DNA of 45,044 bases from Spirochaetales bacterium. Lineage in GTDB: Bacteria; Spirochaetota; JAAYUW01. The DNA lies in the NCBI GenBank assembly GCA_012797605.1, contig JAAZOT010000021.1, positions 1-45,044 on the forward strand, given 5' to 3'. Shown piece after piece: positions 1 through 45,044 of this stretch. Numbering within the stretch: position 1 is the stretch's first letter; the number at the start of each line of letters is the position of its first letter. The position numbers and the translations under genes are program-made. The notes under the pieces are model-generated. The model saw only the letters and a list, made by a program, of their open reading frames with translations. It ran no database searches and had not been told where the DNA came from.

Positions 1-1
1 T

Positions 2-211
2 GAATTTTTATTATACTATGGATTATTAGTTGGTTCTTGCCTCGGAGGTAATATCACTCCATTTGGTGCTTCTGCTAATGTTGTTTCTGTAGGTCTTTTA
101 AAAAAAGAAGGTTACAAAACAAATTTTTGGGACTTTGTTAAGATTGGTCTTCCTTTTACTTTAATTTCAACAATTGTTGCAGCCACAATTAACTGGTTTT
201 TAATGAGATAG
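2..211 (+). CDS. C-terminal fragment of an ion transporter (ArsB/NhaD/SLC13-like)
   Basis: Open frame from the window edge: EFLLYYGLLVGSCLGGNITPFGASANVVSVGLLKKEGYKTNFWDFVKIGLPFTLISTIVAATINWFLMR*. The GGNITPFGASANVV motif is typical of this superfamily. Not in the ORF track because it is truncated. Confidence 0.75.
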   Translation, partial: EFLLYYGLLVGSCLGGNITPFGASANVVSVGLLKKEGYKTNFWDFVKIGLPFTLISTIVAATINWFLMR

Positions 212-214
212 GAT

Positions 215-979
215 TTAAATATTTGATGCTTTTTTGGCAAGTTTATCAACTAGTTCATTAAAATAATCTCCACTATGTGCTTCAATTTTTATAAATTTCA
301 AATTTAAATTTTTTTCTAAAATTAGCTTTTTGATTTTGTGTATAATATCTTCTATATTCTTGCTTTTAACCTTCCAGTCTCCATTTATCCACTTTTCTAT
401 ACCCTTATAATCATAATAAATGCTTGCTTGTATTATGTTATTTTCATTTAGCCAAATTAAACTTTTATATAATGCATATATTTCAGCAATTACCTGTTTT
501 GTTTTATCTTCATTTTCATCGTATACACCAAAATCCTTGTGAATTACTTCAAATTCTTTTACTACACAAAAAGCCCATCCTGCTTTTTTAGTTTTTTCAT
601 TGTAAGATCCATCCACATAGATTCTTAACATATTTTTATCTAAAATATCATCATCTTCTGATTTAATATTATTTATTTTTTCATTACTAACATTGCTAAA
701 ATCTAATAAATTAATCTGATTTTGGGTGTGATTAAAAATTTGAATAATAATTGAATCGTAATCTGTATTTTTTGTTATAAGAAGTCTATAACTATTTGAT
801 GATGGTTTGTAGTAAATCTTGATTTTTAAAGATTCAAAATCTTTTAATTCTTTGGTTTTTATTTCGCTTATAAAATGATAATCATGAAAAATTGGTTCTG
901 AAATTTCAATTTTGTGTTTTAAAAGATTTGATTTAAAGATTTCATAAAAGTCTTTTAATTTATCCATTTCTTTAAACAT
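215..979 (-). CDS. RNase HI-like protein with an uncharacterised N-terminal extension
   Basis: C-terminal half has YVDGSYN, AEIYAL, YYDYKGIEKW and HSGDYFNELVDKLAK, consistent with RNase H D-E-D-D residues. The N-terminal ~115 aa is not recognised. Confidence 0.8.
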   Translation of the reverse strand: MFKEMDKLKDFYEIFKSNLLKHKIEISEPIFHDYHFISEIKTKELKDFESLKIKIYYKPSSNSYRLLITKNTDYDSIIIQIFNHTQNQINLLDFSNVSNEKINNIKSEDDDILDKNMLRIYVDGSYNEKTKKAGWAFCVVKEFEVIHKDFGVYDENEDKTKQVIAEIYALYKSLIWLNENNIIQASIYYDYKGIEKWINGDWKVKSKNIEDIIHKIKKLILEKNLNLKFIKIEAHSGDYFNELVDKLAKKASNI

Positions 980-1177
980 AGGTACTAAAATATACCAAAA
1001 TCCAGTCTTATTGCAAATTTTTTAATCAAAAATATATTTATCAAAAAATTTACTTTTCTGATAGTTTTTTATTAAATTATTAATAGATAAAATAATTTTT
1101 ATGTATATTTAATAAATAAACTGAAGTTTTAGATTATATATTCTATAAAATTTATTTTGGAGAAACAGGATTTTAAA

Positions 1178-2332
1178 ATGAAAAAAATAATTTTTGCATC
1201 CCATGATGCAGGTGGTGGTCATCGTGCCCCTGCAGAAGCAATACATAAAGCTTTAAATGAACTTTTCCCTGGCAAATATGATTCTGTAGTTATAGATTTT
1301 ATTGATGCTGTTGGATGTAAAAATTTAGCAGAAAACTCAAAAAAGAACTGGGACAAAATGCTTGCAATGCCATTTATTAATAAATTAGGAATAATTTTTC
1401 TTGAACTTTTCCCTTTTGTTATAAAAATCTATTATAATATTTACTTAAAAACATTTTTCCCACTTTTGGAAAAATTCTTAGGTGAAAATAAGATAGATTG
1501 TATTTTCTCTACTCATTTTTTTAATTCATATGCTCTTACTTTAATGAAAAAAAAGAATAAAGTAAATTTTCCAGTTTTTCAATTTATAGCTGAAATATAT
1601 GATGTTTCAGTCATATGGCACTTCGGAAACACATTCCCATATATCGTATGTTCAGAAAAAGCGAAACAACTATTATTAAAAAGAAAAACAAGAGAAGATC
1701 TTATACATGTTTTCCCTTACCCGATAAAGCCTCATTTCACTGAAATAAATAGAAGTAGAAATGAAATTAAAAAATCCATTGGTATAAACAATATTTTCCC
1801 AACTTTATTAATATCATTTGGAGCTCAAGGTGTTGGTAATATTGAAAAATTTATAGATATATTGGTAAATAACAAGCTTAATATGAACATAGTTGTAATA
1901 ACTGGAAAAAATAAAAAATTATATAAAAAGCTCGTAAGAGAGTATAGAGGGATTAGAAATGGTTTCCCTAGTATTTACATTTTAGGTTTTGTATCAAATA
2001 TGAATGAGATAATCTATGCTTCTGATTTTTGTTTTATAAAACCAGGACCTGCAACTACTATGGAGTGTTTGAGTTTAGGTAAACCTGTAATTTTCTATCT
2101 ATCTGCCACCTTTTCAGAATTCACAAATGTTCATTTTGCAGTAAAGAAGAAAGTCGGTTTTTATGCTATGGACAATGAATATCTATTTTTAAAATATGTA
2201 AAGAAACTTTTAGACGAAAAATATTACAACTCAATTATCAAAAATATGCAATATTTTTCGGTTTCAAATGGAGCATATCAAATAGCAGAATTTTTAGATA
2301 GATATTTAAGCAATTCAAAGGATCAAAATTAA
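1178..2332 (+). CDS. MGDG synthase/MurG-like glycosyltransferase
   Basis: MKKIIFASHDAGGGHRAPAEAIHKAL N-terminus and KPGPATTMECLSLGKPVI donor-binding region. ORF track uses TTG at 1157; the ATG at 1178 looks more natural. Confidence 0.75.
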   Translation: MKKIIFASHDAGGGHRAPAEAIHKALNELFPGKYDSVVIDFIDAVGCKNLAENSKKNWDKMLAMPFINKLGIIFLELFPFVIKIYYNIYLKTFFPLLEKFLGENKIDCIFSTHFFNSYALTLMKKKNKVNFPVFQFIAEIYDVSVIWHFGNTFPYIVCSEKAKQLLLKRKTREDLIHVFPYPIKPHFTEINRSRNEIKKSIGINNIFPTLLISFGAQGVGNIEKFIDILVNNKLNMNIVVITGKNKKLYKKLVREYRGIRNGFPSIYILGFVSNMNEIIYASDFCFIKPGPATTMECLSLGKPVIFYLSATFSEFTNVHFAVKKKVGFYAMDNEYLFLKYVKKLLDEKYYNSIIKNMQYFSVSNGAYQIAEFLDRYLSNSKDQN

Positions 2333-2417
2333 CTATATTTTTTAACAATAATTTTTATTAAATCAATTGAACCAATATTAAAAAATTTATTGCCCTAGGT
2401 TTTTTATAGCATAACTT

Positions 2418-4589
2418 TTAACTATGAATTAATGCATTAATTAAAATTAGAAAGCTAGAAAAAACTATAGCAACCATACTCATAAGTTTTATAAGAATAT
2501 TTATAGATGGACCAGCAGTATCTTTCAAGGGATCCCCTACGGTATCTCCAACCACTGCAGCTTTATGCTGGATAGAGTTTTTCCCACCATGTTTTCCTTT
2601 TTCAATAAATTTTTTAGAATTATCCCAAGCTCCCCCGCAATTTGCCATCATTATTGCAAGAACAAAGCCAGAAGCTGTGGCTCCAGCCAATAGAGCTATT
2701 ACTGAAACAGGTCCAAATAGAATACCGGTAATTATTGGTGCAATAATTGCAATCAAAGAAGGAAGTATCATTTCATGTTGCGCACTTTTCGTAGATATTA
2801 ATATACATTTTGCGTATTCTGGTTTAGTTTTATGATCCATAATACCAGGAATTTCCTTAAACTGTCTTCTCACTTCAACAACCATTTTACCTGCTGCTTT
2901 CCCGACAGCTTCCATTAAAAGTGCACTAAAGAAAAAAGGAAGAACTGCTCCTATAATAAGTCCAGCTATTGTATATGGATTGACTAATCCAGAAATAGAT
3001 ATTGATTCTTTTAAGTTTAAAAGATAGTTTTCAAATTTTAAGTTGGCAGGGTTACTTAAAATAGTACTTATTCCTTCAAAAAGTTTATTTCGAAATTCTG
3101 CAATAAGAGCAAGTGCCGTCAATGCTGCTGAACCTATAGCAAAACCTTTACCAGTTGCTGCGGTTGTATTTCCAAGTGCATCTAGATTATCAGTCCTCAT
3201 CCTTACTCTTGGAGCAAGTCTTGCCATCTGAGCTATTCCTCCAGCATTATCTGCAACTGGACCATATGCGTCTGTAGCTAAAGTTATACCTAAAGTAGAA
3301 AGCATTCCAACAGCTGCGAGTCCTATCCCATAAAGACCAAGATCAAGTACTTTTAAGCCTCCTGCTGCTATATAGGCTACAACAATAGCTGTAGCTATTG
3401 TAATAACTGGAATAAGAGTAGATCTCATTCCCAGACCTAAACCAGATATTATGATAGTTGCCGTTCCAGTTTCTGATGATTCTGCTAATCTTTGTGTTGG
3501 TTTATATGTATCTGATGTATAATATTCAGTAAAAAATCCAATAATTATACCAGAAAAAAGCCCCACAAGCATTGAAAACCATAAATTAATATAGATTTTC
3601 CCAAAATAAAAATAGATAAAAATACCTGAAAAAATAGCGATACAAACTGTTGCAAAATATATGCCTCGCCTTATAGCATAAAGTAATGTTCTTGTGGAAG
3701 CATTTTCTTTGGCTCTTACAAAAAATGAACCAATTATAGAAAAAATTATACCTAAAGAAGCTATAAATAATGGAAGTTCAATTAATTTTAATGCTTCAAC
3801 CTTTATTCCATTTTTCATCGCTGTCATAGAAGCTACTGATCCCAATGCCATGGTAGCTACAATAGAGCCAACATAACTTTCATATAAATCCGCACCCATT
3901 CCAGCGACATCTCCAACATTATCTCCTACATTATCTGCTATTACTGCTGGATTTCTGGGATCATCCTCTGGAATTTCTGATTCAACCTTACCGACAAGAT
4001 CTGCTCCTACATCAGCAGCTTTTGTAAATATACCACCACCAACTCTAGCAAATAATGCCATTGTTGAAGCACCCATACCAAATGTAATCATAATAGGCGG
4101 TATATCAGCATCTTGTATATGAAATCCGAATTTCAATACAGTAAACCATATGGATAAATCTAAAAGTCCAAGCCCTACAACTGTCAATCCCATAACAGAA
4201 CCAGCGGAGAAAGCTATACGAAGGGCAGAATTTAAACTTTTTTTTGCAGCTTCTGTAGTTTTAGTATTTGATCTTGTCGCAATATTCATTCCTATAAATC
4301 CAGCAAGACCAGAAAAAAAACCACCAGTGATAAAAGCGAAAGGAACAAATATTGATAATAATTTAAAAACATAAGTTAATATAGAAAGTATTATAAAAAT
4401 ACCAATAAAAACCAAGCCAACAATGAAATATTGTCTTGAAAGATAAGCTTTAGCACCTTCTTGAATCGCCTTTGAGATTTCAACCATCGCCTCGGTTCCA
4501 TTTTCCTTTTTGTTTAAATAAAAAATGAGGTAAATTACGAATAATAACGCGATAATTGAACCAATCCATGAAGATAGAATCATTTTCAT
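2418..4589 (-). CDS. hppA: Membrane-bound ion-translocating pyrophosphatase
   Basis: [84 protein letters not shown] and [23 protein letters not shown]. Confidence 0.97.
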
Positions 4590-4775
4590 CTCCTTTTTTT
4601 ATTATTTAACAGTAAATCAAAGCTTAATATTATTAACCAACATTTATATTTAATAAATTTATATGACCTAATTTAACATTATTTTATAATTATTCAAGAT
4701 ATTTTTTATTGAATATAATTTGATTTTAATTATTATTTAGATAGTATAAAAAATAGAGATATTTTAGGAGTTTTT

Positions 4776-5417
4776 ATGGAAATCGAAAGAAGAACATATA
4801 ATGAAATTAATATTTCTAAAGCACTAGACAATTTTAAAAAAAGAAACTTTGATCCATATTTCTTCGAAAAAAAAGATATGGCTATCTCTTTTTTCTTTAA
4901 TAATGTTAATAAAGAACAAACCATTGGATATGGTGGGTCAAGAACATTATCTCAACTAAAGATTATAGAAAGGCTTAGAGATGAAGGTTTCAATCTTTTA
5001 GATAGAAATAATGAATCAAATACTGCTGAAACTCGTGCAAAACTTGAAAGAGAAACCTTTTTTGCTGATGTTTTCATAGCCTCAGTAAATGCCGTGTCGA
5101 TAGAAGGACAAATAGTCAGTCTTGATTTATGGGGTAACAGAGTTTGTGCTACTGGTTTTGGACCAAAAAATGTCTATCTATTTATTGGATATAACAAACT
5201 AGTTCAAGATTTAAATAGTGCTATTTATAGAACTAAAAATATTGCAGCAGTTATGAATGCAATAAGATTTAATAAAAAAACGCCTTGTACCAAAATTGGT
5301 AGATGTATTGATTGTTTTTCTGAGGATAGAATTTGTGCAACCATGACTATTATAGATTGGTGCCATCCAAAAGATAGAATTAAATTACTATTTATTAATG
5401 AAGAACTTGGATTTTAG
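4776..5417 (+). CDS. LUD-domain (LutC/YkgG-like) protein
   Basis: TIGYGGSRTLSQLKIIERLRDEGFNLLDRN and FFADVFIASVNAVSIEGQIVSLDLWGNRVCATGFGPKNVYLFIGYNKLV match the LUD family. Confidence 0.85.
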   Translation: MEIERRTYNEINISKALDNFKKRNFDPYFFEKKDMAISFFFNNVNKEQTIGYGGSRTLSQLKIIERLRDEGFNLLDRNNESNTAETRAKLERETFFADVFIASVNAVSIEGQIVSLDLWGNRVCATGFGPKNVYLFIGYNKLVQDLNSAIYRTKNIAAVMNAIRFNKKTPCTKIGRCIDCFSEDRICATMTIIDWCHPKDRIKLLFINEELGF

Positions 5418-5507
5418 TTTTTTATAATGTTGAAGTATAGAACTTCTAAAAATTAAAGATTTCATATTTGATTTTAATTATTAATTTTTGAATTTTACTA
5501 ATAAAAT

Positions 5508-5786
5508 TTAATAAAAGGTGATTCCTATAATTTCTTTTTCATTTTCTTCTTCTAGTCGAACAACTGTCCCTTCAAATTTTAAATATGAAGTATCTGATGC
5601 AAGAACAAAACTAACTAAGCAACCTATAGGTATTTCATTTTTAATATCTTTCTTTTCTACATAGCAAGAAGCTCCACAAGCTGAAATATCTTTTAAACTT
5701 CCTTCTACTGTCTTATCTTGTAATGTCAATATTATTTTATATGGTAAACTTACTCTTTCATGTCTTCTTCTATCTTTTTCTTTCAC
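5508..5786 (-). CDS. PilZ domain protein
   Basis: N-terminal RRRHERV (RxxxR-type) and DISACG (DxSxxG) motifs. Confidence 0.8.
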   Translation of the reverse strand: MKEKDRRRHERVSLPYKIILTLQDKTVEGSLKDISACGASCYVEKKDIKNEIPIGCLVSFVLASDTSYLKFEGTVVRLEEENEKEIIGITFY

Positions 5787-5796
5787 TTTTTACTCC

Positions 5797-6819
5797 TTAA
5801 TCCAATAACATAGAAGCTAAGTCTATATAATATTTATTAACAAGTCTGCGTTGGTTAATTGCATTAGAAATGGGGTAAGAGTAAACCTTTCCATTTTCAC
5901 ATCCAATAGTCACACCATGGACATCTTTTTCGCAAAGCTTTATCGCTTCAAAAGCTAATCTATCAGCCAAAACAACATCATAAACATCAGGAGTCCCACC
6001 TCTTTGAATGTATGATAAAATTACAACTTTCGGTTTTCTATAACCTTTCTGTGAAATTAAATCAGATATGGTGAATGTAATTCCAGTCAATTCTGCTTCA
6101 CTATAAATCTCATCATCATCTAATTCTCTTTTTATTCCTTTACACTCTACCCCTTCTGCTATTAGTATTATATTATCTAAATAACCTTTTTCTCTTCTTG
6201 TAGAAAACAATTTTATCATGTCATCGATATCAATTATCCCCATTTCTGGTATAAAAAATCCTTCAACCTTTGTTGTCATTGCAGAAAAAACAGTTAGCCA
6301 TCCAGCTTTTCTTCCCATAGTTTCAATCAAAATATCTCTTTCATGAGACTCATTTGTAGTTCTAATTGTTTCAATCGCGCTTACTATATTTTTGACTGAC
6401 GAATAAAATCCTAAAGAAAAATCAGTACCATTAATATCATTATCTATTGTCTGAGGAATTGTTATTAAAGGAATTCCTGCATTTGATAGTTGTAAAGCTA
6501 TTCTATGTGTATCAAATGAACCTATTACAATTATTTGATCAATGGATAATTGAGAGATCCATAGTTTTATCTTAATTACATTTTCTTCATTTTTTAATGG
6601 GTTAAATTTAGAATTTTTTAATATAGATCCACCAGTAAATGCTATGTTTTTTACATCTGATTCTGTTAGTAAAGTATATTCACCGTGAATTAATCCTTCC
6701 CAACCACGATAAACACCATATAGAGTATGCCCTCTTTTTGCACAAAAATAATAAAGGCTTCTGATGAAAGCATTTATACCAGGAGAATCTCCACCAGCAG
6801 ATAAAACTGCTATATTCAT
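5797..6819 (-). CDS. Phosphofructokinase-family protein
   Basis: AGGDSPGINAFIR, IPQTIDNDINGTDFSLGF, ETMGRKAGW and IQRGGTPDVYD. Phosphoryl-donor motif is atypical (VIGSFDTH). Confidence 0.88.
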   Translation of the reverse strand: MNIAVLSAGGDSPGINAFIRSLYYFCAKRGHTLYGVYRGWEGLIHGEYTLLTESDVKNIAFTGGSILKNSKFNPLKNEENVIKIKLWISQLSIDQIIVIGSFDTHRIALQLSNAGIPLITIPQTIDNDINGTDFSLGFYSSVKNIVSAIETIRTTNESHERDILIETMGRKAGWLTVFSAMTTKVEGFFIPEMGIIDIDDMIKLFSTRREKGYLDNIILIAEGVECKGIKRELDDDEIYSEAELTGITFTISDLISQKGYRKPKVVILSYIQRGGTPDVYDVVLADRLAFEAIKLCEKDVHGVTIGCENGKVYSYPISNAINQRRLVNKYYIDLASMLLD

Positions 6820-6957
6820 TTTAAAATAACCACCATTAATCTTTCTAATTAAAATTATAAGATTAACTTTAATATTTTCAACATCAAATTTAAATTTATC
6901 TTGAAAAAAGAAAATATCTTGTATTAATTAATAACGACAATAAATTAAGGAGATAAA

Positions 6958-7848
6958 ATGAACTTTAAGAATCTTTTAGATAAGATTTCAAACAGAAATG
7001 AAAAAATTAGAAAGATAGGTGTAGCTGGTGCAGAAAACGACCATATATTGGAAGCATGTATAAAAGCCAAAAAGATGAATATAGCGGATTTTATTCTTGT
7101 TGGAGATTCTAATAAAATTCTTGAAACATTGGATCAACTTAATATTAACAAAGACTATTTTGAAATTATAAATATCGAAAATGATTCGAAAAAAGCTCAA
7201 AAATGCTGTGAATTATTCAAAGATAAAAAAGCTGACCTTATAATGAAAGGTTCTGTAAGCACTCCAACTCTTTTGAAAGAAGTGTTAAAGGAAGAATATG
7301 GGATTAGAGGGAGTGGATTTTTATCTCATATTGCTTGCATAGAATTTCAAGATAGGCTTCTTGGTATTACGGATGGTGGTTTGAATATTGCTCCAACTTT
7401 AGAAGAAAAAGTAAAAATTGTCCAAAATGCTATAGATTTTTACAGAAAAATTGGTGTGGAAAAGCCAAAAGTTGCAATGACATGTGCAATTGAAATCCCA
7501 AATCCTAAGATGCAAGCTACTGTTGATGCTTCTATTATAGCAAAGATGTCTGAAAGAGGTGATATTAAAGGTGGGATAGTCGACGGACCTCTTGGTCTGG
7601 ATAATGCTTTAAATATTGAAGCTGCAAAGATTAAAAAAATTGTTTCACCAGTCGCTGGATTTGCAGATATTATAGTAGCTCCAGATATAGAAGCTGCTAA
7701 TATGACAGCCAAAGGAATTATCTATACAAGCAAACCACAAAATGGTGGGGTAATAATAGGATCTTTAACTCCTATTATTCTTTTATCAAGAGCCGATGAT
7801 GCTGATACTAAATTTAACTCAATTTTACTCGCATTAAATGGTATATAG
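6958..7848 (+). CDS. ptb: Phosphate butyryl/acetyltransferase family protein
   Basis: KIGVAGAENDHILEACIKAKKMNIADFILVGD, DLIMKGSVSTPTLLKEVL, ITDGGLNIAPTLEEKV and PDIEAANMTAKGIIY are Ptb-like. Confidence 0.85.
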   Translation: MNFKNLLDKISNRNEKIRKIGVAGAENDHILEACIKAKKMNIADFILVGDSNKILETLDQLNINKDYFEIINIENDSKKAQKCCELFKDKKADLIMKGSVSTPTLLKEVLKEEYGIRGSGFLSHIACIEFQDRLLGITDGGLNIAPTLEEKVKIVQNAIDFYRKIGVEKPKVAMTCAIEIPNPKMQATVDASIIAKMSERGDIKGGIVDGPLGLDNALNIEAAKIKKIVSPVAGFADIIVAPDIEAANMTAKGIIYTSKPQNGGVIIGSLTPIILLSRADDADTKFNSILLALNGI

Positions 7849-7855
7849 TTTTTAA

Positions 7856-9679
7856 TTAGCGTATTATCCCCATAAGAATATCATAAAGTTCGTTTTGTTG
7901 AGCCATATATTTAGCTGCTGCTTGATATGCTTTTTGAAATTTAAGCATATTTGCAAGTTCTTCATCCATATTTACACCAGAGTATGCTAATTTGATATTC
8001 CTAAAGCTATTCAAAGTTAATTCATGAAAACCATAATTTTGACTAACCTCATTACCAAAAGAAGCTACATCCATAATCATTGAAGCATAAAAATCTGTCA
8101 AACTTTGCGAATTTCTTACTAAAAATTTACTATCTATCAATTTACTAATCTTTTGTGCAATACTTCCATCACCTTCTTTAATTTCACTAGAAATTTCAGA
8201 AGTTGCAATATTTGTAGGATCTTTTTTTATCTCGTCACTTAAATCGATCCAAGCTGCAATATTTTTCTCTGGTGATAAAAGATATATCTGATCAGTCATA
8301 AAAAGAGATTCAATTGTAGTCATATTATTCTCATTAAAAGAAGCGTTATAAGCTAAAATACCAGTAATATTTGACAAGAATTGACCACTATCAGATAGAC
8401 TTTTTATTGAATATATTCCATCACTCGAATTATTCCCTTTGATTTCTAGTTTTCCATTTTGAATATAAAAAGTAACACCGGTGTTTGCCATATTAATTTT
8501 TTTAATTATATCTGAAATGCTATCTGATGGTCCGTACTGAATTTCCACACCATTTATATTCAATGTACCAGATATCATTACTTTCTCATTTGGATCAATA
8601 TCTTTAGTTCCAACAATTTTATAAATAGTTATTGAATCATTAATCCCATCTTGATTTTTATCATATTCTCCATTTTTATAAATTGTTAAAGGAATTTCCT
8701 TAAAGAAAAGTATTCCACTTTCTCCTTTTGAATTCATTCCCTGTTGATGTAAAGCATTTACACTCTCCATAGTAGATAGCGCAAGTTGGTTTAGTTTTTC
8801 TAAAAATCCACCCAAAACCTTATCTCTACTTGTTATTAAACCCATTAGACTACCCGAATTTGCAACTACTTTTTCATTTTGAAAATATAAATCATACATC
8901 CCTTCATTACCATTTCTTACAAGATCAAATCCATGATAGATGTCATTTTGAACAAGTATTTTCCCATTATAGTATAGATAAAAAGAATCGGTTTCTTTAA
9001 ATGTCACTGGAATAAATTTGGAAATTTCATTTACTATTTTATCTCTTCTATCTTTTAAATCATTTGCCTTTTGACCAGTAGCCTCAATCTTCTTAATCTG
9101 ACTATTTAAGTTAGCAAGATCCTTTAGTAAATTATTTAAACTACCAACCTGAAGTTCTAGATTTGAATTAATTTCTTTTTGCATATCCTTTGTCGCATTA
9201 AAAAGTTCATGAAATCGTGAGACCAGACTTTCCGCTTTTTGTTGAACTAGTATTTTCTTTTCAATGCTAGAAGGATCTAAAGAAAGTGAATTAAATGCAT
9301 TGAAGAAATCTCTTAATAATCTATCTAATGAAACACCAACAGGTTCTTGAATGATACCTTCTAGTTGTTTTATATAATTTTCCAAAGTGTTAAAATAACT
9401 TGCAAAAGATGTCTCATTATTTATTTTCCCATCTAAAAACATATCTTTTATCCTATCTATAAGTGCAACAACACTTCCTTGCCCAACCTGACCTGAAGAT
9501 GTCGACATCGTTGAAATTCCCGGAAGCCAAAGCGGTGGAACTTCTTGAAGTGTCACAGTTTGTCTGCTATAATCTGGATTTTCAGCATTTGTAATATTAT
9601 TCTGTATAATATATATAGATTGTTGATTATTTTGAATTGCTCTTTTTGCTAATTCTATTCCCATAAAAGTTGAAAGCAT
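7856..9679 (-). CDS. flgK: Flagellar hook-associated protein 1
   Basis: N-terminus with ITNAENPDYSRQTVTLQE; C-terminus GVNMDEELANMLKFQKAYQAAAKYMAQQNELYDILMGIIR. Confidence 0.95.
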   Translation of the reverse strand: MLSTFMGIELAKRAIQNNQQSIYIIQNNITNAENPDYSRQTVTLQEVPPLWLPGISTMSTSSGQVGQGSVVALIDRIKDMFLDGKINNETSFASYFNTLENYIKQLEGIIQEPVGVSLDRLLRDFFNAFNSLSLDPSSIEKKILVQQKAESLVSRFHELFNATKDMQKEINSNLELQVGSLNNLLKDLANLNSQIKKIEATGQKANDLKDRRDKIVNEISKFIPVTFKETDSFYLYYNGKILVQNDIYHGFDLVRNGNEGMYDLYFQNEKVVANSGSLMGLITSRDKVLGGFLEKLNQLALSTMESVNALHQQGMNSKGESGILFFKEIPLTIYKNGEYDKNQDGINDSITIYKIVGTKDIDPNEKVMISGTLNINGVEIQYGPSDSISDIIKKINMANTGVTFYIQNGKLEIKGNNSSDGIYSIKSLSDSGQFLSNITGILAYNASFNENNMTTIESLFMTDQIYLLSPEKNIAAWIDLSDEIKKDPTNIATSEISSEIKEGDGSIAQKISKLIDSKFLVRNSQSLTDFYASMIMDVASFGNEVSQNYGFHELTLNSFRNIKLAYSGVNMDEELANMLKFQKAYQAAAKYMAQQNELYDILMGIIR

Positions 9680-9717
9680 TTTTCTCTCCTTGTTATCAAA
9701 AATTATCTTTGTAAAGA

Positions 9718-10194
9718 TTAAACATTATAACGAACAGTTGAAAAATAAGATTCACATAATGAACCTTTTTCATTGTATATATTTTCTCTATTTAAACCAT
9801 CAATGACAATTTTTGAAATTGAGTAGGTTGTATCAAGAATTATTTTATTTTTATTATTTAATTCTGCTAATTTTGATAATATCGTTTTTAGTTTTTCTTT
9901 TATTTCATCATATCTTTCGAATTCCTCTGCTAAATAGATTTTAACTATTTTTTCAATATTAATAATATCATCTTTAAGTTCACTCTTAAATAATTCGATT
10001 ATTGATTTTTTATATTCTAAAATAGTTCCAATTTTGTTTAAAATTAAACTTGAAGTTTCATTTCTTTTATTAAAAAGTTCTATCTCATGTTCATAAACAA
10101 GACAACCTTTATCAAATTCATTAAAAAACAGTTCATTATAAAGACTTAGTTCTTTTTCTAATAAATTTATCAATTCTTTTGCTTTTTCTTTCAT
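9718..10194 (-). CDS. flgN: FlgN-like flagellar chaperone
   Basis: 158-aa helical protein directly upstream of flgK in the same orientation; size and position fit FlgN, sequence similarity is weak. Confidence 0.6.
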   Translation of the reverse strand: MKEKAKELINLLEKELSLYNELFFNEFDKGCLVYEHEIELFNKRNETSSLILNKIGTILEYKKSIIELFKSELKDDIINIEKIVKIYLAEEFERYDEIKEKLKTILSKLAELNNKNKIILDTTYSISKIVIDGLNRENIYNEKGSLCESYFSTVRYNV

Positions 10195-10214
10195 AATTCA
10201 TCTTCTTTTTTTTA

Positions 10215-10240
10215 TTTTCGGATTGTAATATAAAAGTTTA
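10215..10240 (-). promoter_or_regulatory. Sigma28-like promoter for flgN-flgK
   Basis: Minus strand TAAACTTT-N10-TCCGAAAA (TAAA-N14-TCCGAAAA) 21-46 nt upstream of the flgN start; resembles TAAA-N14-16-GCCGATAA. Confidence 0.5.
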
Positions 10241-10333
10241 TTTTTTAACAAAATTTCAAACTTGTCTTTTAAATTTATTGTGCATTAATAAAAGCGGAAA
10301 TAATTTTAGTAAAATTTTCTTTTTGGGGGATAT

Positions 10334-11062
10334 ATGAGACTTCAAAACAAAGTAGCTATTATAACTGGAGCAGCATCTGGTATAGGAAAAGAGACTGCTA
10401 TTTTATTTGCTCAAGAAGGTGCAATTGTCATAGGAACAGATATTCAACAAGATCTTTTAACTGCGTTAGAAAAAGAGCATTCTAATATCCATGGATATGT
10501 TTTAAATGTCACCGATCGACCAGCTATTTCAAGTTTCGTTGAAGAGATAAAAAATAAATATGGTAAAATTGATATACTTATAAATAATGCAGGAATAACT
10601 TCTGATGCATTATTAATAAGAATGTCAGAAGAAGCATGGGACAAAGTTATCAATATAAATTTAAAAGGTGTTTTCAACATGACTCAAGCTGTAGTTCAAG
10701 TTATGTTAAGTCAAGGTAGTGGAGTTGTATTAACAACTTCTTCAGTTGTAGGTAGATATGGAAATATCGGTCAGACAAATTATGCAGCTACTAAAGCTGG
10801 AGTCATTGGGATGACTTATAGTTGGGCAAAGGAGTTTGGAAAAAAAGGTATAAGATTCAATGCAGTAGCTCCTGGTTTTATTAAAACTCCTATGACAGAG
10901 AAACTTCCTCAAAATGTCATTGAAATGATGGTAGAAAAAACACCTTTAAAAAAATTTGGAGAACCAATTGATGTTGCAAGAGCTTTTCTTTTTCTAGCTT
11001 CTGATGATGCTTCTTTTATTACTGGGCAAGTATTAGGCGTTGATGGTGGTCTTGTCATTTAA
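10334..11062 (+). CDS. fabG: 3-oxoacyl-ACP reductase, SDR family
   Basis: TGAASGIGKETA, NNAGIT, YAATKAGVIGM, PGFIKTPMTEKLP and GQVLGVDGGLVI. Confidence 0.93.
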   Translation: MRLQNKVAIITGAASGIGKETAILFAQEGAIVIGTDIQQDLLTALEKEHSNIHGYVLNVTDRPAISSFVEEIKNKYGKIDILINNAGITSDALLIRMSEEAWDKVININLKGVFNMTQAVVQVMLSQGSGVVLTTSSVVGRYGNIGQTNYAATKAGVIGMTYSWAKEFGKKGIRFNAVAPGFIKTPMTEKLPQNVIEMMVEKTPLKKFGEPIDVARAFLFLASDDASFITGQVLGVDGGLVI

Positions 11063-11216
11063 CTTGATCTTTTTGTTTAGTTTTTTTCTCAATATTGACA
11101 TTAAAGATATTTTTTATTAAATTTTATTTAAACATATATCATAAATCATTCTATATTTTTTTTTACTTGTAGTTTTAAGAATTTACTAAGTTTTTAATTA
11201 TCTGCAGAGGATTCTT

Positions 11217-11726
11217 ATGAAGAGTAAAATATTTTTTTTATTATTTGTAGCTTTATTAATTTTTAGTACCTTTTTGTCCTTTCAAAACAATACAGTTTTA
11301 TATAATGATTTATTGATATTTTTTAATGATCCACTTAATATTATGCCTAATCTTGCATTAAAATATACATCTAGTTCCCTTTTTCAGTATTTCAGTGTAA
11401 AAGGTGTAAAAGTATACACAGAATATCCACTATCTTTAGATGCTGCTTTTAAGGTAGCCAAGGAAAAAGATTTAAATTATCTATTGGAAATAAAAAGTAA
11501 TCTTTTAAGTTACGCAAGATCATCCTCAGGTTACTCTGTTAAAATAGAAGTAATAGTTTCTATTTTTGTATTAAACGATTCAACATCCAAATTCAGTAGT
11601 GTAGATACAGGTATATCTGAGAATGCTTTATCTTCTGATATTGCATATGCCTATGCTTTATATGATGGTTCTATTAAAGCAATAAGTAAAATAGAAAAAG
11701 ATCTATTAAATCTACTAAAAAAATAG
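11217..11726 (+). CDS. Exported hypothetical protein
   Basis: Hydrophobic signal-peptide-like N-terminus MKSKIFFLLFVALLIFSTFLSF; no recognised domain. Confidence 0.6.
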   Translation: MKSKIFFLLFVALLIFSTFLSFQNNTVLYNDLLIFFNDPLNIMPNLALKYTSSSLFQYFSVKGVKVYTEYPLSLDAAFKVAKEKDLNYLLEIKSNLLSYARSSSGYSVKIEVIVSIFVLNDSTSKFSSVDTGISENALSSDIAYAYALYDGSIKAISKIEKDLLNLLKK

Positions 11727-11730
11727 TTTC

Positions 11731-11758
11731 TTGACAAATATTTTTACTTTGTTAAATT
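11731..11758 (+). promoter_or_regulatory. Sigma70-like promoter for tRNA-Glu
   Basis: TTGACA-N16-TAAATT ending 11 nt before the tRNA. Confidence 0.6.
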
Positions 11759-11769
11759 CCTTTTGTTAA

Positions 11770-11841
11770 GGCCCATTCGTCTAGTGGTTAGGACACTAGA
11801 TTTTCAATCTAGCAGCGGGAGTTCGATTCTCCCATGGGCTA
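11770..11841 (+). tRNA. tRNA-Glu (UUC)
   Basis: 72-nt cloverleaf: GGCCCAT acceptor, D arm, CTAGATTTTCAATCTAG anticodon arm with TTC, GGGAGTTCGATTCTCCC T arm, ATGGGCT + A. CCA is not encoded. Confidence 0.95.
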
Positions 11842-11843
11842 AT

Positions 11844-11870
11844 AAGCGGCAGAAATTGCCGCTTTTTTTT
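11844..11870 (+). terminator. Rho-independent terminator after tRNA-Glu
   Basis: AAGCGGCA-gaaat-TGCCGCTT stem followed by T run. Confidence 0.85.
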
Positions 11871-11949
11871 TATTTTATTATCCATCTTAAATCTCTTTGA
11901 TTTTTAAATGATCTTTAACATTCAAGTTTTATTAATAAACTTTCATTAT

Positions 11950-11980
11950 AAAAAAAGCCCTGCCGTGGTTCTTGGCAGGG
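11950..11980 (-). terminator. Rho-independent terminator on minus strand
   Basis: Minus strand CCCTGCC-AAGAACCAC-GGCAGGG-C-TTTTTTT. Confidence 0.85.
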
Positions 11981-12013
11981 TTTAGGAGGGTGGTTATATC
12001 TAACGATATAATC
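11950..12013 (-). ncRNA. Candidate small RNA or structured 3' UTR
   Basis: Minus strand GATTATATCGTTAGATATAACCACCCTCCTAAACCCTGCCAAGAACCACGGCAGGGCTTTTTTT: 5' hairpin, C-rich single-stranded segment, then terminator hairpin. Confidence 0.35.
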
Positions 12014-12071
12014 ATTATTAATATCGTATTTTTATTTTTTTCTTAAGAAAAAAATTATAAAAAATATTGAT

Positions 12072-12863
12072 TTATATTGATGAAGAAGCGAAATATATGT
12101 ATGCAGTATGAGCAATCATTCTATCAACTGGTCTAGACTGCCCTGTTTTGATTTTCATATTTCTCTCGAGAATTTCAAAACAATCTAAATTGATAAAATT
12201 ATTTTGCTCTAAAGCCTCATAAGTTTTTGCGACTTGTTCAACAGTTGGAGATAAAAATCCAGATCTATAGCCTTTTTTAAGTATTTTATTTACCAGTGGA
12301 ACAACTTCCCATGGGGTTGGAATATCAACAAAAACTGCATCAAAATAATTAGTAAAAGGGATATTCTGATTTTCAAGATTATGAAGATCGTCAACTGTTT
12401 CACATAGAATAAACTCGATATTTTCAAGTAAACCTTTGCTGCCAAGTCTAGAAATATTAGCTTTTGCAGTTTTATGAGATAACTCACTTATATCTATTGA
12501 AACTACTTTACCTTCTTTACCTACTGTCTCTGCAAGTATCATTGTAAAAGCACCTGAACCAGTACCTATCTCAGCTACTTTTTTACCTGGTAAAATACCA
12601 AGTTCATAAATTATCCTTGGGGCTTCTTTAGGATAGACAATAGTATGGGACCTTTTTACTTTCATTGCCCGATCTTTTAAAGTAGGAGGTAAAATATAGA
12701 AGACATATCCTTTATTAGAAATTAGCTTTTGACCAAACTCTAGATTAGTAGGTAAAATTACCTGTCCTTTATGACAATTAAATTCTATATTAGGTTTATA
12801 TTCAATAAGGAATTTAGTCTGTGATGAATGAAATAGAAGAATAAATTCGCCAGAGTCGATCAT
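12072..12863 (-). CDS. trmI: tRNA (adenine-58-N1) methyltransferase
   Basis: HTIVYPKEAPRIIYELGILPGKKVAEIGTGSGAFTMILAETVGKEGKVVSIDIS and FDAVFVDIPTPWEVV are typical of TrmI. Confidence 0.9.
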   Translation of the reverse strand: MIDSGEFILLFHSSQTKFLIEYKPNIEFNCHKGQVILPTNLEFGQKLISNKGYVFYILPPTLKDRAMKVKRSHTIVYPKEAPRIIYELGILPGKKVAEIGTGSGAFTMILAETVGKEGKVVSIDISELSHKTAKANISRLGSKGLLENIEFILCETVDDLHNLENQNIPFTNYFDAVFVDIPTPWEVVPLVNKILKKGYRSGFLSPTVEQVAKTYEALEQNNFINLDCFEILERNMKIKTGQSRPVDRMIAHTAYIYFASSSI

Positions 12864-12864
12864 T

Positions 12865-13350
12865 TTATTTGGTTTCTTCTCTTTCTCTTAATGCAATATT
12901 AATCTCTATTGTACCAAATCGAGAAGAAAAATATACTGCAATAGTGTGTATCTTGATAAACTGAATATTATAATCTCTTCCAATCACAATTGTAGGAGGT
13001 GTAATACTTAGCATTTTACTTTGACCTGATAAATTAATAGTTGCCCTTCCAGTAATTATATTTGCCATCTCTGCTATTGCACTTCTAAGCATTTCAGTAT
13101 CATTTCTTTTCTTTTCATCAGAGATCATGCATTGAGCTATCCTTTCAGCTGTATGTTCTTTAAAAGAATATATTACTTGTCCTTCAATGAAACCAGCAAC
13201 TCCAACTATAATTGATATATCATTATCTGGAGTTGGGTCTGATTTTAGCTTCATATCTGATTTTGTAAGTTCAACACCCGCAAGTTGTTCAAACACCTCT
13301 ATCGCATTACTAATAAAAGGATTAACATATTCAGCTTTTATAGTTTTCAT
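12865..13350 (-). CDS. cheX: CheX-like chemotaxis phosphatase
   Basis: MKTIKAEYVNPFISNAIEVFEQLAG N-terminus and EMLRSAIAEMANIITGRA (E-x2-N type) motif. Confidence 0.85.
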   Translation of the reverse strand: MKTIKAEYVNPFISNAIEVFEQLAGVELTKSDMKLKSDPTPDNDISIIVGVAGFIEGQVIYSFKEHTAERIAQCMISDEKKRNDTEMLRSAIAEMANIITGRATINLSGQSKMLSITPPTIVIGRDYNIQFIKIHTIAVYFSSRFGTIEINIALREREETK

Positions 13351-13444
13351 TTATAACCCCTTTAGATATCAAATTATTTAAATTACAAAACTATTATAAT
13401 TATTTTATTATTCTTTTCAAGTTCTTTTTCGTTTAATTTAAAAA

Positions 13445-13780
13445 TTATAAAATCTTATTAATAACATCTACTAAATCAGGTTTAAATATAAACTTATCGT
13501 ATTTTACAGACTCAACTATTTCTTGCTCAGTTAATCCAGACATAATAATAATCTGACAATTTTTATTTTTTGATTTAATAAATTCTGAAAAATTGTTTAA
13601 TTTATTTTTTTCTATATTATAATCTATAAATATATAATCAAAAAAGCTACCATTATTTATTAATTCATAAGCTAAATCAAAATTATCTGCAATTTGAACA
13701 TTATGTCCTTTTTTTATGGCTATTTTAGATATTAATTTTGCAATATATTCTTCATCATCTAAAATTAAAATATTTGACAT
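13445..13780 (-). CDS. Single-domain response regulator
   Basis: MSNILILDDEEYIAKLI, FDYIFIDYNI phosphoacceptor and KFIFKPD. ORF start trimmed from 13834 to the ATG at 13780, which removes overlap with the upstream MCP. Confidence 0.8.
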   Translation of the reverse strand: MSNILILDDEEYIAKLISKIAIKKGHNVQIADNFDLAYELINNGSFFDYIFIDYNIEKNKLNNFSEFIKSKNKNCQIIIMSGLTEQEIVESVKYDKFIFKPDLVDVINKIL

Positions 13781-13805
13781 AAATAAACCCAATAAAATAC
13801 TTATG

Positions 13806-15329
13806 TTATTTATTTGTAATTTCTTCGTTTTCAATATTTGTCTTATACTTGGAGACCATAACTAAAAGATTGTCGATAGTATTTCTAGTTTCTTTTGAAT
13901 CTGATAGTAACTGATCACCAATAATCTTAAACTCTTCAAATTTCATATTAATTTCTGAAATTGAATCGGCTATTCTATCAAGGTTGGCTTTTTGACTTTC
14001 TGAAGCATTGTTAACAAATGTATTGATATCAGAAATTCTTGTTATGTCATTCTGTATTTTTACAAAGGATTCATACAATTGCTGATATTTTTCTAAGAAA
14101 TCTCTAAGTTCGTTTTTTAGTTGCTTAATAGTTTTTGAAATGTTTTTAGTTATTTTATCTGATTCATCTGCTAGTTTTCTAATCTCAGAAGAAACTACTT
14201 CAAATCCTTTTCCGACTTCACCAGCTTTTGCCGATTCGATTGCTGCATTTAATGATAACAAATTTGTTTGATCAGATATTTCAGAAATCGAAGTTACAGC
14301 GTTAGTCATACTTTCAATTTGCTTTATAAGATTTTGTGTTTTTAACTTAAAATCATTTAAAACAGCTGAACTATTTTCTACGGTAATCAAACTAATTTTA
14401 GATTCACTCGCGACTTCATTTATTTTTTCTACTATTTCCGTGTTATGTGAAACAACTTCTTCAATCGAAACCATAATGTCTTTGATTAAATCAGAAAAAT
14501 GAGAAATGGCCGATTCGATTTTAGAAGACATTTGAACATTATCTTCAATATGTTTTTCAAGAATTGAAAATTCTTTTTTAACATCTGAAATAATAAGAGA
14601 AAATGATTCTATCAATGTATTAATTGAATCTTTTAATGTGTTAACTTCATCTATTCTAGAATCTTTCGTTTCAATATTAATGAAGGTATTTGTTTCAACT
14701 ATCTTTTTCATACCTTTTTGAAGTTGGGATATAGGTTTTGAAACTTGGGCAGAAAGGATAAAAACTACTATACTTGCTAAAACTACTAATGAACCTACAA
14801 TAATAGCGATGTACTCGATCAAAGTCTGAATCGGTGCTAAGTATTCAGAATCTGAAGCACCTATAACTAAATACCAATTCCAATCATGCAATTTCATAAA
14901 TCTAGCATGATATCTATCTTCGTTGTAATTAAATTGAATAGTCTTACCTGGAAAATTTGAATACTTCTTTAATGCTTCGAATATAGGGCTTTCAATATCT
15001 TCTTTTTTAATCTTTGAAGAAATGTTAAAAAACAATCTTTCTCCATTGAAATCATAAATACCAGAATAACCCTTTTGACCAATTTGGTTGTTTATAACAT
15101 AAGTACTAACCATAGATTTTATCTGGTCTTCAGAAATATCGAATTGAGCACCTAGTTCTTTGATTCTTATAATATAACCATCTATATCATCAAATTTGGT
15201 CTTTAAAGAGATATCAATTAAATCTAAGGCATATGTTTTAACCATCTGATATATTAACACACCAGACAAAACCATAAGTATGATAATCAATGGTATTAAG
15301 AATATAAGTAAATTATTTCGTAATTTCAT
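13806..15329 (-). CDS. Methyl-accepting chemotaxis protein with extracytoplasmic Cache-like sensor
   Basis: N-terminal TM, sensor with GYSGIYDFNGERLFFNISS and HDWNWYLVIGASDSEY, second TM, HAMP-like region, ISEISDQTNLLSLNAAIESAKAGEVGKGFEVVSSEIRKLADESDKI. Confidence 0.9.
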   Translation of the reverse strand: MKLRNNLLIFLIPLIIILMVLSGVLIYQMVKTYALDLIDISLKTKFDDIDGYIIRIKELGAQFDISEDQIKSMVSTYVINNQIGQKGYSGIYDFNGERLFFNISSKIKKEDIESPIFEALKKYSNFPGKTIQFNYNEDRYHARFMKLHDWNWYLVIGASDSEYLAPIQTLIEYIAIIVGSLVVLASIVVFILSAQVSKPISQLQKGMKKIVETNTFINIETKDSRIDEVNTLKDSINTLIESFSLIISDVKKEFSILEKHIEDNVQMSSKIESAISHFSDLIKDIMVSIEEVVSHNTEIVEKINEVASESKISLITVENSSAVLNDFKLKTQNLIKQIESMTNAVTSISEISDQTNLLSLNAAIESAKAGEVGKGFEVVSSEIRKLADESDKITKNISKTIKQLKNELRDFLEKYQQLYESFVKIQNDITRISDINTFVNNASESQKANLDRIADSISEINMKFEEFKIIGDQLLSDSKETRNTIDNLLVMVSKYKTNIENEEITNK

Positions 15330-15427
15330 ATTTCCACTTCTTTATTTTCTTATGTTTTTATGTTTTAAGTATCGAAAAAAAACTTACAAATATTTATTCA
15401 TAAACTAAATTATTTTTTTCTATATCA

Positions 15428-15940
15428 CTAAACACTTTTCAATTCAACCTGTCCTGGAAAGAATGTTTTAAAAATATTTAAAAATTCATTAAATTTCTCT
15501 TCAGTCAATCTATTTTCTATTATTAATGTTTTATCTTTAATTTTCAATCCAAACATATAAAAATATTTTTCTGAAAATTGAAAAGCCAAAGGGTTTGGCA
15601 TTTTTAAAGTTTTTCTAAATATAACAGCTTCAAAATCATCAAAGCTATATTCATATTTTTTGAATAAAAACAAAAGTCCTTTTTTAATGATAATTTTATT
15701 CCCTTTTTTTGAAAATCTAATTTCATCTAAATAAAATGTGCCTAAAAATGAGAGAAGTATTATAATAATTAGAAAAATTATTTGAAAAAAATAAAATTCA
15801 AATATTTCAGAAACTGATAAATTAAATATTAGCATAGCCATAAGAGAAATAAAAAAAATTGTAGACAATATCCTTGTTAATATTTTCATCCTAAAAATTA
15901 GCAATTCTTTTTTTATATTAACATATATTTCATAAAACAT
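15428..15940 (-). CDS. Hypothetical membrane protein (PH-like C-terminus)
   Basis: Two predicted TM segments followed by a beta-rich IIIKKGLLFLFKKYEYSFDDFEAVIFRKT segment. Confidence 0.5.
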   Translation of the reverse strand: MFYEIYVNIKKELLIFRMKILTRILSTIFFISLMAMLIFNLSVSEIFEFYFFQIIFLIIIILLSFLGTFYLDEIRFSKKGNKIIIKKGLLFLFKKYEYSFDDFEAVIFRKTLKMPNPLAFQFSEKYFYMFGLKIKDKTLIIENRLTEEKFNEFLNIFKTFFPGQVELKSV

Positions 15941-16120
15941 TCTAATTCCTTAATATTATTATTATTATTGAAATTTCCTATTTTCACTTATTTGTATTTA
16001 GTTTATTATATTTTTTTTTATTGTAAATTATTTATTAATCTTATGTATACTAAATTATTAAAATCTCAATCATTTAACTTTTTTATAAAAAATTCAATAA
16101 TTAAGACAAATAAACATCAT

Positions 16121-16157
16121 AAAAAAAGGGATCATCCGTAATTTCGGACAATCCCTT
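16121..16157 (-). terminator. Terminator of the opp operon
   Basis: Minus strand AAGGGAT..TCCG-aaatta-CGGA..ATCCCTT followed by T run. Confidence 0.8.
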
Positions 16158-16177
16158 ATTTTATTTATATTTATAAC

Positions 16178-17287
16178 CTATTTGTTATATAACCAACAAG
16201 CTACAAAATGATCTTTTGAAACTTCTATCATTGGTGGTTCTTCTTTAGAGCAGATATCCATTTTTTGACTACATCTTGGATGGAAGTTACATCCTTTAGG
16301 CGGATTTATAGGAGATGGCACATCTCCTGTTAATATTATTCTTTGCTCTCTTTTTCTTTCTGGGTCAGGTATTGGAACAGCAGAAATAAGAGCTTGAGAA
16401 TAAGGATGCATTTTGTTATCATATAGTTCATTTTTAGAAGCTATTTCAACTATTTTTCCTAGATACATTACGGCTATATCATCTGAAAAGTACTCGACTA
16501 CAGAAAGATTATGTGCGATAAAAAGATAAGTTAGTCCAAATTCATCTTTTAATTTATTTAAAAGTTTTAATATCTGAGTTTGAATTGATACATCAAGTGC
16601 TGAAACAGGCTCATCAAGAACTAAAAGTTTAGGTTTTAATGCAATTGCTCTTGCTATACCAATTCTTTGTCTTTGACCACCAGAAAACTCGTGAGGATAT
16701 CTATTTATATATTGTGGATCAAGTCCGACCCTTTCCATAAGATCTTGTAAAATAAGTTTTCTTTCCTTTTTAGAAGAATACTTTTTATGAATATCTAATC
16801 CTTCAGCTATTATATCCCCTACTGTCATTCTTGGACTTAGAGAACCATAAGGATCTTGAAAGACCATTTGAAAATTTACTCTTGCCTTTCTTAATTTTTC
16901 TTTTGAATAAGCATAGATATCATATTGTTTTCTAAGTTGTTTAAGCCTCATTGAAATTTGCTTAAACTCATCATTCTGTTTTTTCTCTTTTAGCATTTTC
17001 TTATATTGATTCTGAAGAGAAATAATTTCTGAAGTAATATCTGATGGGACATCAAAGAACATCTCTCCTTCATGTGGTTTATATAAACCAACTATAGTTC
17101 TTCCGACCGTTGTCTTTCCGCAACCAGATTCTCCAACTAAACCAAGAGTTTTACCCCTTTTAATTTTGAAAGAAACACCATCTACAGCCTTAACATAGCC
17201 AACTGTTCTTTTTATTATACCTGCTTTTATTGGGAAGTAAGTTCTTAAATCATATAATTCAACAAGATATGGATTAGTATTTTCCAT
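16178..17287 (-). CDS. oppF: Oligopeptide ABC transporter ATP-binding protein
   Basis: [17 protein letters not shown] Walker [58 protein letters not shown]-rich C-terminus. Confidence 0.92.
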
Positions 17288-17315
17288 TTAATCTCTCCTT
17301 TTATAATATCTGAAA

Positions 17316-18302
17316 TTAATTATAAAGAAAACATCTTACAAAATGACCTGGTTCGACTTCTTTAAGCTCACACTCCTGCTGAGAACAAATTGGCATTCTT
17401 TTATTACATCTATCAGCAAAATAGCATCCTTTTGGTAAATCTATGAGATTTGGAACTCTTCCTGGAATTTCTTGTAATTCTTTGCCTCTCTGACCAAGTA
17501 TAGGTATTGAATTAAGTAAACCTATTGTATAAGGATGCATCGGATTCTTGAATAATCTTTTTACTTCTGTTTTTTCAACTATGACACCAGCATACATAAC
17601 CGCAACATAATCAACAGTTTCAGCAATAACAGCAAGATCATGGGTTATTAAAATAACAGCAGAATTGAACTTCTTTTGCATTTCCTTTATAAGTTCAAGT
17701 ATTTGAGCTTGAATGGTTACATCTAGTGCTGTTGTAGGTTCGTCAGCAATTAAAAGTTTTGGGTTGCAAGTTAAAGCCATAGCGATCATTACCCTTTGTC
17801 TCATACCACCCGAAAGTTCAAAAGGATATTGATTGAATCTTTTTTCTGGTTCAGGAATACCGACTATTTTAAGTAATTCTATTGTCTTTTCCTTTGCTTC
17901 TTTTTTAGAAATATTCTGATGAAGAGTAAAAACTTCTGAAATCTGATGTCCGACTGTAAATACTGGATTTAAAGCGGTCATAGGCTCTTGGAAAATCATT
18001 GAAATTTTATTCCCTCTTATATTATGCATCTCATTTTCAGAAATATTGATTATATCTTGACCTTCAAAAAGAATCTGACCTGAAATAATTTTTCCAGGAG
18101 GGTTTGGAATAAGTTTCATAATAGATAAAGATGTTACAGATTTTCCACAACCAGATTCTCCAACCAATCCTAATGTCTCACCTTCACCAACTTCAAAAGA
18201 AACATCATTCACCGCTTTTACAACACCTTCTTCTGTAAAGAAAAAAGTTTTTAAATTCTTTACTTCAAGAAGTTTTGATGATTTATCTATATTAGTAGAC
18301 AT
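17316..18302 (-). CDS. oppD: Oligopeptide ABC transporter ATP-binding protein
   Basis: [78 protein letters not shown]. Confidence 0.92.
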   Translation of the reverse strand: MSTNIDKSSKLLEVKNLKTFFFTEEGVVKAVNDVSFEVGEGETLGLVGESGCGKSVTSLSIMKLIPNPPGKIISGQILFEGQDIINISENEMHNIRGNKISMIFQEPMTALNPVFTVGHQISEVFTLHQNISKKEAKEKTIELLKIVGIPEPEKRFNQYPFELSGGMRQRVMIAMALTCNPKLLIADEPTTALDVTIQAQILELIKEMQKKFNSAVILITHDLAVIAETVDYVAVMYAGVIVEKTEVKRLFKNPMHPYTIGLLNSIPILGQRGKELQEIPGRVPNLIDLPKGCYFADRCNKRMPICSQQECELKEVEPGHFVRCFLYN

Positions 18303-18329
18303 TTTTATCTCCTTAATTAATCAGTTAAA

Positions 18330-19211
18330 TTATAGGTTTCTAAGTCTTGGGTCAAGAGCATCTCTAAGTGCATCACCTATGAGGTTCAATGCAAGTATGA
18401 ACAACCATATAAAAGGAACCGCTCCTATAAAATTTTGCCACCTTCCAGCACTAACCTCTTGAGAAGCATCGGCAATCATTGTCCCCCATGTTGGAACTCC
18501 AACTATTGAAAGTCCAAGATATGCAAGTAATACTTCTGACATTATTACTCCAGCAAAAGTCAAAATTGCTGAAATAATAACATAATGAAAGACATTTGGC
18601 AATATATGTTTAAAAATGATTCTTCCATCTTTTGCACCTAAGGTTCTTGCGGCTAAAACATATTCAAATTCTTTAGCTTGCATAAATGCACCTCTTATAA
18701 CCCTTGCAAGGCCAACCCATCCTGTTAGAGCAAAAGCCAAAGCTATTGTTAAAAAAGATGGTCCAACCAATAAAATAAAAGCAAGTATTATGATCAAACC
18801 AGGTACTGAATAAATTATAGACATAAGATATTGTATAGCATCATCTATAAAACCACCATAATAACCAGCGAGGGCACCCATAATAATTGCTATAGGTATT
18901 TCGATTAGAATAGTTAAAAAACCTAAATACATAGAGATCTTAGAGCCATAAACCGCTCTATATAGTACATTCCTTCCGAAAATATCTGTCCCAAAAGGAG
19001 CAGATTTATCTTGAAATGGAGGAATAAAAGATCTATTTACATCTTCAATATGACTTGTCGCAAGATTATATATATTTCCAATATTAAAAACTGAGTATAA
19101 AGCCATGAGAATATAAATAAAAAGAATGACAAACATAATCATAGCAAGTCTATTTCTATATATTCTTCTTGCAGCATCAAACAGAAGACTTCTACCTTTA
19201 ACTACTTCCAT
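18330..19211 (-). CDS. oppC: Oligopeptide ABC transporter permease
   Basis: APFGTDIFGRNVLYRAVYGSKISMYLG, EAA-type motif region ARTLGAKDGRIIFKHILPN. Confidence 0.9.
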   Translation of the reverse strand: MEVVKGRSLLFDAARRIYRNRLAMIMFVILFIYILMALYSVFNIGNIYNLATSHIEDVNRSFIPPFQDKSAPFGTDIFGRNVLYRAVYGSKISMYLGFLTILIEIPIAIIMGALAGYYGGFIDDAIQYLMSIIYSVPGLIIILAFILLVGPSFLTIALAFALTGWVGLARVIRGAFMQAKEFEYVLAARTLGAKDGRIIFKHILPNVFHYVIISAILTFAGVIMSEVLLAYLGLSIVGVPTWGTMIADASQEVSAGRWQNFIGAVPFIWLFILALNLIGDALRDALDPRLRNL

Positions 19212-19230
19212 TTTATTCTCCTTTTAATAA

Positions 19231-20172
19231 TTAACTAAGTTTAACTCTTGGATCTACAATACTATATGAAATATCAGTAATAAGGGAGAAAAAGATAAAG
19301 AAAAGTGTATAAACTACAACCATAGCTTTTAATACTGGTAAATCATAACTAGTAACAGCTGTAACTGTTAAATCTCCTATACCAGGAATCGAAAAGAACC
19401 TTTCTGTTAATAGAGCTCCTAAAAGCAATCCAGGGATTGACATAATAACAGCAGTTAAAATAGGAATCAATGCGTTCTTAAAAACATGAGTATACATAAT
19501 CTTTCTAGTTGAAAGACCTTTTGCTTTAGCAGTTCTAACATAATCCTTATTTACCTCTTCAACAAAGACTGTTCTATAATATCTTACACTTCCACCAACA
19601 TTAGAAAATGTGATGAGTATCCATGGTAAAATCAGGTATTTTATCCTTTCTATCCCAAAACCCCATCCTGAAATAGGGAAAATTCTCCATTTTGCAGCTA
19701 AAAAAGATTGTGCAATGATTATTAAGGCAAGATAAGGGAAAGCCATAAATATTGTGGCAAATACAGTTATTATCTTATCGATAAATTTTCCTCTATAAAA
19801 AGCGCATAAAAGAGCTAAAGCCGTAGAGATTAAAAAATCGAAAATAAAAGGTGGAAAAGTTACGCTTAAAGATACTGGTACACACCTTTTTATTAAGTCT
19901 GCAATTCTTTGCTTTTTAGCTAGAGATTTACCAAAATCCATTGTTGCTGCTTGTTTGACATAATCTAAATATTGTAAAAAAAGTGGTTTATCTAAACCAA
20001 GTTGATGTCTTAATGTAGCTATCTGCTGAGGAGTTCTTGATTTAGGAGATAGCATATTGTACAAAACCTTATCCTGACCACCGATAACATTGAAAAGCAA
20101 GAAAAAGATTATCATACAACCAAGTAATGTTGGAATAAGGTTAATAAGTTTTCGAATAATATAATTAATCAT
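19231..20172 (-). CDS. oppB: Oligopeptide ABC transporter permease
   Basis: MINYIIRKLINLIPTLLGCMIIFFLLF, LGLDKPLFLQYLDYV, RTAKAKGLSTRKIMYTHVFKNALIP. Start trimmed to the ATG at 20172. Confidence 0.9.
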   Translation of the reverse strand: MINYIIRKLINLIPTLLGCMIIFFLLFNVIGGQDKVLYNMLSPKSRTPQQIATLRHQLGLDKPLFLQYLDYVKQAATMDFGKSLAKKQRIADLIKRCVPVSLSVTFPPFIFDFLISTALALLCAFYRGKFIDKIITVFATIFMAFPYLALIIIAQSFLAAKWRIFPISGWGFGIERIKYLILPWILITFSNVGGSVRYYRTVFVEEVNKDYVRTAKAKGLSTRKIMYTHVFKNALIPILTAVIMSIPGLLLGALLTERFFSIPGIGDLTVTAVTSYDLPVLKAMVVVYTLFFIFFSLITDISYSIVDPRVKLS

Positions 20173-20326
20173 AAAGTATGACTCCTTTATTTGCTTAAGC
20201 TGTCTCTTAGTTAACATATTTTTTCAGCTAAATCAAGAATTTTATTTTATTTAAGTTTATTGCAGAAAATGTAGAAAATATAGATATAATTATTATAATA
20301 TATTATAATTTATTTCAGGAAAACTA

Positions 20327-21565
20327 ATGAAGTATTCTATTAGAAAAAAAGAACTTGAGGTAATAATTTCTCTTTTTAACTCTCTTTCAAAAGTTAAAAA
20401 CTTTAATGAATTATTAGAAATAATTATAGATTCATCAAGGATTTTAGCTAACTGCGATGGTGGTACTATTTATATTAAAAATGACGAGGACATGCTAGAA
20501 TTCGCTCATTCCAAATCTTATTTCCTTTCTTCTAAATATAGTGAAGAGGTTGTTCAAGAAATATTTAAACCATTCCAATTAAATATTGATGAAAACTCAA
20601 TAGCTGGTTATTGTGCCTTAACAAAGAAAATTATCAATATTTCAGATATTCAGAAATTTGGGAATTTAGTTCAATTTAAATATAATGACTATTGGGACAA
20701 GAAATACGGGTATAATACTATTTCAATTTTAACGGTACCTTTAATAAATAATCAAAATGATTTAATAGGTGTACTTCAACTTATCAATGCTAAAGATAAA
20801 GAAACTGGCAAAATATCATATTTTTCTCCCAGAGTTGAATATATTATAGATATGATATCTAAACAATCGGCTATAGCAATATATAATTTTCAATTAACAA
20901 ACAAACTTTATGTTTCTCAAGTTGAAACAATATTAAAATTAGGTATAGCATCAGAATATAAGGATAAAGAAACTTACAACCATCTTAGAAGAATGAGTGA
21001 ATATAGTAAACTTTTGGCATATAAAATAAAAGGCTCAAATTCATATGCCGAAAATGTTAGGTTGGCTTCAATGATGCATGATATTGGTAAAATTGGAGTA
21101 CCAGATTCAATTTTATTAAAACCTGCTGGTTTAGATCAAAATGAAAAAAAAACAATGCAAAAACATACTATATATGGAGCAATGATTTTAAAAGATTCTG
21201 AAGCTTTTGTTTTGCAACTGGCAGCAAGAATTGCACTTACACACCATGAAAAATGGGATGGAACAGGATATCCTCTTGGTTTAAAAGGAGAAGCTATCCC
21301 ATTGGAAGGTAGAATTGTTGCACTAGCTGATGTTTTTGATGCCCTTTCTTCAAAAAGAGTATATAAAGAAGCAATGACAATAGATGAATGTAAGTCGTTC
21401 TTATTGAATGAAAAAGGTAAACATTTCGATCCAAATCTTGTTGATATTTTTATCGAAATGCTGCCAGAAGTTTTGGAAATAAGAGATAGATATCTTTCAG
21501 ATGAAAATATTTCTCCAGAAATTTTTTCAATTGGTGATATAATAGTCGATCTATCTTCAATATGA
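20327..21565 (+). CDS. GAF-HD-GYP cyclic di-GMP phosphodiesterase-like protein
   Basis: GAF N-terminus; MMHDIGKIGVPDSILLKPAGL and THHEKWDGTGYPLGLKGEAIPLEGRIVALADVFDALSS. Confidence 0.92.
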   Translation: MKYSIRKKELEVIISLFNSLSKVKNFNELLEIIIDSSRILANCDGGTIYIKNDEDMLEFAHSKSYFLSSKYSEEVVQEIFKPFQLNIDENSIAGYCALTKKIINISDIQKFGNLVQFKYNDYWDKKYGYNTISILTVPLINNQNDLIGVLQLINAKDKETGKISYFSPRVEYIIDMISKQSAIAIYNFQLTNKLYVSQVETILKLGIASEYKDKETYNHLRRMSEYSKLLAYKIKGSNSYAENVRLASMMHDIGKIGVPDSILLKPAGLDQNEKKTMQKHTIYGAMILKDSEAFVLQLAARIALTHHEKWDGTGYPLGLKGEAIPLEGRIVALADVFDALSSKRVYKEAMTIDECKSFLLNEKGKHFDPNLVDIFIEMLPEVLEIRDRYLSDENISPEIFSIGDIIVDLSSI

Positions 21566-21700
21566 GAAAGAAGATTAAATAAGGATTTAAAACGATTTAT
21601 AATGATTTAAGCAATTTTCCGCTATCTTTCTATTCAATAAAAAAGATAATAAATTTCTCTATATTAAATATTAAATATTAAAGTATAATAAATTAAAATT

Positions 21701-22648
21701 TTAATGAATTGGAACTAAAATATAACCAGAAATTAGCCATACTTGGTTTTTCAGAATTAAATAAAACTCACCATCAAATTTTTCTATAATATTTTTGTAT
21801 TTAAATTCTAGATATACATATATGATTGCCTTATCTTTTTCGATTATTGATTTTTTAATCTCAAAATGGATCAAATCATTGTAAAATTCAGATATTCTTT
21901 CTTTTTTAAAATCTTCAATAATTTTAAGTCTATCTTGTTCTGATGCATATAAATAAATATCTCTATACTTTGAATACTGTATTATGTATGAATCAAAGTC
22001 AAAAAATGTAAAAAATAAATCCCAATTATGATCAATTCTAGCCTTTAATGCCATTTCAACAATTTTATATGGAGGCAAATCTTTCAAGTTTTGCTGAGTA
22101 ATCTTTGCTTGTACATACTCTTTTGCAGTTTTTTCAGAGGGGAAAAAGCTCTTTGGAGGATTAAGTTCAAGTTTTAAAATATTTTTAGTTAAAAAAACCT
22201 GATCCCTTTCAATTGAAGGATAAAATAATCCCTGTATAAAATATATCCCTCCTTCTTTAAATTCAAACCATTGACTTATATCCACAGTATATGATAGACT
22301 TTGGTTTGGTGTTAACATCAAAGTTCTAGTATATACTTTTTCTTTTGTTGCTTTTGACAAAATATAGTATTTAGAGTATGGGACCTGTTCTGCATAAGAA
22401 GTAAAAACCTTAAAATCAACAGTAAATATTAAGTTTTCTGCTACTTCAAAGAAATAATTGTTTGGGGATTTATTTGTTATTTCGATTTTTATAAGAATAG
22501 GGGAATTCAAAAAATATATTTCTTCATTTTCAAATTTCAAAAAAACTTCGATGTTATTATTATTAGGATTCGAATCAAATCCTAAGAAAATATTACAGAT
22601 ATTCAAAAACAATAAAAGTAATAAAATTTTTTTTGTCTTATTTATCAT
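21701..22648 (-). CDS. Exported hypothetical protein
   Basis: Signal-peptide-like N-terminus MINKTKKILLLLLFLNICNIFLG; no recognised domain. Confidence 0.55.
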   Translation of the reverse strand: MINKTKKILLLLLFLNICNIFLGFDSNPNNNNIEVFLKFENEEIYFLNSPILIKIEITNKSPNNYFFEVAENLIFTVDFKVFTSYAEQVPYSKYYILSKATKEKVYTRTLMLTPNQSLSYTVDISQWFEFKEGGIYFIQGLFYPSIERDQVFLTKNILKLELNPPKSFFPSEKTAKEYVQAKITQQNLKDLPPYKIVEMALKARIDHNWDLFFTFFDFDSYIIQYSKYRDIYLYASEQDRLKIIEDFKKERISEFYNDLIHFEIKKSIIEKDKAIIYVYLEFKYKNIIEKFDGEFYLILKNQVWLISGYILVPIH

Positions 22649-22762
22649 TAAAAACCCCTATTGATAACATTCTATTTTTCTAAGTTTCGGATTATTTCAA
22701 AAATATTGAAATATTAGATTTAAAACATATTTTTATTAAAAATAAAACTATGGGAGTCTTTT

Positions 22763-23503
22763 TTGAGATTAGTATTTTTAGAAAAGGAGAATTTTGAAGA
22801 AAACTTATATTATTTATCTTTTGAAGATAGTAAACATCTCTTTGCAAATAGATATAAAATAAATGATTCTATTTTAGCCGTCCTTGGTGATAAAATCGGT
22901 GAATTTACTATAAAAAAAATAAATAAAAAAATTATTTATGGTTCTTTCAATCCAAAAAGTTTATTGGAAAAACCTTTGTATAAATTAAATCTAATAATTG
23001 GACTACCAAAAGATAGAGCATTGAATCCTATAATTGAAAAATCAGCTGAAATAGGTGTAAACAATATTTTTATTATTCCATTGGAGTTTTCAAATAGAAA
23101 AGATTTTTCTTTAAAAAATATTTTAAGATTAAACAAAATTTTGAAAGAAGGTTGCAAGCAATCAGGTAATCCATTTATACCAGAAATCTATTACTTAGAT
23201 AAAATTACTCAAATTGACAATCTTACAGAAATAAAAGATGACTTTAAAATATTGCTTGATGAAAATTGCCAAAAAAAACAAGACTTTTTTACATTAATTA
23301 ATGATAATAGAGTTGAAAATTTCAAAAAAATAAGTATCTTTATTGGACCCGAAGGTGGAATTTCAAATAATGAAAGAACCTTTCTTTTAAATAAAGGTTT
23401 TAATTCTGTTACTGTTGGTAAAAATATACTTAGAACAGAAACAGCTGCAATATCTTCGATGTTTTTTTGGAGACTATATCAGAGTAGTATTTTCAAAATT
23501 TAG
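22763..23503 (+). CDS. rsmE: 16S rRNA (uracil-1498-N3) methyltransferase
   Basis: GLPKDRALNPIIEKSAEIGVNNI, EGCKQSGNPFIPEI, IFIGPEGGISNNERTFLLNKGFNSVTVGKNILRTETAA. TTG start. Confidence 0.93.
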   Translation: MRLVFLEKENFEENLYYLSFEDSKHLFANRYKINDSILAVLGDKIGEFTIKKINKKIIYGSFNPKSLLEKPLYKLNLIIGLPKDRALNPIIEKSAEIGVNNIFIIPLEFSNRKDFSLKNILRLNKILKEGCKQSGNPFIPEIYYLDKITQIDNLTEIKDDFKILLDENCQKKQDFFTLINDNRVENFKKISIFIGPEGGISNNERTFLLNKGFNSVTVGKNILRTETAAISSMFFWRLYQSSIFKI

Positions 23504-23518
23504 CCGGAGAATTTAATT

Positions 23519-24295
23519 ATGAATAAAATTTCAGTTTTTGGAATAAGTATTGCAAATGGTAATAGTGAAGAATTTATCGAATTCATTTTTAAAAATCTTG
23601 AGGAAGGGAAAAAAACACATATTGTTACATTAAATTCTCTAATCCTTCTTAGGAGCTTATTTTCACCAAAACTTAAAAATATAATAAAAAATTCAGAACT
23701 TGTATTTATAGAAAGTATAGGGGTTGAATTAGCATGTAAACTTATTGGTTTTAAAGTAAATAGGAGAATAGCTGGAATAGATTTTTTTAGAGAGCTATTA
23801 CATTATATCGATAATAGATTTAAGTCTATTTATCTATTAGGAAGTTCCTTTGATACTATCACTAAAGCAGAAAAAAATATTAAAAAGGCATTTCCTTCTA
23901 TAAAAATAGTTGGCAGATATCATGGATATTTTAAAAAAGATGAAGAAGAAAAAATAAATATAGCAATAAAAAAATCATCACCAGATTTCATTTTCGTTGC
24001 AATGGGTAGTCCTAAACAGGAATTATGGATTGCATCCAATTTAGATATAATTAAAGTTGCTATGGGAGTTGGAGGTTCTTTCGATGTATTTGCAGGTAAA
24101 AAAAGAAGGGCACCCAAAAAATTTATAGATAATGGTTTTGAATGGCTTTATAGAATAATTACTGATCCTAAAAGGATTTTTCAGATTTTTCCATTATTTT
24201 TGTTTGCATTAATAACCTTAAACTATGCTATTTTTATAAGGATAAAAAACTTATTTCATAAAAAGGATAAAACAAGCGGAGGAAAAAATGATTGA
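23519..24295 (+). CDS. WecG/TagA/CpsF family glycosyltransferase
   Basis: RIAGIDFFRELL, IYLLGSS, PDFIFVAMGSPKQELWIASN, VAMGVGGSFDVFAGKKRRAPKKFIDNGFEWLYRI. Confidence 0.93.
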   Translation: MNKISVFGISIANGNSEEFIEFIFKNLEEGKKTHIVTLNSLILLRSLFSPKLKNIIKNSELVFIESIGVELACKLIGFKVNRRIAGIDFFRELLHYIDNRFKSIYLLGSSFDTITKAEKNIKKAFPSIKIVGRYHGYFKKDEEEKINIAIKKSSPDFIFVAMGSPKQELWIASNLDIIKVAMGVGGSFDVFAGKKRRAPKKFIDNGFEWLYRIITDPKRIFQIFPLFLFALITLNYAIFIRIKNLFHKKDKTSGGKND

Positions 24296-25580
24296 ACCAA
24301 AAGTATTAAAGGGTTTTAAAGATTCACTTCCACAGGAAGAATTTTATAGAAAGTATCTTATATCGAAAATTGAAGATAACTTAAAATTGTATGGTTATCT
24401 ACCTATTGATACACCTACTTTAGAATATAAAGAAATATTACTTGGGAAAGGTGGTGGTGAAACCGATAAACAAGTATTTATATTTAAAGATAAAGGAGAC
24501 AGAGAAGTTGGACTTAGATATGATTTAACTGTACCACTTGCAAGATTTATAGCAATGCATGAGAATGAAATAGTATTTCCATTTAAAAGGTACCATATTG
24601 CAAAAGCATGGAGAGGCGAAAAACCACAAAGAGGAAGATTTAGAGAATTTTATCAAGCAGATTTTGATATTATAGGAATAGATAGTATAGAAAGTGATAT
24701 AGAAATAATCTCGCTTATCTATAATTTATTAAAAAACTTAGGTATAGATAATATAACCATTAAAATTAATGATAGAAGCCTTATGCATCAAATTTTTAAG
24801 AAAATTGGAATTTCCAATTATGAAAAAGAGATATTATTAATCCTCGATAAATATTATAAAATCCCTGAAAAAGAATTTATTGAAAACTTAAAAAATATCA
24901 TTGGAGATAAAAGTGAGGAAATTCTAAGAATTACAAAGTTTGAAAATAGAGAAAATTTGTTCGATTTTCTAAAAGATAGATATGATATTTATAGTACTCG
25001 TTTAGAAAAAGTAATTGATTTTTTCAAACAGATAAATTTACAAGAATTTGTCACTATAGATTTCACAATTACAAGAGGTCTTGATTATTATACTGGAATC
25101 GTATTTGAAACTTTCATTAAAGATTATGTTGAACTTGGATCTGTTTGCTCAGGTGGTAGATACGATAATCTTACATCTATATTTTCTAAAAACAAATACA
25201 GTGGGATTGGAAGTTCTATAGGACTTGATAGATTGATTTCATATTTATTTGAAAAAAATCTCATCCCGAAAGTATCTTTTTGCAATCTATTGATTGCTAA
25301 CTTAAATCCATCAGATTTGGGTTTATATTACAAAATACTAAATAAAATGCACAGTTCCCAGATTTCTTGTGAAATATACCCTGAAGCGACTAAATTAAAA
25401 AAACAGTTTAAGTATTCAGAAGATAAAAATATTCCTTTTATTCTTTTTTTAGGGGAAGAAGAAAAAGAAAAATCAATCTTAAAACTCAAAAATATAGATA
25501 CAGGTAAAGAAATAGTTTTTTCAACAATTGAAAAATTAATCGATTATCTAAAAAACCCGCAAAACTCTACTAGTTTATGA
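24288..25580 (+). CDS. hisS: Histidyl-tRNA synthetase
   Basis: LKGFKDSLPQEEF, GLRYDLTVPLARFIA, RAWRGEKPQRGRFREFYQADFDIIG-like motif 2, TRGLDYYTGIVFE, GGRYDNLTSIF. Confidence 0.96.
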   Translation: MIEPKVLKGFKDSLPQEEFYRKYLISKIEDNLKLYGYLPIDTPTLEYKEILLGKGGGETDKQVFIFKDKGDREVGLRYDLTVPLARFIAMHENEIVFPFKRYHIAKAWRGEKPQRGRFREFYQADFDIIGIDSIESDIEIISLIYNLLKNLGIDNITIKINDRSLMHQIFKKIGISNYEKEILLILDKYYKIPEKEFIENLKNIIGDKSEEILRITKFENRENLFDFLKDRYDIYSTRLEKVIDFFKQINLQEFVTIDFTITRGLDYYTGIVFETFIKDYVELGSVCSGGRYDNLTSIFSKNKYSGIGSSIGLDRLISYLFEKNLIPKVSFCNLLIANLNPSDLGLYYKILNKMHSSQISCEIYPEATKLKKQFKYSEDKNIPFILFLGEEEKEKSILKLKNIDTGKEIVFSTIEKLIDYLKNPQNSTSL

Positions 25581-25882
25581 AGTATTTCTGAATATTTCTT
25601 ATCTTTTTCAACTATTTGTATACCTATATCATAAAAACTTTCATTTATATCTTTTGATATTCTTTTAACTATACCAGTGAAGTGAAGAGTATCCCCCTCG
25701 TTTATTTCTTTTGGAAGTTTTAATTTTAATTTGAGTTGTTTCTCTTCTGGAATTTCTGTCTCAGACATCATAAGAATACCGCCTTCAGAAATATCAAGGA
25801 GATAGCCTAATAGTATATCATTTTCATCAAAAATTCTCAAATAGAAAATTAAATGTCTTCTAGTATATTTTCTTCTATCCAC
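25544..25882 (-). CDS. PilZ domain protein
   Basis: RRKYTRR N-terminal motif and DISEGG (DxSxxG). Confidence 0.8.
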   Translation of the reverse strand: MDRRKYTRRHLIFYLRIFDENDILLGYLLDISEGGILMMSETEIPEEKQLKLKLKLPKEINEGDTLHFTGIVKRISKDINESFYDIGIQIVEKDKKYSEILHKLVEFCGFFR

Positions 25883-25943
25883 TTTTTTCTCCTTTTCTAT
25901 TATTGATTAATTTAATAATAAATCAAAAAAATTTAGTTTCAAA

Positions 25944-27278
25944 TCATAGGCTATCAATATTTTGCATAATAATATATTTTTCCTCAAGGTTCAATCCTAA
26001 ATATTTGATTATATCTTTTCTAGTAACTATACCAATGATATTATCATCTTCTAAAATAGGTAAATGCCCTATATTATATTTTTGAAAAAGTAATTCAATA
26101 GATTCTATTGTCATATCTTTGGTTCCAGTAATTACCTTTTTATGCATATAAGCACTTACTGGTGAATTCATTTGATTTATTTTTCTTGCTTTCATTATGT
26201 CTCTTAATGAAATAAAACCGACTAGTTTTCCACTTTCATCAACTACAGGTGCTCCTGTATAATTTATAAATTCTAAGTAGATTGATGCTTCTTTTACAGT
26301 CCAATTCTCTTTTATCATATATACATTTTTAGTCATAATATCATAAGCTTTTTTAGCAAATTCAATTTTTTCTTCGATATCTTTTTTAAATGATAAAAAA
26401 ATTCTTTTTATATCATCATTTTCAATCTTAGCTGAACCTGCAAAAATATGACCGCCACCACCATATCTATATAAAATATTATTTATATTAATCTCTTCTT
26501 TTTTACTTCTTGCTATAATTAAACCTTTTTTATTTTTTAAAAAATAGAAGAATGCAAAATAAGCATCTGGGTTTTCTATCTCAAAAACTTTTTCTACTAT
26601 TCCTGAAAGACCTGGGAATTGTTCATCAAGTTCAATGTATGAAAGAGTTATATAATGCCCTTTAATAGTTTTATAGATTAGATTATTCAATATATTATGA
26701 AATAATGATATCTGTCCTTCATGGTTTATTAATTTTATTTTCCTCGTTGCAACTTTAATGTCTGCACCATTTTTAATTAAATAGTGTGCAGCTTCAAAAT
26801 CTAAATCTTTTGTGCTAGCATGAGTAAAATTCCCAGTATCAGCATAGATTCCAGTTAAAGCAATAGTTGCATCGATCGGATTTATCTTAATATTATTCTT
26901 AATCAAAATAGAAGCTATTAGTGAAGTGTTTGCTCCAGTTTCTTCAGAAATCAACTTCGCACTTTCAATGTCAAAGCTATCTGCTATATGATGATCCCAA
27001 ACTTCAACTTCTAAAGATGAATTCAAAAGATGTATATATTCATTGATTCTTGCTTTTGTTCTAGTGTCGACTATAACTAGTTTATCTATTTTTTGGTCAG
27101 ATATTTCATTTTGAGTCTTTAGGCTCAAAAAATCAGCATAAAGAGAATATAGATTTTTTGCAACAGGATGGATGAGAGTACTTTTTATTAATATAGCCTC
27201 TGGATATATATATCTCATCAAAACCATTGAACCTAGGCAATCATTATCTGTATTTGAATGACCAATTACTGCAATCAT
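25944..27278 (-). CDS. DHH-family phosphoesterase with paired CBS domains
   Basis: GHSNTDNDCLGS, VIVDTRTKARINEY, VWDHH, GIYADTGNFTHASTKDLDFEAA, then two CBS-like repeats. No nucleotidyltransferase domain follows. Confidence 0.88.
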   Translation of the reverse strand: MIAVIGHSNTDNDCLGSMVLMRYIYPEAILIKSTLIHPVAKNLYSLYADFLSLKTQNEISDQKIDKLVIVDTRTKARINEYIHLLNSSLEVEVWDHHIADSFDIESAKLISEETGANTSLIASILIKNNIKINPIDATIALTGIYADTGNFTHASTKDLDFEAAHYLIKNGADIKVATRKIKLINHEGQISLFHNILNNLIYKTIKGHYITLSYIELDEQFPGLSGIVEKVFEIENPDAYFAFFYFLKNKKGLIIARSKKEEININNILYRYGGGGHIFAGSAKIENDDIKRIFLSFKKDIEEKIEFAKKAYDIMTKNVYMIKENWTVKEASIYLEFINYTGAPVVDESGKLVGFISLRDIMKARKINQMNSPVSAYMHKKVITGTKDMTIESIELLFQKYNIGHLPILEDDNIIGIVTRKDIIKYLGLNLEEKYIIMQNIDSL

Positions 27279-27386
27279 ATTTATAATTTATAATATAATT
27301 TTTAAAAATCAAAATTAAAATCAAATTATTGACTTAATAAATTTTTATTCGATAAATTTCTTCAGAATTAACAAGAAGAAAAGCAA

Positions 27387-29990
27387 ATGGATAAAATTAT
27401 AAAAATCCCAGAATTAATTGCACCTGCAGGTAGTTTAGAAAGTGCAATTTATGCATTTAATGCTGGAGCTGATGCTGTATACTTCGGTTTATCTAGTTTT
27501 TCAGCTAGAAAATATGCAGTTAACTTTGACGAAAAACAATATAGGAAACTTTTATTTTATGCAAAAAATAATAATAAAAAAGTATACTTAACATTGAATA
27601 CAATAATAAAAGAGGATGAATTAGAACAATTATTTAAATTATTGAAATTTCTTCAAATTTTCCCTCCGGATTCTATAATAATTCAAGATTTTGGCATTAT
27701 TAGTTTAATAAAATATTTTTTAAAAGATATTAATATTCATGCTTCAACTCAAAGTGGTACTTACTGCTGCTATTCTTATGAACTTATAAAAAATTTAGGT
27801 ATAAAAAGAGTCATACTAGCAAGAGAAAACAGTTTGAATGATATTGATGATATTAAAAAAGAATTTAAAGAAATTGAAATAGAAATCTTTATACATGGAG
27901 CTTTATGTTACAGTTTTTCGGGATATTGCCTTGCATCTGGAATCTTACTAAAAAGAAGTGGAAATAAGGGTGAATGTGCTCAAATATGTCGTAATTATTT
28001 TAATTTTTCTTCAAAAACTAGGTATGGTAATTTAGATTTAACCTCATTTTCTTGCAATGATTTAAATTTAAATAAAAATATCATAAAGCTAGCAAAGATA
28101 GGAGTAGATTCATTTAAGATTGAAGGAAGAATGAAAGATCCAGAATATACTTTTAATACTGTTAAAAATTACAGAAATATTTTAGATAGATTTGCTGAAA
28201 ACCCAGAAGACTTTTTATATGACCATACATTTAATAATAATTCCAAGAATATATTCCTTTCATTTTCAAGGATTCCTACTAATGGCTATTTCAACCATAA
28301 AAATGGTGAGAAACTTATAAATCCATTTTTTCCTTTTCATATAGGAACAAATCTCGGTACTTTTAAGAGTTTAAGTAAAAATTCTATTTTAGTGAAACTT
28401 GAAGAGGATATTAGTCAAAGGGATGGAGTATTACTATTAGTAAAAATAGAAGATAGAATCATCTCTTTTCCATTTTCTGCAGTAAAAATATTCACAAATA
28501 ATAGAGAAGTATATAAGGCGCATAAAGGTCAAATAGTAAAAATATCTTCCCCTTCGTTAATTGAGTTTTATAATATTTTTAATTCTAAATATACCAATAA
28601 ACAAAAAAAGGATAAAAATATATTTTCCAGTAATATTAATCTTGATGAATTCAACTTGGAAAATATCTTGAAGAGTAACTTTTTTATTCTTAGAAAAATT
28701 TCAGATAGAAATCTAGATTTAAAAAAAATAAATGAAAATCTTTTAAAAGAGCAAAAATTAATAATACCAATTGAATTCAAGATAGATGAATTAAAAAAAA
28801 TAGACTCTAAAATTGCAATGAAAAAGTTAGATATCTATAAAAATTATAAAATTGAAAATGATATTGATTTATATGATATTAATATGATTTATTCTTATAA
28901 TATTCTTGATAGAAATTTCAAAAAAAAATTGAATTTTATTGGTCAAAAAAGAATTGGTGATAGATCCTATTTAGAAATTTTCGAGCACGAAATTTCAAAA
29001 TCTCAAAAAGAAGACAATTTTGAAATTAAGGCTAATTTAGATTTTAGGTTACAAGATATTTTTGATAAAATTTTTGTCCAGCCTTCTTTGAATAAAAAAA
29101 TAATAAATCAAATTAAAGATGATGTCAGAAAAGGTATAGATGATTTTTTAAATTTTGATTATGATATATTTATGAGTAATTCATCTTTTAAAAACTTTCC
29201 CTTTCCAAAAACCTTTTTTGAAGATAACTCTTCCCCAACTGAATTTTTTAAATCCATTGATAAAACTAATATAATTAATCAAAAAAATTTGGTTTTGGAT
29301 AAATTGTATAAGAATAATATTATAATAGATAATTTTTTTTATAGAAAGAAAATTTCTCCTAAGAATTATATAGAACAGCTTGATGATGATAAATTTATTC
29401 CTTTTATAACCTTTGATAACCTAAAAGAGTCGGATATAAAAAAAAACAAAACTATATACAAAGTTGAAAATATCATCTTTTTACCATTACATCCTATTAT
29501 AGATAATGTAAATATATATATAGAATCAATAGAAAAAATGATTGAAAGAAACCCCGAATTTATTTTTATTTTTGGAATAAACTCTACTTGGCATTTTTAT
29601 TTTTATAAAAAATATTTGAATAGTTCAAATGTCTTTTTTTATTTTGATTTTTATATCTATATTGCTAATATAGTCTCTTATATGTATTACTCAAATTATA
29701 ATAAATCTTTGTTTGGTTTATTCTGGATAGAATTTCAAGATGAGATAAAAAAAGAGTTGAATAATAATAAATTGACCTTTGATATTAATAAAAATTTACC
29801 TTTATTTGAATTAAAAGACTTTAATCCACCATTATTTATAAGCAGAGGTTGTTTACAAAGGAATATCTTTAATGATTTTACCTGTGAAAAAGATTGCAAA
29901 AAAAAGTACATCTATAAATTAAAAAATCAGAAAAATGAGTTTTTGTACATAATTCAAAATTGTATTTCATATTTTTTCAAAATTACCTAG
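27387..29990 (+). CDS. Peptidase U32 family protein with long C-terminal region
   Basis: PELIAPAGSLESAIYAFNAGADAVYFGLSSFSARKYAVNF, HASTQSGTYC, FIHGALCYSFSGYCLASGIL, GNKGECAQICRNYF, FKIEGRMKDPEYTFNTV. Confidence 0.9.
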   Translation: MDKIIKIPELIAPAGSLESAIYAFNAGADAVYFGLSSFSARKYAVNFDEKQYRKLLFYAKNNNKKVYLTLNTIIKEDELEQLFKLLKFLQIFPPDSIIIQDFGIISLIKYFLKDINIHASTQSGTYCCYSYELIKNLGIKRVILARENSLNDIDDIKKEFKEIEIEIFIHGALCYSFSGYCLASGILLKRSGNKGECAQICRNYFNFSSKTRYGNLDLTSFSCNDLNLNKNIIKLAKIGVDSFKIEGRMKDPEYTFNTVKNYRNILDRFAENPEDFLYDHTFNNNSKNIFLSFSRIPTNGYFNHKNGEKLINPFFPFHIGTNLGTFKSLSKNSILVKLEEDISQRDGVLLLVKIEDRIISFPFSAVKIFTNNREVYKAHKGQIVKISSPSLIEFYNIFNSKYTNKQKKDKNIFSSNINLDEFNLENILKSNFFILRKISDRNLDLKKINENLLKEQKLIIPIEFKIDELKKIDSKIAMKKLDIYKNYKIENDIDLYDINMIYSYNILDRNFKKKLNFIGQKRIGDRSYLEIFEHEISKSQKEDNFEIKANLDFRLQDIFDKIFVQPSLNKKIINQIKDDVRKGIDDFLNFDYDIFMSNSSFKNFPFPKTFFEDNSSPTEFFKSIDKTNIINQKNLVLDKLYKNNIIIDNFFYRKKISPKNYIEQLDDDKFIPFITFDNLKESDIKKNKTIYKVENIIFLPLHPIIDNVNIYIESIEKMIERNPEFIFIFGINSTWHFYFYKKYLNSSNVFFYFDFYIYIANIVSYMYYSNYNKSLFGLFWIEFQDEIKKELNNNKLTFDINKNLPLFELKDFNPPLFISRGCLQRNIFNDFTCEKDCKKKYIYKLKNQKNEFLYIIQNCISYFFKIT

Positions 29991-29995
29991 AAAAA

Positions 29996-31177
29996 CTAGC
30001 TGTATAACAAATCATATAATTCTGGATATCTAATTTTTACCTCTTGTTTTGGTTTATAAAGTCTATGTATTGAATGTGGATAAATAACTTCTTTATTTAC
30101 CGTCGAAAGATAATAGTGTGGTTCTTTGAAATTTGGTTTAGTGGTCCAAGTATATTTTGAATTCAGATCAAAATAAACCGATGCTACTTTAATATTTTTA
30201 TGATTTAAGTTTCTTCTAAGTCCCTCTTTCAACTTGTCCACAACTGGATTCACATAAATACCTGCTTTAAAAGTTGTATCTATGATCAGAATCTTACTTG
30301 TATCCTCAACTCTTTCTAAAAGGTACGGTAGACCAATTATATTACTCTTATATGAGAGATGCGAAGAAGATGTGTTTATGGCAACATGATCTGGATTTTT
30401 CTTTGGGTTTCCATTTATCTTATTTAAATACTTATATGTTTCATGAATATAAATACCTGAAATAACACCACCAGGCCATAGAGCAATCAAAAAGTCTGGT
30501 TCGAAATCAGAGTAAAATACATTTACACCTAGTTTTATTGAATCTATCTGTATTTTTTCTGGTGTTAACCATAGATAATCTTCAGGAATATCTAAGTTTT
30601 CAACAGGAAAAGATTTTTTAGATAATAAATCAAATATATCTGGATAATTTTCTTTAAGTACACTATTTTTATTATCTATTAAAAGATCTGATATTTCATG
30701 TGGATAATTTACCCAACAATCTTTATCATAGTCATTTAAATAAATTAAATTTGTTTTGTATATATTTTTTTCTGGTTTTCTATCTAAAGTTGCAACATAA
30801 ATTTGGTGGGGCATGTTTTTTCTTGTTTGATGCTGTAATAGTGTAAGTAGATGTGATATAGTTTCACCAGTGTCGTAAATATCGTCAATTATCAAAAGAA
30901 TATCTTCTGGGACAACGACCTTAATCACATGCTCTAAACCTTTTACTATTACTTCTTTTTGTGTAAAGTTTTCCCCATAAGTAGAAGTAGTTATGGCTGT
31001 ATGATTTATAAAAATTCCTTGAAGTCTAAAATATTCATTTATCCCAATCCCAACAATAGTCCCACCTCTCCAAAGAGAAATCGCATGATTTGGTCTGATA
31101 TTTAAATCATAAAGTTTTTTACCGAGTAAAAATGATTCATACATTATTTGTTGGGCTGATTTAAATACAAAATTCAT
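29996..31177 (-). CDS. Tandem phosphoribosyltransferase-domain protein
   Basis: First domain with ISLWRGGTIVG and LLIIDDIYDTGETISHLL (PRPP motif); second with IALWPGGVISG and ILIIDTTFKAGIYVNPVV. Confidence 0.8.
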   Translation of the reverse strand: MNFVFKSAQQIMYESFLLGKKLYDLNIRPNHAISLWRGGTIVGIGINEYFRLQGIFINHTAITTSTYGENFTQKEVIVKGLEHVIKVVVPEDILLIIDDIYDTGETISHLLTLLQHQTRKNMPHQIYVATLDRKPEKNIYKTNLIYLNDYDKDCWVNYPHEISDLLIDNKNSVLKENYPDIFDLLSKKSFPVENLDIPEDYLWLTPEKIQIDSIKLGVNVFYSDFEPDFLIALWPGGVISGIYIHETYKYLNKINGNPKKNPDHVAINTSSSHLSYKSNIIGLPYLLERVEDTSKILIIDTTFKAGIYVNPVVDKLKEGLRRNLNHKNIKVASVYFDLNSKYTWTTKPNFKEPHYYLSTVNKEVIYPHSIHRLYKPKQEVKIRYPELYDLLYS

Positions 31178-31315
31178 ATTTTACCTTCATATTAAATATT
31201 TTTTAAGATTTTAATTTTTTTTTTTATAAAGTAAATAACTAAGCTAAACAATTTCTTGACTTATTTATCTTATATTGTTTTTTGATTAAAAATAATACTT
31301 TTTAAAGGAATTAAA

Positions 31316-32473
31316 ATGGCAAATACATATCTATTTACATCAGAATCAGTAGGAGAAGGTCATCCAGATAAACTTTGTGATCAAATTTCAGATGCGATTT
31401 TAGATGCAGCATTAACTTTACAACCAGATGCAAGAGTTGCTATTGAAACATTTGCTTCAAACGGTGTCATTGTCATAGGTGGAGAAATGACTTTAAGTAA
31501 AGGATATATTGATATACAAGATGTGGCTAGAGGAATCATAAGAAAAGTTGGTTACGATAATCCAGATTATGGACTAGATTATAAATCTTGTGGAATATTG
31601 ACAAATATAAATAGACAATCACCTGATATTGCTTTGGGGGTTGATGAAAAAAAAGAACATGAGATGGGTGCTGGAGATCAAGGGATGATGTTTGGTTATG
31701 CTTGTAAAGAGACAGAACAACTAATGCCAGCACCAATTGTATTTGCTCATAATATTATGCTTAAAGCATCAGAGGTTAGGAAAAATGGTTTAATGCCTTG
31801 TCTTAGACCAGATGGAAAATGTCAAGTTACTGTAGAATATAAAGATGGTATTCCTTTTAGAATTCATACAGTCGTTCTCTCTCACCAGCATGATCCAGAT
31901 ATCTCATATGAAGAACTAAGAGAAAGCTTGATTGAAAAAGTAATAAAACAAGCATTACCTGTAAAAATGCTAGATTCAAAAACAATTTATCTTATAAATC
32001 CAACAGGGCGTTTTGTCATAGGTGGTCCTATGGGAGATACTGGTCTTACAGGGAGGAAAATTGTTGTTGATACTTATGGTGGGGCTGGTAAAGTTGGTGG
32101 TGGAGCTTTTTCAGGTAAAGATCCCACAAAAGTAGATAGATCAGCTGCTTACATGGCAAGATATATATGCAAAAACATAGTAAAAGCAGATATAGCAGAA
32201 AAATGTGAAATTGAACTTGCCTATGCAATTGGTATAGCCCATCCAGTATCTGTTACTTTAAATTTCTTTGGAACTGGAAAATATCCAGAAGATAAGGTTG
32301 AGGAAATAGTCGAAAAGATCTTCCCTTTAAAACCAAAAGATATCATAAATCATCTTGAACTTCAAAAACCTATCTATACTGAAACAGCTACATTTGGTCA
32401 TTTTGGAAGAGATAAATTTTCATGGGAAAAAACCGATAAAGTAGAGGAGTTATTAAAATATTTAAAGAAGTAG
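31316..32473 (+). CDS. metK: S-adenosylmethionine synthetase
   Basis: FTSESVGEGHPDKLCDQISDAILDA, GAGDQGMMFGYA, GRFVIGGPMGDTGLTGRKIVVDTYGG, GGGAFSGKDPTKVDRSAAYMARY. Confidence 0.98.
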   Translation: MANTYLFTSESVGEGHPDKLCDQISDAILDAALTLQPDARVAIETFASNGVIVIGGEMTLSKGYIDIQDVARGIIRKVGYDNPDYGLDYKSCGILTNINRQSPDIALGVDEKKEHEMGAGDQGMMFGYACKETEQLMPAPIVFAHNIMLKASEVRKNGLMPCLRPDGKCQVTVEYKDGIPFRIHTVVLSHQHDPDISYEELRESLIEKVIKQALPVKMLDSKTIYLINPTGRFVIGGPMGDTGLTGRKIVVDTYGGAGKVGGGAFSGKDPTKVDRSAAYMARYICKNIVKADIAEKCEIELAYAIGIAHPVSVTLNFFGTGKYPEDKVEEIVEKIFPLKPKDIINHLELQKPIYTETATFGHFGRDKFSWEKTDKVEELLKYLKK

Positions 32474-32482
32474 GAAATATAA

Positions 32483-34297
32483 ATGACAGCAAAACTACCC
32501 TCTTCTAATGTTAAAGAAAAGAAATTGAATAAACCTTCAAAAACAAAGAAAAAAGAAAAGAGAAATATTACTGAATTTAAAACTAAAATTAGAAGAGTCA
32601 AAAATGCTTTAGGCGAAAGAAACTTAAATAGAACTTTCTGGAAAAAGATAGATGAAATATTAAAAGAAAAAGATGTTAATGCAGAAGAAAGTTCTTTTGC
32701 TGATTTTGAAAAATTGCTGATTAATCAAGCATATAAAATAGCAAAAAGAGCAGACTATTTTTCTTATTTTATAAATATTATTTTAGGCTTAGCGATATAT
32801 TTTATTTTTTATTTAATTTTTCAAAATAAAGAATTTTTCAAAAATATTTTTTCAAATTTTGAATTTAATAAACCAGATATTATATTCATCCTATTCTTAA
32901 TTAATGGTGTTATTTTTAATCTATCACAGATAAGAATTTCATCCTACGAAATTTTTTCTCTTGATTATTCTTTAATGATTCCTATCACGATGATTTATGG
33001 TCCAATTTATTCAGTTTTAACTTTTTCTTTTATTTACATTATAAGAGTAATAAGAGATTCAAGAAGAGGTTATATTGCTAGAGGGAGAATTTATAGATTT
33101 GAAAATTTTATATCAAGTTTATCTTATTATTTTTCAAGCATTGGTTCTGTCGGAGCAGAAATACTATTAATATCATTCGCTTCATCTTTATTTAATTTGT
33201 CTGTTATAGAATTCAATTTGGGATTTTTAGCATTCCTTGTTGCTCTATTTATTTTAGGTCCGTTAGTTCATGATTTAATGGCACTAATAGGAATTTGTTC
33301 TCGTGGTACATATATAGGCCATATTATCAATCTTACATTTCTTGCTTCTAAAGGCGTAGATGCAATTATATTATTAAATGGTTATTTATATTTTGTTGTT
33401 GTCAAAACATTTGGTTATTTTGGATTTGGATTTTATACTGCCATATTATATGGAGTTTTAATAGCATTTATAAGACTTTCAAAAGTAAATGAAATCGTTC
33501 AGAAACAAAAAGAAGAAATTGAAAATGAAAAAAAATTACTATCAAAATTAAATTCTGATATGAATAAAGCTGCTACGATATTACAAGAGAAAACGAAAGA
33601 CAACCTTGATATCACTAAAGTCATAAGCATACAAGCAGAAAATGTCGGTCAGCAATTTTTAAATGTTAAAGATAAACTTTCTAGTTTAATTTCCTATCTA
33701 TCTGCAGTAACAAAAGGATTTAATGATATAACTAAAAAGACTGAAGAAACTACATTAAAAATCGAACAATCTAAAGAGATAATTTCAAAATCATCCAATA
33801 TGTTAAAAGAGTTTAGAGATTCAACCGAAGTCGTTGAAGAATCTTTAACTTTGATCACGGAAATTTCAGAGCAAACTAACCTTTTAGCATTAAATGCATC
33901 TATTGAAGCAGCAAGAGCAAAAGAAAGTGGTAAAGGCTTCGCTGTTGTTGCAGGGGAGATCAGAAAACTTGCTGAAAAAACCACAGAATCAACAGATAAA
34001 ATATATTCTGTAATTACAGCAAATTATAAAATAGCAGATAGACTAAAAAAAGTATTTGATGAACTTTCATTATTGTTTTTAAACTATCAAAATGATATAA
34101 AATCTATAAAAGATGATATTCAAAAATTGAATACTAAATATAATGAAATAAATACTTCTATTTTAGGCATTGGAAATTCGATAGATGATTCTGTTACAAC
34201 ATTAAACATATTTAACAACATCTCCAACGAAATCGCTGTCATCACAGATGAGTTGAATTCACTTAATTCTGAATTAAAAACAAACCTAAATAAATAG
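32483..34297 (+). CDS. MCP-like transducer with multi-TM N-terminal domain
   Basis: Basic cytoplasmic N-terminus, several hydrophobic segments, [50 protein letters not shown]. Confidence 0.88.
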
Positions 34298-34302
34298 AAA
34301 AA

Positions 34303-35349
34303 TTAAATTTTTCCTTCCACTATATCTATCATATTTTTTAGACTAATTAAACTGTATTTTAATTCGGATTTATCTATAATTATTTCATTACTATCTACTT
34401 TTTCTTCTTTTATTTTTAACAACAAATTGTATAGATTATCTAAATTTATTTTTTGCATATTTTTGCAATATGATTCTTTCACAGAAAAAATCTTTTTGTC
34501 TGGATTCTCTTTTTGAAGTCTGTTAACAAAAGTTGATTCTGTTCCAACAGCCCATACAGAACCGCTTTCAGATCTCTTAATCAAATTATATATATACTCC
34601 GTAGAACCAGAAAAATCTGCTAGACTTACTACTTCAACTTTTGATTCTGGATGAACTACTATCTTTATTTGAGGGTAATTTTTTCTAAGATTTAAAATAT
34701 CTTCTTCTGAATATAATTGGTGAACTGGACAAAAGCCATTCCATAAAAAAATATCTGCATCATCATAGTTTTCTTCCTCTTTTAAATTCATTTCATCTCT
34801 TAAGAATATACTTTTAGTCCTTACATTTTTCATCTTTATGGCCGTATTAGAACCAAGATAGAAATCTGGGACAAAAATTATCTTTTTCTTTTTATCTAAA
34901 TAATACTTGATTATTTTTTCTGCATTTGAAGAAGTACAACAACTTCCACCATTTTTACCGGTAAAAGATTTAATATCAACATAAGAATTCACATAAGTTA
35001 TTATAACCACATCAAGATTTTTTTTATTCTTAAGAAAATAAAATATATTTTCCAAATCCTCTAATTTTACCTTTTCTGCGAGTGGACATAATGAATAATA
35101 ATCAGGTATAAAGACTCTTTGATCTTCATTTGCAAGTATCTTTGCTGTCTCAGCCATAAATCTAACGCCGCAAAGTACTATATTTTTTTTTATGGTACTA
35201 GATGCCTTTTTAGCAAGCATATAAGAATCCCCTACAAAATCTGCTAGATCTATAATTTGCTCGCTTTGATAATGATGAGCGGCAATGATTAAATTTTCTT
35301 TTAATTTATCTTTTATTTCTAATATTTTACTTTTCAATAATTCCACCAT
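34303..35349 (-). CDS. nadA: Quinolinate synthase
   Basis: AHHYQSEQIIDLADFVGDSYMLAKKA, LCGVRFMAETAKIL, NGFCPVHQLYS, VHPESKVEV, ESYCKNM. Confidence 0.95.
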   Translation of the reverse strand: MVELLKSKILEIKDKLKENLIIAAHHYQSEQIIDLADFVGDSYMLAKKASSTIKKNIVLCGVRFMAETAKILANEDQRVFIPDYYSLCPLAEKVKLEDLENIFYFLKNKKNLDVVIITYVNSYVDIKSFTGKNGGSCCTSSNAEKIIKYYLDKKKKIIFVPDFYLGSNTAIKMKNVRTKSIFLRDEMNLKEEENYDDADIFLWNGFCPVHQLYSEEDILNLRKNYPQIKIVVHPESKVEVVSLADFSGSTEYIYNLIKRSESGSVWAVGTESTFVNRLQKENPDKKIFSVKESYCKNMQKINLDNLYNLLLKIKEEKVDSNEIIIDKSELKYSLISLKNMIDIVEGKI

Positions 35350-35355
35350 CCCCTC

Positions 35356-36204
35356 CTAATCGATAAACTTCATTGAAAAATCAAATGATTTTACAGAATG
35401 AGTCAATGATCCTATAGATATATATGTTGGCATGAGACTAGAATATTTTATAATTTTTTCTTCATCCATATTTCCTGAAATCTCGGTTTCAACCTTATTA
35501 TTAATAATTTTTAAAGCCTCTTTTGCAGTTTCAAAATCCATATTATCTAGCATTATTCTATCAACATTTAAATTTAAAGCTTCCTCAACTTCTCGCAGAT
35601 TTCTTGTTTCTACTTCAATTTTATATCTATTTTTATATTTATCCCTTACTTTTTTAACTGCATTGGTAATACCTTTAGCGCCATCTATATGATTATCTTT
35701 TATCATAATCATATCATAGAGACCATACCTATGATTTTTTGCACCACCACATCTTGCAGCATATTTTGCCAAGACTCTATAACCAGCTAGAATTTTTCTT
35801 GTATCCAAAATTGAAGTTTTATTTGATGTTAATTCGACAAATTTAGCAGCCTTTGTTGAGATCCCACTTAAATAACCAAGAAAATTTAATGCAGTTCTTT
35901 CTGCTTTAAGTAATGAAAGTAAACGACCTTCAACTGTTGCTATAATTTCTTGATTATGGATTATTTGAGAATCAAATTTATGTTTTTTAAAAATTATAGT
36001 TTTATCTACCATTAAAAAGACTAATTCAGCGATATCAATACCAGATAAAACTCCATCTTGTTTTGCAATGATCTGTACTTTACCCTTTTCATCTGAAAAA
36101 ATAGCAGAAGAAGTTATATCACCTTTGGTACTAAAGTCTTCTTTTAAGCCGATTTTAATGATTTTTTTAATTGATTTTATATTTTTTTTTAATTCTGTAT
36201 CCAT
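35356..36204 (-). CDS. nadC: Nicotinate-nucleotide pyrophosphorylase
   Basis: ALKEDFSTKGDITSSAIF-like start, ERTALNFLGYLSGISTKAAKFVEL, LDTRKILAGYRVLAKYAARCGGAKNHRYGLYDMIMIKDNHI. Confidence 0.96.
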   Translation of the reverse strand: MDTELKKNIKSIKKIIKIGLKEDFSTKGDITSSAIFSDEKGKVQIIAKQDGVLSGIDIAELVFLMVDKTIIFKKHKFDSQIIHNQEIIATVEGRLLSLLKAERTALNFLGYLSGISTKAAKFVELTSNKTSILDTRKILAGYRVLAKYAARCGGAKNHRYGLYDMIMIKDNHIDGAKGITNAVKKVRDKYKNRYKIEVETRNLREVEEALNLNVDRIMLDNMDFETAKEALKIINNKVETEISGNMDEEKIIKYSSLMPTYISIGSLTHSVKSFDFSMKFID

Positions 36205-36361
36205 TTTTACCTCACTAATAATTTATTGCTTATCAATATAAAAGTTCAAGCATAAAATTAAAATAATTTATATTTAATTACGATAATATTGAAAATATCT
36301 AGATAAAGTAAAAGTAAAACTATGAAAGATATATTTTTTTTTATTTACTAATGAGGAATAA

Positions 36362-37432
36362 ATGGATACAGATAATAATTATAATAATGACAATTCAAAT
36401 AAACTTAATCAAAAGCTCAGTGATTACAAGTCTTTAATAGAGATAGGATTAATTATTTCTTCTGAAGGAGATATTAACTCCATATCAAAAGAGATATGTT
36501 ATGGACTTATAACTAAATATCAAATAGAATATATAGTAGTTTTACTATTTCCAGATGAAGTTCAAAAAGAGATGAAACTCTTTGTTTTTCAAAATTTTCA
36601 AGAAAAAGAAGAAAAAATCGAAATTAATGATTTCAATCCCATAAGGTCATTTTTTCTATCTCACCCTAATCAGGTTGATTTTTCAACATTTTCATTCTTG
36701 TTACCTGTAGATATGGTTACTCAATTTTTGAAATTCAAACCAGAGATTATATTTCCTTTAAAATCAACTGAAAATGTCTTTGGATTTCTAATGCTTTCAC
36801 AAAATGAAACAGGTAAGTTTACTCAAGATGATATAGAATATATTTCTAATATTTCATCATTTGCTTCTGTTGCTATCCAAAACAAGAAAAACTACTTAAA
36901 AGCAATTACTGATATGAAGACTGGACTTTATATCTACACTTATTTTATTCAAAGGATGAATGAAGAAATCGAAGTTTTTAAAAGATATTCAGATGTTTTT
37001 TCCGCTTTAATGCTAGATATTGACTTTTTTAAAGAAGTAAATGATAAATATGGGCATTTAATAGGTGATCTTGCTTTGATAGAACTCGCAAAAATTATTA
37101 AAAATAATATAAGGTTAAATATTGACATCCCAGCAAGATTTGGTGGTGATGAATTTGCAGTTCTATTTCCTAGAACATCAAATATCGTAGCATTTCAAAT
37201 CGCTGAAAGAATTAGAAGGAAAGTAAATCAATCAATATTTTACTTTGAAGGAAGAGAGGTTAGATTTACGGTTTCTATTGGTGTTTCTACCATTGTCCCG
37301 ACAGTAAATGAACCAGAAAACTTTATAAAATTATGTGATAAAGCTTTGTATTATTCAAAAAGAGCAGGTAAGAATCGAGTGACTTCCTTTTATAATAATA
37401 AATATGGTGTGTATAAAATTAGTTCAGAATGA
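36362..37432 (+). CDS. GAF-GGDEF diguanylate cyclase-like protein
   Basis: LMLDIDFFKEVNDKYGHLIGDLAL and ARFGGDEFAVLFPRTS; GAF-like N-terminus. Confidence 0.92.
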   Translation: MDTDNNYNNDNSNKLNQKLSDYKSLIEIGLIISSEGDINSISKEICYGLITKYQIEYIVVLLFPDEVQKEMKLFVFQNFQEKEEKIEINDFNPIRSFFLSHPNQVDFSTFSFLLPVDMVTQFLKFKPEIIFPLKSTENVFGFLMLSQNETGKFTQDDIEYISNISSFASVAIQNKKNYLKAITDMKTGLYIYTYFIQRMNEEIEVFKRYSDVFSALMLDIDFFKEVNDKYGHLIGDLALIELAKIIKNNIRLNIDIPARFGGDEFAVLFPRTSNIVAFQIAERIRRKVNQSIFYFEGREVRFTVSIGVSTIVPTVNEPENFIKLCDKALYYSKRAGKNRVTSFYNNKYGVYKISSE

Positions 37433-38743
37433 TATTTTTTCTGCTTTCCCAAATTTACCTTGTAAAAATATTCCCTTTATAATCATTGTCGCATAGCTAC
37501 CTTTATTAAGGATAAATTCCATTCTTACTTTTTTCTTGCCTTTAAAAAAATCATCATCTTCGAAATTATATATCTTAAAATCTTTTGGTATTAAATATGC
37601 CTTTCTTTTTTGACTCTTTATATTTATACCTAAAAATCTTGCGTCTAGTTCTTTAAAATTAATTTTTTCACTTTTTTCAATTTCAAATAGGATATCTTGT
37701 AAAATTTTATTAAATTCAAACTTATTTTCTCCCATAAAAATATGACTATCAGAATAGATTTCTGTATCTAAATTTTTTGAAGGGATAGGTAATAAGATAT
37801 TTGATATAAAATTGAATAAATCATCATTTAAAAATTCTGGAAAAAGATATTGCTGCACTTCACCTTTCAAATAGTAGAAGTTATTTCCTTTGTTTAGTTT
37901 TACTAAAATTTTAGATAAAAGAAGATTAAAAAGATAAGATTGATATGCATGAAAAAGAAGGATTAGATATCTTCTATCCATAGATTTAAAAGCTTTGAAA
38001 AAAATTATATCCCTTTCTTTGATTTCATGACTCTTTTTTTTCATTTCTTCTTCGTAGATTGTTATAAAGAATTTTTTAAGTTCTGGTGGTAACTTTTTAA
38101 TTGTTTGTTGATAATCAATTTTATTATCATTGTTTAATATAAAATTTAAAGCATCTATTTTAGATTTTTTAACATCTTTTCTATCATATTTTGATGTCAT
38201 AAAAAGTAGATTGACCCCTGAAATAAAATCCTTTTTTATTAAGCTTTTTGCAACAAAGCCTTGCTGATGCCTTGCACTTCCAAATCTTTGATCATCAAAA
38301 TAATTTGGAACTCCTTGATTTTTAACTATTTCTACTCTATCTAATATTAAAGGTATCTGTTTATCATCTATTGATCTTACGACAATAGAAAATTTGTTAT
38401 AATCAATACTTTCACTTTTTATCTGTTTTTCAATGAAACCTATAAAAGAAAAATCAACATTTGGAATTATTTGTTCATTTCTATTTATTACATCAATCAT
38501 CTTATTTGCAAACTCTCTTCTAATTGACATATAAGAAGTAGTTACTGCATGCCTATCTTTTATACCTGCAATAGATATTTCATTTTTTGGAACTTTTAAT
38601 CTTGTACTCAATGAAGATATTAAATCAAATGTGCTCCATCCCTTTTTCTTAAAAGTAAATAGACCAAATTCCGCATCAGACTTAATATCAACTGTTAAAT
38701 ATTCTTCAACAATAAAATCTTCAGGAAATGTTCGGATTTTCAT
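37424..38743 (-). CDS. truD: TruD family tRNA pseudouridine synthase
   Basis: RTFPEDFIVEEYL, ISIAGIKDRHAVTTSYMSI, GVPNYFDDQRFGSARHQQGFVAKSLI. Confidence 0.88.
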   Translation of the reverse strand: MKIRTFPEDFIVEEYLTVDIKSDAEFGLFTFKKKGWSTFDLISSLSTRLKVPKNEISIAGIKDRHAVTTSYMSIRREFANKMIDVINRNEQIIPNVDFSFIGFIEKQIKSESIDYNKFSIVVRSIDDKQIPLILDRVEIVKNQGVPNYFDDQRFGSARHQQGFVAKSLIKKDFISGVNLLFMTSKYDRKDVKKSKIDALNFILNNDNKIDYQQTIKKLPPELKKFFITIYEEEMKKKSHEIKERDIIFFKAFKSMDRRYLILLFHAYQSYLFNLLLSKILVKLNKGNNFYYLKGEVQQYLFPEFLNDDLFNFISNILLPIPSKNLDTEIYSDSHIFMGENKFEFNKILQDILFEIEKSEKINFKELDARFLGINIKSQKRKAYLIPKDFKIYNFEDDDFFKGKKKVRMEFILNKGSYATMIIKGIFLQGKFGKAEKISF

Positions 38744-39470
38744 AATCTTTTTCTATGATGCCCTTAATATTTTCGAGAATTTCTTTGTGATCATATTTAT
38801 CTATTATCTCATATGGAATTGGTTTATGAAAATAAAGTGAGATTTCTTTCTTATAATAGATTAAAAAGCTCCATTTGGGCTTAACAATGTATGTACCATT
38901 TATTGTTACTGGTAAAAGATCGAATTTTGTGTTTTCCCAGATTGAAATAAATCCTCTTTTAAATTTATGAATATTGCCATCTAAAGTTCTTGTTCCTTCA
39001 GGAAATATAGCTATTGAACTAGATCTATTTTTTCTTAATTTTTTGGATCTCTCGTTGATTTTTAAAATTGTTTCATTTATCTTCTTTGAATCTATAGGAA
39101 TTGTATCCATTTCCTTTAATAAGGCACCGAAAAAAAGGACTTTAAAAAATCTTTTATTGGCTACCCAAATTGTATTTGGCATAAAGTACATTATCGCAGC
39201 GATATCATAATAACTTGCATGATTTGCAACTATTAGATAGTTTTTGTTTTTCTCAATATTTTCAAGTCCATAAGCTTTTAATTTTATCCCTATTATCTTA
39301 AAAAATAATAATGACCAATATTTAGATAAAAAGATGAAAATATTGTTTAATTTTAATACTTTTGCTAATAATCCTATAAAGAAAAATACAGTTTGGATAG
39401 GAAGAGCTATAATATAAGTTATAAAAGAACATAGTATAGTTGAGAATTTTATTTTTCTTTTTGGCTTCAT
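38721..39470 (-). CDS. plsC: 1-acyl-glycerol-3-phosphate acyltransferase
   Basis: VANHASYYDI (HX4D-like), IAIFPEGTRTLDG, FKRGFISIW. Confidence 0.9.
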   Translation of the reverse strand: MKPKRKIKFSTILCSFITYIIALPIQTVFFFIGLLAKVLKLNNIFIFLSKYWSLLFFKIIGIKLKAYGLENIEKNKNYLIVANHASYYDIAAIMYFMPNTIWVANKRFFKVLFFGALLKEMDTIPIDSKKINETILKINERSKKLRKNRSSSIAIFPEGTRTLDGNIHKFKRGFISIWENTKFDLLPVTINGTYIVKPKWSFLIYYKKEISLYFHKPIPYEIIDKYDHKEILENIKGIIEKDYENPNIS

Positions 39471-39571
39471 TTTAGCTAAATATAAAAACTAATCTTTTTT
39501 TTTCAATATTTTAAATATACTAAATCTTGCATAATTAAAATTATATTTTATAGGTTATAAAAAGGATTAAA

Positions 39572-41329
39572 ATGAAATTAAAGGGAATAGGTATTTCAGG
39601 GACAATTTCTTGGGGTAAAGTCTATCTCTATCTACAAGAATCTTATTCTATTCCAAAATATAATGTTATTGATATTCCTTCTGAAATAAATAGATTCATA
39701 AAAGCTCTTGATAAAACGATAGAAGATATAAATAAAATAAAACTATCACTTGAAAAAACAGTTTCTAAAGATGAGCTTTTTTTATATACATCTTTCATAC
39801 TTTTACTAAATGATCAAAATTTCGTTTCTATGGTTACAAATGAAATTAAGAAAGGACAGAAAAACGCAGAATGGGCTTTATATATTGTCCTTGAAGAATT
39901 AATTTCGAAATTCCAGAATATACCTAACATTTCTTTTGCCCAGCGATCTGAAGATATTTCATCCATTGGGGAAAAGATAATGATGAATCTTCTAGCCAAA
40001 AAAGAAGATGAGAATTTTAATATACCTCCAAATTCAGTAATAATAGCAAGGTCTATCTCTCCAACTGATCCAATAATTATGGAACATAAAAATATTGCTG
40101 GTCTTATAACGGAATTAGGTGGGTATGCTTCACATACCGCAATAATGACTAGGAGTCTTTCTATACCTTCTGTATTAGGTGTTGAATTTATAACTTCAAT
40201 AGCTCAAAATGATGAAGATATAATATTGAATCCTCTTACAGGTGAAGTTATATTAAAACCAACCGATGAAGAATTTAAAGAAGCAAAATCTCTTCAAGCT
40301 AAACAAAAAAGACTCTTATCTAGTTTTCATCCATTTATAAATAAAGAATCTAAAACAACAGATGGAACCTCAGTAGATATACTTGCAAACATTGCATTTG
40401 TGGAAGAAATTCCTTCACTATTAAAAACATCATCTAAAGGGATAGGTCTTTATAGATCAGAGTTTATTGTTCTTCAATCAAATTCATTTCCACCAGAAGA
40501 AACTCAATATAAGATGTTGAAAAAGCTTTTTTCAACTTACCATCTAGATAAAGAAATTACAATTAGAACCTTAGATTTAGGTGGAGACAAAATTATTCCA
40601 GGTTATGCATCAGCAAATGAGAAAAATCCTTTTTTAGGATATAGAGCAATCCGTTTTTGTCTTTCCAGACCAAAACTTTTTCTTGAACAGATTAGGTCTA
40701 TTTTAAGAGCTGCTTACGGAGCAAAAAACTTAAAAATAATGATTCCAATGGTATCTAACTATGAAGAAATAGTCGAAACTAAAATGCTATTTAATGAAGC
40801 AATAGAGCAACTTCAAAGAGAGAACATTCCTTATTGTAAATCATTTAAAATTGGGATAATGTTTGAAATCCCTTCCATTTACTATATTTTAGATGAACTT
40901 TCAAAAGAGATTGATTTTATTTCTATTGGAACAAATGATTTAATTCAATACCTGCTTGCTTGTGACAGAGGAAATGAAAAAGTAGCTTATCTTTTTAAGT
41001 ATTCAAACCCATCTGTGCTGAGATTCTTGAATGATACAATAAATAAAGCAAATCAATTGAAAATTGAAGTTTCTATGTGTGGAGAAATGGCTTCAGATAT
41101 TTATTCTATCCCGATTTTATTAGGTATGGGGTTAAGAAGATTTTCAATACCACCATCTTCTTATATGCTTTTTAACAAACTATTGCACTGCATAAGCATG
41201 AAAGAATGCGAAGAACTTACAAAAGAAGTTTTAACCTTAATCTCAGCAAATGAGATAGAAAATAAGGTTGATAAATGGATAAAAGAAAGAGCATATGAAG
41301 TATATGAATTTTTTCATTTGCTAAAATAA
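39572..41329 (+). CDS. ptsI: PTS enzyme I
   Basis: ELGGYASHTAIMTRSLSIPSVLG, GLYRSEFIVLQ, RTLDLGGDKIIPGY, FLGYRAIRFCL, IGTNDLIQYLLACDRGNEKVAYL, VSMCGEMASD. Confidence 0.95.
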   Translation: MKLKGIGISGTISWGKVYLYLQESYSIPKYNVIDIPSEINRFIKALDKTIEDINKIKLSLEKTVSKDELFLYTSFILLLNDQNFVSMVTNEIKKGQKNAEWALYIVLEELISKFQNIPNISFAQRSEDISSIGEKIMMNLLAKKEDENFNIPPNSVIIARSISPTDPIIMEHKNIAGLITELGGYASHTAIMTRSLSIPSVLGVEFITSIAQNDEDIILNPLTGEVILKPTDEEFKEAKSLQAKQKRLLSSFHPFINKESKTTDGTSVDILANIAFVEEIPSLLKTSSKGIGLYRSEFIVLQSNSFPPEETQYKMLKKLFSTYHLDKEITIRTLDLGGDKIIPGYASANEKNPFLGYRAIRFCLSRPKLFLEQIRSILRAAYGAKNLKIMIPMVSNYEEIVETKMLFNEAIEQLQRENIPYCKSFKIGIMFEIPSIYYILDELSKEIDFISIGTNDLIQYLLACDRGNEKVAYLFKYSNPSVLRFLNDTINKANQLKIEVSMCGEMASDIYSIPILLGMGLRRFSIPPSSYMLFNKLLHCISMKECEELTKEVLTLISANEIENKVDKWIKERAYEVYEFFHLLK

Positions 41330-41422
41330 AATATTGAAATAATTTTTTTTTTAATCTAATTTCATTTAAGTCAATTGGATAAAATATCTTAGTAGAGAAT
41401 TTAGGATTTATCAAGGATTAAT

Positions 41423-42877
41423 ATGCAAAAAAGAAATGATTATTATAGAATTGTACTAGCTGGGCGACCGAATGTCGGAAAATCTACAATATTTAATATT
41501 TTTGCCAAAAAGAGAGTAGCTATAGAGTTTGCAAAGCCAGGTACGACTAGGGATCCAATAGAAAAAATTGTTGAAATTGGAGATAAAAAGGTACTATTGA
41601 TAGATACTGGTGGTTTTGAATTTGAAAGTAAAGATCCTTTATATACTTTAATTGGGGAGAAAGCAAAACAATGTATCCAAAATGCCGATTTAGTTCTTTT
41701 TATCGTTGAGAAAGATAAGATTATTGATGAAGATATCGCCTTTTTAAGGTTTATAAAAAAGAATTCGAAAAAATATATACTGATTATAAATAAGTCTGAA
41801 GGAAAATATAAAGATCTTTTACCTACTGAGATTTATAGATTAGGCGTTAAAACAATGGTTCCCATATCTGCTATCCATAGAGATAATATTGATATATTAG
41901 AAGATACCATTATTGAGATTATGAATCAGGATTTAATTGAATCTGATACTTGCTCGAATCAAAAAGATAACAAAAATAAAGAAAAATTAGATTTAATTAA
42001 TAAAAATTGTATTAGTGAAAATTTTGAAAAAGACATTTTGAGACTTTCCATCGTTGGTAGGCCAAATACTGGTAAATCTACCTTATTAAACTGTATTTTA
42101 AATGAGGAAAAAGCCATTGTTTCAGATATACCAGGTACTACACGGGATGCTATTGAAACTCGTATCAATTATAAGGGGCAACAGATTATATTAGTTGATA
42201 CTGCGGGGATAAGAAAGAAAAGTAAAATTGACACAGATCTAGAATATTATTGTATAAAAAGAAGTTTTGACGCCATTGATAATAGTGACATTGTAATTCA
42301 TCTTGTTGAATCTAATGATTTAATAACATCTCAAGATAAGAAAATTTCAGATTATATAATAAATAAAGGTAAAGGTTATATCTTAGCTTTAAATAAAATA
42401 GATTTACTTATGAAAGACATTGAAAAATCTAGTGAATCAGTAAATATAGCAAAAATCAATCAAGCTTATGAAAAATTAGATGAGACAATTAATTATCAAT
42501 TTCCTCAAATTTCTTATGTTAAAAAATTTTTTATTAGTGCAAAAAATAATTTTAATGTCGATTTACTACTTGATTATTGTATTGACCTGTTTATAAGAAT
42601 TAAACTTGAACATAAAACTTCTCAACTAAATAAAGTCATTGAAAAAATATCTGAAATAAAACCTATTCTAATAAATTCCTCTTTCTTGAACCTTTTATAT
42701 ATGGTTCAAGTAAAAGATATCCCGAGGATCTATAAGATTTTTACGAATAAAGAAAGCAGAGAAATCCCATCATATTATACTCAATACATCATAAATGAAC
42801 TAAGAAAACAGTTGAATTTAGAATCAATTCCTATTAGAATAAAATATGAAAAAAGAAAAAATAAAAATCAGGAATAA
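41423..42877 (+). CDS. der: Ribosome assembly GTPase Der/EngA
   Basis: Two GTPase domains: AGRPNVGKSTIFN/PGTTRD/DTGGF and VGRPNTGKSTLLN/PGTTRDAIET/DTAGIRKK/NKID. Confidence 0.95.
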   Translation: MQKRNDYYRIVLAGRPNVGKSTIFNIFAKKRVAIEFAKPGTTRDPIEKIVEIGDKKVLLIDTGGFEFESKDPLYTLIGEKAKQCIQNADLVLFIVEKDKIIDEDIAFLRFIKKNSKKYILIINKSEGKYKDLLPTEIYRLGVKTMVPISAIHRDNIDILEDTIIEIMNQDLIESDTCSNQKDNKNKEKLDLINKNCISENFEKDILRLSIVGRPNTGKSTLLNCILNEEKAIVSDIPGTTRDAIETRINYKGQQIILVDTAGIRKKSKIDTDLEYYCIKRSFDAIDNSDIVIHLVESNDLITSQDKKISDYIINKGKGYILALNKIDLLMKDIEKSSESVNIAKINQAYEKLDETINYQFPQISYVKKFFISAKNNFNVDLLLDYCIDLFIRIKLEHKTSQLNKVIEKISEIKPILINSSFLNLLYMVQVKDIPRIYKIFTNKESREIPSYYTQYIINELRKQLNLESIPIRIKYEKRKNKNQE

Positions 42878-42882
42878 ATATT

Positions 42883-43512
42883 ATGATTTTTTTTATAATT
42901 TATTTATTAATTTCATTTTTAATTGGAGCAATACCAACTGGTCTTATTATTGGAAGGATTAAAAAAGTCGATATAAGAAGTCAAGGATCAAGAAATATTG
43001 GAGCAACAAATGTGACAAGAACTCTAGGTCCGATATTTGGCATCATAACTCTTTTTATAGACTGTCTTAAAGCCTTTTTCCCTTTAATTTTATTTAAACC
43101 TATTTCAAGTTATTTTTCAGCATCACAGCAACTATTAAATTTAGAATTAAGCAGATCCATAATAGCCGTTGCTATATTATGTGGCAATACATTTAATCCA
43201 TTTTTAAGATTTAAGGGAGGTAAAGGTGTAGCAACTGGTCTTGGAATAATGCTATTTTTAAATCCTATTGGAGTCGCAATATCTTTTGCCATTTTTTTTA
43301 TTACAGTTCTTATTTCAAAATATGTATCACTTGGTTCAATTTTAGCTGTGATTACTATTATTATTTCATCTTTTTTTCTTTTAAAATCATTTTACATCAT
43401 TGGTGCTATTATTTTAATTGGTCTTATAGTTTTAGTTAGACATAAAGAAAATATAAAGAGACTTTTAAATTCCACTGAAAATAAATTTGCATTTAAGAAA
43501 AATAAAAAATAA
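42883..43512 (+). CDS. plsY: Glycerol-3-phosphate acyltransferase PlsY
   Basis: GAIPTGLIIGR, IRSQGSRNIGATNVTRTLG, FKGGKGVATGLG. Confidence 0.94.
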   Translation: MIFFIIYLLISFLIGAIPTGLIIGRIKKVDIRSQGSRNIGATNVTRTLGPIFGIITLFIDCLKAFFPLILFKPISSYFSASQQLLNLELSRSIIAVAILCGNTFNPFLRFKGGKGVATGLGIMLFLNPIGVAISFAIFFITVLISKYVSLGSILAVITIIISSFFLLKSFYIIGAIILIGLIVLVRHKENIKRLLNSTENKFAFKKNKK

Positions 43513-43556
43513 AATTTTATGATATATCCATTTTTTTAAGTTTTATTTTTTACATA

Positions 43557-43644
43557 AACTAAAGTTATAATAAGGATAAATTAAAGTTATAATAAATATG
43601 AATTAAAATTATAATGAAGATAACTTAAAGCTATAAGAAGAGAA
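43557..43644 (+). repeat. Four tandem 22-bp degenerate repeats
   Basis: AACTAAAGTTATAATAAGGATA / AATTAAAGTTATAATAAATATG / AATTAAAATTATAATGAAGATA / ACTTAAAGCTATAAGAAGAGAA, directly upstream of the merR-like start codon. Confidence 0.85.
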
Positions 43645-43648
43645 ATAT

Positions 43649-44044
43649 ATGGAAAATGATAAGATCTATTATTCTATTTCAGAGGTTTGCAAAATTTGTG
43701 AACTTAAACCTCATACTCTTAGAAGTTGGGAAGAAGGTATAGTTGCATTAAAACCAAAAAAAAACAAATTTGGACATCGCATTTATACAAGTCAGGATAT
43801 AAAAAAAATAAAGATAATAAAAAAACTTGTATATATTGATAAATTGTCAATTAAAGGGATAAACGATTACTTTTTATCCAAATTTAACAATACAAAAGCA
43901 CAAAAAATAGCTGAGATTCAAAGTTTATGGTATGAAATATATGATAAAACACAAAATTTAAAAAAATTTATTGACAATTTGGAATCAAATGGTATTTTGC
44001 ATTTCGTAAGCCGAGATAGCTCAGTCGGTAGAGCAAAGGACTGA
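43649..44044 (+). CDS. MerR-family transcriptional regulator-like protein
   Basis: YYSISEVCKICELKPHTLRSWEEGIVALKPKKNKFGHRIYTSQDIKKIKIIKKLVYIDKLSIKGI winged-helix motif. The 3' 35 nt overlap tRNA-Phe. Confidence 0.85.
   Translation: MENDKIYYSISEVCKICELKPHTLRSWEEGIVALKPKKNKFGHRIYTSQDIKKIKIIKKLVYIDKLSIKGINDYFLSKFNNTKAQKIAEIQSLWYEIYDKTQNLKKFIDNLESNGILHFVSRDSSVGRAKD
43971..43998 (+). promoter_or_regulatory. Promoter-like element for tRNA-Phe inside the merR-like CDS
   Basis: TTGACA (43971-43976)-N16-TATTTT (43993-43998), 11 nt before the tRNA. Confidence 0.55.
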
Positions 44045-44082
44045 AAATCCTTGTGTCGGCGGTTCGATTCCACCTCTCGGCA
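44010..44082 (+). tRNA. tRNA-Phe (GAA)
   Basis: 73-nt cloverleaf: GCCGAGA/TCTCGGC acceptor, GCTCAGTCGGTAGAGC D arm, AGGACTGAAAATCCT anticodon arm with GAA, T arm GGCGGTTCGATTCCACC. CCA is not encoded. Confidence 0.96.
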
Positions 44083-44085
44083 TTA

Positions 44086-44122
44086 GGGGCTCTCCTTAGA
44101 CTAAGGATAGCCCTTTTTTTTT
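44086..44122 (+). terminator. Rho-independent terminator after tRNA-Phe
   Basis: GGGCT-c-TCCTT-agact-AAGGA-t-AGCCC stem followed by T run. Confidence 0.85.
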
Positions 44123-44169
44123 AATTTTAAATTTTGATTTTATCAATAAAATATTTTATTATTAATATG

Positions 44170-45042
44170 TTAGAAAAAAAGGCAAATATGGGCGAATATC
44201 AATTCGATTTAAGTTTGAATACTTTAAAAAAAGCGATTGAGATTTATTTAAAAATAGCCTATGAAAACTCAGAGATCCCTCAAATTATTAAGTCAAGATT
44301 GGATCCTATATTTAATAGTCAATCAATTGATGAGGCTTTAAATAATTTTAAGTTTGAATCATTTAATGCTTCGCCATCTTATAAGCTTCAGCTTGGTTCT
44401 TCAAAGTATCCATTTTTAAAACTAGTTTACGAGAAAGCGGCTTTTTCAGATGAATATGGCTTCTATATAGATAGACATTCTGAATATATAGCTGTAGATT
44501 CTACTTCTCCGGAATTTAAAAAGGAACTTGAAATTAAAAACTATACATCGGAGATAAAATATAAGATTGAATCTGAGTTCGAAAATCAGGATATACCAAC
44601 TTATAGAAAATTAGTTAAAGAGTATGTTTCTAAATGTAAAAGCAGTTTAAGTTCTTCTTCTATTTCAAAAAAAGGTAAATTTATTTTACTTGTTGAAGAT
44701 GACCCAGATATAAATGATATGCATAAATTAGAGTTAATGATTTTGGGTTATGATGTTGAAACTGTTTTCAATGGTTACGATGCACTTAAACTTGTTGAGA
44801 ATAAATATTTTGATTTAATGATTTTAGATTTGATGATGTCTGGAATTTCTGGACAGGAAGTAATTAAAAGAGCTGGAAAAGAGATAGATATAATTGTACT
44901 TTCTGCTTTATCTGATAAATTTACTAAAGAAAACTGTCTTAGTTTGGGAGCTAAAGCTTATCTAACAAAACCAGTCCACAAAGATGATTTGAGGGACTTT
45001 TTATCAGATTTTTTCAATAAAAAAGCATTAAATCAAAATTAA
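44170..45042 (+). CDS. Uncharacterised N-terminal domain fused to a C-terminal receiver domain
   Basis: C-terminus FILLVEDDPDINDMHKLELMILGYDVETVFNGYDALKLVENKYFDLMILDLMMSGISGQEV..IIVLSAL..GAKAYLTKPVHKDDL is a receiver domain. The first ~165 aa is not recognised. Start could be 44134, 44170 or 44188. Confidence 0.75.
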   Translation, partial: LEKKANMGEYQFDLSLNTLKKAIEIYLKIAYENSEIPQIIKSRLDPIFNSQSIDEALNNFKFESFNASPSYKLQLGSSKYPFLKLVYEKAAFSDEYGFYIDRHSEYIAVDSTSPEFKKELEIKNYTSEIKYKIESEFENQDIPTYRKLVKEYVSKCKSSLSSSSISKKGKFILLVEDDPDINDMHKLELMILGYDVETVFNGYDALKLVENKYFDLMILDLMMSGISGQEVIKRAGKEIDIIVLSALSDKFTKENCLSLGAKAYLTKPVHKDDLRDFLSDFFNKKALNQN

Positions 45043-45044
45043 AA

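Follow-up and report, generated by a model that had tools for sequence, protein, structure and literature searches.

How does a bacterial coding region come to end inside a tRNA gene, and is such an ending put to regulatory use? The question is raised by a merR-like gene of a Spirochaetales bacterium, which we analyzed within a 45,044-nt stretch of contig JAAZOT010000021.1 (the window). A sequence-only reading of the window had claimed that the merR frame has no stop before tRNA-Phe and closes at a TGA at 44042-44044, and the ORF call, ARAGORN and Rfam confirmed this. The frame enters the tRNA by 35 bases on the same strand. The same reading had placed the stop codon in the anticodon stem; we found that the TGA corresponds to tRNA positions 33-35, in the anticodon loop, and that it uses the first two anticodon bases of tRNA-Phe(GAA). 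The last 11 residues of MerR are encoded by tRNA sequence, and the last 20 (residues 112-131) form an extension past the stop of the orthologues. The coordinates of the features are given in Table 1.

Table 1. Features of the merR/tRNA-Phe locus (positions in the window)
Feature	Position	Strand	Remarks
plsY, upstream neighbor of merR in all four species	42883..43512	+	
ORF for merR-like HTH protein, 131 aa	43649..44044	+	no stop before tRNA-Phe; ends ...GILHFVSRDSSVGRAKD*
Probable tRNA-Phe promoter in the merR tail	43971..43998	+	TTGACA 43971-43976, 16-nt spacer, TG-extended TATTTT 43993-43998
GAA codon at the orthologous stop site (proposed lost stop)	43982..43984	+	TAA there in G001 and G003
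tRNA-Phe (GAA)	44010..44082	+	ARAGORN and Rfam
TGA stop of merR, U33-G34-A35 of tRNA-Phe, anticodon loop	44042..44044	+	counted from 44010
Intrinsic terminator of tRNA-Phe: G+C-rich hairpin, then U run	44085..44122	+	-17 kcal/mol, z -2.8

The merR ORF matched Pfam MerR_1 at 2.3e-16, and its N-terminal HTH was recognized by PF13411 over residues 8-75 with 60.1 bits against a cut-off of 21.6. Scores for the HspR, MlrA, CueR and ZntR subfamilies were far under the NCBIfam curated cut-offs. The protein was 79% identical to that of a same-genus relative, and the two genes differed by 19, 8 and 50 changes at codon positions 1, 2 and 3, respectively, with a dN of 0.13 against a saturated dS of ~2.2 (NG86). 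The MerR_1 domain, the 79% identity and the concentration of changes at third codon positions indicate that merR is a genuine gene, and comparison of the two sequences indicates that it is under purifying selection. The locus thus holds a same-strand 3' overlap in which a genuine CDS has its stop within a genuine tRNA. We rejected recoding of the TGA, since 8 of the 37 ORFs counted in the window close with TGA, which is an ordinary stop here. We surveyed 123 tRNAs that had 300 nt or more of upstream sequence in the spirochaete loci fetched. Apart from merR, no genuine CDS ended inside any of them; a second same-strand open frame read through a tRNA cluster and looked spurious. Linkage of merR to a tRNA as a phylum-wide trait was also rejected, because 25 of 26 fetched loci with MerR homologues in other spirochaete families had no nearby tRNA; the remaining one had a tRNA-Pro ~0.7 kb away.

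We compared the locus with those of three relatives, G001 and G002 from the same genus and G003 from another family of the same order. All four species share the order plsY-merR-tRNA-Phe and an identical phase between merR and the tRNA. In all three relatives, however, an in-frame merR stop precedes tRNA-Phe, so that the overlap was conserved in none of them, an outcome that the sequence-only reading had itself named beforehand as contradicting its proposal. PlsY identity to the window was 0.60 for G001, 0.52 for G002 and 0.53 for G003, which makes G001 the closest. At codon 112, TAA in G001 stands against GAA in the window, and there are no indels between this site (43982-43984) and tRNA-Phe. 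G002 has GAA at the old stop site like the window, and a 45-nt insertion supplies its in-frame TAG. This insertion, lying between the merR tail and tRNA-Phe (L003), contains the near-repeats TGACAAGCCTTAG and TGATAAGCCTGG. The sequence-only reading had also listed a sequencing frameshift near 43990-44010; we found none, given that the phase and the distance from TTGACA to the tRNA are the same in relatives.

These alignments also bear on whether the missing stop is an artifact in which a consensus or assembly error made TAA into GAA. The genome is a fragmented draft of 104 contigs and the single copy of its species among those available, which leaves room for such an error. On the other hand, the preceding codon also differs from that of G001 (TTG versus ATA), the pair TTG GAA is common to the window and G002, and no frameshift is required; we consider a base error very improbable. 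Since G002 shares the GAA, the opening of the frame may predate this species, which counts against a simple species-level loss. The pattern would fit either two stop losses (window and G002) or one genus-level loss followed by a regain in G001, and parsimony gives no preference.

The MerR orthologues were 111-130 aa long and lacked the window's tail, the G001 orthologue having 111 residues. The frame is open and MerR appears to be under purifying selection, two points in favor of a functional role for the tRNA-encoded tail in the protein, for example in altered dimerization or as a degradation tail. Such a role seems very unlikely, however, as the tail is absent from these orthologues, its sequence is dictated by the tRNA, and it occurs in one genome only.

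We then considered how tRNA-Phe is transcribed. The TTGACA-16-TATTTT element in the merR tail was the top-scoring site of the local promoter scan (10 of 12), although the number of promoter-like sites around 43971 was no higher than in shuffles. The TTGACA starts exactly 39 nt before tRNA-Phe in the window, G001 and G003. Among 33 distinct tRNAs, those identified by ARAGORN in the loci of the same genome that were covered (L033-L065), 16 had TTGAC at -33 to -50, compared with 0.43 expected from background frequency. TTGACA ~35-50 nt upstream is thus a strong tRNA promoter signature in this genome and is usable for annotating tRNA transcription units. Because of the conserved -35, this genome-wide signature and the terminator downstream, tRNA-Phe is probably transcribed as a separate unit, from a promoter of its own inside merR to a terminator of its own. 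The supply of tRNA-Phe, the only tRNA-Phe among the 33, therefore need not depend on a merR transcript. The embedded promoter would also explain why the distance and phase between merR and the tRNA are constant. In G002, the original TTGACA has been displaced by the 45-nt insertion and now lies 84 nt upstream of tRNA-Phe.

The 16 nt that separate the two elements of the putative tRNA-Phe promoter contain a perfect 5-bp dyad, ATTTGgaatCAAAT, at 43977-43990. MerR proteins often bind in promoter spacers. We nevertheless rejected a MerR operator at this promoter, whether for autoregulation or for control of tRNA-Phe, since the dyad is unconserved and not rare by chance: none was found in the spacers of G001 and G002, only A/T palindromes were found in that of G003, and 6% of the 16-mers in the window hold such a 5-bp repeat.

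RNase P cleaves at the 5' end of tRNAs. The sequence-only reading had claimed that this cut would leave a non-stop merR mRNA, and for a merR-tRNA co-transcript in this one genome the logic is sound: cleavage after 44009 would remove the stop codon and leave a message ending ...CAT TTC GTA A (...HFV). The cut piece has 120 translatable residues and spans all of the 111-residue G001 orthologue. A tmRNA tag could destabilize its product, and the genome has a tmRNA gene (L063) that exceeded the Rfam cut-off by 155 bits and was not reported by ARAGORN.

The further step of that reading, that expression of MerR and tRNA-Phe is mutually exclusive by this mechanism, found no support. Seen as a switch, a shared transcript would have two fates: ribosomes complete MerR by reaching the UGA, or RNase P frees tRNA-Phe, after which the protein made from the non-stop merR mRNA is tagged through tmRNA and degraded. 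The geometry is right, the gap between merR and the tRNA has no room for a terminator, tmRNA is present, and for selB/tRNA-Sec the same model was put forward earlier (PMC8124441). These points are opposed by the conservation of the overlap in none of the three relatives and by the tRNA-Phe gene's apparent promoter and terminator, and we found no link here between this MerR and tRNA-Phe function. We therefore regard a switch as very unlikely. With four genomes compared, a switch confined to this lineage keeps a small probability. It is highly improbable, too, that in this lineage the two genes vie for one transcript, on which release of the tRNA by RNase P leaves a non-stop merR message with a tmRNA-tagged product and MerR accumulates only if ribosomes are faster than tRNA processing, a relation that, if true, would tie the level of the regulator to RNase P or translation activity.

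The best fit is given by the alternative that the sequence-only reading had mentioned, in which the original stop was simply lost. We conclude that the overlap very probably reflects a lineage-specific loss of the merR stop next to a tRNA whose promoter is embedded in merR. A sigma70-type tRNA-Phe promoter in the merR tail would fix the distance and the reading phase between the two genes. The frame would then have been opened by a point change from TAA to GAA at the ancestral merR stop (43982-43984), or an older GAA would have been kept there, and the next stop in phase would be the UGA in which U33 is followed by the first two of the three anticodon bases (GAA). As this is the first stop inside tRNA-Phe in this phase, loss of the merR stop ends exactly there, barring an intervening stop. 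MerR would gain a 20-residue tail that is presumably tolerated. The overlap itself would be tolerated if tRNA-Phe is made mainly as a monocistronic transcript from its own promoter to its own terminator; a merR message that extends into the tRNA would lose its stop codon whenever RNase P cleaved it. The rarity of the overlap matches expectation for an accident.

The arrangement is likely a new example, with different genes, of a rare but known one, for which the non-stop model is already published (PMC8124441). In that study (Mukai 2021), selB runs into or through tRNA-Sec (selC), and repression through RNase P and a non-stop mRNA was proposed, as a hypothesis there too. The selB stop of Dyella/Luteibacter lies inside the tRNA (residues 46-48), close relatives stop earlier, and selC is nested in Alphaproteobacteria. 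Both systems have a same-strand CDS with its 3' end running into a tRNA; unlike selB/selC, the present case involves an elongator tRNA-Phe and an unrelated MerR regulator, has a recognizable tRNA promoter inside the CDS, and was seen in one genome only. Clade conservation is what gives the selB case its interest, and the merR case lacks it. CDS-tRNA overlaps are also known from animal mitochondria; in Armadillidium vulgare, for example, cox1 contains tRNA-Lys (Doublet 2015, as cited in PMC8124441). They are similar in direction and in that processing conflicts with an intact mRNA, but they belong to a compact organelle genome, whereas this bacterial genome is ~2 Mb and its tRNAs have individual promoters. 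AntiFam-type ORFs overlapping tRNA genes, a screen for which is mentioned in PMC9710616, likewise give a peptide translated from tRNA sequence; going by their description, they are spurious proteins, whereas merR is a genuine gene with a short tRNA-derived tail.

The locus provides a clean natural case of a bacterial coding region that ends in a tRNA, with the stop of close relatives placed ahead of that tRNA. It suggests that such overlaps can originate by accident, through promoter-fixed spacing, stop loss and the UGA in the tRNA-Phe anticodon loop. Without showing a new mechanism, it is a useful null model for claims of regulatory CDS/tRNA overlaps.

The gap between plsY and merR holds a 22-bp tandem repeat of 3.8 copies, ATAAATTAAAGTTATAATAAAG, at 43554-43636. 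None of the three relatives has it, and elsewhere in the genome there are only two weak partial matches. Most copies carry a TATAAT-like box, and the array extends to the ribosome-binding region of merR.
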